A stretch of 64,000 nucleotides of DNA from Hydromonas sp. (GTDB lineage Bacteria > Pseudomonadota > Gammaproteobacteria > Burkholderiales > Burkholderiaceae): positions 1 through 64,000 of the forward strand of contig JAFEII010000028.1 of the NCBI GenBank assembly GCA_017495165.1. The letters run 5' to 3'. The notes beneath the pieces are model-generated. The model was not told the origin of the DNA and searched no databases. It worked only from the letters and a program-made list of their open reading frames with translations. Positions 1 through 64,000 of the stretch are shown here, one piece after another. How positions within the stretch are numbered: the first letter of the stretch is position 1; the number at the start of each line of letters is the position of its first letter. The translations under genes were made by a program, and so were the position numbers.

Positions 1-46
1 TGTATGAGAATGATGACTCGGTGGTTTGATTGGCGCGGTTATTTTC

Positions 47-163
47 GTAGGGGCGCGATTCATCGCGCCCAATCATGGCAAAGCCAATCAGGCCATAGGG
101 TGGGCATTGCCCACCGTTTTGCACCAGAGCCAATGACGCAATGGTGGGCAGTGCCCACCCTAC
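47..163. repeat. REP-like hairpins, copy 1 (single REP plus inverted REP pair)
   Basis: At 47-70 a GTAG head is followed by a short palindrome (GGGGCGC...GCGCCC). At 93-115 and 143-163 two further units face each other: each is a palindrome of the TGGGCA/TGCCCA type and the outer ends read (G)TAGGGTGGGCA and TGCCCACCCTAC. Two REPs in inverted orientation with a short spacer is the REPIN arrangement. The GTAG tetranucleotide beside a small hairpin is the known signature recognised by REP-associated tyrosine transposases. Left-hand unit of the pair has CATAG rather than GTAG here; copy 2 has the intact GTAG. Confidence 0.7.
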
Positions 164-226
164 AAATGGCCATCCCAGCTTGTATGAGAATGATGACTCG
201 GTGGTTTGATTGGCGCGGTTATTTTC

Positions 227-343
227 GTAGGGGCGTGATTCATCGCGCCCAATCATGGCAAAACCAATCAGGCCGTAGGGTGGGCATTGCCCACCGTTTT
301 GCACCAGAGTCGATGACGCAATGGTGGGCAGTGCCCACCCTAC
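227..343. repeat. REP-like hairpins, copy 2
   Basis: Second copy of the same array: a single REP-like unit at 227-250, then an inverted pair at 274-295 and 323-343, both ends with the GTAG/CTAC head. It ends about 35 bases before the ccoI start codon. Confidence 0.7.
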
Positions 344-377
344 AAATGCCGATTCCTCGCGCGAGTGAGGTGGCGGC

Positions 378-2600
378 ATGATATCGACTTCAACTTCAAC
401 CATTCCCCGCACCATTGATTTGAACCTGCGCCTTGGTGGCGTCACCTGTGTGGCGTGTACGGATTTAATCGAACGCGATTTGCACGCCGATAAAGGCATT
501 TTGAGCATTCAAGCCAGTTACACATTGCGCCGCGCATTTGTAACCATCGACGCAAATATCACTTCGAGCGCGGCCATCATTGCCCGCATTGAAAAGCTCG
601 GTTATCACGCCTATGCCGAATCGGTCGATAAAATCTCGGACGCTGAAATTAAAAACAACCGCCGCGAGCTGTTTCGCTTGTTGGTGGCGATGTTGTTGTT
701 GATGCAAAGCATGATGTTTATGTACCCGTTTTATACCTCAAACGAGGCAGATATGGGCGCGAGCGTGGCAAACCTGATGCGTTGGGCCAATTTGGTTTTG
801 ACGTTGCCGATGGTGTTTTATTGCGCCACGCCGATATTTAAAGGGGCGTGGGCGGAAGTGCGGTTGCGCAGTTTGGGCATGGACACGCCCGTGACGATTG
901 CGATTGTTGTGGCGTTTGTGGCCAGTGTGGATGCGACGGTGCGCGGTGTGGGGCATATTTATTATGATTCAATTACGATGTTTGTGGCCTTGCTGTTGGC
1001 GGCGCGTTACGTGCAATTTAAGGCGCTCAATAAAGCGGCGGGGTATTTAAACCAAGTGTTGCAACACAAACGCCTGTTTGCCGAACGCGCAGCCAATTTC
1101 CCTCAAAGTAAGCAAACCTCACTCGTGCCAGCGGATGAATTGGCGGTGAATGATGTGGTGTTTATTGCCTCGGGCGAGACGGTTCCTGCGGATGCGGTTT
1201 TAATTGAAGGCGCAACCACTTGTTCGCAAGCCTTGATTACGGGCGAATCGCAGCCCATCAATAAAACCGTGGGCGATGCATTACTGGCGGGCGCGGTCAA
1301 TATTGAACAAGCCGTATACGCCCGAATTAGCGCAGCGCGGGGCGCATCGCAGCTCGATGCGATTGAGCGGTTGGCGCAACAATCGGCCTTGCACAAACCC
1401 GCATCCATGTTGATGGCAGAGCGGGCGGCTCGGGTGTTTTTGTATGGATTAATGGTGGTGTGCGCGGGTGCGGCGCTGTATTGGTGGTTTTTTGACGCCA
1501 GCCAGATTGTGCCTGTGGTCGTGGCGATTTTAATCATTACATGCCCGTGCGCGCTCGCATTGGCTGTGCCAACCGTGCTAACCGCCGCATCAAGCGCGTT
1601 GGCGCGGCACAATGTGTTGGTGGTCAATCCGCAAGCCCTTGAAAAACTCGCCAAGGTCAACGCGTTTGCCTTTGACAAAACCGGCACGTTGACCCAAGAC
1701 ATGCAAACGCTCGAGCGGGTTATCGTGACGCCCGCCGCGCTTGAACTGGGTTTTGAGCAAAACGAATTGATCCAAATCGCCGCCACACTTGAGGCCGCAT
1801 CAAGGCATCCGATTGCGCTGGCATTGCGCAAAGCCTTGCAAACGCTCGACTTGCCTGAGCGGATGGATGACGTTGACGCGTTGGAGTTGCGCGTGGGACA
1901 AGGGGTTTTTGGCACGCTGGCGGGTGAATCGTTCCGCGTGGGCAAGCCGTCATTTGCGGCGCAGGGCGCGGTTGAGTTGCCAATCGAGGCGGTCAATTAC
2001 AGCGTTGCCGCCATCGCCAATGAGGCGGGCATTGTGCTGGCATGGTTTATGTTGCATGACCAAATCCGTCCGCACGGCGCAGCATTGGTGGGCGCGTTGC
2101 AAAAAGCGCGGTGTGATGTGTTGCTCATTAGCGGCGACAAAGCCGACGTGGTACAACCATTTGCCGCGCAACTGGGGATTGCCAGTTGTTATGCCGACGC
2201 CACGCCCGCCGATAAACTGCGCATCGTCTCAAACCTGCAAACCCAAGGCAAAACCGTTGCCATGACGGGCGACGGGCTCAACGACGCGGCGGTATTGCAG
2301 CAAGCCGACGTGGCAATCGCCATGGGACATGGCAGCAGCCTCACGCAAATGCAGGCCGATTTGGTCGTGCGCTCGGGTGACTTGGCCGATATTCACGCCG
2401 CGCATTTTATAAGTTTGCGCGTCCAAAAGCTGATTCGTCAAAATTTGGCATGGGCGGTTGTGTATAATTTAATTGCCATCCCGCTTGCCGCCACAGGCAA
2501 TGTGACGCCGCTCATCGCCAGCATTGGCATGGCGGTAAGCTCGCTGGTGGTGGTGTTTAACGCGTTGCGCATTTTGCGCCCAACCAAAAAGTTAGGTTAA
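378..2600 (+). CDS. ccoI: cbb3 oxidase-type copper-translocating P-type ATPase CcoI
   Basis: P1B-type ATPase of the inner membrane that exports or supplies copper during assembly of cytochrome cbb3 oxidase. The 740-residue product has an N-terminal heavy-metal domain with a CxxC pair (Cys24, Cys27), the actuator TGES (288-291), the transmembrane CPC motif (389-391), the phosphorylated DKTGT (Asp433) and the hinge GDGxND starting at Asp632, all intact. A GAGG ribosome site lies about eight bases before ATG 378. The stop is followed two bases later by ccoS, which is what points to CcoI/FixI rather than a general CopA exporter. The oxidase genes ccoNOP are not in the window and presumably lie upstream. 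Function by family and context; not tested. Confidence 0.9.
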   Translation: MISTSTSTIPRTIDLNLRLGGVTCVACTDLIERDLHADKGILSIQASYTLRRAFVTIDANITSSAAIIARIEKLGYHAYAESVDKISDAEIKNNRRELFRLLVAMLLLMQSMMFMYPFYTSNEADMGASVANLMRWANLVLTLPMVFYCATPIFKGAWAEVRLRSLGMDTPVTIAIVVAFVASVDATVRGVGHIYYDSITMFVALLLAARYVQFKALNKAAGYLNQVLQHKRLFAERAANFPQSKQTSLVPADELAVNDVVFIASGETVPADAVLIEGATTCSQALITGESQPINKTVGDALLAGAVNIEQAVYARISAARGASQLDAIERLAQQSALHKPASMLMAERAARVFLYGLMVVCAGAALYWWFFDASQIVPVVVAILIITCPCALALAVPTVLTAASSALARHNVLVVNPQALEKLAKVNAFAFDKTGTLTQDMQTLERVIVTPAALELGFEQNELIQIAATLEAASRHPIALALRKALQTLDLPERMDDVDALELRVGQGVFGTLAGESFRVGKPSFAAQGAVELPIEAVNYSVAAIANEAGIVLAWFMLHDQIRPHGAALVGALQKARCDVLLISGDKADVVQPFAAQLGIASCYADATPADKLRIVSNLQTQGKTVAMTGDGLNDAAVLQQADVAIAMGHGSSLTQMQADLVVRSGDLADIHAAHFISLRVQKLIRQNLAWAVVYNLIAIPLAATGNVTPLIASIGMAVSSLVVVFNALRILRPTKKLG

Positions 2601-2602
2601 AT

Positions 2603-2749
2603 ATGGAAACCTTGTTTTTACTCATTCCCTTAAGCGTCGCACTGGTCTTTTTTATTATATGGGGCTTGTGGTGGGCGGTGCATCGCGGTCAATTTGATGA
2701 CTTAGAGCAGCGCGGTTCGAGTATTTTTGATGACGAAGATGGGGTTTAA
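2603..2749 (+). CDS. ccoS: cbb3 oxidase maturation protein CcoS
   Basis: Short 48-residue inner-membrane protein starting METLFLLIP, with one transmembrane helix (about residues 4-24) containing the Trp-rich end GLWWAVHRGQFDD that is typical of CcoS, then an acidic tail ending DDEDGV. CcoS is needed for cofactor insertion into cbb3-type cytochrome oxidase, and its gene commonly sits directly after ccoI. Here the spacing is two bases, so translational coupling with ccoI is likely. The gene is too short for most automatic calls. Confidence 0.9.
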   Translation: METLFLLIPLSVALVFFIIWGLWWAVHRGQFDDLEQRGSSIFDDEDGV

Positions 2750-2803
2750 TGGCGACGATTTTTATTGAAATATCGGTTAAAAATTAAATGTTAAATCATG
2801 TAA

Positions 2804-2880
2804 GTAGGGCGGGCATTTATGCCCGCCAATTTCTAAGCCAATGACCGACTCACGCACGGCGGGCATAAATGCCCGCCTAC
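2804..2880. repeat. REPIN-like inverted pair of REP hairpins
   Basis: Starts GTAGGGCGGGCATTTATGCC and ends with its inverse, GGGCATAAATGCCCGCCTAC. Each arm is itself a palindrome; the spacer is about 30 bp. Same design as the units at 93-163, with a different core (CGGGCATTTATGCCCG), so it is a diverged member of the same REP class. Confidence 0.75.
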
Positions 2881-2947
2881 CAAAATCATCCTATTTGCCT
2901 CGATTGAAAATGGCAGCACGGCCATCCGAAAGTCACCCCAGTCAATC

Positions 2948-2977
2948 AAAAACCCACGCCATTGAACGTGGGTTTTT
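2948..2977. terminator. Rho-independent terminator
   Basis: Stem AAACCCACG / CGTGGGTTT with loop and a T-run (GGGTTTTTG) on the plus strand and an A-run upstream, so it may serve both ccoS and the convergent methyltransferase gene. Confidence 0.7.
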
Positions 2978-3014
2978 GCTTTAAAAATAGAGTCCAGCAG
3001 CAGAATGAGTTGCT

Positions 3015-3659
3015 TCATGGCTGCTCTGATAAATCAATCAACATGATGCCATCATCCGCATCAATTTGAACTGTGCGGTAAGTGATGCTATTTGCGTCTA
3101 AATAATCATAAAATCGCTGCATCTTGTGTTTAAACTTCAAAACATCGTCAATGATGATGAGGGCGTCAGATGCGGCGAGTTTGCGGGCGCGGACAAAAAA
3201 ATCCAGTGTGGCCGCTTTGTGTGCGTCAATAAATATAAAGTCAAACGGCGGCTTTTGTAACGTAGGCAACACTTCGAGCGCGTGGCCGTGATGCAGTTCA
3301 ATATCCGCCACCGCGCCTGTGGCGTAAAAATGATGGCGCGCTTCTTCAAATGGCGGCTTGGATAAATCCATGGTGACAATTTGGGCGCGCCATGCACGGG
3401 CAACTTGCCAAAAACGCAGGGTGGAATAACCGTTGGCGCAACCGATTTCTAGAATATGTGCAGGTTGGCGCGCGGTTAAAATCGCTTGCAAATACGCGCT
3501 GTTGGCGGGGCTGATGTTGGGAATATGGCGCAGGCGACCCAGCGCGTAGAGTTCGGTTAAATACGTCTCTAATGTGGCGTCGGTTAAATTTTTGGGGGAA
3601 ATGTTGGGCAGGCGGCTGATGGCTTGCTCAAGGGTTAATTCTAAGGTGTCGGCGTGCAT
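3015..3659 (-). CDS. class I SAM-dependent O-methyltransferase
   Basis: A 214-residue protein of the caffeoyl-CoA/catechol O-methyltransferase-like family. The SAM-binding motif I is ILEIGCANGYSTL, followed by the acidic strand-2 end VTMDLS, and the metal-site segment FDFIFIDAHKAATLDFF with a later IIIDDV; these Asp residues are where the family binds a divalent cation. The substrate cannot be told from sequence. It is transcribed towards ccoS and lies 36 bases downstream of ubiX, so it could be the last gene of the minus-strand cluster that includes ubiX and the EamA permease, though the gap allows its own promoter. Confidence 0.8.
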   Translation of the reverse strand: MHADTLELTLEQAISRLPNISPKNLTDATLETYLTELYALGRLRHIPNISPANSAYLQAILTARQPAHILEIGCANGYSTLRFWQVARAWRAQIVTMDLSKPPFEEARHHFYATGAVADIELHHGHALEVLPTLQKPPFDFIFIDAHKAATLDFFVRARKLAASDALIIIDDVLKFKHKMQRFYDYLDANSITYRTVQIDADDGIMLIDLSEQP

Positions 3660-3695
3660 GATTGGGATGTGATTCGTAGATGTGGTTCGTGAAAT

Positions 3696-4280
3696 TTAGC
3701 TTGATTCGTTGATGGATGTCCAGCGCGGCGCGAGTTTTGCGTCAATCCCATGGCCGTCAAGCACGCGCCCAACCGTGTGATTGACCACGTCATCAAGGCT
3801 GTTGGGCATTTGATAAAAAGCGGGGACAGGTGGAAAAATAATGCCGCCCGCCTCGGTAATTGCGGTCATGTTGCGCAGATGAATCAAAGACAACGGCGTT
3901 TCACGCACCATGAGCGTGAGTTTGCGCCGCTCTTTAAGTGTCACATCGGCTGCGCGGCTGATGAGATTGTCTGACAAACCATGCGCAATCGCGGCAAGGG
4001 TTTTCATGGAGCAGGGCGCAACAATCATGCCGTCGCAGTCAAATGAGCCGCTCGATACAGCCGCGCCGATGTTTTTGGCCGAATGCACCATGTCGGCTTT
4101 GGCGCGCACGTCGGCTTTGGATAATTGTAATTCGTGCTCAATGGTCAGCCAGCCTGCGTCAGACACAATCAGGTGGGTTTCAATGCCACCCAAATCGCGC
4201 AAAATCTCAAGCAAGCGGATGCCAAACACCACGCCAGTTGCGCCTGTGATGGCGACGATGAGTCGTTTGGGTGTATTCAT
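3696..4280 (-). CDS. ubiX: flavin prenyltransferase UbiX
   Basis: Makes the prenylated FMN cofactor needed by the UbiD decarboxylase of ubiquinone synthesis. The 194-residue product opens MNTPKRLIVAITGATG, matching the FMN-binding start of the family, and carries the Ser/Cys-rich loop SSGSFDCDGMIVAPCSMKTL and the C-terminal segment PPVPAFYQMP typical of UbiX. An open frame extends 74 codons further upstream, but that extension is the antisense of the neighbouring EamA gene; the start at 4280 gives the usual length and overlaps the EamA stop by four bases (ATGA), implying translational coupling. ubiD is not in the window. Confidence 0.9.
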   Translation of the reverse strand: MNTPKRLIVAITGATGVVFGIRLLEILRDLGGIETHLIVSDAGWLTIEHELQLSKADVRAKADMVHSAKNIGAAVSSGSFDCDGMIVAPCSMKTLAAIAHGLSDNLISRAADVTLKERRKLTLMVRETPLSLIHLRNMTAITEAGGIIFPPVPAFYQMPNSLDDVVNHTVGRVLDGHGIDAKLAPRWTSINESS

Positions 4281-5170
4281 GGTTTGACCTTGGTTTGGGC
4301 GAGGTTGCTGCGAAACAGCAAAATAGCGCCGCTGATAATCAGGGCTGCGCCTGCAAAAACGTTCCAGCCCAAGCTTTCTTTTAAAATCGCCCAGCCCCAT
4401 AAAATGGCAAACAGCGGGGCGACGAATGTCACGGTGCTGATGCGCAGCACGCCGATTTCTTGCATGAGTTGGTAGTACATAAGAAAAGCAATGCCTGAGC
4501 AAAAAATCCCCAGCATCAAAGCGCTGCCAATAATGTGGGCATCAATTTGTGTGATGGAAATGACTGGGTGCGGCATGAATAGGGCAAAAGGCAAAACCAT
4601 GACTGCGGCGAAAAGATGCGAGTACGTGGTGGTGGCTTGTGGATTAAGAAAAGGGGCGCGTTTGCGCATGTACATGGAGTTGAGCGCGTAGCTGATGCTG
4701 GCGCACATACAGGCAATCAGGCTGCCAATGACGGCAAAAGTGGGCTGGATATTGGCGTTCGGTTTCATAACCAATGTGACGCCGAGCATGCCTAAAAATA
4801 ATGCAAATGCGCGCTGCGGGGTGATTTTTTCTAGGAAAAAATAGGCTGCAAACAGCGTGGTCCACATGGGTACTGCTGAGTTAATCACCGCAGAATAGCC
4901 TGCTGGTAATGAGTTGGCTGCAATGCAAAATAAGGTTAAAGGCAGACCCGCATTGAGCAAGCCCACCACCAAATAATGTCGCCAATGTTGTAATTGGGCA
5001 GGGCTTTTTTTGAGGGTGCTGAACGACCATAAAGCCAAACCGCCAATCAATAAACGCGACTCAGCCGTCCAAAAACTGCCTAAGACGGGTGATAAAATCC
5101 GCATAAATAAAAACGACGCGCCCCAAATGGCGGCTAGTGAGATGAACCGAATGAGGGCGGATGTGTTCAT
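4277..5170 (-). CDS. EamA/DMT-family drug-metabolite exporter-like permease
   Basis: Inner-membrane protein of 297 residues with about ten hydrophobic segments arranged as two EamA repeats, beginning IRFISLAAIWGASFLFMRIL, which is the standard first helix of the drug/metabolite transporter superfamily; the second repeat starts near FAVIGSLIACMCASISY. Start chosen at MNTSALIRF because the 15 residues upstream of it are not hydrophobic and do not fit the family. Members export amino acids or other metabolites, but the substrate is not predictable. The gene is upstream of ubiX with a four-base overlap. Confidence 0.85.
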   Translation of the reverse strand: MNTSALIRFISLAAIWGASFLFMRILSPVLGSFWTAESRLLIGGLALWSFSTLKKSPAQLQHWRHYLVVGLLNAGLPLTLFCIAANSLPAGYSAVINSAVPMWTTLFAAYFFLEKITPQRAFALFLGMLGVTLVMKPNANIQPTFAVIGSLIACMCASISYALNSMYMRKRAPFLNPQATTTYSHLFAAVMVLPFALFMPHPVISITQIDAHIIGSALMLGIFCSGIAFLMYYQLMQEIGVLRISTVTFVAPLFAILWGWAILKESLGWNVFAGAALIISGAILLFRSNLAQTKVKP

Positions 5171-5256
5171 ATTTGACCTGCGCTTGTAAAGTTGGATTGG
5201 TTTAAAGCCGCGCAATGTTGGATTGGGCGGCTTTGTTTGGCGGTGTTTCTTGCTTG

Positions 5257-5583
5257 TTAAACTTTTTGAGTGGATTGAACCAATTTAAGCAATTCGCCCG
5301 ATTCGTAGGACTCGGTCATGATGTCTGAGCCACCAACAAATTCGCCATTGATGTACAGCTGCGGAATGGTTGGCCACTGTGAAAAATCTTTGATGCCTTG
5401 GCGGATTTCAGGGTCGTCTAAAACGTTGATGGTCGCAACATTGGTTGCGCCGCAGGCTTTAAGCAGTTGAATCGCTTTGCCCGAAAAGCCGCATTGTGGA
5501 AATTGGCCGGTGCCTTTCATGAACAAAACAATGGGGTGTTCAGAAATGGTTTTTTGGATGAATTCGCGGGTGCTGTCGGACAT
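5257..5583 (-). CDS. grxD: monothiol glutaredoxin, Grx4 type
   Basis: A 108-residue CGFS glutaredoxin. The active site CGFS is at residues 31-34 in the context FPQCGFSGKAIQLL, followed by the WPTIPQLYINGEFVGGSDI segment that binds glutathione. Such proteins carry a [2Fe-2S] cluster bridged by glutathione and deliver it to other iron-sulfur proteins rather than acting as disulfide reductants. It is 87 bases upstream of the EamA gene on the same strand and divergent from gltB, whose two subunits both need iron-sulfur clusters; that proximity may be chance. Confidence 0.93.
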   Translation of the reverse strand: MSDSTREFIQKTISEHPIVLFMKGTGQFPQCGFSGKAIQLLKACGATNVATINVLDDPEIRQGIKDFSQWPTIPQLYINGEFVGGSDIMTESYESGELLKLVQSTQKV

Positions 5584-5777
5584 ATAAACTCCTGTGGTAA
5601 ATGAATTGAATGTGGATTGAATGCGTTTGGGTGCAAAGTGGCGACATTATATCTTTGTTTTGCTAAAAAGTCGTGCGCTCGTTGGGTTGAATTTTTCTGG
5701 GTTTTTACCTGTCCCTAATTAAAGTGTGCTTGAAAATATGTCGTATTTAATTTAAATCAGACCCTAATTTAAATGGG

Positions 5778-5806
5778 TTGTGTCCCTCCACAAAAAGCAC
5801 TATAGT
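5778..5806 (+). promoter_or_regulatory. candidate sigma-70 promoter of gltB
   Basis: TTGTGT (5778-5783) and TATAGT (5801-5806) are separated by 17 bp, about 70 bases before the gltB start. The rest of the grxD-gltB gap (5584-5878) holds AT-rich sequence with repeated CCTAATT(T/A)AA words and no gene. Confidence 0.55.
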
Positions 5807-5878
5807 TAACCTGAAATTTAATTAAATTTGCATTTGTGCCATTATTTTTGTTGTTACGCCATACGCCACGGAGTTTTT

Positions 5879-8800
5879 ATGACTTTTTTGCTCGACACCC
5901 CTGAATCCATTCAAATACTGCGCGATGACGCACAACAAAATGGTTTGTATCATCCTAATAATGAACATGACTCCTGTGGTGTGGGCTTTGTGGCGCATAT
6001 TAAAGGGCTGCGTTCGCACGCAATTGTGCAACAAGGTTTATTGATTTTGCACAACCTTGACCATCGCGGCGCGGTGGGTGCTGATGTGTTGATGGGTGAC
6101 GGTGCGGGGATTTTGTTGCAGATTCCTGATGCGTTGTACCGCGAAGAAATGGCGCGCCAAGGCGTGATGTTGCCGCCTGCGGGCGAATACGGCGTGGGCA
6201 TGATATTTTTGCCAAAGGAAGAAGCCTCACGCTTGGCGTGTCAACAAGAATTAGAGCGCACGGTCAAGGCCGAAGGGCAAGTGGTGCTGGGCTGGCGCGA
6301 TGTGCCTGTGGATGCCCAAATGGCAATGTCGCCCGTGGTGCGTGCGACCGAACCTGTGATGAAGCAGATTTTTATTGGGCGTGGCGGCGATGTCATGGTG
6401 ACCGACGCGCTGGAACGCAAGCTGTATGTGATTCGTAAAACCGCCTCGCATCGGATTCAGTCGCTTAATTTGACCCACGGCAAAGAATATTACGTGCCCT
6501 CAATGAGTGCGCGCACCGTGGTTTATAAAGGCTTGTTGCTGTGCGAACAAGTCGGGCGTTATTTTAAAGACTTGTCGGACAACCGCACGATTTCGGCAAT
6601 CGCCTTGGTGCACCAACGCTTTTCCACCAACACCTTTCCATCGTGGGAGCTGGCGCACCCGTACCGTTTTATTGCGCACAACGGCGAAATCAATACGGTC
6701 AAGGGCAATGTCAATTGGATTAAAGCACGCCAAAAAGCGATTTCATCTGCGGTATTGGGCGACGATTTGCACAAATTATGGCCGCTGATTTACCCTGGGC
6801 AATCAGACACCGCGTCATTTGATAATTGCCTTGAGCTGTTGGTAATGGCAGGTTATCCGCTCACGCACGCCATGATGATGATGGTGCCTGAAGCGTGGGA
6901 GCAACATGCGCAAATGAATGCCACGCGCCGCGCGTTTTATGAATACCACGCCGCGTTAATGGAACCTTGGGATGGCCCAGCGTCATTGGTGTTTACCGAT
7001 GGCCGCCAAATTGGCGCCATGCTGGACCGCAATGGCTTGCGCCCCGCGCGTTTCTTGGTGACCGATGATGATTTGGTGGTGTTGGCTTCAGAATCGGGCG
7101 TGCTGCCGATTCCTGATTCTAAAATCAAACAAAAATTGCGCTTGCAACCAGGCAAAATGCTGCTGATTGACACCGAACAAGGGCGCATTATTACGGATGA
7201 TGAACTTAAAAACAGCTTGGCAAATGCCCGTCCATACAAAGAATGGAATGCGCGTTTGTCTATGAAACTTGACCACGTACTCACGCCAATTGAGGCGCGC
7301 CCCGTGCCAAAATCAGAGCTGCTCGACCGCCAGCAAGCGTTTGGTTACACGCAAGAAGACATTAAATTTATTTTGCAAGCCATGGGGCAAACGGGTGAAG
7401 AAGCCATGGGTTCAATGGGCAATGACACGCCGATGGCAGTGTTGTCGAGCAAAAACAAATCGTTTTACCAATATTTCCGTCAATTGTTTGCACAAGTAAC
7501 CAACCCGCCGATTGACCCGATTCGTGAGCAGATGGTGATGTCTTTGGTGAGTTTTATTGGGCCAAAACCCAACTTATTGGACATCAATAACACCAATCCG
7601 CCGATGCGTTTGGAAGTCTCGCAACCCGTGCTCAATTACGATGAAATCGCCAAAATGCGCCACATCGAAAAATACACCGATGGCAAATTCAAAAGCTATC
7701 ATTTAGACATGAAATACCCCGCAGCGTGGGGTGCGCAAGGGATTGAAGCGCAACTCGCTTCCATGTGCGCCCAAGCGGTGGACGCGGTCAAATCGGGACA
7801 CAATATTTTGATTTTGTCCGACCGTGGTGTGGACAAAGATTTGTTGCCGATTCCCGCCTTGCTCGCAACCTCCGCGGTGCATCAGCACTTGGTCAACGCG
7901 GGGCTGCGCACCTCAACGGGGCTGGTGGTCGAGACAGGCAGCGCGCGCGAAGTGCATCATTTTGCGCTGCTCGCAGGCTATGGCGCCGAAGCCGTGCATC
8001 CGTATTTGGCATTTGCCACGTTGACCGATATGGTGCAGCGAGGTATGTTGGGCGACAAACGCCCGAACGAAGCGATTGCGTATTTCATTAAAGCGGTGGG
8101 CAAAGGCTTGAACAAAGTCATGTCCAAAATGGGCATTTCAACCTATATGTCATACACAGGCTCGCAGATTTTTGAAGCGATGGGCTTGACCCGCGAATTG
8201 GTGGACAAATATTTCAAAGGCACGCCCACCTCAATTGAAGGTATGGGCTTGTTTGAAGTGGCGCAAGAAGCGGTTTTGTTGCACCAACACGCATTTGGCG
8301 GCAAACATGCTTTGCATGATCGTTTGGCAACGGGTGGTGAATACGCGTGGCGCGTGCGCGGCGAAGAACACATGTGGACGCCAGACTCGATTGCCAAATT
8401 GCAACAATCCACCCGCCGCAACGACTATCAAACCTATAAAGAATACGCGCAACTGATTAACGATCAATCCAAGCGGCACATGACGTTCCGTGGGTTGTTT
8501 GAGTTCAAGCTCAATCCAAAACAAGCGATTTCGCTCGATGAGGTTGAGCCTGCCGCTGAGATTGTCAAACGTTTTGCGACGGGCGCAATGTCTTTGGGCT
8601 CAATTTCATCCGAAGCGCACGCCACATTGGCGGTTGCCATGAACCGAATTGGTGGCAAATCGAATACAGGCGAGGGCGGCGAAGACCCTGCGCGTTATCG
8701 CGCTGAGATGAAAAACGGCGAGTCAGGCATTGTGGATGGCCAAACCATGGCGGACATTATCGGCCACAACCGCATTGTGGCGACGATTCCGCTCAAAACA

Positions 8801-10594
8801 GGCGATTCATTGCGCTCGCGCATCAAGCAAGTCGCGTCAGGGCGCTTTGGTGTGAATGCCGAATATCTATCGTCCGCCGATCAAATCCAAATCAAAATGG
8901 CGCAAGGCGCAAAACCCGGTGAAGGCGGTCAATTACCAGGTTCAAAAGTGTCCGAATACATTGGCGCGTTGCGTTACTCCGTGCCGGGCGTTGGTTTGAT
9001 TTCGCCGCCGCCGCACCACGATATTTACTCGATTGAAGACTTGGCGCAGTTGATTCATGACCTTAAAAACGTCAACCCTGTTGCCTCGATTTCGGTCAAA
9101 TTAGTCGCAGAAACGGGCGTGGGCACAATTGCGGCAGGCGTGGCCAAAGCCAAGGCCGACCACATCGTGATTGCAGGGCATGACGGCGGCACGGGTGCGT
9201 CACCGATTGCATCCATCAAACACGCAGGCTCGCCATGGGAATTGGGTTTGGCAGAAACCCAGCAAACCTTGGTGCTCAATCGCTTGCGCTCACGCGTGCG
9301 CGTGCAAGTGGACGGACAGATTAAAACTGGGCGCGACGTGGTGATTGGCGCGTTGCTCGGGGCGGAAGAGTTTGGCTTTGCCACCGCGCCATTGGTGGTG
9401 CAAGGCTGCATCATGATGCGCAAATGCCACTTAAATACCTGCCCCGTTGGCGTGGCAACCCAAGACCCCGTGTTGCGCCAAAAATTCACAGGCCAGCCTG
9501 AACACGTTGTGAATTACTTCTTCTTTATTGCACAAGAAGTGCGTGAACTCATGGCGCAATTGGGCGTGCGCACGTTTGAGGAATTGGTTGGGCGCGCCGA
9601 TTTACTCGATATGCGCCAAGGCATTACACACTGGAAAGCACGCGGCTTGGATTTTTCAAAGGTGTTTCATCAAGTCCCAAACGCGTTGGGCGACACCTCG
9701 CACCAAACGCTCACCCAAGACCACGGCTTGAACAATGCGCTGGATCAACAACTGATTGCACAATGCGCGGTTGCGCTCAATGATGGCAAACCCGTCTCAT
9801 TTATTCAAAATGTGCGCAACCTCAATCGCTCGATTGGCGCGATGTTGTCAGGTCAGGTGGCGCGCCGTTATGGACATGCGGGCTTGCCAGAGGACACCAT
9901 CCACATTCAAATGAATGGCACGGCGGGGCAGAGTTTTGGCGCGTTTTTGGCGCATGGGGTTACATTTGACTTGGTCGGTGAGGGCAATGATTATGTGGGC
10001 AAAGGCTTGTCGGGCGGGCGGATTATTGTGCGCCCAGACAACAGCTTTAGAGGCGTGTCACACGAAAACATCATTGTCGGCAATACGGTGCTGTACGGCG
10101 CCATTTCAGGCGCGGCGTTTTTTAGTGGCATGGCGGGTGAGCGTTTTGCGGTGCGCAATTCAGGTGCGACCGCCGTGGTTGAGGGGACGGGCGATCATGG
10201 TTGTGAATACATGACGGGTGGTACAGTCGTCGTGTTAGGTGAGACAGGGCGTAATTTTGCCGCAGGTATGAGCGGCGGCGTGGCGTATGTGTATGACCCT
10301 GCGGGTTTGTTTGCTGCGCGTTGCAATACAACGATGGTGGGTTTGAGCGGGGTGTTGTCAGAGGCTGCGCAAGCGGCCAGTGCCCCTATTTATCATGCAA
10401 CCCATACAGATGCTGCGCCTGAGTCTGATGAGGCAAACTTAAAGAAGTTGATTGAGCAGCACTTTAAGCTGACGGGTTCGATGCGCGCCCGTGCAATTTT
10501 GGACGCATGGTCAGAACAGGTGGTCAAATTTATCAAAGTGATGCCAACTGATTACGAAAGAGTGTTGATTGAACGGGAAAACAACCGTACGTGA
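5879..10594 (+). CDS. gltB: glutamate synthase (NADPH) large chain
   Basis: Converts glutamine plus 2-oxoglutarate into two glutamates together with GltD. The 1571-residue product is full length. Cys33 (in [14 protein letters not shown]) is the expected N-terminal nucleophile of the class II amidotransferase domain, exposed after removal of a 32-residue leader. Then follow the central domain, the FMN/3Fe-4S synthase domain ([20 protein letters not shown], and the cysteine cluster in [19 protein letters not shown]) and the GXGXG C-terminal beta-helix. The start at 5879 is preferred over an upstream in-frame ATG at 5828 because GGAG lies five bases before it. An unrelated small gene separates it from gltD. 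Confidence 0.97.
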
Positions 10595-10681
10595 TGGTAC
10601 TATTGTGTCCTGGTAAAAGCGGCGATTTTTCACAAAAGTCTGCTTTTGGAGCATGTTTTTTCAAACGTACAAAGGCAGATA

Positions 10682-11233
10682 ATGGACTATTTAATCGAAA
10701 CAGCAAAACGGATTGCGGATATTTTGGAGCAGTTTGAAGGGCGGATGGAAGAATCCAACCAAGCAAGCATGCGCTCTGCGCAAATGCTCAAAGAAACCAT
10801 GGGGCAACCCAAAGCCGCCTTGCAGCCGTTGCGCGAAGAAGGCAAAAAGCTGCAAGCCGAGCAAACCCAAAGCGCAATCCGTGAAGCGCTAGAAAAGCAA
10901 GCGTTGATGTTTGAACAAGCCCTAAAAGCATCATTGCGTAGGCTCGAACAAGCAACCAGTCAGCTGCATCAAGAACGCATCAAAATGGCGATTTTAAAAG
11001 CAAACGTCATGGATGCACTTGAACAAGGCATTGATTCAAATACGGGCGCCGACGCGCTGGCAGACGTACCCCCCGCGCCAGTAGCTGCCCCAATGGCGGC
11101 GATAGCGTCAAATGCGGAAACAAATTTAAATGCGGATTCTGTGGCAGAACAATTGCCAGGGGATGAGACTGAAAAAACGGTCGCCGTGTGGAGCGGTCAA
11201 CCAGAATATGTGTTGATGAACAACAATCACTAA
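10682..11233 (+). CDS. uncharacterised coiled-coil protein between gltB and gltD
   Basis: Not recognised. 183 residues; start chosen at 10682 because AAAGG lies six bases upstream. Residues 1-120 are highly charged, Ala/Glu/Gln-rich and almost without Pro or Gly, suggesting long amphipathic helices (for example REALEKQALMFEQALKASL); residues 125-165 are a Pro/Ala-rich linker (DVPPAPVAAPMAA), and the tail ends in a short aromatic segment. No signal peptide or membrane helix. It lies 87 bases after gltB and 50 before gltD in the same direction, so it is probably co-transcribed with both glutamate synthase genes. A role as a structural or regulatory partner is only a guess. Confidence 0.75.
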   Translation: MDYLIETAKRIADILEQFEGRMEESNQASMRSAQMLKETMGQPKAALQPLREEGKKLQAEQTQSAIREALEKQALMFEQALKASLRRLEQATSQLHQERIKMAILKANVMDALEQGIDSNTGADALADVPPAPVAAPMAAIASNAETNLNADSVAEQLPGDETEKTVAVWSGQPEYVLMNNNH

Positions 11234-11283
11234 TTATGAGCAATACGTAGTCAGTGATTTCACTTTAAAGCAGGAGCAGCATC

Positions 11284-12753
11284 ATGGGAAAAGTCACGGG
11301 TTTTTTAGAGCAAACACGCGTTGTACCGCATTATGAAGCGCCAGAAACGCGCATCAAACACTACAAAGAGTTTTTGCGACCGTTAAATGATGTTGATGCA
11401 GGCAAGCAAGCCGCACGTTGCATGGATTGCGGCATTCCTTTTTGCCACAATGGCTGCCCAATCGGCAACGTCATTCCTGACTTTAATGACTTGGTCTACC
11501 AACAAGACTGGGAAGCCGCACTGGCCACTTTGTCGCTCACCAACAACTTCCCAGAGTTCACAGGCCGCATTTGCCCCGCGCCATGCGAGGCCGCCTGCAC
11601 GCTCAACATCAACAACGATGCGGTTGGGATTAAATCAATCGAACACACCATCATTGACAAAGGCTGGGAGCACGGCTGGATTACGCCGCACAGCAGCGCC
11701 TCAAAAACAGGCAAAAAAATCGCCGTGGTCGGCTCAGGCCCAGCAGGCTTGGCATGTGCGCAACAGCTTGCACGTGCGGGTCACGCGGTAACTGTTTTTG
11801 AAAAAAACACCCGCATTGGCGGCTTACTGCGCTACGGCATTCCTGATTTTAAACTCGAAAAATGGTTGATTGACCGGCGCATGGGGCAAATGCAATCAGA
11901 AGGCGTGACCTTCAAAATGGGCGTATCGGTCGGCGCGCAAACCTTCCCAGTAGGTGCAGCCAATGATGCAGCCTCGCATGTCACGGTAGAGGCACTTCAA
12001 AAAGAATTCGACGCCGTGGTTTTGGCCATTGGCTCAGAAACCCCAAGAGACTTAAACGTGGACGGGCGCGATTTAAAAGGCGTGCACTTTGCGCTGGAAT
12101 GGCTGATTCCACAAAACAAAATGGTCGCGGGCGACGGCGAGAATCCCATCAATGCCGCAGGCAAACACGTGGTTGTGATTGGTGGGGGCGATACCGGCTC
12201 GGACTGCGTGGGCACCGCCAATCGCCATGGCGCGGCCAGCGTGATTCAGTTTGAAGTCATGCCGCGCCCCAGTGAGGTTGAAGACAAAGGCGTGAACAGC
12301 GTTTGGCCATATTGGCCAATGAAAATGCGCACCTCATCGAGCCACGATGAAGGCGCCAACCGCGATTGGGCCGTCAACACCAAAGCAATTTTGGGCAAAA
12401 ATGGTCGGGTTGAAAAACTCCAATGCGTTCGGGTTGAAATCGTGCAAGGCAAAATGGTTGAAGTCGCAGGCAGTGAGTTTGAGGTAAAAGCTGATTTGGT
12501 GCTCCTTGCCATGGGTTTCGTGCATCCCGCCCAATCGGTGCTTGATGCATTCGGCGTGGACACCGATGCGCGCCTGAATGCACATGCCGCAATTACAGGC
12601 GAATCGGCGTATCGCACCAATGTGGACAACGTGTTTGTTGCAGGCGACGTGCGCCGTGGCCAGTCATTGGTGGTCTGGGCGATTAAAGAAGGGCGCCAGG
12701 CTGCGCATGAAGTGGACAAAGCATTGATGGGCGCGAGCAATTTGGCTTGGTAA
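11284..12753 (+). CDS. gltD: glutamate synthase (NADPH) small chain
   Basis: The 489-residue FAD/NADPH subunit that feeds electrons to GltB. N-terminal cysteine groups [17 protein letters not shown] and [11 protein letters not shown] would bind the two [4Fe-4S] clusters; [19 protein letters not shown] is the FAD-binding Rossmann motif and [17 protein letters not shown] the NADPH one; the family end [18 protein letters not shown] is present. A GCAGGAGCAG ribosome site lies just upstream of ATG 11284. Third gene of the glt cluster. Length and motifs match functional GltD. Confidence 0.97.
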
Positions 12754-12830
12754 TTTGAGCCACCGCAGCGTTTTGCATCCGCCATCAAATTAAATGAGGC
12801 TTGAGTCAATAAGCCCGTTTATAATACGAA

Positions 12831-12860
12831 AAATCAGCCAAATGTTTTTGGCTGATTTCT
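12831..12860 (+). terminator. hairpin between gltD and the symporter gene
   Basis: Stem AAATCAGCCA (12831-12840) with TGGCTGATTT (12849-12858), followed by CTT only, so a weak terminator. A TATAAT box at 12820-12825 lies just before it, which would place the hairpin in the 5' leader of the symporter mRNA; it may end gltD transcripts or attenuate the next gene. Confidence 0.5.
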
Positions 12861-12881
12861 TATAAATAAAAGGAGACAAAC

Positions 12882-14294
12882 ATGGATGCGATACATAAAA
12901 TAATTATTCAGATTAACGGCTGGCTTTGGGGCTATTTGTTGATTTACGTTTTAATTGCGATTGGGATTTACTTCACCGTGCGCTTTGGCTTTTTGCAATT
13001 TAGAGGCATTAAGCGCGCCGCAAAGGTCACTTTTGCCAAAGCTGGCCCTGGTGAAATCAGCTCATTTCAAGCATTTGCCACAGGTTTGGCCAGCCGCGTG
13101 GGCACGGGCAATATTGCAGGGGTTGCCACCGCAATTAGCGTGGGCGGGCCGGGCGCTGTGTTTTGGATGTGGATTACGGCATTGCTTGGCATGTCCTCCG
13201 CGTTTGTTGAGGCAACCTTGGCGCAAATCTTCAAAGTAAAAGCGGATGACGGCACGTTTCGCGGCGGCCCTGCGTATTACATTCAACAAGGCTTAGGCTC
13301 GCGCGGCTGGGGCATTGCGTTTGCGGTGAGTTTGCTGCTCGCATTTGGTTTGGTATTTAACGCCGTGCAAAGCAACTCCATCAGCGACGCATTGTTTACG
13401 GGGTTTGGCGTTGATAAAACCCTCACAGGCATTTTGGTTGTGGCAGCGTCAGGCGCCGTGATTTTTGGTGGTGCGCGCCGAATTGGTAAAGTGGCCGAAA
13501 TTTTAGTGCCCGTCATGGCAATCGCTTATTTACTGGTCGCGGTCTACGCAATTGTCACGCACATCGCCGAGCTGCCAGCCGTATTGGTCACGATTGTCAC
13601 ACACGCCTTTAGTGGCGAGGCAGCCTTAGGCGGTTTTGCAGGTTCAACCATGAAGCAAGCCGCTGAAATGGGGATTAAACGCGGCTTGTTTTCAAACGAA
13701 GCAGGCATGGGCAGCGCACCAAATGCCGCCGCTTCCGCATCCACGCCGCACCCTGTGAATCAAGGTTTGTTACAGATGCTGGGCGTGTTTATCGATACGA
13801 TTGTGATTTGCAGCGCCACCGCATTTATTATTTTACTATCCAACGCATACGTCCCTGGTGGTGCAGCCAAAGGCGCTGCGCTGACGCAAGCGGCGGTGGA
13901 CTTTCATATTGGCAGCGGCGGCTCAGCATTTATGGGGATTGCGGTATTTTTGTTCGCATTTACCTCAATTATCGGGAATTACGCCTACGCCGAAAGCAAC
14001 ATCAATTTCATCAAAAACGATCGCAATCTTCGGATGGTGTTTCGACTGATGGTCTTGGGCATGGTCATGTTTGGCGCAACGGGCGATTTGCCGTTGGTGT
14101 GGGATATGGCCGATTTGAGTATGGGCTTTATGGCGCTGATTAACTTGGTCGCAATTTTACTGTTGTCTAAATTTTCATTGGCGGCTTGGAAGGACTATTC
14201 GAGCCAGCTCAAAGCAGGGATTGCTGACCCCGTATTTAAGAGTAAAAGCATTGATGGCTTGTCTGAAAAACTGTCCGATAACGCTTGGAAGTAG
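12882..14294 (+). CDS. sodium:alanine symporter family protein (AlsT/AgcS)
   Basis: A 470-residue inner-membrane carrier of the alanine-or-glycine:cation symporter family, which takes up small neutral amino acids with Na+. The N-terminus has the family pattern WLWGYLLIYVLIAIGIYFTV and FGFLQFRGIKRA; further conserved pieces are ASRVGTGNIAGVATAISVGG and KRGLFSNEAGMGSAPNAAAS, the latter being the signature near the substrate path. About ten transmembrane helices can be counted. Strong AAAGGAG ribosome site eight bases upstream. It follows the glt genes but has its own leader. Substrate could be alanine, glycine or glutamine; not resolvable here. Confidence 0.9.
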   Translation: MDAIHKIIIQINGWLWGYLLIYVLIAIGIYFTVRFGFLQFRGIKRAAKVTFAKAGPGEISSFQAFATGLASRVGTGNIAGVATAISVGGPGAVFWMWITALLGMSSAFVEATLAQIFKVKADDGTFRGGPAYYIQQGLGSRGWGIAFAVSLLLAFGLVFNAVQSNSISDALFTGFGVDKTLTGILVVAASGAVIFGGARRIGKVAEILVPVMAIAYLLVAVYAIVTHIAELPAVLVTIVTHAFSGEAALGGFAGSTMKQAAEMGIKRGLFSNEAGMGSAPNAAASASTPHPVNQGLLQMLGVFIDTIVICSATAFIILLSNAYVPGGAAKGAALTQAAVDFHIGSGGSAFMGIAVFLFAFTSIIGNYAYAESNINFIKNDRNLRMVFRLMVLGMVMFGATGDLPLVWDMADLSMGFMALINLVAILLLSKFSLAAWKDYSSQLKAGIADPVFKSKSIDGLSEKLSDNAWK

Positions 14295-14331
14295 TCTGCC
14301 ATTTAAAAATGAAATAAAATAAACTGCATCA

Positions 14332-14369
14332 AAAAAAGCACCTCATTTAATTTAATGAGGTGCTTTTTT
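14332..14369. terminator. bidirectional Rho-independent terminator
   Basis: AAAAAAAGCACCTCATT pairs with AATGAGGTGCTTTTTT, so there are U-runs on both strands. It separates the convergent symporter gene and pta. Confidence 0.9.
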
Positions 14370-14370
14370 A

Positions 14371-14399
14371 AAGCGTCCAAGCGCCATGCTTGGACGCTT
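14371..14399. terminator. second hairpin beside the terminator
   Basis: AAGCGTCCAAGC pairs with GCTTGGACGCTT around a short loop. It lies immediately after the previous terminator and may back it up on the minus strand for the pta transcript, although no long T-run follows. Confidence 0.45.
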
Positions 14400-14473
14400 T
14401 AAGCTTTATTTAAATTTCAAGCGCATCGCCATCAATAACATACAGATGATTCGACACAATTAGCCCGCCCGCA

Positions 14474-16570
14474 TCAAAGCTGCGCGCCTTGTTCGGCCTG
14501 AATCGCGGTCAGCGCAATCGTGTACACAATGTCGTCCACCAATGCGCCGCGTGACAAATCGTTTACGGGTTTGCGCAGGCCTTGCAACATCGGGCCGACT
14601 GAAATCACATTGGCCGAGCGTTGCACGGCTTTGTACGTCGTGTTGCCTGTGTTTAAATCAGGGAAAATAAACACCGTGGCGCGTCCAGCCACCAAGCTGT
14701 TGGGGGCTTTTTGTTTGCCCACCGATTCCACGCTGGCTGCATCGTATTGCATTGGGCCGTCGATGATTAAATCGGGGCGTTTGGCTTGCGCAATGGCGGT
14801 GGCGGCGCGGACTTTTTCGACTTCGTCGCCCGAGCCTGATTCGCCTGTGGAGTATGAAATCATCGCCACGCGTGGAATGATGCCAAACGACGCGGCAGAA
14901 TCGGCCGATTGAATCGCAATATCGGCGAGTTGTTCGGCGGTTGGGTCAGGGTTAATCGCGCAGTCGCCATACACCAACACTTGGTCGGGCATGAGCATAA
15001 AGAAAACCGATGAGACGATTTGTGCGCTGGGCGCGGTGCGAATGATTTGCAGGGCAGGGCGCACGGTATTGGCGGTGGTGTGAACTGCGCCTGAAACCAG
15101 GCCATCCACTTCGCCCAGCGCGAGCATGACTGTGCCCAGCATCACCGTGTCTTCGAGCTGTTTTTCAGCCGATGGCGGCGTCATGCCTTTGCTTTTGCGC
15201 ATCTCAACCAAGGCGTCGATGTAATGTGCGCTCGTGTGGCTTGGGTCAATAATCGTGATGTCATCTGGCAAACGCAGGCCTTGGTTTTTGGCCACCAAAG
15301 CGATTTCGGATGGGTCACCCAACAACACGCAATGCGCAATTTTTTTCTCATGGCAAATCACCGCAGCGGCAACCGTGCGCGGCTCGCTGCCTTCGGGCAA
15401 CACAATCCGTTTTTGGGCGCTGCGTGCGCGCTCAATTAAATGATAGCGAAACGCTGGCGGGGTTAAACGGGGGTCATCAGGCGTGTCCATGCGTGCCAAC
15501 AATGGCGCAATCTGCAAATGCTCGGCCACGTGCGCAATGACTTTTTCGACCCGCACCAAATCATCAATCGGAACTTTTTTGTCCATCTGCACCAATTGCG
15601 TTGAGGTTTCAAACGTGTAGGTTGGCACGGCAATCACAGGCAAGCCGCTGCGAAAAGCAGGTTGGCAAATTTGCGCAATTGCGGGGTGAATCGGATCGTC
15701 ACAGGTGATGAGCAAACCGGCCAATGGCACGCCATTCATGGTGGCAATGGCGGCGGCCAAAATAATATCGTCGCGGTCAGCAGGTGTAACAATCAGCGCG
15801 CCAGGGGTGAGCAGTTGAATCATGTGCGGCGCGCTGCGCGCCACCACCACAATATCGCGCACGCGGCGGTGCTCTAATTCACCACGGCTGATGATGTTGG
15901 CGTTTAAAAAATGCGCCACATCCGACATGCGCGGCGCCATGATGTCTTTATTTAACGGAATCCCGCCAATAAACGGAATGTCGTGCGTGTTGGTCTGGGC
16001 AATCACCTCAGCCAATTGTTTGTCGGTCAAAAATGCAGGGATGCGGTTCAAAATATAGCCCGCAAAATTCCGATAATCCAGCGCCAAGCTGCGCACCGAC
16101 ACATCAATTTGCTCAGAAATCATGCGTGAAAATGTCTGGGTTGACAAAAAATCATTCGGCATGCTGCCCACCAACAACACTTCAGCCTGCAAATTGCGCG
16201 CCATATCGGCATTGAGTTGGGTCACAAACGGTTGTCCCGCTTGCGGCACCAAGCCCTCAACCACCACCACATCCATGTTGGCCGCAATGCTCTCGAACAA
16301 CGTGACCACTTCTTCCATCAATTGATCATTCATGTCGCGGCTCAAAAGCTCGGTGACGCGTGCCAACGTGATGGGCGTGGGCGCATCGCGCCGTCCAATT
16401 TCACGCGCAAACACGGTGGAGCGGTCAGGCGCACTCGGGTCGTCTGCCTGAGCAATCGGTTTGATAAACGCGACTTTCAAACCCGCCACTTCAAGGGTGC
16501 GCAATAAGCCCAAAGACACGGAGCTTAAGCCAGAATTTTTGCCCGTTGGGGCGAGGAAAAATGTTTTCAT
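14474..16570 (-). CDS. pta: phosphate acetyltransferase
   Basis: Interconverts acetyl-CoA and acetyl phosphate. The 698-residue product is the long form found in proteobacteria: N-terminal P-loop/BioD-like domain (FFLAPTGKNSGLSSVSLGLL), a central DRTGG domain (about 210-330) and the catalytic C-terminal PTA domain with VSGAVHTTANTVRPALQII and YSTGESGSGDEVEKVRAATA. Start placed at MKTFFLAP; a 20-codon upstream extension lacks a conserved sequence. It is 17 bases downstream of ackA on the same strand, forming the usual ackA-pta operon. The C-terminus IALTAIQAEQGAQL ends as in other Pta proteins. Confidence 0.96.
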   Translation of the reverse strand: MKTFFLAPTGKNSGLSSVSLGLLRTLEVAGLKVAFIKPIAQADDPSAPDRSTVFAREIGRRDAPTPITLARVTELLSRDMNDQLMEEVVTLFESIAANMDVVVVEGLVPQAGQPFVTQLNADMARNLQAEVLLVGSMPNDFLSTQTFSRMISEQIDVSVRSLALDYRNFAGYILNRIPAFLTDKQLAEVIAQTNTHDIPFIGGIPLNKDIMAPRMSDVAHFLNANIISRGELEHRRVRDIVVVARSAPHMIQLLTPGALIVTPADRDDIILAAAIATMNGVPLAGLLITCDDPIHPAIAQICQPAFRSGLPVIAVPTYTFETSTQLVQMDKKVPIDDLVRVEKVIAHVAEHLQIAPLLARMDTPDDPRLTPPAFRYHLIERARSAQKRIVLPEGSEPRTVAAAVICHEKKIAHCVLLGDPSEIALVAKNQGLRLPDDITIIDPSHTSAHYIDALVEMRKSKGMTPPSAEKQLEDTVMLGTVMLALGEVDGLVSGAVHTTANTVRPALQIIRTAPSAQIVSSVFFMLMPDQVLVYGDCAINPDPTAEQLADIAIQSADSAASFGIIPRVAMISYSTGESGSGDEVEKVRAATAIAQAKRPDLIIDGPMQYDAASVESVGKQKAPNSLVAGRATVFIFPDLNTGNTTYKAVQRSANVISVGPMLQGLRKPVNDLSRGALVDDIVYTIALTAIQAEQGAQL

Positions 16571-16587
16571 GGATTGTGCCGTAAAAA

Positions 16588-17760
16588 TTATTGAGCTGCG
16601 ATGAGCGCCGTATCCTGCGCAATCAGCCATTCTTCATCGGTGTTAATCACCAATGCCGCCACACCGCTTGAAATATTGCCGGACTTGCCTCTAAACGCCG
16701 CTTGATTGGCCGCGTCATCCAATTTAAAGCCCAAAAACGCCAATAAATTCAACACTTTTGCGCGCAAGAACGGTGAGTTTTCACCAATCCCGCCCGTAAA
16801 AATCAGCGCATCCACGCGCCCAAGCGGCACGACGTATGAGGCGATGTATTTTGCCAAACGGTACACATACATTTCCAGCGCCAAAATCGCGCCCGCGTGC
16901 CCGTTGGCGGCGGCTTCTTCCAGTTCGCGGCAGTCGTTGGACAATTCTGAAACCCCCAATAAACCACTTTGTTTGTTGAGCAAATCAATCACGCCTGTGG
17001 TGTCAAGGTTGAGGGCTTTGCCCAAATACGGCAACAAACCCGCGTCAATATCGCCTGAGCGCGTGCCCATGATTAGGCCTTCGAGCGGCGTAAAACCCAT
17101 GCTGGTGTCCACGCTCACGCCGTTTAAAATCGCAGCCACGCTGCCGCCGTTGCCCAAATGCGCGCTAATTAAAGCCAGCTCGGTTAATGGCTTGCCCAAC
17201 ATCTGCGCGGCTTGCGCGGCCACAAAACGGTGGCTCGTGCCATGAAAACCATAACGGCGCACTTGATGCGCAGCTGAGATGGCTTTTGGAATGGCGTACA
17301 AATGCGCGTGTTCGGGAATGTTGTGGTGAAACGCGGTGTCAAATACCGCCACGTGCGGCAATTGCGGCAAATGCTGTTGCGCGATTTGAATGCCCAAAAT
17401 ATTGGCGGGCGCGTGCAACGGCGCGAGCGGCTCGCATTGTTTGATTTGCTCTAAAACCGCCGCGTTGATTAAAGTCGACTCATGAAAATGCGCGCCGCCG
17501 TGCACAATTCGATGCCCAACTGCGCGGATGCTGCTCAATAAATCGGCCTGTGTGAGTTGCGCAATCACTGCGTTCATCGCGCCCGTGTGCGTGGTGTCGC
17601 TCAATGTGGCGGCGGTTTTGACGCCATTGGTTTTGAATGAAATACACGCGTCCACGCTGCCGAGTTTTTCCGCCAAACCGACCAACGATGTCTCGCCTGA
17701 AGCGGGGTTAATAACGGCGAATTTGACAGACGAGCTGCCGCAATTGATGACTAAAATCAT
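16588..17760 (-). CDS. ackA: acetate kinase
   Basis: Makes ATP and acetate from acetyl phosphate, or the reverse. The 390-residue protein begins MILVINCGSSSVKFAVI, the acetate/propionate kinase N-terminal signature, and includes GHRIVHGGAHF, the FDTAFH segment, YGFHGTSHRFV, the nucleotide loop SAHLGNGGSVAAI, and FTGGIGENS. All motifs appear intact. First gene of ackA-pta; the gap to recJ upstream (17761-17886) contains a hairpin (AACGCTC/GAGCGTT, 17796-17822), consistent with separate transcription from recJ. Confidence 0.97.
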   Translation of the reverse strand: MILVINCGSSSVKFAVINPASGETSLVGLAEKLGSVDACISFKTNGVKTAATLSDTTHTGAMNAVIAQLTQADLLSSIRAVGHRIVHGGAHFHESTLINAAVLEQIKQCEPLAPLHAPANILGIQIAQQHLPQLPHVAVFDTAFHHNIPEHAHLYAIPKAISAAHQVRRYGFHGTSHRFVAAQAAQMLGKPLTELALISAHLGNGGSVAAILNGVSVDTSMGFTPLEGLIMGTRSGDIDAGLLPYLGKALNLDTTGVIDLLNKQSGLLGVSELSNDCRELEEAAANGHAGAILALEMYVYRLAKYIASYVVPLGRVDALIFTGGIGENSPFLRAKVLNLLAFLGFKLDDAANQAAFRGKSGNISSGVAALVINTDEEWLIAQDTALIAAQ

Positions 17761-17886
17761 GGTGGGTCACTTAAATAAGGTTGGGTCAAAAGGAGAACGC
17801 TCATTCAAAGAGAACGAGCGTTTTTAAAAACCGAATTATACGTGAAAATGGCGGCTTTGATTGGTTTGAAGTTGACTTTTTGGCAG

Positions 17887-19602
17887 TTACAGCGCCTCTT
17901 GCACGCTCACATGCTCCACCAAAAACTGCAAGCTGCTTTTGCCATTCCAATCGTTGCGCTGCAATTGATATGCACAATGAATTTGCTCGGGCAGCTCGTC
18001 CGTATGAAAAAACCAAATCGCGCTAAAAACACCCGCGTGGTTTTTGAGGCTTAATTTCAAATGCGCATCTTTAAGGACTTTTTGTTCAACCACCGTAAAA
18101 TGCCCTTCAAACAACGGCGGCGCAAAGCCTTGTCCCCAGACTTGGCGGTTCATTGCGTCCACATTGGCGATGGTGAAATCGGCCTGCGCCAGTTCGCCGT
18201 CGGTCACAATTTGTTTGACAAACGCCTCAGGCTCGCTCATCGCCAACACCGCTTGCTCAAACACCGCTTTAAATTCATCAAAGCGCTCGCGCACAATGCT
18301 CAAACCCGCCGCCATCGCGTGTCCGCCAAATTTCACAATCGCATCGGGCAGGTTTTTGTCCACCCAATCCAGCACATCGCGCAGATGAATGCCGTTAATC
18401 GAACGCCCCGAGCCTTTGAGAAACTCCTTGCCGTCAGGCGCAAATACCAGCGTGGGGCGGTGGTATTTTTCTTTTAAACGACCCGCCACAATCCCAATCA
18501 CGCCTTGGTGAAACTCATCATGCATGATGCAAATACTGTGCTGCACATCCACATCCAGCGCGGACAAATTGACTTCAGCATCCTCACGCATTTGTTTTTC
18601 GATGTTTTTGCGCTCGTTGTTCATGTCGTTTAATTCTTGCGCCAATTGCATGGCTTCTTGCGCATCATCCGTGGTCAAACAACGAATCCCAAGGCTCATG
18701 TCATCCAATCTGCCCGCCGCATTCAAGCGCGGGCCCACCGCAAAGCCCAAATCAAACGTGGATAATTTGCTGATGTCGCGCCCAGCCACTTGCAAAATCG
18801 CGTTGATGCCCGCGCACATTTTGCCCGTGCGCATCCGCGCCAAGCCATTGGCCACCAAAATTCGGTTGTTGTGATCCAGTTTGACCACGTCCGCAACCGT
18901 GCCCAACGCCACCAAATCAAGCAGTTCGCTCAAATTGGGCGCAGGGCGCGCATCCGTAAAATACCCGCGCGTGCGCAACGCCGCGCGGGTGGCGATTAGC
19001 ACATAAAACATCACGCCCACGCCCGCCAAGTTTTTGCTGGGAAATGTGCAACCGTTCTGGTTTGGATTAACAATGGCCACCGCATCAGGGTCAACGTCAG
19101 CGGGCAAATGATGGTCTGTGATAATCACCGGCATGCCCAGCTCGTTGGCGCGTGCCACGCCCGCCACGCTCGCCATGCCGTTGTCCACCGTAATTAATAA
19201 GTCAGGTTTGGCAAAGTCATCATGATTGGCCGCCAGCTCAACGATTTCGGGCGACAAACCGTAGCCGTATGTAAACCGATTGGGCACCAGAAAATTCACA
19301 TGCGCGCCCATGCTGCGCAAGCCGCGCAAACCCACCGCACACGCGGTGGCGCCGTCGCAATCATAATCCGCAATAATCACCATGTGCTTGCCCGCCACAA
19401 TCGCATCGGCCAAATACTGCGCCGCCACATCAATGCCGCGCAACTCATGCGGTGCGATTAAACCTGCCAGCTCCAGCTGCGTGTCCGCGTGGTTTTGCAC
19501 GCCACGCGCAGCCAGCAGTCGCGCCAGTAGCGGCGGCAAGCCTGCATCCGTTAACAGCTGCACATGTGAATCGGCGTAAGGGCGAATCGAGAGTTGGGTC
19601 AT
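17887..19602 (-). CDS. recJ: single-stranded-DNA-specific 5'-3' exonuclease RecJ
   Basis: Degrades 5'-ended single strands in recombination, mismatch and base-excision repair. 571 residues, close to the usual size. The DHH-family metal ligands are visible: Asp79, Asp81, Asp83 in ADYDCDGAT, Asp140 in TVDNG and the DHH at 163-165 in IITDHHLP; the DHHA1 domain has GRSINGIHLRDVL and FGGHAMAAGLS. The third residue of the DYDxDG motif is Cys rather than the common Ala. In Burkholderiales recJ is often near an RpfE-type gene and lolC-lolD, as here. Confidence 0.95.
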   Translation of the reverse strand: MTQLSIRPYADSHVQLLTDAGLPPLLARLLAARGVQNHADTQLELAGLIAPHELRGIDVAAQYLADAIVAGKHMVIIADYDCDGATACAVGLRGLRSMGAHVNFLVPNRFTYGYGLSPEIVELAANHDDFAKPDLLITVDNGMASVAGVARANELGMPVIITDHHLPADVDPDAVAIVNPNQNGCTFPSKNLAGVGVMFYVLIATRAALRTRGYFTDARPAPNLSELLDLVALGTVADVVKLDHNNRILVANGLARMRTGKMCAGINAILQVAGRDISKLSTFDLGFAVGPRLNAAGRLDDMSLGIRCLTTDDAQEAMQLAQELNDMNNERKNIEKQMREDAEVNLSALDVDVQHSICIMHDEFHQGVIGIVAGRLKEKYHRPTLVFAPDGKEFLKGSGRSINGIHLRDVLDWVDKNLPDAIVKFGGHAMAAGLSIVRERFDEFKAVFEQAVLAMSEPEAFVKQIVTDGELAQADFTIANVDAMNRQVWGQGFAPPLFEGHFTVVEQKVLKDAHLKLSLKNHAGVFSAIWFFHTDELPEQIHCAYQLQRNDWNGKSSLQFLVEHVSVQEAL

Positions 19603-19641
19603 AAAAAATCAGTTCAAAAATCAGTTGATGAATCCGCTTAA

Positions 19642-19893
19642 GGGAATCTCTAAAAATTCAAAGTACCGTCATTCCCGCGAAGGGCAAAAGCACTGCTTTT
19701 GGTAGCCCATCATTTCAGTAAAAAGCAAGGGCGGGAATCCAGGCCAAATGCGCAGCATTTGAACAGCGTTCAATTAAATCAACCACTTAGGCGTACTGTG
19801 TACGCCGTCTGGATTCCCGCCTTCGCGGGAATGACGAAGTTTATTGGCGAAACATCACGAAAATAAGCAATTATTTCAATTTTTAGAGGTTTC
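19642..19893. repeat. nested inverted-repeat element, MITE-like
   Basis: Outer arms: CTCTAAAAATT (about 19649-19659) faces AATTTTTAGAG (19877-19888). Inside them, a perfect 17-bp inverted pair CGTCATTCCCGCGAAGG (19667-19683) and its complement (19820-19836). Inside again, GCGGGAATCCAG (about 19731) faces CTGGATTCCCGC (about 19809). The right arm contains ATTCCC-N8-GGGAAT, the pattern called dRS3 in Neisseria, although related palindromes are widespread in proteobacteria. The central 19690-19800 holds no gene. This element fills the recJ to RpfE-type gap. Confidence 0.7.
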
Positions 19894-19940
19894 CTTAATA
19901 TGATAAAAACCAAGCGCAGGCCTCAAAACACCACCGTAAT

Positions 19941-20939
19941 TTAAAGCGACGGCGTTTCAAGCCACGCCAGCGGCTTTTTCTTATTGGGGAAAAATTTTAA
20001 ATACAAGCGGCGCAGCAGCGGGCGCTTTTGCATCTGAATGGTTTGCTGCCACGTGGTGCCAAGCAATAAAATGTTGGGCCGCAAATTATCCCGCGCCTGT
20101 TGCAAAAAAGGCGCAAACCGCAGATTTAAATCATTTAAATGCGCATGAATGTCCGTGGTCTCATGTGTGTGCACCAACGCATTTAGGCTTTGCCAATTGG
20201 CCAGCGCCGATTGCGTCCAAAGCCTGCCCGAGCTATTGCCATCGAGCCACACACTGTTAATCAGCAGGCGATTCTCCGCCACACGCGTCTGGTTCACCAC
20301 ATGGCCGTGCCACGTCATTTGAATTTCAGTCAGCAAGGTTTGCCAGCGCGCCAAATCTTTACCATGCGGCAAAAAATGCTCCAATTGGTCAGACGACGCA
20401 ATGCTCAAACTGGGCGCATGAAAATCAAACAATGCGGTGGAGCGCACAAACCACTCATGCGGCGCAGCCACATGAACGTCCCAACCCCACTCAATAAACC
20501 ACGGCGCAATTGACGCGGCAAGCAAGCGAGATTCTTCCACCGAAACATCCGATGGATTAAATGGCACCAAATGCACTTTGTCGCGCCCAGTCTGCCAATG
20601 TACCAGACTCAAGCGAAACCATTGATTGCTCGCACGCTGTTGAATATCCTCAATTGCCGCAGGAATACCGCGCAGCGCCGCTTGCACAATCGCCATTCCC
20701 GTATCAATCGGCATGTTGAGTTGGTGCAACAAAAACGCATCATGCGCATTGTTGGGGCACATTTGGTGAAACACCATCATGCTGCGCAGCATTTCAAGCG
20801 CATCTAACCCCGCCAAATTGGGATAGCGCACGCGCCAATCGTACGCCACGCCATCCGCGTTAAGCGCCAAAGCGCGGCTTAAAGCAGCAGGCGACATGGT
20901 TGCATGCTCAAAAATAGGGGCTTGAGAAGTGCTCATCAT
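19941..20939 (-). CDS. RpfE-type conserved protein (COG4255-like)
   Basis: A 332-residue cytosolic protein without signal or membrane segment. The pattern LLINSVWLDGNSSGRLW matches the NS(V/L)W-G-G-G core of the family annotated as regulatory protein RpfE type, whose biochemical function is not settled; some members are labelled phosphoglycerate mutase-like. The position next to recJ, as in xanthomonads and Burkholderia, supports this. The start at 20939 has AAGGA five bases upstream; two ATGs follow in a row. It is divergent from lolC. I recognise the family with moderate confidence only. Confidence 0.6.
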   Translation of the reverse strand: MMSTSQAPIFEHATMSPAALSRALALNADGVAYDWRVRYPNLAGLDALEMLRSMMVFHQMCPNNAHDAFLLHQLNMPIDTGMAIVQAALRGIPAAIEDIQQRASNQWFRLSLVHWQTGRDKVHLVPFNPSDVSVEESRLLAASIAPWFIEWGWDVHVAAPHEWFVRSTALFDFHAPSLSIASSDQLEHFLPHGKDLARWQTLLTEIQMTWHGHVVNQTRVAENRLLINSVWLDGNSSGRLWTQSALANWQSLNALVHTHETTDIHAHLNDLNLRFAPFLQQARDNLRPNILLLGTTWQQTIQMQKRPLLRRLYLKFFPNKKKPLAWLETPSL

Positions 20940-21035
20940 TGGTTGTCCTTCGATCAAACAAAAGCGCAATAATAAACTATTGGCTCAAATCAGATGCGGT
21001 TAACGCGTATAATTACGCCTGAATTATTTAAGAAG

Positions 21036-21054
21036 CGCCTGCCAAAAGCAGGCG
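21036..21054 (+). promoter_or_regulatory. leader hairpin upstream of lolC
   Basis: CGCCTGC pairs with GCAGGCG around CAAAA, followed by ATTGTTTT. A TATAAT box at 21008-21013 lies 23 bases earlier, so the hairpin would be at the start of the lolC transcript; it could act as an attenuator or stabilise the RNA. Confidence 0.4.
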
Positions 21055-21130
21055 ATTGTTTTGGAAACATTAAAATTTTTAAATTTTAGAAAAATTTAAA
21101 AAAATTTAAAAGTAAGGCAAAAAGGGACAT

Positions 21131-22414
21131 ATGAAAAATTCATTTGAATGGCTGTTGGGTTGGCGGTATACGCGTGCATCACGTGGCGTGAGCCACAACC
21201 GATTTATTTCATTTATTTCCGCCTTATCCATGGTGGGGATTGTTTTGGGCGTCATGGCATTGATTGTGGTGATTTCAGTCATGAACGGCTTTCAAAAAGA
21301 AGTGCGCGAACGCAATCTATCGGTTGTGCCGCACATCCAAGTATTTCCCTCACAAGGCGCACCCCAAAACTGGTATACCGCCTTAACCCAACAAATGAAA
21401 ACCAACCCCGAAATTTTAGGCGCAGCCCCATACATGAGCAGCCCCTCAATTATTTTGCAAGACGGCGAAATGGTCTCCATCCAAGTCGAAGGCATTGCGC
21501 CAGACCAAGAAGCCAACGTGTCCCAAGTCCCCCAAAAAATCATCGCAGGCTCGCTTGACGCATTAACCGCGCAATCATTCAATGTGGTTTTGGGCGTTGA
21601 ATTGGCGCGAAAATTGGGCTTAGAACTTGAAGATGGCCAATTTGCCTTAGGCCAAACCGTCACCGTCATCGCCCCAGAAGTCGACGAAACCATCGCAGGC
21701 GTGATGCCGCGCATGCGCGCATTTAATGTGGTGGGCATTGTCAAATCAGGTCAATACCAAATCGACAGCAACTTTGCCTACACCAATGTTCATGATGCCG
21801 TCAGTTTGTTTCGCGCCTCCAGCCAAGGCAGAGTTGGCCTGCGCGTCAAAGTCGCCGACATTGACCGCGCGCCCCAAACCAGCGATTGGATTGCTAGAAA
21901 CGCAGGCATGGCAGTCGATACCAAAGACTGGACATCATTTAACAAAGAATGGTTTTCAGCGGTTAAAACCGAAAAAGTCATGATGATTATTATTTTATTG
22001 TTCATCACCATGGTGGCAGGTTTTAACCTTGTGTCCATGCTGGTTATGACCGTCAACGAAAAACAAGCCGACATTGCGATTTTGCGCACCCAAGGCGCAT
22101 CCAAGCGCAGCATCATGCGGATTTTTATGCTGCAAGGCGCATTGATTGGCGGCATGGGCACGCTGATCGGCGTGGGTTTGGGCGTGCTTTTGGCCAGCAA
22201 CATCGGCTCAATTGTGCGCGGCATCGAAATCGCGCTCAACATCGACGTTCTGCCAAAAGGCATTTATTTGATTGAACGCATGCCATCTGACGTGCGCGTG
22301 GGCGAAGTCCTCACAATTGCCTTGGTTAGCTTTGGCCTAAGCCTGCTCGCCACCATTTACCCCAGCCGCAAAGCCGCCAATGTTGAGCCTGCGCGAGCGT
22401 TGCGTTATGAGTAA
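21131..22414 (+). CDS. lolC: lipoprotein-releasing ABC transporter permease (LolC/LolE type)
   Basis: Inner-membrane subunit that, with LolD, extracts mature outer-membrane lipoproteins and passes them to LolA. The 427-residue product has the standard plan: a short cytosolic start (FEWLLGWRYTRAS, characteristic of LolC/E), one transmembrane helix, a large periplasmic MacB-like domain (about 45-265) and three C-terminal helices with the FtsX motif (LRTQGASKRSIMRIFMLQG). The ending ATIYPSRKAANVEPARALRYE is family-typical. Only one permease gene is present next to lolD, so it may act as a LolF-like homodimer; that is inference. Confidence 0.93.
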   Translation: MKNSFEWLLGWRYTRASRGVSHNRFISFISALSMVGIVLGVMALIVVISVMNGFQKEVRERNLSVVPHIQVFPSQGAPQNWYTALTQQMKTNPEILGAAPYMSSPSIILQDGEMVSIQVEGIAPDQEANVSQVPQKIIAGSLDALTAQSFNVVLGVELARKLGLELEDGQFALGQTVTVIAPEVDETIAGVMPRMRAFNVVGIVKSGQYQIDSNFAYTNVHDAVSLFRASSQGRVGLRVKVADIDRAPQTSDWIARNAGMAVDTKDWTSFNKEWFSAVKTEKVMMIIILLFITMVAGFNLVSMLVMTVNEKQADIAILRTQGASKRSIMRIFMLQGALIGGMGTLIGVGLGVLLASNIGSIVRGIEIALNIDVLPKGIYLIERMPSDVRVGEVLTIALVSFGLSLLATIYPSRKAANVEPARALRYE

Positions 22415-22462
22415 TAAAAACGCGCCAATGTGCCCCTGATCCGCAATCTCCATGCAAACAGA

Positions 22463-22481
22463 CTGCGGGTCAAGCCCGCAG
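22463..22481. repeat. short palindrome between lolC and lolD
   Basis: CTGCGGGTCAAGCCCGCAG is a compact hairpin in the 143-base gap, followed by GTGAC. It resembles the dispersed TGCGGG-TTGA-CCCGCA palindromes common in proteobacterial genomes. It could modulate the lolC-lolD transcript but has no T-run. Confidence 0.5.
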
Positions 22482-22557
22482 TGACCGTGCTTTTGATTGG
22501 AAACAATATCCAAAGCGCTTTACAAACAACGCAAAATAACAACCCACAACGACTGCT

Positions 22558-23262
22558 ATGAACACATCAAACACCGTTTTACACGCCGCCAACGTCAGCA
22601 AACAATTCATCGACAACGCGCTCACCGTCACCGTCCTGCGTGACGTATCCATTCACGTCACGCGCGGTGAATGCGTCGCGATTATTGGCGCATCAGGCTC
22701 AGGCAAATCCACCTTGCTCCACGTATTGGGCGGGCTAGACTTGCCCGACACGGGCGAAGTCACCTTACTGGGCAAAACGTATTCAAAGCAAACCGATGAC
22801 GAGCGCAACGTCACACGCAACCTGCATTTGGGCTTTGTGTACCAATTCCACCACCTGCTCGGCGAATTATCCGCGCTGGACAACGTCGCCATGCCGCTCA
22901 TGATACGGCGCATGGACAAAACCGCCGCCCGCGCCCGCGCCAGCGCGATTTTGCACAAAGTCGGCCTAGGCGAACGTGAACAACACCTGCCCAGCCAACT
23001 CTCAGGCGGCGAGCGCCAACGCGTCGCCATCGCCCGCGCCTTGGTCACCGAACCCGCGTGCGTACTGGCTGACGAGCCAACCGGCAACCTAGACCGTGAC
23101 ACCGCCGCCCAAGTATTCAAACTCGTGCGCCAACTCGCCCGCGAACTGGGCATTGCGTTTGTACTGGTCTCCCATGATTTGGAGTTGGCCGCAGAATGCG
23201 ACCGCGTGCTGCGCTTGGATGGTGGGGTTTTGCAGGCAGCTGATGAGGTGTTGTTGAAGTAA
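22558..23262 (+). CDS. lolD: lipoprotein-releasing ABC transporter ATP-binding protein LolD
   Basis: ATPase that drives lipoprotein release by the LolCDE complex. 234 residues with Walker [10 protein letters not shown] (Lys50), the LolD-family segment [21 protein letters not shown] after the Q-loop, signature [15 protein letters not shown] starting at Leu148, Walker [12 protein letters not shown] and the H-loop [10 protein letters not shown]. Co-directional with the permease upstream. The downstream neighbour in related genomes would be tatD; here a VirK-like gene intervenes. Confidence 0.94.
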
Positions 23263-23337
23263 AATTATTTTTAATAGGAGACTTTTTGCGGTTTGCGCAA
23301 AGGTCTCATTCTCATTCAAAAAGGTTAGAGTTACACC

Positions 23338-24219
23338 ATGCAAGCAGAAATCAAATTTCATTGGCCTAAATCCAGTCAGATTTATAATCAAAAAAAGCCA
23401 AGCTTTTTTTGGGCTGTAAAATATAACATAAGATGTTGGTTGTATCGTCATGAATCGCAAGAACTGTTTATTCAAATCAAAAGCTCAGAACTTTGGTCTA
23501 AAGCTTTTCGCAGAAAGCCCTATTTGTTTACTCCGATTTTAAATGAAATGGTTGATCGCAGACTGTCACCTCAAAAAAGATTCAAATACGCCATGCATGA
23601 TATTCAATATGCTCAGTCGGTATTTAAACAAAATCAATTGCCACGCTTGTTAAACAATGAAGTTATTTTTCTTGGCGCAATCAATGAGAAATTAAGTATT
23701 TACTTAAGTTTGAATGAGGTAATTCCTTTTGAGGGTTTGTGGGCTTTGTCTATTCGTGATGAACAAGAACGACGTATTTGTGTTTTGACATTTCAATTTC
23801 GACCACATCATTCGCTTATTGTAGGTTCGATTCAAGGTTTGAAGCCATCACCAGACTATGATTCCAAAGCCATATTCGCTATGCTGACTAAAGAACTGTA
23901 TGGTTTGCGGCCTTTAAATTTACTAATAGAAATATTACGTCTTTGCTGTATATATTGGGGCTGCAATCAAATAGTTGGACTCAATCGTGATAATCATCCT
24001 AGGGGGGGGCGTTTCAATAGAAAATGTCGATTTCATTTTGACTATAATGGGTTTTGGAGTGAGTACTCTGACATTTTGGATGCCGAAAATAATTATGTGA
24101 TTAAGGTTGCACCATCAAGAAAAAATCGAACTGATATTCCGAGCAATAAACGGGCGCAATATATGCGACGTTATGCACTTTTAGATGCCATTCAGTTTGA
24201 GTTGTCAAGGTCAATGTAA
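23338..24219 (+). CDS. VirK/YbjX family protein (DUF535)
   Basis: A 293-residue protein of the VirK/YbjX family, which includes Shigella VirK and Salmonella YbjX/VirK, linked to virulence and resistance to cationic peptides; molecular activity unknown. Family traits: repeated Tyr/Phe/Trp-rich pieces, YAMHDIQYAQSVF, the GSIQG segment, and the C-terminal NRDNHP....FDYNGFWSEYSDIL that corresponds to the conserved His-Pro and Tyr-Asp-x-Phe-Trp-x-Glu. It is visibly AT-richer than lolD and tatD and breaks their usual adjacency, suggesting acquisition. A run of eight G at 24002-24009 lies in frame near codon 222. Weak ribosome site. Confidence 0.8.
   Translation: MQAEIKFHWPKSSQIYNQKKPSFFWAVKYNIRCWLYRHESQELFIQIKSSELWSKAFRRKPYLFTPILNEMVDRRLSPQKRFKYAMHDIQYAQSVFKQNQLPRLLNNEVIFLGAINEKLSIYLSLNEVIPFEGLWALSIRDEQERRICVLTFQFRPHHSLIVGSIQGLKPSPDYDSKAIFAMLTKELYGLRPLNLLIEILRLCCIYWGCNQIVGLNRDNHPRGGRFNRKCRFHFDYNGFWSEYSDILDAENNYVIKVAPSRKNRTDIPSNKRAQYMRRYALLDAIQFELSRSM
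24002..24009 (+). repeat. G8 homopolymer inside the virK-like gene
   Basis: Eight consecutive G inside coding sequence (codons read AGG GGG GGG CGT). Tracts of this kind can slip during replication; loss or gain of one G would cut off the conserved C-terminal 70 residues. Confidence 0.8.
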
Positions 24220-24360
24220 ATTCATCGGCTGCAAAGGTCTCAAATTGTGACACGCAAGCAAACTCAGAGCGCGGTGCATTATTTTATGATGCTGCTGAAG
24301 TTATGACGTAGTCTGGTAAATCGCAATCTAATTAAACTTTTGTCTAGAAGTTGTTAAAAA

Positions 24361-25161
24361 ATGCTCATCGACACCCACACCCATTTTGACTCCCCCAAAT
24401 TCGCTCAAACCCGCGCGGATGATTGGGCGCGGGCGCAGTCTGGTGGTGTGGTGGCGCAGGTGGTGGCGAGCGTGGCGCCGTTTAATTTCAATACGGTGCG
24501 GGATTTGGCGCATGTTCATGCGGGGACGACTTATGCGTTGGGGATTCATCCGATGTTTGTTGACCCGCTGGGTGACGATGCGCTCGATGCTTTGCGTGCG
24601 GCGCTTGTGGCGCACATTGATGACCCAAAACTGGTGGCGATTGGTGAAATTGGTTTGGATGGGTTTATCAAGCATTCTGATATGGCCAAGCAAATCAGGT
24701 TTTATCGGGCGCAGCTTCAATTGGCGCGGGAGTTTGGTTTGCCTGTGATTTTGCATGTGCGCCACGCGCAAGACACGGTGATTAAATATTTGCGCCAGTA
24801 TTCAATCAATCAGGGCATTGCGCATGCGTTTAACGGCAGTTTTTCGCAGGCCAATGCGTATATTAAACAAGGATTCAAGCTGGGTTTTGGCGGCATGCTC
24901 ACTTTTGATAAAGCCAATCAAATCCGCCGTTTGGCGCGCGAGTTGCCGATTGAGGCGTTGGTGCTGGAGACCGATGCGCCCGATATGCCGCCGAGCTGGG
25001 CGTATCAGCAACTCAATTACAGCCATTATTTGCCGCGCATTGCGCAGGCCTTGTGCGAGTTGCGCGGTTTGACCATGCCTGAGCTGGCGGGGCAGATGCG
25101 GCTAAATTCGGTGGCGGCGTTGCCCAAGCTGCAATTGACCCTTGATGAGTTGAGCCGCTGA
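24361..25161 (+). CDS. TatD-family metal-dependent DNase/hydrolase
   Basis: 266 residues, TIM-barrel hydrolase. Metal ligands visible in MLIDTHTHFD (His6, His8), GEIGLDGF (Glu), ILHVRHAQD (His) and LETDAPDMPP (Asp). Members act as 3'-5' DNases and, in some cases, on D-aminoacyl-tRNA; the cellular role is unsettled. The stop codon shares its last base with the comEC start (TGATG), so the two are translationally coupled. tatD followed by comEC is a common betaproteobacterial order. Confidence 0.88.
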   Translation: MLIDTHTHFDSPKFAQTRADDWARAQSGGVVAQVVASVAPFNFNTVRDLAHVHAGTTYALGIHPMFVDPLGDDALDALRAALVAHIDDPKLVAIGEIGLDGFIKHSDMAKQIRFYRAQLQLAREFGLPVILHVRHAQDTVIKYLRQYSINQGIAHAFNGSFSQANAYIKQGFKLGFGGMLTFDKANQIRRLARELPIEALVLETDAPDMPPSWAYQQLNYSHYLPRIAQALCELRGLTMPELAGQMRLNSVAALPKLQLTLDELSR

Positions 25162-27617
25162 TGCGCGGGCAAGCGCGGCTGTTGTGGCGCACGTTGATGT
25201 TGGTGGCTTGCATCACTTGGGCGCACAGCAGCCGCGAGTTGTTGGGTGTGACAACGGCGGGTTTGATGTTGGCGGGCGGATTGGTTTTGTGGCTTGTCAG
25301 CCAATATTTGATTAAAAAACCGTGGTTCAAAATATCATGCGTGAGCGTGGCAATTGGCTTGGCGGCGTTTGCTTATACGCACTTGTGCGGCGCACAGCGC
25401 ATGAGCGAGCAGATTCCTGCCGCATGGGTTGGGCAAACGCTCAATGTGCAAGGCACGATTCACAGCATTCCAACGCGCACGCCTTATGGCGTGCGTTTTC
25501 TATTTGCGCCCAGTCAAACCCAGCCCAATGCGCAGGTACAAGCTGCCATGAATAATGGCACGTTGCCCGCCCAAATATTTATGACGTGGAACGACGATGA
25601 TTTACCGTCCACACAACTCAAAGCAGGGCAGGAATGGCGCGTGCCAGCGAGCTTGCGCCCATTACGCGCCACGCAAAATGAGGGCGTGTTTGATGCGGAA
25701 CAAAACTGGCTCGCGCAACACATCAGAGGTGCGGCAACGGTGCGCGTGAATAAAGACACTTTAAAGGCCGATTATCCAACGCTCATCACCACACACGCCA
25801 CGCCGATGAGTTGGCTGCACAATACGCGGGCGGCGGCTTTGCAACAAATTGATGCGCAATTATTGGCGCATGATGCGCCCAGCGCGGCGGTGTTTAAGGC
25901 GCTCACGTTTGGCGACCAAGACGCGGTACACGCCAGCCAATGGGCGTTGTTTCAACAAACGGGCATCACGCATTTAATCAGCATTTCTGGCCTGCACATC
26001 ACCATGCTCGCCGCTTTGCTGGCGTGGTGCGTGAATGTATTGTGGCGGCGCAGTGTGACATTATGCGAATGGCTGCCCAGCGCGCACGCGGCGCAATGGG
26101 CGGGGCTGATATTGGCGCTGGTGTACGCGCTGTTTACAGGCTGGGCGTTGCCCGCGCAGCGCACGGTGTATATGCTCGCGTTGTGGTTGTTCTTGGCGCG
26201 GATTGGTGTGGCGCATTTTGGCTTGCGCGTGGTGTGTTGGGCGTTGTGGGGCGTATTGTTGTTTGACCCATTTGCGGTGTTGAGCATTGGTTTTTGGCTG
26301 TCGTTTGGCGCGGTGGCGTGGCTGATGTTGGCGTTTGGCGTGGTTGAATCGTCAGACAAAACGCCGCGCCAGCGCATCATCGTATTTGTTGCCAGTCAAT
26401 TGGCGATTGGCGTGACGCTGTTGCCCGCCACGTTGTATTTTTTTCATCAAGCCTCTTTATTGGGCGTATTGGTTAATTTTGTGGCGATTCCATTGGTGAG
26501 TATGGTGATTGTGCCGTTGCTGTTGGCGAGCAGTTTGGTGCAGTTTGTCTTTGGCTGGGGTGGCGCGATGGTGTGGGCAAATACCTTGCTGTCGTGGTGC
26601 ATCAACGGCTTGGCGGCGGTCAGTACATGGCTGCCCAATAATTTATGGGTACAAAACATCGCGTGGTGGCAAGCGGTGCTGATGACCGCGCTCAGCGTGG
26701 TTCTGGTTTGGCAGGCGCAACAAAATCGCTGGTTGCGCGTGGCCGCGTGCGGCGCTGTTTGGCTGGGCTTGGGCTTTTTACCCTCAAAGCAAACAGCGAT
26801 TGCGCCAGGGCAAATACAGGTTCACGTGTTGGATGTGGGGCAAGGCACAGCGGTATTGCTCCAAACCGCCACGCACAACTGGTTGTTTGACTCAGGCCCG
26901 CGTTATGCGAACGAATCAGACGCAGGCGCACGCACCATCGTGCCGTATTTGCGCGCCCACAACGTTGCGCGCATTGACACCCTGATTTTGAGCCATAACG
27001 ACGCCGACCACACAGGCGGCGCAGCCAGCATCGCTCGCGCCATGCCTGTGGCGCAAGTATTGACCTCAATGAGTTTGGAATCATTCACCCAATTACAGGT
27101 CAAAATCAGTGACGTGCAACCATGCCAAACAGGACAGATATTTGAATTTGACGGGGTGCGCATCTCCATGCTCAGCCCAGACAGCGCGCTGCGCGACAAC
27201 CCAAGCATGTCCGACAACAGCAAAAGCTGCATCATCCGCATCGACACCAACCAAGGCCAATGGCAAAGCATCATGCTCACGGGCGACGTGGATGGCCTGC
27301 AAGAAGCCCGCCTTGTGGTGTCGCCAGCGGGCGGCGTGCGCAACTGGGCAGTTGACGTGCTCATGATGCCGCACCACGGCAGCGCGAGCAGCTCCACCGC
27401 CCCATTTATTGAGGCCACGCACCCCAAAATGGTATTCGCCCAAGCAGGCTACCTCAACAGCTTTCACCACCCGCACCCCAACACCATCGCGCGTTACCAA
27501 GGCGCAGGTGCAGTCATAGAGCAAACCACGCAAACAGGCACGATGCGATTTTGTGTGGGCTGCGACAAAACGGATGTGATGAAATGGCGCGACGTGGGGC
27601 GGCGGTATTGGTGGTGA
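25161..27617 (+). CDS. comEC: DNA internalisation competence protein ComEC/Rec2
   Basis: Forms the inner-membrane channel for single-stranded DNA during transformation. The 818-residue product has N-terminal membrane helices with a DUF4131/OB-like soluble part (about 75-210), the competence domain with LISISGLHITMLAALLAW and LTGW-like ALFTGWALPAQRTVYML, and a C-terminal metallo-beta-lactamase domain (LDVGQGTAVLLQ, LILSHNDADHTGG, VLMMPHHGSASSS). The His/Asp metal residues are present, so the nuclease-like domain looks intact. Full-length appearance implies the host may be naturally competent, which would fit the foreign-looking inserts nearby. Confidence 0.93.
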   Translation: MRGQARLLWRTLMLVACITWAHSSRELLGVTTAGLMLAGGLVLWLVSQYLIKKPWFKISCVSVAIGLAAFAYTHLCGAQRMSEQIPAAWVGQTLNVQGTIHSIPTRTPYGVRFLFAPSQTQPNAQVQAAMNNGTLPAQIFMTWNDDDLPSTQLKAGQEWRVPASLRPLRATQNEGVFDAEQNWLAQHIRGAATVRVNKDTLKADYPTLITTHATPMSWLHNTRAAALQQIDAQLLAHDAPSAAVFKALTFGDQDAVHASQWALFQQTGITHLISISGLHITMLAALLAWCVNVLWRRSVTLCEWLPSAHAAQWAGLILALVYALFTGWALPAQRTVYMLALWLFLARIGVAHFGLRVVCWALWGVLLFDPFAVLSIGFWLSFGAVAWLMLAFGVVESSDKTPRQRIIVFVASQLAIGVTLLPATLYFFHQASLLGVLVNFVAIPLVSMVIVPLLLASSLVQFVFGWGGAMVWANTLLSWCINGLAAVSTWLPNNLWVQNIAWWQAVLMTALSVVLVWQAQQNRWLRVAACGAVWLGLGFLPSKQTAIAPGQIQVHVLDVGQGTAVLLQTATHNWLFDSGPRYANESDAGARTIVPYLRAHNVARIDTLILSHNDADHTGGAASIARAMPVAQVLTSMSLESFTQLQVKISDVQPCQTGQIFEFDGVRISMLSPDSALRDNPSMSDNSKSCIIRIDTNQGQWQSIMLTGDVDGLQEARLVVSPAGGVRNWAVDVLMMPHHGSASSSTAPFIEATHPKMVFAQAGYLNSFHHPHPNTIARYQGAGAVIEQTTQTGTMRFCVGCDKTDVMKWRDVGRRYWW

Positions 27618-27735
27618 GTGCAAACTCAAACCAGCCAAGAGAGCACGGCGCAGTGTGTAAAACTGTGCTTTGGGGCATTTTTAGATAGGGTTTGTTGTAT
27701 ACTTACGCGCTTAAAAAAAACTAAAAAAGGTCACC

Positions 27736-29283
27736 ATGGCAACACAAAAAAAAAACCCCGCAGCCACCGAGCCACTCGAAAAACAACTGTGGCGTGCCGC
27801 CGATAAATTACGCAAAAACATCGACGCTGCCGAATACAAACACGTGTTGCTGGGCTTGATTTTCTTACGTTATATTTCAGACTCGTTTGAGCTGGTGTAT
27901 GAACTCTTGCTCAAAGGCGAGGGCGATTTGGCGGATGCAGACCCTGAGGATGCGGACGAGTACAAAGCGCAAAATGTGTTTTTTGTGCCGCCCACTGCGC
28001 GTTGGTCTCACATACAGAACCAAGCCAAGCAGCCCGGCATTGGCAAAAGCATTGACGCGGCGATGGATGCGATAGAGCAAAGCAACGGCGAGCAGCTCAA
28101 AGGCGTGTTGCCCAAAGTGTATGCGCGGCAAAATCTGGATCCTGTCAGTTTGGGCGAATTGATCGACCTCATCAGCAACATCGCCTTAACTGATGCCAAA
28201 AGCCGCAGCGCCGATGTGTTGGGTCATGTGTTTGAATATTTTTTGGGTGAATTTGCACTGGCCGAAGGCAAGAAAGGTGGGCAATTTTACACGCCGCGCC
28301 CGATTGTTGAATTGTTGGTCGAAATGCTCCAGCCCTACCACGGGCGCGTATTTGATCCGTGTTGCGGCAGCGGCGGCATGTTTGTGCAAAGCGAAAAATT
28401 TGTCACCGAGCACCAAGGGCGCATAAGCGACATCAGTATTTATGGGCAAGAGTCCAACCAAACCACATGGCGTTTGGCCAAAATGAACCTTGCGATTCGT
28501 GGCATCGACGCCAGCCAAGTCAAATGGAATACCGAAGGCTCATTTCTCAACGACGCGCACATGGCGCTCAAATCGGACTTCATCATCGCCAACCCGCCGT
28601 TTAATGTCAGTGACTGGAGTGGCGAGCAACTGCGCAGTGACGCGCGTTGGCAATACGGCACGCCGCCTGCGGGCAACGCCAATTTTGCATGGCTGCAACA
28701 TTTTGCCTATCATTTATCGCCCACAGGCCGTGCGGGTGTGGTGCTCGCCAAAGGCGCATTGACCAGCAAAACCAATGGCGAGGGCGAAATTCGCCGTGCG
28801 TTAATCGAGCAGGGCAACCTCATCGACTGCGTGGTCAATTTACCCGCCAAATTATTCCTCAACACCCAAATCCCCGCCGCGCTGTGGTTTATGAACAAAG
28901 CCCGCGCCAGTGGCGCACACGCCCGCAAAGGCGAAATCTTATTCATTGACGCACGCAACATGGGGCAACTCATCAACCGCCGCACCCGCACCCTGAGCGC
29001 GGACGACATCCAACAAATCGCCAACACCTACCATGCATGGGGCAAAAACGACGACAGCTACGCCGACATCGCAGGTTTTTGCGCCAGCGCGCCGATGAGC
29101 CGCATCACCGAGCTCGACTATGTCCTCACCCCTGGTCGCTATGTTGGCTTGCCTGACGAAGAAGATGATTTCAACTTTGCCGAACGATTTACCGCGCTCA
29201 AAGCCGAATTTGCCGCGCAATTGCAAGAAGAAGCGACGTTGAATCAAGCGATTTTGGACAATTTGGCCAAGGTGAAAGCATGA
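27736..29283 (+). CDS. hsdM: type I restriction-modification methyltransferase subunit HsdM
   Basis: Adenine-N6 methyltransferase of a type I R-M system; 515 residues. It has an N-terminal HsdM helical domain (LWRAADKLRKNIDAAEYKHV), motif I DPCCGSGGM (Asp207), catalytic motif IV NPPF (286-289) and an intact C-terminal helical domain ending near EEATLNQAILDNLAKVKA. AAGG lies eight bases before ATG 27736; a TATACT box is at 27698-27703. Codons 4-7 are built on ten consecutive adenines (27746-27755): one A more stops translation at 27806, one less within about 40 codons, so expression could be phase-variable. First gene of hsdM-hsdS-hsdR. Confidence 0.95.
   Translation: MATQKKNPAATEPLEKQLWRAADKLRKNIDAAEYKHVLLGLIFLRYISDSFELVYELLLKGEGDLADADPEDADEYKAQNVFFVPPTARWSHIQNQAKQPGIGKSIDAAMDAIEQSNGEQLKGVLPKVYARQNLDPVSLGELIDLISNIALTDAKSRSADVLGHVFEYFLGEFALAEGKKGGQFYTPRPIVELLVEMLQPYHGRVFDPCCGSGGMFVQSEKFVTEHQGRISDISIYGQESNQTTWRLAKMNLAIRGIDASQVKWNTEGSFLNDAHMALKSDFIIANPPFNVSDWSGEQLRSDARWQYGTPPAGNANFAWLQHFAYHLSPTGRAGVVLAKGALTSKTNGEGEIRRALIEQGNLIDCVVNLPAKLFLNTQIPAALWFMNKARASGAHARKGEILFIDARNMGQLINRRTRTLSADDIQQIANTYHAWGKNDDSYADIAGFCASAPMSRITELDYVLTPGRYVGLPDEEDDFNFAERFTALKAEFAAQLQEEATLNQAILDNLAKVKA
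27746..27755 (+). repeat. A10 tract at codons 4-7 of hsdM
   Basis: Ten adenines in frame (CAA AAA AAA AAC). A simple-sequence tract at the very 5' end of a coding region is where slipped-strand mispairing would switch the gene; transcriptional slippage is also possible. Confidence 0.9.
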
Positions 29284-29365
29284 AAAAAATAATCCAATCC
29301 ACGCTAATAAACATGAACACTCAGGCAATCCATTCAAAATGCCCAAGCCCGACTGAGAGCCAAAG

Positions 29366-30499
29366 ATGAATAAACGCACCCCAACCCCCAACCCCACGGC
29401 ACCCGCAAACTCCGACCCCGTAGGGGCGCAACTCATTGCTCCCGAGGCCAGTGCTGCTGTGGGTGAAGGGTGGCGTGAATGTAAGTTAGGTGATGTTTTG
29501 TATTTTGGGAGTGGCAAAGATAGGCCTAAACAGGATGGAAATATTCCTGTTTATGGTGGCAATGGTATTTTGGGTTATGCAAATCAATCAAATTATGAAA
29601 ACGAAACGATTGTAATTGGACGAGTTGGCGCATATTGTGGTTCAGTTTATTATGAAAATAGAGCCATTTGGGTGTCTGACAATGCCTTATCTGCGTTTCC
29701 CAAAAACGGGTATGACGCTAGGTTTTTATATTATTTTTTAAAAGATATGGATTTGAACTCTCATGCTGGGGGTTCAAGTCACCCGCTTGTTACACAGACG
29801 CTGCTTAACTCTCTAGATGTAAGCGTTTGTATAAAATTGTCAGAACAAAAATCCATCGCCTCGGTTTTATCGAGTTTGGACGACAAAATCGACCTATTGC
29901 ACCGCCAAAACCAAACCCTAAAAGCCATGGCGCAAACCCTGTTTCGCCAGTGGTTTGTTGAAGAGGCTCGGGCGGATTGGTACTTCGCGAAGCTCGGTGA
30001 TTGTGTGAATATTAGTTACGGGAAGAGTTTACCAACTAAAAACTTGTTAAATGAGGGCTTTCCTGTTTTTGGCGCTAATGGTCAAATTGGTTTTTATGGT
30101 TTATATACCTATGATGAACCGCAGGTCTTGGTTTCATGCCGTGGTGAGGCTTCTGGAAAAGTGAATGTTAGCCTTCCAAAATCTTTTGTCACCAATAACT
30201 CTTTGGTACTTGAACGCAGTAAAATCCCTGAAATAAGTTTTGAATACTTAAAGCATTGGGCACTTTCTTATGATTTTGACATGCATGTATCTGGTTCTGC
30301 ACAACCTCAAATAACAATTGATGGGTTGTATGGAGCAGATTTTGCTATTCCACCTAAAGAGTTAATTGGTAAATTTACTGAATTGGTTAATGAGTTTGAA
30401 ATTAAAAAATTAAACAATTTTTATCAAATCCAAACCCTAACCCAGTTACGCGATACACTATTACCTAAGTTGATGAGTGGTAAGGTGCTGGTGTCGTAG
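29366..30499 (+). CDS. hsdS: type I restriction-modification specificity subunit HsdS
   Basis: Recognises the bipartite target for HsdM and HsdR. 377 residues with two target-recognition domains (about 33-165 and 210-345), each starting with the family pattern W-x-x-x-K-L-G-D (EGWRECKLGDV and DWYFAKLGDCV), and two conserved helical spacers (EQKSIASVLSSLDDKIDLL...LFRQWF and LTQLRDTLLPKLMSG). Residues 18-27 (PVGAQLIAPE) are translated from a REP-like sequence, and the stop codon lies in another REP unit. The TRDs are AT-richer than hsdM and hsdR, as usual for exchanged specificity domains. No clear ribosome site at ATG 29366. Confidence 0.92.
   Translation: MNKRTPTPNPTAPANSDPVGAQLIAPEASAAVGEGWRECKLGDVLYFGSGKDRPKQDGNIPVYGGNGILGYANQSNYENETIVIGRVGAYCGSVYYENRAIWVSDNALSAFPKNGYDARFLYYFLKDMDLNSHAGGSSHPLVTQTLLNSLDVSVCIKLSEQKSIASVLSSLDDKIDLLHRQNQTLKAMAQTLFRQWFVEEARADWYFAKLGDCVNISYGKSLPTKNLLNEGFPVFGANGQIGFYGLYTYDEPQVLVSCRGEASGKVNVSLPKSFVTNNSLVLERSKIPEISFEYLKHWALSYDFDMHVSGSAQPQITIDGLYGADFAIPPKELIGKFTELVNEFEIKKLNNFYQIQTLTQLRDTLLPKLMSGKVLVS
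29420..29443 (+). repeat. REP-like unit inside hsdS
   Basis: GTAGGGGCGCAACTCATTGC followed by TCCC matches the unit at 47-70 at most positions, including the GTAG head and the GGGGCGC stem. It is translated as part of the HsdS N-terminus. Confidence 0.65.
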
Positions 30500-30517
30500 T
30501 GGCGCATTGCATGCGCC
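30496..30517 (+). repeat. REP-like unit at the hsdS stop codon
   Basis: GTAG head followed by TGGCGCATTGCATGCGCC; the TAG of the head is the hsdS stop codon (30497-30499). First of the REP units bordering the RAYT remnant. Confidence 0.6.
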
Positions 30518-30543
30518 TTCGTTGTGGGCAATAGGAGCAGTTT

Positions 30544-31026
30544 ATGACTTTTGTAAAAAAGCACCGCCGCTCAATTCGTTTGCGTGATTACGATTATTCA
30601 TAAATGGGTTTGTACTTTATTACTCTGTATTGCCATCATCGTGAGCCTTTGTTTGGTCGGGTTGTGGCGCGTGAAATGCTGCTCAACTCGGCGGGGCAAG
30701 TTGCTTATGAACAATGGCTAGAAACTGCACGGATTCGTTCCGCAATACGTTTGCATGAGTTTGTAATCATGCCCAATCACATGCACGGCATCATTGAAAT
30801 TTTGCCGACGGGTGAAATGAATATTGCTAAATTGGGCGATGTGGTGCGTGGGTACAAATCATCGGTGACCAAAATGATGCGGTTGTTGCCCGATAGAGAA
30901 GGTGTGTCAATGTGGTAACGAAATTATTACGAGCATATTATTCGCAATGAGCAGGCGTATGAAAAAATTGCGGCGTATATAGCCAATAAGCCGAAACAGT
31001 GGGCAGATGATACATATTTTGTTTGA
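30544..31026 (+). pseudogene. REP-associated tyrosine transposase (RAYT/TnpA-REP), two in-frame TAA codons
   Basis: Read straight through, 160 codons give a complete IS200-like Y1 transposase of the RAYT type: start MTFVKKHRRSIRLRDYDYS, then GLYFITLYCHH, the HUH motif in MPNHMHGIIEI (His79, His81), WxRNYYEHIIRNEQAY with the expected catalytic Tyr near 139, and IANKPKQW. Two TAA codons break it, at codon 20 (30601-30603) and codon 125 (30916-30918). The second stands where Gln is conserved in WQRNYYEH; the first is also where Gln is common (DYDYSQ). Both could be single CAA-to-TAA changes. The open part, 30604-30918, holds HUH but not the Tyr, so it should be inactive. REP units flank it. Confidence 0.85.
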
Positions 31027-31050
31027 TGTTTGAATGGTATGTGTGGGATT

Positions 31051-31122
31051 GTTGGGGTGCATTGCATGCGCCCATGGAGCACGTACCGATGTAGGCGATG
31101 GGCTCATGCAATGCGCCCCTAC
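31051..31122. repeat. REPIN-like inverted pair between RAYT remnant and hsdR
   Basis: GGGGTGCATTGCATGCGCCC (31054-31073) faces GGGCTCATGCAATGCGCCCC then TAC (31100-31122), with a 26-bp spacer. The right unit read in reverse has the GTAG head. It ends nine bases before the hsdR start codon. Confidence 0.7.
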
Positions 31123-31131
31123 GGGTGGTTT

Positions 31132-34100
31132 ATGATTAAATTGACGGAATCGGCTATTGAAAACTGGGCAATCGAATTGCTCCAAGCGCAGGGCTACACC
31201 CACATGCACGGCACAGACCTTGCGCCCGATGCGGGCAATGGCGAGCGGGCGCGGTATGACGATGTGGTGCTGCTAGCGCGCTTGCGTGAGGCGGTGCGGC
31301 GCATCAATCCGAGTATTCCCGCGCCCTTGCAAAATGAGGCGATACGCGCGGTATTGGGGATAGCTTCGCCTGATGTACGGGCCAACAATGAGGCGTTTCA
31401 TCGGCTGCTCACTGAGGGCGTGCCTGTGACGGTGCATGTGGGTGGTGAGGCGCGTGGCGATTGGGTGCGCTTGGTCGATTTTGAGTGCGTGGACAACAAC
31501 GATTTTGTGGTGGCCAGTCAGTTGACCGTGTGCGGGATGCACCACAGCAAACGCACGGATTTGGTGCTGTATGTCAATGGTTTGCCGCTGGTGCTGCTGG
31601 AATTAAAAAATGCCGTCGATGAAACGGCGACACTGCAAACGGCGTTTAACCAAGTGCAGACCTACACCGATGTCATCCCGCAATTGTTTACTTTTAATGC
31701 GTTCTCGGTGGTGAGCGATGGTTTGGAGGCGCGCGCGGGTGCGCTGGGTGCGGGTTTTTCGCGTTTTATGGCGTGGAAATCAGCCGATGGGCTGGCCGAT
31801 GCGTTGCGTTTGCAAAGCCAATTGGCGGTGTTGATTGCGGGCATGTTGGGGCGTGAGACGTTGCTTGATTTGGTGCGCAGTTTTGTGGTGTTTGAAAAAA
31901 CCGACCACAAAGATCCCGACACGGGGTTGATTCGCATTCAAACGGTCAAAAAAATCGCAGCCTATCACCAATATTATGCGGTCAATAAAGCGGTGGCATC
32001 GACCTTGCGGGCGGCGGCGAGCAATGGCGACCGCAAAGGCGGCGTGGTGTGCCACACGCAGGGCTCGGGCAAGTCGCTCTCGATGGTATTTTATACGGGC
32101 AAGGTGGTGCGGGCGTTGGATAATCCGACGGTGGTGGTGATTACTGACCGCAATGATTTGGACGATCAGTTGTTTGATACCTTTACTGCGGCCAAGCAGT
32201 TGTTGCGTCAAGAACCCAAGCAGGTGAATAGCCGTGCGCATTTGCGCGAGCTGCTCAGTGTGGCTTCGGGTGGGGTGGTGTTTACCACCATCCAAAAGTT
32301 TCAGCCCGAAACGGGCAATGTGTTTGAGGCCTTGAGTGAGCGGCGCAATATTGTGGTGATTGCCGATGAAGCGCACCGCACGCAATATGGCTTTGATGCG
32401 CGCACGGTCGATGATAAAAACGCGGCGGGGCACGTGGTGGGGCAAAAGTTGGTGTATGGCTTTGCCAAATATCTGCGCGACGCATTGCCGCAGGCGACGT
32501 ATTTGGGCTTTACCGGTACGCCGATTGAGGGCACGGATGTCAATACGCCTGCGGTGTTTGGTGACTATGTGGATGTGTATGACATCGCTCAAGCGGTTGA
32601 GGATGGCGCAACGGTGAAGATTTATTATGAAAGCCGTTTGGCCAAAGTGGCCTTGAGCGAGGAAGGGCGTCATTTGGTGGCGCAATTGGACGCACAGTTG
32701 GCGCACGATGATTTGAGCGAATCACAAAAAGCCAAGGCCAAATGGACGCGGATGGAGGCGTTAATCGGCAGCGAACAGCGGATTGACAATATTGCGCGGG
32801 ACATCATCGAGCATTTTGAGGCGCGACAAGCGGTGTTTGCGGGCAAGGCGATGGTGGTGTGTATGTCGCGGCGGATTGCGGCGCAACTGTACAGTGCCAT
32901 GGCGCGGCTGCGCCCCGATTGGCATTCGGACGATTTGGCGCAGGGGCAGATGAAAGTGGTCATGACCGCGTCGAGCGACGATGGCGCGCAATTGGCGCAA
33001 CACCACACCACCAAAGAGCAGCGGCGCATATTGGCCGAGCGGATGAAAGATGCGCAAGATGAGCTCAAACTGGTGATTGTGCGCGATATGTGGCTGACGG
33101 GTTTTGATGCGCCCTCGATGCACACGCTGTACATTGACAAGCCGATGCAAGGGCACAACTTGATGCAAGCGATTGCGCGGGTCAATCGGGTGTATGGCGA
33201 CAAACCCGGTGGTCTGGTGGTCGATTATTTGGGCATCGCAGCGGATCTTAAAAAAGCCTTGTCGTTTTACTCGGACGCAGGCAGTAAAGGCGAGCCTGTG
33301 CTGGCACAAGAGCAGGCGGTCGAATTGATGCAGGAAAAAATCAGCAGCATTGAGCAACTGCTCTCTGGCGTGTCGTATCGGCGGTATTTTACGGCGGATA
33401 CGGCGGGCAAGTTGGCGGTGATTTTAGAGACCGAAGACTATGTTTTGGGCGTGGACAACGGCAAAAAACGCTTTGTGGATGAAGTGGGCAAGCTCTCGCA
33501 AGCCTTTGCGATTGCCGTGCCGCACGCCTTGGCGATGGCGGTCAATCAGGAGGTGGCATTTTTTCAGGCCGTCAAAGCGCGGCTGGCCAAATTTGACGCG
33601 CCCACAGGCTGTGGGCGCAGTAATGCGCAGATTGAAAGCACGATTCGTGAGGTGATTGACCAAGCGCTGTTGTCAGAGCAGGTGCTCGATGTGTTTGATG
33701 CGGCGGGGATTAAGAAGCCCGAATTGTCGATTTTGTCCGATGAGTTTTTGGGCGAATTAAACGTCTACCAGCACAAAAATTTGGCTTTGGAAATGCTCAA
33801 AAAACTGCTCAATGATGAAATCAAAAGCCGCGCCCGTACCAATTTGGTCCAAAGCCGCACCTTGATGGAGATGCTGCAAAGCGCGATTCAAAAATACCAC
33901 AACAAAACCCTCACCGCCGCCGAAGTGATGGAAGAGTTGATTTTAATTAGTAAAGAGATTCTCAGCTCGGACGCCGTTGCCAAAGACGCGGGGCTCTCGA
34001 CGCTCGAATATGCGTTTTATACCGCCGTGGCAAGCAACGACTCGGCGCGCGAGCTGATGACACAAGACAAGCTACGCGAACTGGCGGTGGTCTTGACCGA

Positions 34101-34290
34101 ACGCGTGCGCGCCAATGCGACCATCGACTGGACGATTAAAGAAAGCGTGCAAGCGCAACTACGGGTGATTGTCAAACGGACCTTGCGCCAGTTTGGTTAT
34201 CCGCCTGATATGCAAATCATCGCAACCGAAACCGTGTTGCAGCAGGCGCAGATGATTGCTGGGGTGGTTAGTGATGGTTTAAACGCTTGA
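31132..34290 (+). CDS. hsdR: type I restriction-modification endonuclease/translocase subunit HsdR
   Basis: ATP-driven DNA translocase and nuclease subunit; 1052 residues from MIKLTESAIENWAIE. The nuclease PD-ExK site is D143...E157-L-K159 (LVLLELKNA). The helicase domain has Walker A QGSGKS (Lys314), DEAH box (Asp412-His415) and motif III-like LGFTGTPIEGTDVNT; motif VI resembles QAIARVNRVYGDKPGG. An open frame runs 34 codons further upstream, but those codons are REP sequence, so the later start is chosen. The C-terminal helical region (about 850-1050) appears complete. Normally transcribed near hsdM-hsdS; here separated from hsdS by the RAYT remnant. Confidence 0.93.
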   Translation: MIKLTESAIENWAIELLQAQGYTHMHGTDLAPDAGNGERARYDDVVLLARLREAVRRINPSIPAPLQNEAIRAVLGIASPDVRANNEAFHRLLTEGVPVTVHVGGEARGDWVRLVDFECVDNNDFVVASQLTVCGMHHSKRTDLVLYVNGLPLVLLELKNAVDETATLQTAFNQVQTYTDVIPQLFTFNAFSVVSDGLEARAGALGAGFSRFMAWKSADGLADALRLQSQLAVLIAGMLGRETLLDLVRSFVVFEKTDHKDPDTGLIRIQTVKKIAAYHQYYAVNKAVASTLRAAASNGDRKGGVVCHTQGSGKSLSMVFYTGKVVRALDNPTVVVITDRNDLDDQLFDTFTAAKQLLRQEPKQVNSRAHLRELLSVASGGVVFTTIQKFQPETGNVFEALSERRNIVVIADEAHRTQYGFDARTVDDKNAAGHVVGQKLVYGFAKYLRDALPQATYLGFTGTPIEGTDVNTPAVFGDYVDVYDIAQAVEDGATVKIYYESRLAKVALSEEGRHLVAQLDAQLAHDDLSESQKAKAKWTRMEALIGSEQRIDNIARDIIEHFEARQAVFAGKAMVVCMSRRIAAQLYSAMARLRPDWHSDDLAQGQMKVVMTASSDDGAQLAQHHTTKEQRRILAERMKDAQDELKLVIVRDMWLTGFDAPSMHTLYIDKPMQGHNLMQAIARVNRVYGDKPGGLVVDYLGIAADLKKALSFYSDAGSKGEPVLAQEQAVELMQEKISSIEQLLSGVSYRRYFTADTAGKLAVILETEDYVLGVDNGKKRFVDEVGKLSQAFAIAVPHALAMAVNQEVAFFQAVKARLAKFDAPTGCGRSNAQIESTIREVIDQALLSEQVLDVFDAAGIKKPELSILSDEFLGELNVYQHKNLALEMLKKLLNDEIKSRARTNLVQSRTLMEMLQSAIQKYHNKTLTAAEVMEELILISKEILSSDAVAKDAGLSTLEYAFYTAVASNDSARELMTQDKLRELAVVLTERVRANATIDWTIKESVQAQLRVIVKRTLRQFGYPPDMQIIATETVLQQAQMIAGVVSDGLNA

Positions 34291-34440
34291 TATATTGGTA
34301 TGCCGACATGTTGACATGCGGATTGATGTCTTCTAAAAACGCCAGCAACAGCAGAACGCCGTGATGCTTTGAGTTTTAGAGTTTCGCGTAAGTAGAGCCA
34401 ACGGCGACAGCTTGTGCGCTCCAGTTTATTTTTATCCAAC

Positions 34441-35757
34441 CTACCCCCGCGCCCGCATCTGGCGCAATATCACCCACACCATTCCCGCCAATAAAAATAC
34501 CACAGCAAACAAAACCGCCCACAGCACATACGATTTATTGGCTGGCGCGTGGTTGAGCGCGGCTTGCTCGCTTGCGTTGACGCTGGCAAATGGCAGCGCG
34601 GATTCGTCGCCTGTGTGGTAATTGGGCATGAGTTGCGCGATGTTTAATGGCGCAATATTGGCTGGATTGGCGCCAATGTGCAGCGCGTATGGCGGCGTGC
34701 CGCTGTGAATAAAGGCGAGCTGTTTTGGTTGGGTGCGAATGCTGGCGGTGAGGTCGGCGGGCAGTTTGGTGTTGTTGAGCGCGTCGATGCGCAGTTCGGT
34801 GATGGTTGCGTCAAATACAAATGCGCCGTTGACGCTGGTTGTGCCGTTTTGGGTGAGCTGAAACACCGTGCCGCTGGCAATGGGGTGCCATGGCGCTTCT
34901 GGTGCGCTGCGCCCTAAAACTTGCACGGGCACAAGGCCGTTGGTTTTGCTTTGCAGCTCAAGCCCTGTGATGTGCGTGGTTTGGCCAAAGCCAAAGCTGC
35001 TTGAGGTGTTGCTGCTGTTTTTGACAGGTTCTATTCGCACCAATTCATGTTTGGTTTGGGCGGTTTGATTGCTGCCAATCAGGTTGGCGCTGTGCATTTT
35101 GACGGCGTTGGGCGTATGCCATGAGATGCGCAGGTATTGATTGTGTAAGTTGATGTTTGGCAGCTCAACCGTGCTTTGTGACAAGGTTTGATTTGGTAGA
35201 CTCAGTTGGGTGATGACGGCGTCAGATACCACGGTTTGCCAGTCGGTTAAATTGCTGCTGGTGTCAATGACAATGTGCTGCAACTCGCCCGCTGCGGTGT
35301 CTGCGTTGAGGCCAATGGATGATGCGCGCCAATCAGCGGGCAGGTTGCGCGTGTCTAATAATGCGCCGACAACTTGGCTGGTGGCTGGTTGGGGCGCGTT
35401 TTGTGTGCCCTGCCATTCAACGGTGCGTGTGCCATTGCGTTCTACCACGCGCAAGTTGCTGGCGGCCTGGTTGGCCGATTTTTCTAAAATAGGGTAGGGC
35501 GCAAAGGCGTGTGTGGTGACGCTGGCCGCTTGCGCGGTGTTGTCCAACCAAGCCATTTGCATGGCTTTGCCTGTGGCATCGACAATTTGCACCTCATTTG
35601 GGCGTGCGCCCAGCATGACTGAGGCGGGCAGCGCCATGCGCTGGATGCTGTCGTTTGAGCTAAGGTTGATGGGCAATTGCAATAAGCCCGATTGTGCCGC
35701 AAGCGCGCTGGCGCTGAGCAGCAATGCGGCCAAAATGGTGGCGCGTGATTTAGTCAT
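34441..35757 (-). CDS. DUF3999 domain-containing exported protein
   Basis: A 438-residue protein with a Sec signal peptide (LAALLLSASALAAQ, about residues 1-21), a long periplasmic beta-rich region and one C-terminal transmembrane helix (VLWAVLFAVVFLLAGMVWVIL) followed by basic residues, so anchored with the bulk in the periplasm. This matches DUF3999, a family of unknown function that is usually encoded next to a DUF2339 membrane protein, as here: its start overlaps the end of that gene by eight bases. A joint membrane complex is likely. Ends about 150 bases from hsdR, convergent. Confidence 0.75.
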   Translation of the reverse strand: MTKSRATILAALLLSASALAAQSGLLQLPINLSSNDSIQRMALPASVMLGARPNEVQIVDATGKAMQMAWLDNTAQAASVTTHAFAPYPILEKSANQAASNLRVVERNGTRTVEWQGTQNAPQPATSQVVGALLDTRNLPADWRASSIGLNADTAAGELQHIVIDTSSNLTDWQTVVSDAVITQLSLPNQTLSQSTVELPNINLHNQYLRISWHTPNAVKMHSANLIGSNQTAQTKHELVRIEPVKNSSNTSSSFGFGQTTHITGLELQSKTNGLVPVQVLGRSAPEAPWHPIASGTVFQLTQNGTTSVNGAFVFDATITELRIDALNNTKLPADLTASIRTQPKQLAFIHSGTPPYALHIGANPANIAPLNIAQLMPNYHTGDESALPFASVNASEQAALNHAPANKSYVLWAVLFAVVFLLAGMVWVILRQMRARG

Positions 35758-38653
35758 TTGAGTCCTTTACATGGTCGGTTGTTTGGGGTGGCACAGGCGC
35801 AAAGTAGCCAATCGCCAAGGTAATCAAGCCAACGGCAATAAACGCGACGATGCGCTCAAAGCCGTTGCGGTTGGCCAAATCAATCAGTATCAATTTGGCT
35901 ATGGTCAGTCCAATCAAGCCCGCGCCAATCATCCACAATACGCGCGTGCCGCGTTGATGCGCAATCACCATGGTCACCAGCGCCATGCTGCTCCACAGCA
36001 GCGCGTAACCTGTTTGGACAATAAATGAGCCAAACAGCGCGTCCACGTCCCAATTGATGCCAAAGAAATGATGCGCGATGCGCAGCCAAATGGTGTTGAT
36101 GAAAACAAACGCCAGAGCCGCCAAAATCTGCCAAAACATGGTGCTGCAAATGAACGTGGCGATAGATGATTTTGATGCAATTGATGATTGTGATGATTGA
36201 ACATCTGCGCGTTGCAGCTGCAAGCGCCAAAACACCAACGCAACCGCGCCCAGCGCCACCGATAAATCGGTTGGATTGAGCAACGGAATGTATGGCAATG
36301 GCGCGGTGTTGCCGCTGGATGTCAGCGCAACCACCACAGCGCTGATAAACGTCAGCGCCGCCAACGGCACAGCGCCATGCGCCAAATACGCCGCTTGAAA
36401 CTTTGCCAGCGGAAAATGCAGCGGCGCAGCGCGCCCAGCCCAAGCCGCCAAACCAATGAGCAAAGCGCTTAAAGTGGCCAACCACGCCACGGACGACCAA
36501 GCCGTACCTGTCAGCGGGCTGTCCATCAAATGCCACACAACGCTTTGCGCAATCACCAAACCGAGCAACCACACGCTCGCGCTGTGAATCAGCGCCAAAA
36601 CCTTATCCACCGCAGCCGATTGCCCATCCACGCGGTGCAACATCCATGCGCACAACGCAAACGCAGCAGGCCAAAAAATCCAACCCAACCCGCTAAAAGC
36701 CGCATGGTTAAAAATTTGAATCAAAAACGCCACCAACAACGCAGGCGCAATCAAGCCAATCGTCGCAGGCGCAACGCGGCTGATTTTGTACCCAAAACCA
36801 ATCGACGTGGCCGCCAAAATCAGGAAAGTTGCCGCCACCAAATACGTGCGTGCGCGCTCGTTATCAATCAAATACACGTCCATAAAATCATCCGTGCCCA
36901 GCGCGGTTAACAACCACTGTTGGCTCACTGCAAAAAACGCCAAGCCAAAGCCATACACATAAAACGGCGCATTGAGTTTGGCCTCAATATTTGCAAACCA
37001 CTTGGCCCATTTAGAATCTGAATGCGCCAGCGGCTCGCGCAACCAAAACGCCAACACCAGCGCGCTCAACGCCAACAAAGCGGTATTTAAAAACAGCGCA
37101 TTGGCAAACAACATGCCCGCTTGCGCATTGGACGCGTGCGGCAAAAACGACAACAATGCGCCGCCTTGCAGCGCAATGCCAGCCGCACGAGGCATCCAGC
37201 GCGCTTGACGCTTGCCAACCCAAAACGCGCCCAAACCTTCCAACGCCCAAGCCACGCCAATCCATTGTCCGTCAAGCGCCAACGGAATGGCCAGCGTCAA
37301 AAAGCCCACGCCCAGCGCCACAAAACATTCAAGCAACAAAGGCAAGTAACCACGGTGTTTGCGCACCAACACAAACGCCAGAACCACATAAATCGCGGCC
37401 AGCGCCAGCGCCGAATACGCCGTCCCAAACGCAAAATTCTTCACCAAACCAACTTGCAGGCCAAAAGCGGCCAGTGGCGCGCCAAAAATCAGCGTGCTGT
37501 CAATTCTAGGGGCTTGTTGCAAACTGCCGGCCGCCGTATTGCGCGCATACAACAACGGCGTCATTAAATAAATCATAAAAAACACGATTAAATACAATTG
37601 CGCAGGCAGATAGTTTTCAGGCGCAAACTTTAGCAAACCCCAAGCCGTTGCCACGCCAAAAGTCGCAAAAAAGCCCAATAAATTCAATGGTCGCCACGTT
37701 TTAAGCAACGCAATCGCCAAAATAGCCAGATTTAAAACCGTGTAATAGCCAAACAAACCAACAAAATTGCCTTGGCCAGTTGACAACAAAATCGGCGCAG
37801 CAAAACCACCCGCAAACGCCAAGGTTTGCGAGTTTTGCAAACACGCCAGCGCATAACCCAACGCACACACCAGCACCATCAACCCAAACGTCAACGGCAT
37901 GGGCAATAGCTCATAACCCTTCATCGCCGCAAGCAGCGTCAAATACAGCACCGCAACCCCAGCGCCTTGTAGCGTCAAGGCATACTGCGGCACGTGGGCG
38001 CGTTTGACAAACCCAAATCCAAGCAAGCCCATACCAAACAACGCAACCAACGACAAACGCAGCTCAATCGGAAATAATCCCATTTGCGCGGTAAATTTTG
38101 CCAAAAACAACAACCCAATAAACAAAAGCACCACACCCACCCGAACCACCGTATTGCCACCCAACAACCAACCTTTGGCCGCCACCAACGCACGCTCAAT
38201 CGCAGACGGCGCAACAGGTGTGGGCTCAAACGGTTCAGGATTTACCGCAGACTCAGCGGATACAAAAGCCTCAACAGAACTCGAAATATACGGCGCAGCT
38301 TGACTGGTAGACATCACAGCCGCCAAATCAAATGGCGCGGCTTGGTTGACCGAACCGACCACCAACGGCGCATCAAACGGCGCGGCAGGCGGCGTTATGG
38401 GCGCAACGTCCTGCGGCGCGTGGGCTTTAACAGGTTCTGGGGCAGCATGTAAAGGCGCCCTGGCCTCATTCAGGTCAACCCGCTGCTGCAACGCCTTAAA
38501 CGCCGCAAACCGCGCATCAACAATGTGCTTCAAATGCGCACCAGCCCCCGCACCAAGCAACGCATAAATCGCCAAATCAAACACGCCATGCAGCCTAATC
38601 ACGCTCACCGCCAGTGCAAACAAGCCAAACCAAACCGCTCCCCAAATAACCAT
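35750..38653 (-). CDS. DUF2339 multi-spanning membrane protein
   Basis: A 967-residue protein with an N-terminal helix pair, a cytosolic or periplasmic Pro/Ala-rich linker (about 60-165, e.g. APEPVKAHAPQDVAPITPP) and then more than twenty hydrophobic segments through to the C-terminus. The motif LGGNTVVRVGVVLLFIGLLFL opening the membrane part is typical of DUF2339. Function is unknown; the length and many helices suggest a transporter or a polymer-handling enzyme, but nothing in the sequence decides. Start 38653 has an AAAGGAG site eight bases upstream. Upstream gene of the DUF2339-DUF3999 operon. Confidence 0.8.
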   Translation of the reverse strand: MVIWGAVWFGLFALAVSVIRLHGVFDLAIYALLGAGAGAHLKHIVDARFAAFKALQQRVDLNEARAPLHAAPEPVKAHAPQDVAPITPPAAPFDAPLVVGSVNQAAPFDLAAVMSTSQAAPYISSSVEAFVSAESAVNPEPFEPTPVAPSAIERALVAAKGWLLGGNTVVRVGVVLLFIGLLFLAKFTAQMGLFPIELRLSLVALFGMGLLGFGFVKRAHVPQYALTLQGAGVAVLYLTLLAAMKGYELLPMPLTFGLMVLVCALGYALACLQNSQTLAFAGGFAAPILLSTGQGNFVGLFGYYTVLNLAILAIALLKTWRPLNLLGFFATFGVATAWGLLKFAPENYLPAQLYLIVFFMIYLMTPLLYARNTAAGSLQQAPRIDSTLIFGAPLAAFGLQVGLVKNFAFGTAYSALALAAIYVVLAFVLVRKHRGYLPLLLECFVALGVGFLTLAIPLALDGQWIGVAWALEGLGAFWVGKRQARWMPRAAGIALQGGALLSFLPHASNAQAGMLFANALFLNTALLALSALVLAFWLREPLAHSDSKWAKWFANIEAKLNAPFYVYGFGLAFFAVSQQWLLTALGTDDFMDVYLIDNERARTYLVAATFLILAATSIGFGYKISRVAPATIGLIAPALLVAFLIQIFNHAAFSGLGWIFWPAAFALCAWMLHRVDGQSAAVDKVLALIHSASVWLLGLVIAQSVVWHLMDSPLTGTAWSSVAWLATLSALLIGLAAWAGRAAPLHFPLAKFQAAYLAHGAVPLAALTFISAVVVALTSSGNTAPLPYIPLLNPTDLSVALGAVALVFWRLQLQRADVQSSQSSIASKSSIATFICSTMFWQILAALAFVFINTIWLRIAHHFFGINWDVDALFGSFIVQTGYALLWSSMALVTMVIAHQRGTRVLWMIGAGLIGLTIAKLILIDLANRNGFERIVAFIAVGLITLAIGYFAPVPPQTTDHVKDSND

Positions 38654-38804
38654 TTGAAACTCCTTTTATTTCTACCGCACCTGCGTTTAATCACGTTGGG
38701 TATGATAAATCAGTTGGGATGAGAATGGCTGATAAAGCGGTGCTTTTCTGGTTTGAGTAAAGATTTATCGGGCAATCAAAATGCGTAGCGCTGAGGCGTT
38801 TATG

Positions 38805-38810
38805 TATAAT
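38805..38810 (+). promoter_or_regulatory. candidate -10 box upstream of nadB
   Basis: A perfect TATAAT at 38805-38810 with TATG before it, in the gap between the divergent DUF2339 gene and nadB; no convincing -35 at 17 bp. The palindrome at 38876 would lie downstream of this start site, in the leader. Confidence 0.4.
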
Positions 38811-38875
38811 GCGCAACGGTTAAAGTTATTTATTTTTAAGCCAGTTTTCACAATAAAATAGGTTTTTACTTTGTT

Positions 38876-38899
38876 GTACAAATTTATATAAATTTGTAC
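38876..38899. promoter_or_regulatory. 24-bp perfect palindrome upstream of nadB (candidate operator)
   Basis: GTACAAATTTAT followed by its exact reverse complement ATAAATTTGTAC, 41 bases before the nadB start. A third half-site-like TACAAAT occurs at 38908-38914. Perfect AT-rich dyads of this size in front of an NAD-synthesis gene suggest a repressor site, but no NAD regulator gene is in the window and the motif is not one I can assign. Confidence 0.6.
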
Positions 38900-38940
38900 G
38901 GTTTTATACAAATGTCTCAAATATTTGAAAAGGTATTCAA

Positions 38941-40566
38941 ATGGGCACACAACAACACTACGACGTTGTCATTGTCGGTTCGGGTTTGGCGGGGATGACC
39001 GCCGCGTTATCGGTTGCAGACACCAAGCAAGTCGCGCTGATTTCAAAGGGGCAATTGTTGAGCGGATCAAGCGATTGGGCGCAGGGCGGGATTGCGGCGG
39101 TGATGGATGCGGATGACAGCATTCACAACCATTACCTTGACACCATGGTGGCGGGCGCGAACTTGGGTGAGGCGGATGCGGTGCAGTTTGTGGTCGAAAA
39201 CGCGCCCAATTCGATTGCGTGGTTAAAGGATGCTGGCGTGCCGTTTACGATGGAGGGCGAGGCGCTGCACCTCACGCGTGAGGGCGGGCACAGCCATCGG
39301 CGCATTGTGCATGCGGCGGATGCAACAGGCCATGCGATTCAATCAACCTTGATTAAAAAGGTCTTGGCGCATCCCAATATTACGGTGCTCGAACACCACA
39401 TTGCGGTGGATTTAATCACGGGCAAACACTTAGCGCACGCGGGCGAACAGTTGTCTAACGCTGATTTGCACCGTTGTTACGGTGTGTATGTGCTGGACAC
39501 CCAAACCGAGCAAGTCCACGCCGTGGCAGGCGCACAAACGGTTCTGGCAACTGGCGGCGCGGGCAAGGTGTATTTGTACACCACCAACCCCGACAGCGCT
39601 TCGGGCGACGGCATTGCGATGGCGTGGCGGGCGGGTTGCCGCGTGGCGAATATGGAGTTTATGCAGTTTCATCCAACCTGTTTGTTTCACCCGCACGCCA
39701 AGTCGTTTTTGATTAGTGAGGCCTTGCGCGGCGAGGGCGGCATTTTGCGCCTGCCCGCTAAAGTAGGCGAACCCGCCAACAGCGGCTATCGCTTTATGTA
39801 CGACCATGATGAGCGCGGCGAGCTTGCGCCGCGTGATGTCGTCGCACGGGCGATTGACTTTGAGATTAAAAGGCACGGCTTGGACTGCGTGGTTTTAGAC
39901 ATGACCCACAAAGAACCTGCGTTTTTGCAAGAACATTTCCCGATGATTTTTGCGCGTTGTTTGGAGTTGGGGATTGACATGCGCGTCACGCCGATTCCTG
40001 TTGTACCTGCCACGCATTACACCTGCGGCGGTGTGGTGACTGATTTGTCGGGCAAAACCGATATTGCCAATTTGTACGCGATTGGCGAAGTGACCTATAC
40101 GGGTTTACATGGCGCAAACCGCCTCGCGTCTAATTCGTTGCTTGAATGCGTGGTGTTTGGGCAATCGTGCGCGCGCGATATTTTGCAGCAAACCGATGTG
40201 TCAATCAAATCCGCGCCCGCGTGGGATGCGTCGCGCGTGACCAACGCCGATGAAGAAGTGGTGATTTCGCACAACTGGGACGAGCTGCGCCGCTTCATGT
40301 GGAATTACGTTGGCATTGTGCGCACCAACAAACGCTTAGAGCGCGCCGCACGCCGAATTGAACTGCTCAAAGGCGAGATTGATGAGTTTTACAAACACTT
40401 CCGCGTCACCAGCGACTTATTAGAATTGCGCAACTTAGTCACTTGCGCCGATTTAATCGTCAAATGCGCCATGTACCGCCATGAGTCACGCGGGCTGCAT
40501 TACAGCCTCGATTACCCCAACACCGCGCCCAAAGCCATGCCAACGGTTTTGTCACCCAAGGTGTAA
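38941..40566 (+). CDS. nadB: L-aspartate oxidase
   Basis: First enzyme of de novo NAD synthesis; oxidises L-aspartate to iminoaspartate, which NadA turns into quinolinate. The 541-residue flavoprotein has the FAD-binding start DVVIVGSGLAGMTAALSVAD, the SGSSDWAQGGIAA segment, the active-site HPT region FMQFHPTCLF and GEVTYTGLHGANRLASNSLLE near the C-terminal FAD contact, plus the helical tail. nadA and nadC are not in the window. It is preceded by a palindrome that may regulate it. Confidence 0.95.
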   Translation: MGTQQHYDVVIVGSGLAGMTAALSVADTKQVALISKGQLLSGSSDWAQGGIAAVMDADDSIHNHYLDTMVAGANLGEADAVQFVVENAPNSIAWLKDAGVPFTMEGEALHLTREGGHSHRRIVHAADATGHAIQSTLIKKVLAHPNITVLEHHIAVDLITGKHLAHAGEQLSNADLHRCYGVYVLDTQTEQVHAVAGAQTVLATGGAGKVYLYTTNPDSASGDGIAMAWRAGCRVANMEFMQFHPTCLFHPHAKSFLISEALRGEGGILRLPAKVGEPANSGYRFMYDHDERGELAPRDVVARAIDFEIKRHGLDCVVLDMTHKEPAFLQEHFPMIFARCLELGIDMRVTPIPVVPATHYTCGGVVTDLSGKTDIANLYAIGEVTYTGLHGANRLASNSLLECVVFGQSCARDILQQTDVSIKSAPAWDASRVTNADEEVVISHNWDELRRFMWNYVGIVRTNKRLERAARRIELLKGEIDEFYKHFRVTSDLLELRNLVTCADLIVKCAMYRHESRGLHYSLDYPNTAPKAMPTVLSPKV

Positions 40567-40761
40567 TGTCAAGTGTCAGTCCAAAAATGCTTGAGCAAAG
40601 ACGTGAGGCGGTTTTAAAAAAGACGGCTTTACCGTAATAAATTACGTCAGGAGTTGGCCTGCGTAAAGTAAGTCAGGTCGAGAGTAGGGGGCAGGTTTTT
40701 GTCGAGTACCAATTTGACTGTTGTTCTAAAAAAATAAACCCCAGATTCATGTGTTGCACTT

Positions 40762-40800
40762 AAAACGGCGCGATTCTTCTCCCAATCGCGCCGTATTTTT
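40762..40800. terminator. bidirectional terminator between nadB and the 2HCT gene
   Basis: ACGGCGCGATT (40765-40775) pairs with AATCGCGCCGT (40784-40794), followed by ATTTTT on plus and TTTTA on minus strand. The 200 bases between nadB and this hairpin show no gene. Confidence 0.8.
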
Positions 40801-40814
40801 ATGTTCAAAAACAA

Positions 40815-42161
40815 TCAACCAACCATTCGACCCAAAATAATCAAGGTCAATGTCACGGTAATCGCACCGCCGATGCGGGTGGCGATTTGTGCAAAAGGCA
40901 TCAGTTGCATACGATTGGCGGCGGTTAAAATTGCCACGTCGCCCGTGCCGCCTTGACCGCTGTGTGTGGCGTTGATGATAGCGGCCTCAATCGGATATAG
41001 CCCCGTCGATTTGCCAACAAAAAAACCTACCGTCATAATCGTGACCACCGTTGATACAATGGTGATGATTTGTGGCAAGTTAAACGCTTGTATTAGTTTG
41101 TCCCATGGCGTGCTCGATACACCAATCGCAAACAGCAACGGATACGTGACTGCGGTTGAGAAAAATTTATATACCACAAACGCGCCTTGTTCTAATTTTG
41201 GTGAGACCGCTTGTGTCAATTTGACAACTACCGCGATAAATAGCATCGCCACGGGTGCAGGTAAATCGGTCAGTTTTTGCAACAAAACACCACCCAAATA
41301 TAAAGTAATCGACGTAATGCCTGCCGCGGCAATGCCAGCCACATCGACGTGAACTGTGTCAGAATCATCGACGTGAGCAATATCAACGTCATTCTCACCA
41401 GGTTGTAAGCGTCCTTCACCTGTCCAACTCGGTTTGGCTTTGCCGACATAATTCAATACACCCGACAATAAAATCGCGGTCAAACTTCCCATCATAATCG
41501 ACGGCAAAACCAAGGCAAAATACTCACCTTGGGCTTTTGCCAAAACTTCAGCCGTCGCACCAGGATTAAAAATCCCCGCATACCCGACTGATAAAGGAAT
41601 TGCGCCTTCACCAACACCGCCTGCCATGACAGGCAAAACGATGTACAACAAGGTGTGTTGCAGGCCAAAGCCAAACGCCATGCCGACCAGTGAACCGACA
41701 GCAATCGCGCAGACTGAGCCAACTGCCAGTGGAATGAATATTTTAACAAAACCTTTAATGAGGACTGTACGATCCATGCCCAAAATACTGCCGACAATAA
41801 TCGAAGAAATAAATAAGTATAAAAATTTACTTTCAGTGGTGAACTTGGTCACGTTATCAATCAAACCTTGCGGCAAAACATGATTAAATGCCAAATATGA
41901 AGGGATGAACGTCGCCAAAATAGCCGCTGCACCAAAGTTTTTAAAAAAAGGAATGTACTTGCCAATTTCTGCACAAGTAAACCCGCCGACCGCTAAAATC
42001 GCAATGCTCATCGAAATTTCACTGGGCACTTTACCCGTTGCGACAAATCCAACTGTCAAAACAAGTAATAGAATATAAATAGGCAACGGGATGATGCCAA
42101 TCCGATAATCAACGATTTTCCACCAACCGTTTGGCCAAAAGCGGTTTGAGTTATTTTGCAT
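40815..42161 (-). CDS. 2-hydroxycarboxylate transporter (CitS/MaeN/CimH family)
   Basis: Secondary carrier for citrate, malate or related hydroxy acids, usually with Na+ or H+. 448 residues, about eleven membrane helices. The two family re-entrant loop signatures are visible: AGGVGEGAIPLSVGYA in the first half and HSGQGGTGDVAILTAA in the second, together with a conserved C-terminal Arg in FAQIATRIGGAI that binds a carboxylate in relatives. Substrate not decided. An AGGAGACAG ribosome site precedes ATG 42161. Its upstream gap contains a transposase remnant. Confidence 0.9.
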   Translation of the reverse strand: MQNNSNRFWPNGWWKIVDYRIGIIPLPIYILLLVLTVGFVATGKVPSEISMSIAILAVGGFTCAEIGKYIPFFKNFGAAAILATFIPSYLAFNHVLPQGLIDNVTKFTTESKFLYLFISSIIVGSILGMDRTVLIKGFVKIFIPLAVGSVCAIAVGSLVGMAFGFGLQHTLLYIVLPVMAGGVGEGAIPLSVGYAGIFNPGATAEVLAKAQGEYFALVLPSIMMGSLTAILLSGVLNYVGKAKPSWTGEGRLQPGENDVDIAHVDDSDTVHVDVAGIAAAGITSITLYLGGVLLQKLTDLPAPVAMLFIAVVVKLTQAVSPKLEQGAFVVYKFFSTAVTYPLLFAIGVSSTPWDKLIQAFNLPQIITIVSTVVTIMTVGFFVGKSTGLYPIEAAIINATHSGQGGTGDVAILTAANRMQLMPFAQIATRIGGAITVTLTLIILGRMVG

Positions 42162-42302
42162 TTCTGTCTCCTAAATGATTATTTAAAACTACGCGTTAAA
42201 AAATAATTTACAACTTTTTCAATAATATCTGATTTGGATGAAAAATACCCGCAATCTGAAGATTACTGGTAAAACTTTTGAGTGGCTGATTGAAACGGTG
42301 GC

Positions 42303-42402
42303 TTACGAGCGGTGCGTGCGGCATAATTCGGGAACAGGTACCGCTTGCGCCTTCTTTGAGTATCCCTGCTATCTGTCTTTCGCTGTATTTCTTGGTTTTC
42401 AT
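42303..42402 (-). pseudogene. IS3-family transposase OrfA remnant
   Basis: From 42402 the minus strand reads MKTKKYSERQIAGILKEGAS, the start of IS3-family (IS407-like) OrfA, where the helix-turn-helix begins. After Gly-Ser/Thr the frame slips by one: the next frame gives PVPELCRTHR, which continues the same family (usual PVxELCRxHGIS), then a stop. No terminal repeats or OrfB are found in the 42162-42554 gap, so this is a short decayed fragment. The rest of that gap shows nothing else. Confidence 0.7.
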
Positions 42403-42554
42403 CGTAGTTTCCTTTTTTAGTGAATTCAAGGACTTTTTTACTTCGAAATGCTTTTATTTTTGGGATAATTACTATAGGGTGCAGCCTTTGTAATAAGCCG
42501 CACTCAATCGTTTACACAGAATAATTTACAGGCCCCACAAATAGGAAAAAACCT

Positions 42555-43217
42555 TTGCAATCCATCAACCCCCAAACAAGCTTCGTGCAACAAATCCTCA
42601 TTCACCGCGACGAGGATTTCATTATTGTTAACAAACCCGCAGGCTTACTCACTGTCCCAGGTAAAAGCCCCGACTTGGCCGACTGCCTTATTGCACGGCT
42701 CAAAGCCGAGTTGCCCCAAGCTCTGCTGATTCACCGCTTAGACCGCGACACATCTGGCGTGATGGTTTTTGCGCTTAATCCCGCCGCGCAACGTCATATT
42801 TCAAAACAGTTTGAACTGCGTCAAACCAGCAAACAATACACAGCGCTCGTTATGGGCGAACTGCATGGTGGTGGCACGATAGATATTCCCGTAAGGTACG
42901 AGCCAACCACGCCGCCGCTGCACGTCACCGACCCAGCGCACCCCAAAAACGCGCTCACACACTGGCAAGCCCTAGAAACATGCACCCTCAACCAGCAAAC
43001 AGTCACCCGCATGCAGCTCACCCCCATCACTGGCCGCTCGCACCAACTGCGCGTGCATTTATTGCACATCGGCCATGCGATTGTAGGCGATGAGTTGTAT
43101 GCCGACCAATTGGGCATATCACTCAGCCCGCGCCTGTGCTTACACGCGGCGCAGCTGGGTTTTTTGCATCCGGTGACGTCTGAACCGCTGTCTTTCCAAA
43201 AACAAGCTGATTTTTAA
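42555..43217 (+). CDS. rluA: RluA-family pseudouridine synthase
   Basis: Isomerises specific uridines in rRNA and/or tRNA. 220 residues, close to the compact RluA (dual-specificity 23S rRNA U746 / tRNA U32) rather than the longer RluC/RluD with an S4 domain; no S4 domain is present. The catalytic Asp is in HRLDRDTSG, and the family end ITGRSHQLRVHLLHIGHAIVGD is intact. The start appears to be TTG at 42555, with AGGA nine bases upstream; no in-frame ATG would preserve the N-terminal strand. Specificity is inferred from size only. Confidence 0.85.
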   Translation: MQSINPQTSFVQQILIHRDEDFIIVNKPAGLLTVPGKSPDLADCLIARLKAELPQALLIHRLDRDTSGVMVFALNPAAQRHISKQFELRQTSKQYTALVMGELHGGGTIDIPVRYEPTTPPLHVTDPAHPKNALTHWQALETCTLNQQTVTRMQLTPITGRSHQLRVHLLHIGHAIVGDELYADQLGISLSPRLCLHAAQLGFLHPVTSEPLSFQKQADF

Positions 43218-43312
43218 ACGGCTGTATATGCAGTTGAATCTTGTAGAAAATGCGCGTATATTTCAGGAGCTTTTACAATGTATAGGCGCAATTATTTCAA
43301 CATGGAGACAAT

Positions 43313-44335
43313 ATGAACGTATGGAAAAAAGTGGCATTGGTGGGTGTGTGTGCCAGCGCCTTGGTTTTGGCGGCCTGCAATAAAAAAGAAGCCAAAAAAG
43401 ACAATTTGGTGATTAAATTTACATCCGTCACAACCCAAGACTCACCCAAAGGCCAAGGCATCGAGCTATTTAAAAAACTCGTTGAGGAGCGCAGCCAAGG
43501 CAAAATCAAAGTAGAAACCTATCACAACTCAACGTTGTTTAAAGATAAAGAAGAGGCGGAAGCCTTACAAAGCGGTACGGTGCAATTGGCAGGCTTGTCA
43601 TTGGCAAAGTTCGGCCCTTTGGGAATTAAAGAGTTTGAGTTATTTGACACGCCGTATTTATTTAATGATTTCAACGATGTCCACAAGGTAACCCAAGGGC
43701 CGGTGGGCGCTGAAATGATGAAGCTGGTTGAAACCAAAGGCATTAAAGGCGTGGCGTTTTGGGACAATGGCATGAAGCTGATGAGCGCGAATAAACCGAT
43801 TCATACGGTTGAAGATTACAAAGGTCTAAAAATGCGGATTCAATCATCCAAAGTGATTGATTTGCAAATGAAGTCAATTGGCGCATTGCCGCAAGTCATG
43901 GCGTTTTCAGAAACTTACCAAGCATTAAGCACAGGTGTGGTTGATGGCACAGAAAATCCACCGTCAAACATGTTGAGCCAAAAAATGCATGAGGTTCAAA
44001 AACACGCCTCTTTGACCAATCACGGGATTTTGGGTTACTTGGTGGTGGCAAACAAAAAGTTTTGGGATGGCATGAGCGATGAGCAACGCACCATTGTTCA
44101 AGCGGCATTAAAAGAATCTACGGATTTTACCAACAAAATTGCGCAGGAAGAAAACGACAAAGCGTTGGCGCAAATCAAGGCGTCTGGCAAAACCGATGTT
44201 TACACGCCAACGGCGGATGAACGATTGGCTTTGAAAAAAGCCATGGTGACGTCGCACAAAGACATTGATGCCATGGTCGGCGGCGGCTGGATGCAAAAAA
44301 TGTATCAAGCGGTTGGCTTTGACGCAAACAAGTAA
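43313..44335 (+). CDS. dctP: TRAP transporter substrate-binding protein DctP
   Basis: Periplasmic solute receptor of a tripartite ATP-independent transporter for C4-dicarboxylates or related acids. The 340-residue precursor has a lipoprotein signal with lipobox LAAC (Cys22), so it is membrane-tethered. The DctP family core contains KGLKMRIQSSKVIDLQMKSI with the Arg that grips the carboxylate, then LSTGVVDGTENPPSN, a family signature. First gene of dctPQM, with a terminator-like hairpin between it and dctQ that may give the receptor in excess. Confidence 0.93.
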   Translation: MNVWKKVALVGVCASALVLAACNKKEAKKDNLVIKFTSVTTQDSPKGQGIELFKKLVEERSQGKIKVETYHNSTLFKDKEEAEALQSGTVQLAGLSLAKFGPLGIKEFELFDTPYLFNDFNDVHKVTQGPVGAEMMKLVETKGIKGVAFWDNGMKLMSANKPIHTVEDYKGLKMRIQSSKVIDLQMKSIGALPQVMAFSETYQALSTGVVDGTENPPSNMLSQKMHEVQKHASLTNHGILGYLVVANKKFWDGMSDEQRTIVQAALKESTDFTNKIAQEENDKALAQIKASGKTDVYTPTADERLALKKAMVTSHKDIDAMVGGGWMQKMYQAVGFDANK

Positions 44336-44345
44336 TGGTTGCATT

Positions 44346-44384
44346 AAAACCCGCACAGGCGCTTGCGACTGGCGGGTTTTTTGT
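44346..44384 (+). terminator. terminator/attenuator between dctP and dctQ
   Basis: AAAACCCGC (44346-44354) pairs with GCGGGTTTTTT (44372 onward), with inner GGCGC-type pairing. It would end part of the dctP transcripts and lower permease expression relative to the receptor. Confidence 0.65.
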
Positions 44385-44416
44385 ATTTTCATTCATAGAT
44401 AAACGCAAGGAATTAT

Positions 44417-44974
44417 ATGAATACCAAATGGTTGGACAGGTTTGAGGAAATTCTCATTTCTTTTTTAATTGCAGGCGCAACGCTGATTATTTTTGTGTCT
44501 GTATTACACCGCTATTTATCAGGCGTGCCTTTGGGCGGCCTACAAACGATTTTAGTTGGGATAAACATGGGCTGGGCACAAGAGCTGGCGGTTTTGATGA
44601 TGGTTTGGATGGCCAAATTTGGCGCGGCCTATGGTGTACGGGTCGGCATTCATGTGGGTGTGGATGTGCTGGTGAATCGATTGTCGCCTCAAAATCAAAA
44701 ACCGCTTATTTTGTTTGGTTTGCTTGCAGGTGCTTTATTTACCGGCGTGATTGCGACCATTGGTGCGCAGTTTGTGCATGAGCAATATGAGTTTGGCGCG
44801 CAAACATCTGTGTTGCAGTGGCCAAATTGGTTGGTTTATATTGCATTGCCTGTGGCATCGAGCTTGATGTGTTTTCGGTTTTTGCAGGTGGCGTGGCAGT
44901 TTCATGCAACGGGCGTGGTGCCGCACCACGAACACGCGCATGTGGACGGACTTGAAGAGGAGGTGGCGCTATGA
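44417..44974 (+). CDS. dctQ: TRAP transporter small permease DctQ
   Basis: 185-residue inner-membrane protein with four transmembrane helices (for example ILISFLIAGATLIIFVSVLHRY, and a final one near VYIALPVASSLMCFRFL), the DctQ plan. It includes the family segment GWAQELAVLMMVWMAKFGAA. It pairs with DctM; the stop overlaps the dctM start by four bases (ATGA). Ends with a His/Glu-rich cytosolic tail. Confidence 0.92.
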   Translation: MNTKWLDRFEEILISFLIAGATLIIFVSVLHRYLSGVPLGGLQTILVGINMGWAQELAVLMMVWMAKFGAAYGVRVGIHVGVDVLVNRLSPQNQKPLILFGLLAGALFTGVIATIGAQFVHEQYEFGAQTSVLQWPNWLVYIALPVASSLMCFRFLQVAWQFHATGVVPHHEHAHVDGLEEEVAL

Positions 44975-46470
44975 ACGGCATTATTATCGTATGTTTGCTA
45001 TTTGCTTTAATGCTCACCGGCATGCCAATTTCGATTTCATTGGGTTTAACCGTGCTGACATTTTTATTCACGATGAGCGACATGCCGCTGCCAACGGTGG
45101 CCATGAAGCTGTTTACGGGAATTGAAAAATTTGAAATCATGGCGATTCCGTTTTTTATTTTGGCAGGCAATTTTTTGACCCACGGCGGCGTTGCCAAACG
45201 AATGATTAACTTTGCCACCAGTTTGGTGGGGCATGTGAATGGTGGTTTGGGTTTGGCGGGCGTGTTGGCGTGTGCTTTGTTCGCGGCCATTTCTGGCTCT
45301 AGCCCTGCAACCGTGATGGCAATTGGCTCAATTTTGCTGCCCGCCATGGTCAAACAAGGTTATCCAAAAAGCTTTGGCGCTGGGATTATCAGCACATCGG
45401 GCTCGCTGGGGATTTTGATTCCACCGTCAATTGTCATGGTCATGTATGCCGTGGCGACCAATACTTCGATTGGCGCATTGTTCATGGCAGGAATTGTGCC
45501 AGGGATTATTTTGGCGCTCGCACTTGGCTTTACCACATGGTTTATCGCACGCAAAAACAATTATCCGCGTTACAGCGCCTTTCCTGAAAATGGCGTTTTA
45601 AAAGCGTCGGTGAATGCATTTTCTGGCATGTGGCTGGCATTGGGTATGACCTTTGTGCCACCTGTTGCCTTGGCGTTTGGTTTGTCTGCGGTGTTTGGAA
45701 AGCAAGTATTGGGCTTGCTGGTGGTGGTTTTATTTGTGCTTTGGCTTGCCTTGTTGTACCGCTGGGTCAAGCGCAATCCCGAACCATCGTTTTTACGCCA
45801 AGAAACGCTGAAAGTTTGGCAGGCATATTGGGACAGCATTTGGGGGTTGCTGCTGATTTTGGTGGTCATCGGCGGGATTTACTCTGGGGTGTTTACGCCA
45901 ACGGAAGCCGCCGCCATGAGCGCCGTGTACGCATTTATTGTGGCAGTTTTTGTCTACAAAGACTTGCCGCTCAAAAAAGTGACCAAAGTCTTACTTGACT
46001 CGGCCAGCATGAGTGCGATGCTGTTGTACATCATCACCAATGCCATTTTGTTCTCGTTTTTGCTCACCAGCGAGGGCATTCCCAATGCGATGGCTGCGTG
46101 GATGAATGACATGGGTTTAGGCCCAATTGGTTTTTTACTGATGGTCAATTTAATCCTGTTGGCGGCGGGATGCGTGATGGACGCGTCGTCAATCGTGCTG
46201 ATTATGGCGCCGATTTTAATCACCATTTCAAGCGCAGTCGGCGTTGACCCGATTCACTTGGGCATTATTATGGTCATCAATATGGAAATTGGCATGTGCA
46301 CGCCGCCCGTTGGGCTGAATTTATACGTGGCCTCAGGCATTAGTCAAATGGGCTTGACCGAGCTTACCAAAGCCGTGATGCCTTGGTTGTTGACCATGCT
46401 GGCGGTTTTAATGCTGATTACGTATGTGCCCAGTATTTCACTGTGGCTGCCGCATTTGATGGGGATGTAA
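44971..46470 (+). CDS. dctM: TRAP transporter large permease DctM
   Basis: Sodium-coupled transport subunit of the TRAP system. 499 residues, somewhat longer than the usual 430: the central cytosolic/transmembrane stretch at 190-290 has an extra section (FSGMWLALGMTFVPPVALAF ... YRWVKRNPEPSF). DctM signatures FFILAGNFLTHGGVAKRMI, GSSPATVMAIGSILLPAMVKQGYPKSF, IPPSIVMVMYAVATN and the C-terminal IIMVINMEIGMCTPPVGLNLYV are present. Last gene of dctPQM; followed by a hairpin. Confidence 0.93.
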   Translation: MNGIIIVCLLFALMLTGMPISISLGLTVLTFLFTMSDMPLPTVAMKLFTGIEKFEIMAIPFFILAGNFLTHGGVAKRMINFATSLVGHVNGGLGLAGVLACALFAAISGSSPATVMAIGSILLPAMVKQGYPKSFGAGIISTSGSLGILIPPSIVMVMYAVATNTSIGALFMAGIVPGIILALALGFTTWFIARKNNYPRYSAFPENGVLKASVNAFSGMWLALGMTFVPPVALAFGLSAVFGKQVLGLLVVVLFVLWLALLYRWVKRNPEPSFLRQETLKVWQAYWDSIWGLLLILVVIGGIYSGVFTPTEAAAMSAVYAFIVAVFVYKDLPLKKVTKVLLDSASMSAMLLYIITNAILFSFLLTSEGIPNAMAAWMNDMGLGPIGFLLMVNLILLAAGCVMDASSIVLIMAPILITISSAVGVDPIHLGIIMVINMEIGMCTPPVGLNLYVASGISQMGLTELTKAVMPWLLTMLAVLMLITYVPSISLWLPHLMGM

Positions 46471-46508
46471 CATACCGTCTGTTTTGATGCGCACAATGGG
46501 ATAAGAGA

Positions 46509-46534
46509 ACACCGCCAATTTTTGGCGGTGTGCG
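46509..46534 (+). terminator. terminator after dctM
   Basis: ACACCGCCAA pairs with TTGGCGGTGT around a T loop; few Ts follow, so moderate confidence. Confidence 0.6.
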
Positions 46535-46610
46535 CTTGTTTGTGTCTGATTAACTGCTAAAAACCAATCTTAAAACGTGGCTTTTTTTGCAGTCTGTGTT
46601 ACAATTCGTG

Positions 46611-46709
46611 CCGGCGGGTCCCTTCGCATTGGGTCGCGGTGAACCGAGTCAGATTCGGAAGAAAGCAGCTCCAGTCGATGTACTCAAGTGCCGAAGTCAG
46701 GCTCGCCTT
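46611..46709 (+). ncRNA. ffs: signal recognition particle RNA (4.5S, small bacterial type)
   Basis: The conserved domain IV is present: GGTGAACC, then GTCAGATTCGGAAGAAAGCA, with the GGAA tetraloop and the asymmetric bulge. The ends pair: GGCGGGTC (46613-46620) with GGCTCGCC (46700-46707) using G-U pairs, giving a hairpin of about 100 nt. A TACAAT -10 box lies at 46600-46605. Position just before dnaX is the standard one in betaproteobacteria. The RNA binds Ffh to target membrane proteins. Confidence 0.9.
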
Positions 46710-46796
46710 ACCTTATTTTCAAAACGCAAAAGCGGCGGCATTATGCCGTCGCTTTTTGTTTTACCCACATTTTTGTCAGCCATTTTGGAAACAGCC

Positions 46797-48688
46797 ATGT
46801 TAATAGACAACGACGCTTCGCAACCAAATTCTCAAGTTCTCGCCCGCAAGTGGCGGCCGCGTGATTTTGCCAGCTTGGTGGGGCAGGCGCATGTGGTCAA
46901 AGCCTTGACCCACGCGTTGACCGAGCAGCGTTTGCATCATGCGTATTTGTTTACGGGCACGCGTGGGGTGGGCAAAACCACGATTGCGCGGATTTTGGCC
47001 AAGTCGTTAAACTGCGAAACCTGCATCACTGCCACGCCGTGCAATGTGTGCCAAGCCTGTACCGATATTGACGCGGGGCGGTTTATTGACATGCTTGAAA
47101 TCGACGCGGCAAGTAACACGGGTGTGGATGACATGCGTGAGCTGATTGAAAACGCGGTCTACATGCCCACGGCTGGGCGTTATAAAGTGTATCTGATTGA
47201 TGAGGTGCACATGTTGTCTAAAAACGCATTTAATGCCTTGCTCAAAACACTCGAAGAGCCGCCGGCGCATGTCTTGTTTATCCTTGCCACAACCGACCCG
47301 CAGAAAATTTTACCCACCGTTTTGTCGCGCTGTTTGCAGTTTAACCTCAAGCAAATGCCACCTGCCGATATTGTGGCGCACCTCACAAACGTGCTAACGC
47401 AAGAGGGCGTGGCGTTCGAAGCGGGTGCGTTGCACATGCTCGCAAAGGGCGCGCAAGGCAGTATGCGCGATGCGTTGTCGTTGACCGACCAAGCGATTGC
47501 GTACAGTTTGTCGAATATCACGTTAGACGCAGTATCTGAAATGCTCGGCACAACCGATGGCGCACAAATCGAGGCGATTTTGCGGGCGTTGATCGCTAAA
47601 GACGGTGCGCAATTGGTGCAATTGTCCGAGCAAATGGCGCAGCGCAGCACCTCGTTTTATGACGCCACCATTGAATTGGCGCAAGCCTTGTACCGCATCA
47701 GTTTGGCGCAAGTTGTGCCCGATGCCAAGCCAGATGATTACCAACTTGCAGCGCTGGTTGCAGAACTTGCGCCCCAAATTGGCGCAGATGAAGTGCAGCT
47801 CTACTACAGCATTGTCACCAATAGCCGCGACCAATTACACCTTGCGCCCGACGTGCAGGCTGGTTTTACCATGATGTTGTTGCGCTTATTGGCGTTTGCA
47901 CCCGCCAAAAATACATCCGCAGGAGTTGCGCCCGCAAAAAAGTCATAGCGGCGAGCGCGCCAGTTCGCGCAGCACCTCAAGCCGCAGCACCTTCCACGCC
48001 GCTGCCCGCGCAAGCACCGCAAGCCACCGTGCAGCAGTCGGTTGGTGGCTATGATGACGAGCCGCCGCCTGATTATGATGATGTTGGTTTTGCGGACAAT
48101 TATGATGATTATGATTTGCCCGCCAAGGCTGTCGCCCCAAGGATTGCGCCCAATGTGCACCGTGCTCAAGCACCTGCGGGCGATGGCGCGGCTGTCGCGC
48201 CGCGTGTGCCATCCAAAATCGCGCCACCGCCGCGCCCAGCCAGCGCTGCCGCATCAAGCCGTGTGGTCAAAAAAACCGCTGATTTGCCCAAGGTCAATTT
48301 AACGCGCAGTGAAAATTTACCAGATTGGCTTGAATTGATACACAAATTGCGTTTGACGGGGCTGGCCAAACAGCTGGCGCAACAAAGTGAACTGGTTATT
48401 TTTGAAGACAACCGACTCGAAGTGTGTTGCGAGAGCCGGGTGTTGGCGGGCAATCTCGTGGCAATTAAAGCGCTTGAGGCGGCGGTCAATCAGCATTACG
48501 CAGATGCGCCCAAAGCGGTCAAGGTGCACGTGGGCAAAGTCAGCGCAACCCCCGCCAAAGTTCAAGCGCAAATCAAGCACGAAGAGCTCGCTGGCGCCCA
48601 AGCAATTGTGGCGCAAAACCCAACCGTGCAAGCCTTGGTGGCGGCGTTTGATGGCATGATTTTGCCCAACTCAATTAAGGCGATTTAG
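46797..48688 (+). CDS. dnaX: DNA polymerase III subunits tau and gamma (programmed -1 frameshift)
   Basis: Clamp-loader ATPase. From ATG 46797 the zero frame gives a 383-residue gamma form stopping at TAG 47946-47948; Walker A is GTRGVGKT (54-61), with zinc cysteines in CETCITATPCNVCQAC and the SRC motif LPTVLSRCLQF. Just before the stop is A AAA AAG (47936-47942). A -1 slip there joins the frame running to 48688, giving a tau of about 630 residues whose end (FDGMILPNSIKAI) is the typical polymerase-binding C-terminus. The longer upstream open frame (from 46587) runs through the SRP RNA gene and is rejected. GGA ribosome site upstream. Confidence 0.93.
47921..47970 (+). promoter_or_regulatory. 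dnaX -1 ribosomal frameshift signal
   Basis: Three parts in order: a Shine-Dalgarno-like AGGAG (47921-47925), ten bases, the slippery heptamer A AAA AAG (47936-47942), a zero-frame TAG after one more codon, and a GC hairpin (GCGCG 47955-47959 with CGCGC 47966-47970). This is the same architecture as the E. coli dnaX signal. Confidence 0.88.
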
Positions 48689-48739
48689 GATAAAATCACG
48701 CCCAGCATTTATTTTCAATCCAACAAAAGGACATATCCC

Positions 48740-49066
48740 ATGATGAAAAATCAACTCGCAGGCTTGATGAAGCAAGCGCAAAAAATGCAAGACGACATGA
48801 AAAAAGCCCAAGACGAATTGGCCAATGTTGAGGTTGAGGGGCAATCGGGCGCAGGCATGGTTAAAGTCACCATGACGTGCAAATACGATGTGAAACGTGT
48901 GTTGATTGATCCATCTTTGTTGGCGGATGACAAAGACATGCTTGAGGACTTGGTGGCAGCGGCCGTCAATGATGCGGTGCGCCGCGTAGAAGCAACATCA
49001 AGCGAGCGCATGAGCGGCTTAACCGCAGGGATGAATATGCCCGCAGGGTTTAAAATGCCGTTTTAA
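48740..49066 (+). CDS. ybaB: YbaB/EbfC family nucleoid-associated protein
   Basis: Small DNA-binding protein, 108 residues, forming tweezer-like dimers. Contains the family core [42 protein letters not shown] and a C-terminal [12 protein letters not shown]. It lies 52 bases behind dnaX, its usual partner; the third gene often found with them, recR, is absent here and replaced by a terminator. Two ATGs open the frame (48740 and 48743); AAAGGACA upstream allows either. Confidence 0.93.
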
Positions 49067-49144
49067 TCGGTCAAAACGCTGCAACACACTGCAACACTGT
49101 AACGTGCGGCGAATTCAGTAAAGCCGCACAAAGCAATGTTAAAA

Positions 49145-49181
49145 CATTCAAAAACCAGCCAATTTGGCTGGTTTTTGAATG
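49145..49181. terminator. strong bidirectional terminator
   Basis: CATTCAAAAACCAGCCA (49145-49161) and its complement (49165-49181) form a 17-bp perfect stem with T and A runs on both sides, between convergent ybaB and dadA. Confidence 0.9.
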
Positions 49182-49211
49182 AAAAGGGCGGTATCCAAAG
49201 GGCGGTAAAAA

Positions 49212-50465
49212 TTATTTGGCGTAGCGCGCAATCGCCAAGTCCGCCGACTCGATCTCGCCAACTTTGCCGCTGATTAAATCGGCCGTCAACTTACCTGAGC
49301 CGCATGCCATCGTCCAGCCCAGCGTGCCGTGACCTGCGTTCAGCCATAGGTTTTTAATTGGCGTGGCGCCGATAATTGGCGTGGAGTCAGGCGTGACAGG
49401 GCGCAGTCCTGTCCAAAAGCTCGCCTTTTGCGTGTCGCCAGCATTCGGGTACAGCTCGTTGACCACCATTTCCAGCGTGGCGCGGCGTGATGCAAGCAAA
49501 TCTTTGTTGTAACCACGCAACTCCGCCATGCCGCCCACGCGAATCCGATTCTCAAAACGCGTGATGGCGATTTTGTACGTTTCATCCAAAACCGTAGACA
49601 ACGGTGCGCAAGCCGCATCGTTAATTGGCACCGTGATTGAGTAACCTTTTATTGGGTAAATTGGCACATCAAGACGGCCTTTGAGCAGAAATGGCGTGTA
49701 AACACCCAGCGTACAAAGCACCGCATCGGCGTGGTAAACCGCATTGGCGCAGCGCACGCCAGTGGCGGCGTTGTTTTGCAGCAGCAATTCATCCACGCTG
49801 GTATTGTAGACAAATTGCACGCCTTGATTGGCACACAGTTCGGCGAGCTTTTGGGTGAACAAATGACAATCGCCCGTCTCATCATTGGGCAAGCGCAAGC
49901 CACCCACCAGCGGTACGGTGCTATTGGCCAGTGCAGGCTCTGCAGCAATCACGCCTTGCAGATCAAGCAACTCAAACGGAATCCCAAATTCGCTTAAAAC
50001 GCGGATGTCGTTTTGCGCGGCATCAAGCTGCTTGGTGGAGCGAAAAAGCTGCGTGGTACCTTGTTGGCGCCCGTCATATGCAATGTTTTCATGCGCACGC
50101 AATTCAATCAAACATTGGCGCGAATACTCGGCCAATCGCACCATGCGAGATTTATTGACTTGATAACGCTCTGGCGAGCAGTTTTGCAACATCGCCGCCA
50201 TCCACTTGATTTGCGCCAAACTCCAATCAGGCCGAATGGTGAGCGGCGAGTTTTTTGCAAACAGCCATTTAAATGCTTTGACAGGAATGCCCGGCGCAGC
50301 CCAAGGGCTCGCGTAGCCTGGTGAAATTTGGCCCGCATTGGCAAAGCTCGTGTCCAGCGCAGCCTTGGCGTGACGCTCAATCACGGTCACTTCGTGTCCC
50401 GCTTTTGACAAATAATAAGCGCTGGTCACGCCAATCACGCCGCTGCCCAAAATAATAATTTTCAT
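49212..50465 (-). CDS. dadA: D-amino acid dehydrogenase small subunit
   Basis: FAD enzyme on the inner membrane that oxidises D-amino acids (D-alanine in E. coli) to keto acids, feeding electrons to quinones. 417 residues with the dinucleotide motif [20 protein letters not shown], the DadA segments [19 protein letters not shown] and the C-terminal [19 protein letters not shown], a conserved FAD contact. Start at 50465 chosen from two adjacent ATGs because GAGG is six bases upstream. Divergent from an Lrp-type regulator, a common partner of dadA. No racemase gene dadX nearby. Confidence 0.93.
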
Positions 50466-50606
50466 CATGAACCTCACAGAAAATGGTTTGCAAAATAAAA
50501 GCCACATATTTTAAAGGCATTAATCGATAAGTTTTGCTATGGTAATCAATAATTGGTAGAATAACTTTCTGAATTTTTTAACTAAAATGATAAATAATGA
50601 GGTTTT

Positions 50607-51110
50607 ATGCGCGTAGAGAAAAAAAGCAACAAGTTGCTGGATAAAATTGATCGCAAAATTTTAGCAATTTTGCAGGTGGACGGCCGCATTGCGATGACCG
50701 AATTGGCGGAAAAAGTTGGCCTATCGCTCACACCATGCATTGAACGGGTGCGCAGGCTTGAGCGCGACCGCGTGATTTTGAGCTATCACGCACGTCTGAA
50801 CCCAATGGAATTGGGTGCCACATTACTGGTTTTTGTTGAAATTAGCCTGAGGGATATGGCCAACGGCAAGTTTGAAGAGTTTCGCCGTGCGGTGCTTGAA
50901 GTAGAGCAAGTGCAAGAATGCCACTTGGTTTCAGGTGACTTTGACTATTTAATCAAAGCGCGGATTCGTGAAATGTCAGAATACCGCCAGTTGCTTGACG
51001 TGCTTTTACGCTTGCCCGGCGTGGCCAACTCCAAGAGTTATGTGGTGATGGAAGAGATTAAAGAGACCTTGGCGCTGTCCGTGAACAACATCGCAGTATC
51101 GGCTGTTTAA
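50607..51110 (+). CDS. Lrp/AsnC family transcriptional regulator
   Basis: 167 residues: N-terminal helix-turn-helix (about 12-60, LDKIDRKILAILQVDGRIAM and LAEKVGLSLTPCIERVRRLE) and a C-terminal RAM ligand-binding domain (about 75-155, with ECHLVSGDFDYLIKAR). Closest in pattern to Lrp/BkdR members that bind amino acids. The 141-base gap to dadA probably holds the shared control region, so it likely regulates dadA in response to an amino acid such as alanine or leucine; this is inference from layout. Poly-basic start KKSNKLL as in Lrp. Confidence 0.9.
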   Translation: MRVEKKSNKLLDKIDRKILAILQVDGRIAMTELAEKVGLSLTPCIERVRRLERDRVILSYHARLNPMELGATLLVFVEISLRDMANGKFEEFRRAVLEVEQVQECHLVSGDFDYLIKARIREMSEYRQLLDVLLRLPGVANSKSYVVMEEIKETLALSVNNIAVSAV

Positions 51111-51140
51111 ACCTTCTGCCTCAAAGTCAAATAAATCGAC

Positions 51141-51169
51141 TTGTATCATTGGCGCGTGTGCCGTATAAT
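51141..51169 (+). promoter_or_regulatory. promoter of the rpsP operon
   Basis: TTGTAT (51141-51146) and TATAAT (51164-51169) with 17 bp spacing; about 165 bases before rpsP, leaving a long 5' leader. Confidence 0.7.
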
Positions 51170-51225
51170 GCCCAGTTTACAAGTTTATGCTTGTTGTGCG
51201 ACGTGTCCGCATGACAAATTGATTG

Positions 51226-51267
51226 ACCCCGAACCAATGCAGCCCATCTAACTGCACTGAATCGGTT
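51226..51267 (+). promoter_or_regulatory. imperfect hairpin in the rpsP leader
   Basis: ACCCCGAACCAATGCAG pairs imperfectly with CTGCACTGAATCGGTT around CCCATCTAA. A long structured leader before a ribosomal protein operon suggests autogenous control; no protein assignment can be made. Confidence 0.4.
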
Positions 51268-51335
51268 AACAAATATAAGTTAATATTTTTTTTATATTTT
51301 TAATGTTTTTATAATTTAGTTCAAAGGAATTCAAA

Positions 51336-51581
51336 ATGGTAGTTATTCGCATGGCTCGTGGTGGTTCAAAAAAACGTCCTTTTTTCAACATCGTAGCTGC
51401 TGACTCACGCAACCGCCGCGACGGCCGTTACATCGAACGCGTTGGTTTTTACAACCCATTGGCCTCTGAAGGCGTTGAAGGCTTGCGTATCGCAGCCGAC
51501 CGTTTGGCTTACTGGCAAAGTGTTGGCGCTCAATTGAGCCCAGCAGTTGCACGTTTGGTTAAAACGATTAAAGCCGCTTAA
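51336..51581 (+). CDS. rpsP: 30S ribosomal protein S16
   Basis: 81 residues, starting [20 protein letters not shown], the S16 signature, and continuing with [19 protein letters not shown]. First gene of rpsP-rimM-trmD-rplS. AAAGGAA ribosome site before ATG 51336. The codon use (few rare codons) is that of a highly expressed gene. Confidence 0.98.
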
Positions 51582-51587
51582 TTCATT

Positions 51588-52184
51588 ATGGCAACGTTTA
51601 TTCCAAAGCGCGTGGCCGCAAAGCCGAGCGCCACTGACACAAACGTCGCCCCCAATGATCTGGTCATCGTCGCCCGCTTAGGCGTGGCGTACGGTTTAAA
51701 AGGATGGATTAAACTCCATCCTTTTTCGCATGCACCTGATGCACTTGAGCATGCGGCAGTTTGTTGGATTGCGCCGTATCTCCCCAATCAAACTGAGGTG
51801 CCGCAATCCGCGTGGCAAGCGGTGACGCTCAAAGGCTTTAAACCGCATTCGGATGCTTGGGTGGCTGAGTTTCACGAATGGGCAGGGCGCACAGACGCAG
51901 AAAATCACAAGGGCTGGCAAGTTGCGGTGGCGCGAGCTGATTTTCCCACAACGGACGATGATGAATTTTATTGGGTCGATTTAATTGGCGCAAGCGTGCT
52001 AAATCAAGATGGCGTGACGCTGGGTAAAGTGCACAGCTTGCTTGAATCGGCAGCGCATCCGGTGATGCAAATTATTGGGGATGGCGTTGAATACCTGATT
52101 CCATTTGTCGGCGTATTTGTGGGCAAAGTTGACGTGGCCGCTAAAGTCATCAACGTGCAATGGGACGTAGACGCAACGGCTTAA
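51588..52184 (+). CDS. rimM: 16S rRNA processing protein RimM
   Basis: 30S maturation factor that binds S19 and helps 16S 3' domain folding. 198 residues; the RimM core starts at VIVARLGVAYGLKGWIKLHPFS after a 22-residue Ala/Lys-rich extension, and the PRC-barrel half includes EFYWVDLIGASVLNQDG and the end HPVMQIIGDGVEYLIPFVGVFV. Six bases after rpsP. The N-terminal extension is unusual compared with the E. coli form but common among relatives. Confidence 0.95.
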   Translation: MATFIPKRVAAKPSATDTNVAPNDLVIVARLGVAYGLKGWIKLHPFSHAPDALEHAAVCWIAPYLPNQTEVPQSAWQAVTLKGFKPHSDAWVAEFHEWAGRTDAENHKGWQVAVARADFPTTDDDEFYWVDLIGASVLNQDGVTLGKVHSLLESAAHPVMQIIGDGVEYLIPFVGVFVGKVDVAAKVINVQWDVDATA

Positions 52185-52201
52185 ACTGCACACGAAATAT
52201 C

Positions 52202-52978
52202 ATGACCATTCGAATTGACATCATCTCTTTATTCCCAGAAATGTTCCAAGCGCTGACCGAACAAGGCGTGGTAAGCCGTGCGTTTAAAAACGCGCTGGTT
52301 GATGTGGTGTACTGGAATCCACGTGAATTTGCGCTCAATGCCTACAAAACCATCGACGACAAATCCTACGGCGGCGGACCCGGCATGGTCATGATGGCAG
52401 CGCCTTTGGCTGGCGCAATCCGCGCAGCCAAAGCGCGTCAAACCGATTTAGGCGCAGCGCCACACGTCATTTACATGTCGCCGCAAGGCGGCAAGCTCAC
52501 CCAAAATTGGGTCAACCAGACCTTAAACACAGTGCAAAAAAGCCACAAACCGCAAGGCTTAATCATTATTTGCGGGCGATATGAGGCAATTGACGAGCGC
52601 TTATTTGAGCTGGGGTTGATTGATGAAGAATTAAGCGCTGGCGATGTGGTGGTCTCAGGCGGCGAATTGCCCGCCATGCTGATGCTTGACGCGCTGCTGC
52701 GCTGCGTGGACGGCGTCCTCAATGACGAAAAATCGGCGCAACAAGACTCGTTTTCGGACGGTCTGCTTGATTGCCCGCACTACACCCGTCCAGAAATTTT
52801 TGAAGACTTGAGCGTCCCCGACGTGCTTTTGTCTGGAAATCATGCTAGAATCGCACGCTTTCGTCGAGAGCAACAATTACGTGTCACGCAATCGAAACGC
52901 CCTGATTTAATCGAAGCAGCATCAAAGCAAGGGTTATTAAGCGTGGCTGACAACCAGTTTTTGCGCAAAATCAATTAG
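52202..52978 (+). CDS. trmD: tRNA (guanine37-N1)-methyltransferase
   Basis: SPOUT-class enzyme methylating G37 next to the anticodon, preventing frameshifts. 258 residues from MTIRIDIISLFPEMF. Knot motifs YGGGPGMVMMAAPL, LIIICGRYEAIDERL and GDVVVSGGELPAMLMLDALLR are intact, as is the C-terminal SGNHARIARFRRE. A 14-codon upstream extension inside rimM is rejected. 17 bases after rimM. Confidence 0.97.
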   Translation: MTIRIDIISLFPEMFQALTEQGVVSRAFKNALVDVVYWNPREFALNAYKTIDDKSYGGGPGMVMMAAPLAGAIRAAKARQTDLGAAPHVIYMSPQGGKLTQNWVNQTLNTVQKSHKPQGLIIICGRYEAIDERLFELGLIDEELSAGDVVVSGGELPAMLMLDALLRCVDGVLNDEKSAQQDSFSDGLLDCPHYTRPEIFEDLSVPDVLLSGNHARIARFRREQQLRVTQSKRPDLIEAASKQGLLSVADNQFLRKIN

Positions 52979-53089
52979 ATTTTGCACAAAAAAGAAGTGG
53001 GCAATCGTGTTGATAAACCCACAGATAACAACCCATCCTCTGATTGCCCTGAAATGTAGAGGCAAAATATGATGGTTACGGAGTTAAAT

Positions 53090-53473
53090 ATGAACTTGAT
53101 TCAAATCTTAGAGCAAGAAGAAATCGCTCGTTTGGGTAAAACCATTCCAGAATTTGCACCTGGCGATACAGTCGTTGTGAGTGTAAATGTCGTTGAGGGT
53201 ACACGTAAACGTGTGCAAGCTTTTGAAGGCGTGGTTATTGCCAAACGCAATCGCAGCTTAAACTCATCTTTCATCGTACGTAAAATTTCATCTGGCGTAG
53301 GCGTTGAGCGTACATTCCAGTTGTACTCACCAATCATTGCAGGCATTGAAGTCAAACGCCGTGGTGATGTTCGTCGCGCCAAGTTGTACTACTTGCGCAG
53401 CCGTTCAGGTAAATCTGCACGGATTAAAGAAAAATTGCCAGCACGCAAAGTGGTGGCAAAAGCAGCGGTTTGA
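53090..53473 (+). CDS. rplS: 50S ribosomal protein L19
   Basis: 127 residues from [20 protein letters not shown], with [20 protein letters not shown] and [12 protein letters not shown], matching L19 along its length. Start 53090 has GGAG eight bases upstream; an earlier in-frame ATG at 53069 is not conserved. Last gene of the rpsP operon, ended by a strong terminator. Confidence 0.98.
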
Positions 53474-53487
53474 TCTTGAACCAACGC

Positions 53488-53522
53488 AAAAAAATCGCAG
53501 CCCTCGGGCTGCGATTTTTTTG
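53488..53522 (+). terminator. terminator of the rpsP-rplS operon
   Basis: AAATCGCAGCCC pairs with GGGCTGCGATTTTTTT around TC. Strong intrinsic terminator. Confidence 0.93.
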
Positions 53523-53573
53523 TGCGGTGCCATTTGCAAAAGAAAAGCAGCTTACTTAAAGGCCAAAAAAAGC

Positions 53574-53717
53574 CCGTTTATAGGGCATATTTTGTTGATT
53601 GGATGATGAAATCCATTTCGTCTGGATTGTATGGTTTATAAGCATCAATCTCGTTATGTACAAACCCATCAAGGGTTTGTGAACGATGCAAATGCACAAA
53701 CGAGTAAAATTAACGCC
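53574..53717 (-). pseudogene. unrecognised coding remnant, minus strand
   Basis: The minus strand is open from a TAA near 53720 down to TAA at about 53574 and reads VHLHRSQTLDGFVHNEIDAY then KPYNPDEMDFIIQSTKYAL. The composition looks protein-like, but there is no good start codon or ribosome site. Not recognised; probably a fragment of a lost gene. Confidence 0.3.
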
Positions 53718-53886
53718 ACTATTGAGGCAAGAGATTTGGTCTGGCGGATAAATACCAAAACCAAGCCTACAAAACCAAGCCTACAAAACCAAAACCGAAT
53801 GAGCGCTTGCGCATCACACCAGTCGCCCGACGCTTGACAAAGTTTTAGCGCGTGCCGCTTATGGCGAATTTTTACCCAGCCAAAGC

Positions 53887-54063
53887 ATGCGCAAAGATGA
53901 CATGAGCATCACCTATCGACTCAGGCTTTTGGCCAAAATCGAAGCCGCCATACTCGAATGCAAAGAAGCGCGGCGTTACAACAAGGCCTACCCAGGCTGT
54001 TATTGTATGCTTGATGCCAAATCGGCGTCTGATAATTCTGACACTGTTTCTGGCGAAAAATAA
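53887..54063 (+). CDS. short unrecognised ORF in a decayed stretch
   Basis: 58 codons from ATG 53887: MRKDDMSITYRLRLLAKIEA continuing to a TAA just before a terminator. The same frame is open back to about 53806 (RPTLDKVLARAAYGEFLPSQ) without a start codon, so it may be the 3' part of a broken gene. Upstream at 53757-53795 is a short direct repeat (ACCAAGCCTACAAA twice, then ACCAAAACC) that could mark a deletion or slip. Family not recognised. Confidence 0.35.
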   Translation: MRKDDMSITYRLRLLAKIEAAILECKEARRYNKAYPGCYCMLDAKSASDNSDTVSGEK

Positions 54064-54086
54064 CCCGCTAAAATGGTATAAACGAC

Positions 54087-54113
54087 AAGCGCCTCTTGAT
54101 GAGGCGCTTTTTT
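54087..54113 (+). terminator. Rho-independent terminator
   Basis: AAGCGCCTC pairs with GAGGCGCTT around TTGAT, followed by TTTT. It follows the small ORF and precedes the CobD-like gene. Confidence 0.85.
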
Positions 54114-54215
54114 ATTGGCAAAACATAAAAAACGAGTTGAAATTTTGATTGATAAGCCACAAAAAATCGAGCTTGCGCTACAATGTGCGCGTACAGAATT
54201 ATAAAAGGAGATGAG

Positions 54216-55262
54216 ATGAGTTTAATCGCTATTTTGGGCGCGTTTTTTTTGGAGCAAATTTTCCCGCTCAGCAGTTACACGCAAGTGCGCATGAAAATCC
54301 GAGGCGCGGTTGATTATATTGAGCATGCATTGTCTGCGGACAACGCCAAGCCATGGCAGATATTTTGGTTCATTACAATCGTAGGCGCTTTGCTTGCAGG
54401 CTTGGTTGGCCTGATTTTTGATCAAATTAGCGCCGTGCTTTACGTGGTCTATATGCTGTTAATTCTGTATGTCACGCTGGGGATTCGGCAATACAGCCAC
54501 TTTTTCAGTAAAATTCGCAACAGCTTAAGCGCAGGCGACGGCGATGCCGCGCGTGCTGCGTTAGCGCAATGGTTGCAAGAAGAAGCCGAAGTCACAGGCT
54601 ATCGTGGCAATTTGGTGCCTGAACGGTTGTCAGATACCGAATTAATGCGCCAATCACTTGAGCTTGCATTGTTGTCAAGCATTCGCTATGTCTTTGGCGG
54701 TCTATTTTGGTTCTTAATGTTTTCGATTGTGGGGCTCGGTCCTGCAGGCGTTGTGTTTTATCGATTGGCTGATTTTATCGCACGGCGCTGGATTCTACGC
54801 GCACAAGGCAAGCGCGATGCATTTACCATTTACGCTTATAAAATGATGCATTGGATTGATTTTTTACCTGTGCGCTGCGCGGCGATTGTATACGCAGTGG
54901 TCGGCAACTTTGAAGACGCCATGCATTGCTGGCGCACGCAAGCCAAAAAACTACGCGGTTTGGGTGAAAGCGATGCGTCATCCGTAATTTTGACTGCGGG
55001 CGCGGGCGCATTAAATATCACGCTGCGCGATGGTTTAATGGTCAAAAATCTAGAGGCGATGGATGAACACGAGTTTGCGCTGTATGGCAACGCTGAGGCG
55101 CCCGCACCTGATGGTGAACCAGCCACATTAGCAGGGCAGATTGGGATTGGTCAAATACCTGATGCACGAACCCTTGAAAGCGCAGTAGGTATATTTTGGC
55201 GCTCAATGCTGTTTGTACTGATTTTATTGATGATGCTCACTTTAAGTAAGCTGATTGGCTAA
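54216..55262 (+). CDS. CobD/CbiB-like (AmpE-like) membrane protein
   Basis: 348-residue inner-membrane protein with about five helices: MSLIAILGAFFLEQIFPL at the start, a paired segment near 50-90, one near 165-190 (VFGGLFWFLMFSIVGLG) and one at the C-terminus (LFVLILLMMLTLSKLIG). Betaproteobacteria carry a conserved gene annotated CobD/CbiB family outside any cobalamin operon; this resembles it, including WIDFLPVRCAAIVYAVVGNFEDA, which matches CobD/CbiB and AmpE. A cobinamide synthase role is doubtful here as no other cob genes are present. Start 54216 has AAGGAGATGAG before it. Confidence 0.75.
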   Translation: MSLIAILGAFFLEQIFPLSSYTQVRMKIRGAVDYIEHALSADNAKPWQIFWFITIVGALLAGLVGLIFDQISAVLYVVYMLLILYVTLGIRQYSHFFSKIRNSLSAGDGDAARAALAQWLQEEAEVTGYRGNLVPERLSDTELMRQSLELALLSSIRYVFGGLFWFLMFSIVGLGPAGVVFYRLADFIARRWILRAQGKRDAFTIYAYKMMHWIDFLPVRCAAIVYAVVGNFEDAMHCWRTQAKKLRGLGESDASSVILTAGAGALNITLRDGLMVKNLEAMDEHEFALYGNAEAPAPDGEPATLAGQIGIGQIPDARTLESAVGIFWRSMLFVLILLMMLTLSKLIG

Positions 55263-55320
55263 TTTTCTTTTTATCTTAAAATGGACATTCATAAAAAATC
55301 TAGCAAAAATGAATGTAAGA

Positions 55321-55351
55321 GCCAAAAGCCAAAAGCCAAAAGCCAAAAGCC
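55321..55351. repeat. heptanucleotide tandem repeat (GCCAAAA)4
   Basis: Four perfect GCCAAAA units plus GCC, in the 3' untranslated region of the CobD-like gene. The last unit merges into the terminator stem. Confidence 0.9.
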
Positions 55352-55376
55352 ATGACAATTGTCATGGCTTTTTTTA
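55348..55376 (+). terminator. terminator after the CobD-like gene
   Basis: AGCCATGAC pairs with GTCATGGCT around AATT, then TTTTTT. Confidence 0.85.
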
Positions 55377-55503
55377 GGCTTGATTCATAAATGATGAAAA
55401 ATATTCACGGTCAATGCCACACATTTTAAACACAATGTGGCACAATCTACCAGCCAAAAATGGCCATAATTCAAACAACACTGAAAAGTGAGGAGCTCTT
55501 TAT

Positions 55504-56613
55504 ATGGAACGTCGATCGTTTTTAAAAAAAGCCAGCGTTGCGGCTGGTGCAGGTGTATTGGCCGCATGCGCGGGTAAAACAGAAAGTACTGGTGCTGCAG
55601 GCGCAAATCCCAAATTAGAATGGACGCTTGCATCCAGTTTCCCAAAGAACCTGGACACGATTTTTGGCGGCGCTGAGCTCTTTGCCAAGCGCGTAAAAGA
55701 GTTGTCCAGCGGCCAATTCATTATCAGCGTCAAAGCGGCTGGCGAGATTGTGGCAGGTACGCAAGTGCTTGATGCGGTTAAAAACAAAACCGTGCAAATC
55801 GGCCACACATCCTCTTATTATTACTTCGGCCAAGACGCGACATTTGCATTTGACACCGCCGTGCCATTTGGCATGACCTCGCGCCAACACAATGCGTGGA
55901 TGCTGCATGGTGGCGGCCAAGAGCTCATGCGTGAGTTTTTTAAAGCACACAATGTGGTCAATTTTATGGGCGGCAATACGGGCACACAAATGGGTGGTTG
56001 GTTCAAAAAAGAGATCAAATCCGTTGAGGACTTAAAAGGCCTAAAATTCCGCGTGGGCGGCTTTGCAGGCAAAGTATTGTCTAAATTGGGCGTTGTGCCA
56101 CAACAACTGCCAGGCGACCAAGTCTACCCAGCACTGGAAAAAGGCACGATTGATGGCGCAGAATGGGTGGGCCCGTATGATGATGAAAAACTCAGTTTCT
56201 ATAAAGTCGCGCCGCATTATTATTACCCAGGTTGGTGGGAAGGCGGCGCGAGCCTGTCTTTTTACGTCAACAGTGAGGAATACGAAAAGCTGCCTGAGTT
56301 GTACAAATCCATCATCGCCGCCGCGTCCATGGAAGCGCACACGGATATGCAGGCAAAATATGATGCCAAAAACCCAGAAGCAATGGCCAATTTGATGAAA
56401 AATGGCACACAGTTGCATCCGTTCCCAGACGATGTCATGGCGGCGTCTTTTAAAGCCACGCAAGAGGTTTTTGCTGAGGAATCGGCCAAAAACCCCGCGT
56501 TTAAAAAGGTGTTTGATCAGTGGATTAAGTTCCGCTACAACGAAGTTCAATGGTTTGGGATTGCAGAAAAATCGTACACGGATTTTACGACCAGCAACCC
56601 TTGGAATCCTTAA
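55504..56613 (+). CDS. TRAP transporter substrate-binding protein, TakP-like, Tat-exported lipoprotein
   Basis: 369 residues. The N-terminus carries a twin-arginine motif (RRSFLKK at 3-9) and a lipobox (LAAC, Cys22), so it is probably exported folded and lipid-anchored. The DctP-family body resembles the TakP/alpha-keto-acid group: LAS-S-FPKNLDTIFGGAELFAK, the AWMLHGGGQELMREFF segment and GTIDGAEWVGPYDDEKLSFY, with the Arg in LKFRVGGFAGK. Likely ligand 2-keto acids or similar. Its permease genes are probably dctQ/dctM at 59.6-62.0 kb on the other strand. GAGGAGCTC ribosome site. Confidence 0.88.
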   Translation: MERRSFLKKASVAAGAGVLAACAGKTESTGAAGANPKLEWTLASSFPKNLDTIFGGAELFAKRVKELSSGQFIISVKAAGEIVAGTQVLDAVKNKTVQIGHTSSYYYFGQDATFAFDTAVPFGMTSRQHNAWMLHGGGQELMREFFKAHNVVNFMGGNTGTQMGGWFKKEIKSVEDLKGLKFRVGGFAGKVLSKLGVVPQQLPGDQVYPALEKGTIDGAEWVGPYDDEKLSFYKVAPHYYYPGWWEGGASLSFYVNSEEYEKLPELYKSIIAAASMEAHTDMQAKYDAKNPEAMANLMKNGTQLHPFPDDVMAASFKATQEVFAEESAKNPAFKKVFDQWIKFRYNEVQWFGIAEKSYTDFTTSNPWNP

Positions 56614-56662
56614 TTTAGGTGTTCTAGGCTTTAAAAATGCATAAAGTCGCATAAAGCCGCAT

Positions 56663-56695
56663 AAAAACCGCGCCCAAAATTTGGCGCGGTTTTTA
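56663..56695. terminator. bidirectional terminator
   Basis: AAAAACCGCGCC pairs with GGCGCGGTTTTT around CAAAATTT, between convergent TRAP receptor and EcfT genes. Confidence 0.9.
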
Positions 56696-56712
56696 TATGT
56701 TTTTGCATGTTT

Positions 56713-57456
56713 TTACATGTACTTTGACAGGCGATGGCTAAAAAACATCTCGCTAAAAAATCCCACACCAATTAATGCAACCAGCAAGAGTAGGGCGCGG
56801 ACGCGCTGGCTGCGAGTGGCTTGGTAATTATAATAAAACGCCTTATCCTGACCCAAACCGCGTGCGCGCAGACTCATCGCGCCGCGTTGGGCATGCCGAA
56901 TCGCAAAAATAAGCAAAGGCAGCCATTGTAAAAAACGTTGCTTCGCTGACAAGCCGCGCAGCTTGGCATTGAGCGTGATGCGGCTTGATTCGGCACGCAA
57001 CAATGTAATGGCGCCGATGCCAACCAGCGTTGCATACGCAATGGTGCTGCTAAGGTAACGCCGCTGTAACCCAGACGTAATGACATCGCGCAGATTGACC
57101 ATTTGCGCTGACAGCAAAGCGACCCAAGTCAATGCCCAAATTTTGAAACCGATGCGATTGGCCTGTGCCAAAACCTGCTCAGGCGTTAGCTCAGGTGCGT
57201 GATACAAGCGATTCAGTATCCAAATTGAAATGGACAGGCCAAATGCAAGCGCGAGGCTTTTGAGCGCAAATTTTATGCCTGTGCGCTGTAACAAACCTGC
57301 AAGGCAAAACACGAATGCCCAAGCGGCGAGCGTGTGCCACTGAAATGGCAGGGCGATTGCAATGAAAAAAATCCACAAAATCAGCCACAAATGCGCATCA
57401 TGGAAACAACGTCCACGAATCGGCGCATTGGTTTGAGTCGGATGCGCTGAACTCAT
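56713..57456 (-). CDS. ykoC: energy-coupling factor transporter transmembrane protein (EcfT/YkoC type)
   Basis: Scaffold membrane subunit of an ECF vitamin importer, 247 residues, five or six helices. The coupling motif ARG is in MSLRARGLGQ and a first related motif in LLRAESSRI. Its start overlaps the end of the ATPase gene by four bases. Together with the two upstream genes and the TPP riboswitch it forms a YkoEDC-type importer for thiamin or its hydroxymethylpyrimidine precursor. Confidence 0.85.
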   Translation of the reverse strand: MSSAHPTQTNAPIRGRCFHDAHLWLILWIFFIAIALPFQWHTLAAWAFVFCLAGLLQRTGIKFALKSLALAFGLSISIWILNRLYHAPELTPEQVLAQANRIGFKIWALTWVALLSAQMVNLRDVITSGLQRRYLSSTIAYATLVGIGAITLLRAESSRITLNAKLRGLSAKQRFLQWLPLLIFAIRHAQRGAMSLRARGLGQDKAFYYNYQATRSQRVRALLLLVALIGVGFFSEMFFSHRLSKYM

Positions 57457-58796
57457 ACGCTGCCGTCCATCACGTGCAGCTGCCCATTGTCAATCTGCCA
57501 AATTTGATTGGCAATCGCATCTTGCACCGTAACATCATGCGTGATAACAATCAGCGCATGCCCGCGCTGTTTGAGTTGCACAATTAACTGAATGATTTTG
57601 AGCGTATTCAGCGCATCTTGGCCAAACGTGGGCTCGTCCAATAAAATCAAAGGGCGCTGCTGAAAACACGGATAAAGCAAGGTCAAACGACGTTTTTGCC
57701 CCTCGGACAATTGATGCGGTGATCGATGTGCGGCATCAGGCAAACCAATATGCGTCAGCACGGATTGCGGCTCAGCCACGCCCAATTGTGCCAGTTCTTC
57801 GGCCACGGTATCAAAATAAAAATGGCTGTCGGGATGCTGAAAAACATACGCCATTTGGTTGGCGGGTTTTTTGAGCGGCGCACCATTCAGGCACAGTGAC
57901 AATTGGCCCGATAATGGTTTTAGCGTACCGGCCAACGTATTAAAAAAAGTTGACTTTCCCGTGCCATTTTCCCCCAACAAAACCGCGCATTCGCCTGAAT
58001 TCAAACAAGCCGTGGCGGTAAACAAGCGCCGATTGCGGTAACCAATCTGCAAAGAATCGAGCTGCAAGCTAACGCCTTGAGGGATTGCTTGCTGCGCAAT
58101 CGTGTATGGGCTGGCCACGGCCTGAACCCTTAAATCATCGGCTTGTCGCGCTTGCCACTGCGCAACACTCATTGACGTAATCACACCATCATCGGCCACA
58201 TGCCAACAAATATCGGCCAGCGCAGCCACGTGCGGGTGATGGTCAATCAACACCATGCCAACTTTGCCCTTAAGCGCTGCCAAATGCGCATAAAACGCAT
58301 CGCGCATCGCAGGGTTTAAAAATGCGCTTGGCTCGTCAAACGCCAGCCATTGAGGCTCAACTGCCAGCATGGACGCAAGCAGCAAACGTTGGCTCAAACC
58401 GTGACTCAAAATAGCGGTGGGCGCAAACTCATCATCAGCCAAGCCAAAATCGGCCAACCAATGTCGTGCCGCCAACATCGCCGCTTGAGACCAGTGCGCA
58501 TTCTCCATTGGAAAAAAAAACTCCTCACCCACGCGCTCATGAATGATTTGTGACAACGGATTTTGTGCAATATAAGCCGCACCCTCAAACGCATTGGGCT
58601 GCGCACCCGTCAATGTGCCCGCGATAAACTCTGGAAAAAAACCTTTGAGTAAATTTAAAAAAGTGCTTTTGCCGCTGCCGCTGTTACCAACCAGCCAAAT
58701 CACGTGGTTGGCTGGGGCGTGTAACGTTTGCTCTAACAACAAACCCGCAGCGCTGCGGGAAAATTGAAACGAAAACGGTGCAATCGTTTGGCTCAT
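57453..58796 (-). CDS. ykoD: ECF transporter ATPase with two fused ABC domains (YkoD type)
   Basis: 447 residues containing both ATPase copies of the ECF module. First domain: Walker A GNSGSGKST (Lys43), a degenerate signature ILSHGLSQRLLLASML, Walker B LAFDEP. Second: GENGTGKST (about 274-282), signature QLSEGQKRRLTLL, Walker B LILLDEPTFGQD and H-loop VITHDVT. The fused form is the YkoD arrangement of thiamin-precursor importers. Overlaps ykoE by four bases upstream and ykoC by four downstream. Confidence 0.9.
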   Translation of the reverse strand: MSQTIAPFSFQFSRSAAGLLLEQTLHAPANHVIWLVGNSGSGKSTFLNLLKGFFPEFIAGTLTGAQPNAFEGAAYIAQNPLSQIIHERVGEEFFFPMENAHWSQAAMLAARHWLADFGLADDEFAPTAILSHGLSQRLLLASMLAVEPQWLAFDEPSAFLNPAMRDAFYAHLAALKGKVGMVLIDHHPHVAALADICWHVADDGVITSMSVAQWQARQADDLRVQAVASPYTIAQQAIPQGVSLQLDSLQIGYRNRRLFTATACLNSGECAVLLGENGTGKSTFFNTLAGTLKPLSGQLSLCLNGAPLKKPANQMAYVFQHPDSHFYFDTVAEELAQLGVAEPQSVLTHIGLPDAAHRSPHQLSEGQKRRLTLLYPCFQQRPLILLDEPTFGQDALNTLKIIQLIVQLKQRGHALIVITHDVTVQDAIANQIWQIDNGQLHVMDGSV

Positions 58797-59431
58797 GATT
58801 GTGGTGCGTCACTTTTACTTTGCTGCGCTTGCGCAATTAAAAAAACATCAATCAAACCTGTTTTAAGCAAGCGCAGCGACAAATAACGCCCCAAAAATGC
58901 CGCCAAAACCACCGCTGAAACCATAAATGAAGCCAACTGCAACAGGTTTAAGCCCAGCGGCAGTTTGGCGTATTCATACATCAAGTAATCGTAGCTGTAG
59001 CTCAATAAAGCCGAGGCTGCCGCCGCCAGCGACAATACAAAAATTGACCAATTTCGATATAAAAACAAAGCGAATATGAGCTCAGCACCCAAACCTTGAA
59101 TAAAACCATATACAAAAGCTTGCATGCCCCACTGTGTGATAACGCCTTCAACCAATGCTGCTAAAACCGAGGCAAACACCGCAATCCCAGGTTTTCGAAT
59201 CAAATCGCTTAAAAAAACACAGGCCAACACCCATAACCCAGAACTTAAGTATTTCAGACCTAAAGGTTTTAAAACTGGCTTGGTCAACTCATAGACTTGC
59301 GTCCAAGCCCAATACCCAACGCCAATCGCCGCCGCAATCACAGCGGCAGTTAGCCACTCTTGCAGCGTGATGGATTTGAAAAGTTGTGGGATGGTAAGAC
59401 GGTTTTGATGTGAAGCAGGGGCGTGTGTCAT
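58793..59431 (-). CDS. ykoE: ECF transporter S component, thiamin-precursor specific (YkoE)
   Basis: 212-residue substrate-binding membrane subunit. Six hydrophobic segments; the YkoE-family pattern includes GVGYWAWTQVYELTKPVLKP, ITQWGMQAFVYGFIQGLGAE and a Tyr-rich stretch SYSYDYLMYEYAKLPLG. First gene after the TPP riboswitch, which ties its substrate to thiamin metabolism: hydroxymethylpyrimidine in the best-studied YkoE systems, or thiamin itself. Confidence 0.88.
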   Translation of the reverse strand: MTHAPASHQNRLTIPQLFKSITLQEWLTAAVIAAAIGVGYWAWTQVYELTKPVLKPLGLKYLSSGLWVLACVFLSDLIRKPGIAVFASVLAALVEGVITQWGMQAFVYGFIQGLGAELIFALFLYRNWSIFVLSLAAAASALLSYSYDYLMYEYAKLPLGLNLLQLASFMVSAVVLAAFLGRYLSLRLLKTGLIDVFLIAQAQQSKSDAPQS

Positions 59432-59437
59432 GAGTAT

Positions 59438-59522
59438 CCTTTCCTACGCGGGGATTATCCCGAATCAGGTTCAGCGGTATTTCTCAGCCCGACTGTGACA
59501 AACAGTGAGCACCCGCAGGTTA
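59438..59522 (-). promoter_or_regulatory. TPP riboswitch (THI element)
   Basis: On the minus strand the conserved THI-box blocks appear in order: GCGGGTGCTC, then GGGCTGAGAAATACCGCTGA with the CTGAGA pyrimidine sensor, ACCTGAT, CGGGATAATCCCCGCG, and GGAAAGGATA ending just before the ykoE start. With the stop of the helix only a few bases from the ribosome site, it likely shuts translation when thiamin pyrophosphate is abundant. Confidence 0.95.
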
Positions 59523-59591
59523 ATGTGAGTGCGGATTATCAGGCGAGCCGTACTTAAAGTCAACTCAAAAAAATGTAAAAAATCATAAAAA

Positions 59592-59625
59592 AACGTAAAA
59601 AACCGCCCTTGTGACAAGGGCGGTT
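59592..59625 (-). terminator. terminator of the dctQM2 transcript
   Basis: AACCGCCCTTGT pairs with ACAAGGGCGGTT; read on the minus strand it is followed by a T-run (GGTTTTTTACG). Confidence 0.8.
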
Positions 59626-59652
59626 GGTTGTTAATTGATTATCGCTTACCAA

Positions 59653-61380
59653 TTAGTTGCTAGGAATAAAATCAAACTGCGGCTTGGTTTTATCCGCAGG
59701 CTTGGCTGGCGTGGTATTGGTAGGCACCACAGGCTTTTGTGGCAACGGCACGGACAACTCCACTGCTTGAGTTGTCTGACCGGATTGCACCGCCGATGTT
59801 GCCCCGACTTTATTCGCACCATTTGGTGTTGAAATCATGTTTGGAAACGCAATAATCAATCCGACCATAACCACCTGAATCATCACAAATGGAATAGCGC
59901 CCAAATAAATATCTTTGGTTTTGACCTCCGGCGGCGCAACCGAACGCAAATAAAACAGCGCAAAGCCAAATGGCGGATGCATGAACGAGGTTTGCATATT
60001 GACCGCAAGCAAAACGCCCAACCAAACCAAGTCAATCCCCATTTTGTGCGCAACCGGCGCAATCAGCGGCACCAAAATAAATGACAGCTCAAAAAACTCC
60101 AAGAAAAATGCCAACACAAAAATTAACAAATTAATCGCAATCAAAAAGCCAATCGTGCCACCAGGAATGCCCGCGAGCAAATGCTCCACCCATTCAGGGC
60201 CATGAATTCCTTGAAAGACCAAGTTAAACACAGTTGAGCCGATTAAAATCATCAGGACAAAGCTGGTGAGCTGGGTGGTGCTGCTCATGGCTTGTTTCAT
60301 TTTTGGCAAGTCAATCCGCTTTTTGAACAACGCAAGAACAATCGCACCGACTGCGCCAAAAGCGCCGCCCTCGGTTGGGGTTGCAATACCGAGTAACACC
60401 GTACCAAGCACCAAAAATACCAATGCCAACGGCGGAACCATCACAAAAATAACGCGTTGCGCCATGTCGCTGAGCAAGCCAAGGTGAAATGATTTATTGA
60501 GCAATGCGCCGATGTAAACCGCCGCGACCCCAACTGCCACCGCAACCAGCAAAGAGCGACTCCGTGACAAATCAACCGTGTCCGCGCCCCAAAGAAGGTT
60601 CGTAGGTGAAACAGACTGCGTGCTCAAATGATAAAAAACCAAGGTTAAAATAGTGGCGGTCAGCGTCATCAGCAGCAAGGACATGCCGCCAGATTGACCA
60701 TGATTGGTTTTGGCAAAAATACGTGCGCTTAATGGCAGCGCTGGCACCCAAGTGGGTTTGAATACAGACACCAAAAGAACATAAAGCAAATACATGCCAA
60801 CCAGCATAAAACCGGGCTTGAATGCCGCATTGTACAAATCGCCCACCGATACATTGAGCTGGCTGCCAAGAATAATCAGCACCAAAGAGGGCGGAATGAT
60901 TTGCGCCAAAGTGCCAGAAGCGGCAATCACGCCAGACGCGACCCGTTTGTCGTAACCATATTTGAGCATGAGCGGCAAAGAAATCAAGCCCATAGAAATC
61001 ACGGAAGCTGCGACCACACCGGTGGTTGCAGCCAACAGCGCACCGACCAAAATCACCGCATACGCCAGCCCGCCACGCACCGGACCAAAGAGTTGACCGA
61101 TGGTTTCCAGCAAGTCCTCAGCCATGCCGGAGCGCTCCAAAATCAGCCCCATAAAGGTAAAAAAAGGAATGGCCAGCAGCGTGTCATTGGTGAGAATGGT
61201 ATAAATTCGGCTGGGCAATGCTTGCATGAGGTTGGGGTTCAAAACCCCAACCGCAATACCAATGGCGGCAAAAAGCAGGCCATTGGCAGCCAAAGAAAAG
61301 GTAATCGGAAAGCCCGACAGCAAAAAAACAACCAAGCCGATAAACATCAGCGGGGCCAAATTATTGGCTAAAAATGCCAT
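59653..61380 (-). CDS. TRAP transporter large permease DctM, extended form
   Basis: 575 residues, well above the usual 430. DctM signatures are present: PFFTFMGLILERSGMAEDLL, TGVVAASVISMGLISLPLML, IIPPSLVLIILGSQLNVSVG and the C-terminal VNMQTSFMHPPFGFALFYL. The extra length comes from an expanded middle region with additional helices (about 215-320) and a low-complexity Pro/Thr/Lys tail from about 520. Long DctM of this kind goes with TakP-type receptors. The start at 61380 is chosen over an ATG six bases earlier because GAGGAG sits six bases before it. 51 bases behind dctQ. Confidence 0.9.
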   Translation of the reverse strand: MAFLANNLAPLMFIGLVVFLLSGFPITFSLAANGLLFAAIGIAVGVLNPNLMQALPSRIYTILTNDTLLAIPFFTFMGLILERSGMAEDLLETIGQLFGPVRGGLAYAVILVGALLAATTGVVAASVISMGLISLPLMLKYGYDKRVASGVIAASGTLAQIIPPSLVLIILGSQLNVSVGDLYNAAFKPGFMLVGMYLLYVLLVSVFKPTWVPALPLSARIFAKTNHGQSGGMSLLLMTLTATILTLVFYHLSTQSVSPTNLLWGADTVDLSRSRSLLVAVAVGVAAVYIGALLNKSFHLGLLSDMAQRVIFVMVPPLALVFLVLGTVLLGIATPTEGGAFGAVGAIVLALFKKRIDLPKMKQAMSSTTQLTSFVLMILIGSTVFNLVFQGIHGPEWVEHLLAGIPGGTIGFLIAINLLIFVLAFFLEFFELSFILVPLIAPVAHKMGIDLVWLGVLLAVNMQTSFMHPPFGFALFYLRSVAPPEVKTKDIYLGAIPFVMIQVVMVGLIIAFPNMISTPNGANKVGATSAVQSGQTTQAVELSVPLPQKPVVPTNTTPAKPADKTKPQFDFIPSN

Positions 61381-61431
61381 AAACATCTCCTCAAAATTAC
61401 GTGGTTGCAGCCGCTATGATTGCGGCAGCTA

Positions 61432-62031
61432 TTATTTTTGTTGAATCGCATCAATGTATGCTTTAACTTCATCGTCAGGATTTTGTCCTGCTTTGCGAAA
61501 CGCATGAAACGCCATTTTTCCTTGTAAATAAGCCACGCGTTTAATCAATTCAGACACGCCTTGTAAAAGCAGTGGAAAAAACCCCAAAGGCAACAAAATT
61601 TTGGTTGGCCACAACAACAAAGGGCTGTTGCCCGAATGCTCGCCGCTGGTAAATGATTGCATAAAAAAACCAAAGCAGAGCATCAAAACCAGCGCGCAGA
61701 CTGGAAACATGAAGAAAATAATCCCAATGATGTCCAGTTTGACTTGCGTGCGCTCAGAGTAGCGCGCCACCAAGACATCAATCCGAACGTGTTCGTCTTT
61801 CTTGAGTGTATAAGCAGCGGTGAGTAAAAATATGCCGCCAAAAAAGATAAATTGCGACTCAAATAAGATGTTTGATACATGCTGAAACAAAGCCGTTTTA
61901 CTAAAAAATGTGCGCAGCACCGCATTAAACGTGCTCAGAATGACCGCCACCAACACAGCCCATTGCATGGCAGTGGCAATCTTTGTGTTCATGGTATCGA
62001 TCCATTTTGAAACGCGCAGCAGCGTGTCCAT
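61432..62031 (-). CDS. TRAP transporter small permease DctQ
   Basis: 199 residues with four transmembrane helices; includes ILFESQFIFFGGIFLLTAAY and ERTQVKLDIIGIIFFMFPVC, the DctQ fold of the TakQ group. The start at 62031 has AAAGGAGAA seven bases upstream; a 38-codon extension upstream of it is rejected. Pairs with the extended DctM downstream. Partner receptor is probably the Tat-exported DctP at 55.5 kb. Confidence 0.87.
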   Translation of the reverse strand: MDTLLRVSKWIDTMNTKIATAMQWAVLVAVILSTFNAVLRTFFSKTALFQHVSNILFESQFIFFGGIFLLTAAYTLKKDEHVRIDVLVARYSERTQVKLDIIGIIFFMFPVCALVLMLCFGFFMQSFTSGEHSGNSPLLLWPTKILLPLGFFPLLLQGVSELIKRVAYLQGKMAFHAFRKAGQNPDDEVKAYIDAIQQK

Positions 62032-62259
62032 AAATTCTCCTTTATCAAATTTTAACTGCCGAAGTATATGCGAAGTTTGGCTAAATAACCTAAAAAATGA
62101 TGGTTTTTGAGCTGCGCCTAAAAAAGTTTGCAGGTGTTTCAGCAATCAATGCGTGCTCTAAAAACAATACGCGTTGTCATTCGGTAATTATTCCAATACA
62201 CAGGTGATTGGGTAATTGCGCCTTAGTTTTTGTGCCTTGCTGACACATATTTCAGATTT

Positions 62260-62295
62260 AAAAAACCCACCGTGAATAATCGCGGTGGGTTTTTT
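62260..62295. terminator. terminator between lysS and dctQ2
   Basis: AAAAAACCCACCG pairs with CGGTGGGTTTTTT around an AT-rich loop; on the minus strand it would end lysS. The rest of the 62032-62348 gap shows no gene. Confidence 0.85.
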
Positions 62296-62348
62296 AAGAC
62301 TTTGATTTTTAACGTTTAAATTTTAAATTCTTGATGAAAAGGCCGCTT

Positions 62349-63893
62349 TTACACGTCTTCTTTGCGCAAATGTGGGAACAGCAACACATCACGAATATTT
62401 GGGCTATCGGTAATCAACATCATCAAACGGTCAATCCCAATTCCGCAGCCACCTGTGGGTGGCATACCGTATTCGAGCGCGCGAATGTAATCCGCATCGT
62501 AATACATCGCTTCATCATCGCCAGCATCTTTGGCGGCCACTTGCGCCATAAAGCGCGCAGCTTGGTCTTCTGGATCGTTGAGCTCAGAAAAACCATTGGC
62601 GATTTCACGGCCAGTCATGAACAATTCAAAACGCTCGGTGATGTTGGCATCTTTATCAGACGCACGCGCGAGCGGCGAGACTTCAACGGGGTAGTCGATA
62701 ATAAAGGTGGGATTCCACAATAAATGCTCGGCGACTTCTTCAAATAATGCCAACTGCAACGCGCCCAAACCCGCATTTTTCATGGCAGGCGCATTCATGT
62801 CAACCCCATTTTTGCGCAACTGCGTGCGCAAAAACTCAAGGTCGGTCAAATCCGTGCCAACATAGCTTGGTGCGTATTTTTCAATTGCGCCCACAATACT
62901 CAAACGGTCGAACGGTTGCGACAAATCAAGGGTTTTTCCTTGATATTGCAAGACCGCGCTGCCGGTGGCGTGGGTTGCGACGTGGCGCAAAATGCTTTCG
63001 GTGTAGTTCATCAACCAATGATAATCGGTGTACGCAGCATAAAACTCCATCATGGTGAATTCAGGGTTGTGGCGCGGGCTCACGCCTTCATTCCGAAAGC
63101 TGCGGTTGATTTCAAACACGCGCTCAAAACCGCCCACAATCAAGCGCTTGAGGTACAACTCAGGTGCGATGCGCAAAAACATTTCCATGTCCAGCGCGTT
63201 GTGATGGGTTTTAAATGGCTGTGCCGACGCGCCGCCCGGAATCGCATGCAACATCGGCGTTTCCACTTCCATAAACGCATGCTCATTCATAAAAGAGCGA
63301 ATCGCATTCATGGCTTTTGAGCGGGTTTTAAAGGTCTCACGTGTATCGGGTGTGACAATTAAGTCCACGTAGCGCTGGCGGTAACGAATTTCTTGGTCAG
63401 CCAAACCATGGAATTTGTCAGGCAATGGGCGCAATGATTTGCTCAACAAACGCAGCTCAGAGCAGCGCACCGATAATTCACCTTTGTTGGTTTTAAACAA
63501 AACGCCAGTTGCTGCAATGATGTCGCCCATGTCCCAATGCTTGAAGGCTTCATGTGCGTCCGCGCCCACGCCTTCGTCGTTGATGTAAAACTGGATTTGT
63601 CCCGTTGCGTCTTGAACGGTTGCAAAACTCGCTTTGCCCATCACGCGCTTGAGCATCATGCGCCCAGCGATGGTAACTGTGGCGTTTTGCTCCTCGAGCT
63701 GGGCTTTATCCAGCGCCTCAAACTTGGTTTGCAATGCGCCTGCGCGTTGCTCGGGTACAAAATCATTTGGGTACGCAACGCCAGACTCGCGCAGGGCTTG
63801 AAGCTTGGCGCGGCGCTCGGCAATAATGTTGTTTTCGTCGATGGGTTCAATTTCGGGGGCGTTGTTGTGGCTGTTGTCGGTCATAAGAGTCAT
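62349..63893 (-). CDS. lysS: lysyl-tRNA synthetase, class II
   Basis: Charges tRNA-Lys. 514 residues: N-terminal OB-fold anticodon domain (about 60-160, [20 protein letters not shown]), then the class II catalytic core with motif 1 around [20 protein letters not shown], motif 2 [20 protein letters not shown] and motif 3 [20 protein letters not shown]. Two starts are possible, 63893 and 63884 (MTDNSHNNA); neither has a strong ribosome site. Only the far upstream end is near the window edge; the gene is complete. Confidence 0.96.
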
Positions 63894-63966
63894 CTAAAAA
63901 TAGAAAATAGAAAATAAAAAATATAAAGCAGGATATAAAATTTAAAAAACCAAGACAAAATTAAAA

Positions 63967-63988
63967 CGCCGTGCAATCAAGCACGGCG
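63967..63988. terminator. hairpin near the window end
   Basis: CGCCGTGC pairs with GCACGGCG around AATCAA. It lies upstream of lysS, and may terminate a gene outside the window. Confidence 0.45.
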
Positions 63989-64000
63989 CAATCGCTAACG

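Follow-up and report, generated by a model that had tools for sequence, protein, structure and literature searches.

A probable dead REPtron between the hsdS and hsdR genes of an intact type I restriction-modification operon

Relatives of this gene that remain intact are HUH/Y1 single-stranded DNA endonucleases, which bind a REP hairpin with a GTAG tag and both cleave and rejoin it via a phosphotyrosine. REP-associated tyrosine transposases (RAYTs) have been described as single-copy domesticated transposases of unknown function and benefit (PMC8049555). Members of TnpAREP subclass 2.4, or RAYT group 4, are scattered over phyla and contain an NHuH-type HUH motif, a WQ motif, a Y---NP signature, and flanking long REPs with GTAG tags (PMC6006769). 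The signature WQ ... YIxNNP and the in-frame REPs in the loop between the HUH motif and the catalytic Tyr, both described for this subclass (PMC6006769), were also seen in the homologues aligned in this study. In the TnpAREP of E. coli, Q95 contacts the GTAG guide (PMC6006769, PMC8266576), whereas N119, the Asn of the class 2 Y---NP, is assigned as the third metal ligand beside the HUH histidines and is marked as essential for transposition in vivo (PMC6006769). In the GTAG REPtron, REPs in both orientations flank the RAYT, and the supply of a neighboring gene's stop codon by the REP tag is a reported habit (PMC3733652).

The window, i.e., the whole stretch of 64,000 nucleotides analyzed here, belongs to a 2.1-Mb draft genome of 36 contigs with 50% G+C. 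Genome-wide analysis was performed on stretches covering nearly all contigs, taken piece by piece and unjoined. A type I restriction-modification (R-M) operon was found in the window, with hsdM, hsdS, and hsdR at full length and in one direction:

27736..29283, plus strand: hsdM, type I modification subunit, intact (HsdM_N, N6_Mtase; NCBIfam hsdM)
29366..30499, plus strand: hsdS, specificity subunit, intact (Methylase_S; sequence)
31132..34290, plus strand: hsdR, restriction subunit, intact (HSDR_N, SWI2_SNF2, T1RH-like_C)

The hsdR start at 31132 agrees with that of 85% identical relatives. The hsdR frame is also open upstream, through a pair of REPs to a TTG at 31030, and a longer HsdR is formally possible (31030-31131). 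For the two closest hsdR genes (85% identity, another genus), the gap between hsdS and hsdR, herein referred to as the S-R gap, is occupied by an unrelated gene, which leaves no clean empty site for comparison. In loci L098 and L099, the gap gene, 1.5 kb upstream of hsdR, resembles an ATP-binding regulator, and its 3' half is identical in two species.

In the window, the S-R gap contains a RAYT frame with two internal stop codons and one further lesion:

30544..31026, plus strand: RAYT pseudogene, related to TnpAREP subclass 2.4 / RAYT group 4 (translation, Pfam, NCBIfam, homologue alignment)
30601..30603, plus strand: stop 1, TAA, codon 20 (homologue alignment)
30916..30918, plus strand: stop 2, TAA, codon 125, at the Gln of the WQ motif, the GTAG reader (homologue alignment, literature)
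30988..30990, plus strand: third lesion, codon 149, with Lys replacing the invariant metal-ligand Asn of Y---NP (alignment, literature)

The frame matches Pfam PF01797 (Y1_Tnp, E=1e-6) and NCBIfam REP_Tyr_transpos (E=7e-19), the latter at 68.2 bits and thus below the cut-off of 80. These matches, together with the flanking hsdM, hsdS, and hsdR, bear out a preliminary description of this DNA, which had placed a RAYT within an R-M locus. Translation likewise agrees with its account of an otherwise continuous frame: the TAA codons at positions 20 and 125 are the only interruptions, and no frameshift is present. With these two TAA, the gene was classed as a dead derivative and not as a working member of the subclass.

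For comparison, 68 RAYT homologues were aligned, taken from loci of a genome collection and from further genomes. The HUH motif of the window RAYT is NHMH at residues 78-81, and N78, H79, and H81 are invariant in all 68 homologues. Y145 is the catalytic Tyr, and the YY of WQRNYYEH does not have this role. Thus, stop 2 does separate the HUH histidines (H79 and H81, before it) from the catalytic Tyr (after it), as had been claimed. Features shared with subclass 2.4 are the HUH motif, W124 of WQ, Y145 of Y---NP, the flanking GTAG-tagged long REPs, and the scatter of relatives over phyla. The window RAYT differs from this subclass in its two stops, the replacement of the Q of WQ by one of them, the Lys in Y---NP (P150 is kept), and a short HUH-Tyr loop that contains no in-frame REP. 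This loop is variable: a palindrome was found in it in 48 of the 68 homologues, and such loop REPs do not occur in every member of subclass 2.4. They were considered as a new feature and rejected as such, being already described (PMC6006769). The same genome contains an intact RAYT paralogue (L014:1507-2058, contig C25 of G000) with an in-frame copy of its own REP in the loop and four further copies around it.

Both stops had been assigned to Gln positions. This holds strongly for codon 125, the counterpart of E. coli Q95, where Gln is found in 59 homologues and His in the other nine. At codon 20, Gln prevails only among close relatives (20 of the 25 nearest, but 29 of 68 overall). In the host genome, 14790 Gln codons are CAA and 5374 are CAG, and this preference fits an origin of both TAA by C-to-T changes.

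The third lesion contradicts the claim that everything outside the two stops is undamaged. Codon 149 is AAG (Lys) in the window RAYT and Asn in 68/68 homologues. Among the 12 columns invariant in the homologues, 11 are kept and this one alone is departed from. Even a RAYT read through both stops would be a defective enzyme deprived of one metal ligand, because the equivalent of N119 is replaced.

Three REPs were found around the RAYT:

30496..30517, plus strand: GTAG-REP GTAGTGGCGCATTGCATGCGCC (sequence; single-stranded DNA fold z -3.5)
31056..31072, plus strand: second REP, tag degenerate, forming the left arm in an inverted pair of REPs (sequence search, fold)
31100..31122, minus strand: third REP, forming the right arm of this pair and carrying a minus-strand GTAG tag (sequence search, fold)

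GTAG-tagged REPs thus flank the gene on both sides, in opposite orientations. As in the GTAG REPtron (PMC3733652), a tag ends the neighboring gene: hsdS terminates at the TAG contained in the first REP's GTAG. The second and third REPs are inverted, lie between the RAYT and hsdR, and form the arms of one long hairpin (RNA fold of 31027-31160: -52 kcal/mol, z -3.0), which ends 8 nt before the hsdR start.

A search of the host genome allowing up to 2 mismatches recovered these three REPs plus two weak matches, each occurring singly. All three good copies are found no farther than 45 bp upstream and 100 bp downstream of the window RAYT. The three other RAYTs of the genome are each flanked by a REP family, with 54 copies for the one on contig C4, 36 for C25, and 41 for C29:30411. 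Each of these RAYTs has its own REP family, and that of the window RAYT, with three local copies versus 36-54 elsewhere, is confined to its own gene. Unlike the described GTAG REPtron (PMC3733652), the window RAYT therefore has no dispersed REP family in the genome. Members of the abundant GTAG-REP families of the host genome were also found in the window at 47-343 and 2804-2880, singly and as inverted pairs.

We read this element, with a probability of about 0.88, as a dead REPtron: a group 4-like RAYT with private GTAG-REPs in the S-R gap of an intact type I operon, inactivated by two nonsense mutations and the loss of a metal-ligand Asn. The three mutations would together have abolished RAYT activity, the catalytic loss being predicted from the residues affected; any order or age given to them would be an estimate. 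The three REPs would thus be left without a cognate enzyme, which would explain why they did not spread. Effects in cis may persist, as a REP tag ends hsdS and the long hairpin just upstream of the hsdR start could influence hsdR expression. The locus would then represent a REP transposase early in its decay, whose private REPs never became a dispersed family.

RAYTs of the same kin occupy the S-R gap in the same direction in other loci (L034, L039, L041, L073, L077, L078, L085, and others). In these loci the RAYT is mostly intact and its 3' end usually overlaps hsdR, whereas in the window the two genes are 105 nt apart, with two REPs in the intervening sequence. Same-strand hsd genes, scored inside fetched flanks of up to 3 kb, accompany 16 of the 69 RAYTs in the tree (the window included), mostly in the order hsdS-RAYT-hsdR; for random genes about 1% would be expected, a figure estimated, not measured, by assuming one to three type I systems per genome. 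In the seven loci named above, the RAYT stop codon overlaps the hsdR start by four base pairs (ATGA), and the overlap seems somewhat longer in L026 and L256. An ATGA overlap with the downstream frame was found in just three of 53 relatives outside R-M loci. The loci with RAYT-hsdR overlap span several phyla and different HsdR subfamilies. Additionally, the RAYTs of L028 (2938-3915) and L036 (2938-3912) have a common C-terminal extension of about 150 residues.

An origin of the R-M link in one old clade was rejected, since the R-M label requires 14 changes on the tree, about equal to the 14.6 of shuffled labels; at least 9 of the 14 are forced by well-supported branches. As the label is scattered over the tree, the S-R gap has been entered, or left, by RAYTs many times. 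From the hsdR side, a nearby RAYT was detectable in only one of 57 hsdR loci from the family and class, a distantly related RAYT in L286, and the link is thus common from the RAYT side only. No description of RAYTs in restriction loci was found in the literature searched, which is weak evidence because the search missed a main 2017 RAYT survey.

These loci allow a different reading of the window, in which group 4 RAYTs would belong to type I R-M operons as recurrent functional members, their stop overlapping the hsdR start and coupling HsdR translation to a single-strand endonuclease gene, and the window would show a partner being lost after REPs separated it from hsdR. We regard this as doubtful. 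The RAYTs of R-M loci are under purifying selection (dN/dS about 0.14 for L077/L078, 0.33 for L084/L085, and 0.22 for L073/L085), and RAYTs outside such loci likewise show purifying selection. The window RAYT itself is an ordinary, if clean, pseudogene belonging to a known kind; what merits further attention is the recurrence of RAYTs at this position in type I operons. Close kin in the S-R gap, in several phyla and on scattered branches, with seven ATGA overlaps, mark a place to seek a host function or an insertion preference.

Much less probable is a sequencing or assembly error, with stops that are absent from the organism itself. The stops were read from the assembly, a draft in 36 contigs. 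However, an error would have to account for three separate substitutions in one 480-bp gene and none visible in the hsd genes beside it, which are open over 5.8 kb, and the lesions are substitutions, not homopolymer indels.

A functional shortened product is slightly less probable still. An ATG immediately behind the TAA of stop 1 opens a piece of 104 residues (30604-30918), which could be made by reinitiation; this HUH piece, or the translation of the remnant as such, would then affect hsdR expression, and the overlap of the RAYT end with the hsdR start in other R-M loci is in keeping with such a role. The piece would, however, contain neither the GTAG-reading block nor the catalytic helix with its Tyr, and overlap coupling is unavailable at the window's spacing, with a strong hairpin between the genes. 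A split enzyme assembled from two fragments was rejected: no ATG, GTG, or TTG occurs in the RAYT frame after stop 2, which leaves the fragment containing the catalytic Tyr without a usual start codon.

The least probable alternative is programmed or suppressor readthrough of TAA in a living, dosage-limited gene with a low-level full-length product, which the open remaining frame and the Gln positions of both stops would permit but which is opposed by the lost metal ligand, by the failure to find a UUA-anticodon (ochre suppressor) tRNA among 41 tRNAs, and by the lack of any excess of TAA among interrupted coding frames. Only 7 candidate frames genome-wide run through a stop, 2 of them with TAA; they come from a codon-usage scan that is insensitive to atypical codon usage such as that of the window RAYT, and part of them may be merely adjacent genes. 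The readthrough or suppression option left in the preliminary description was therefore rejected. Its judgment that code reassignment is unlikely stands, as TAA is the main normal stop and terminates 558 of the 871 frames longer than 300 codons in the host genome.

For the dead REPtron, the age of the decay was considered further. Sister genomes with Gln codons at both stop sites were sought, and none were found. No close copy of the window RAYT was present in genomes of the same genus, and viral contigs gave no match. Plasmids gave five protein matches below 36% identity and no match at the DNA level. The nearest RAYT relative is about 57% identical over the core, which makes direct dating of the lesions impossible. 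A random substitution in this gene would be a nonsense change in about 4-5% of cases, which suggests that one neutral stop after the first would take on the order of 20 further changes, with a wide error. The proposal of a very recent inactivation is thus upheld in part: the absence of indels and the 11 kept columns agree with it, whereas three separate lesions speak against it. Judged by its intact frame and kept columns, the gene may be at an early stage of decay, selection having ended only recently.

A second case of RAYT decay in an R-M locus was observed in L089 (2858-3642), where the RAYT between hsdS and an open hsdR is apparently frameshifted, while its close relatives in L077 and L078 are intact.
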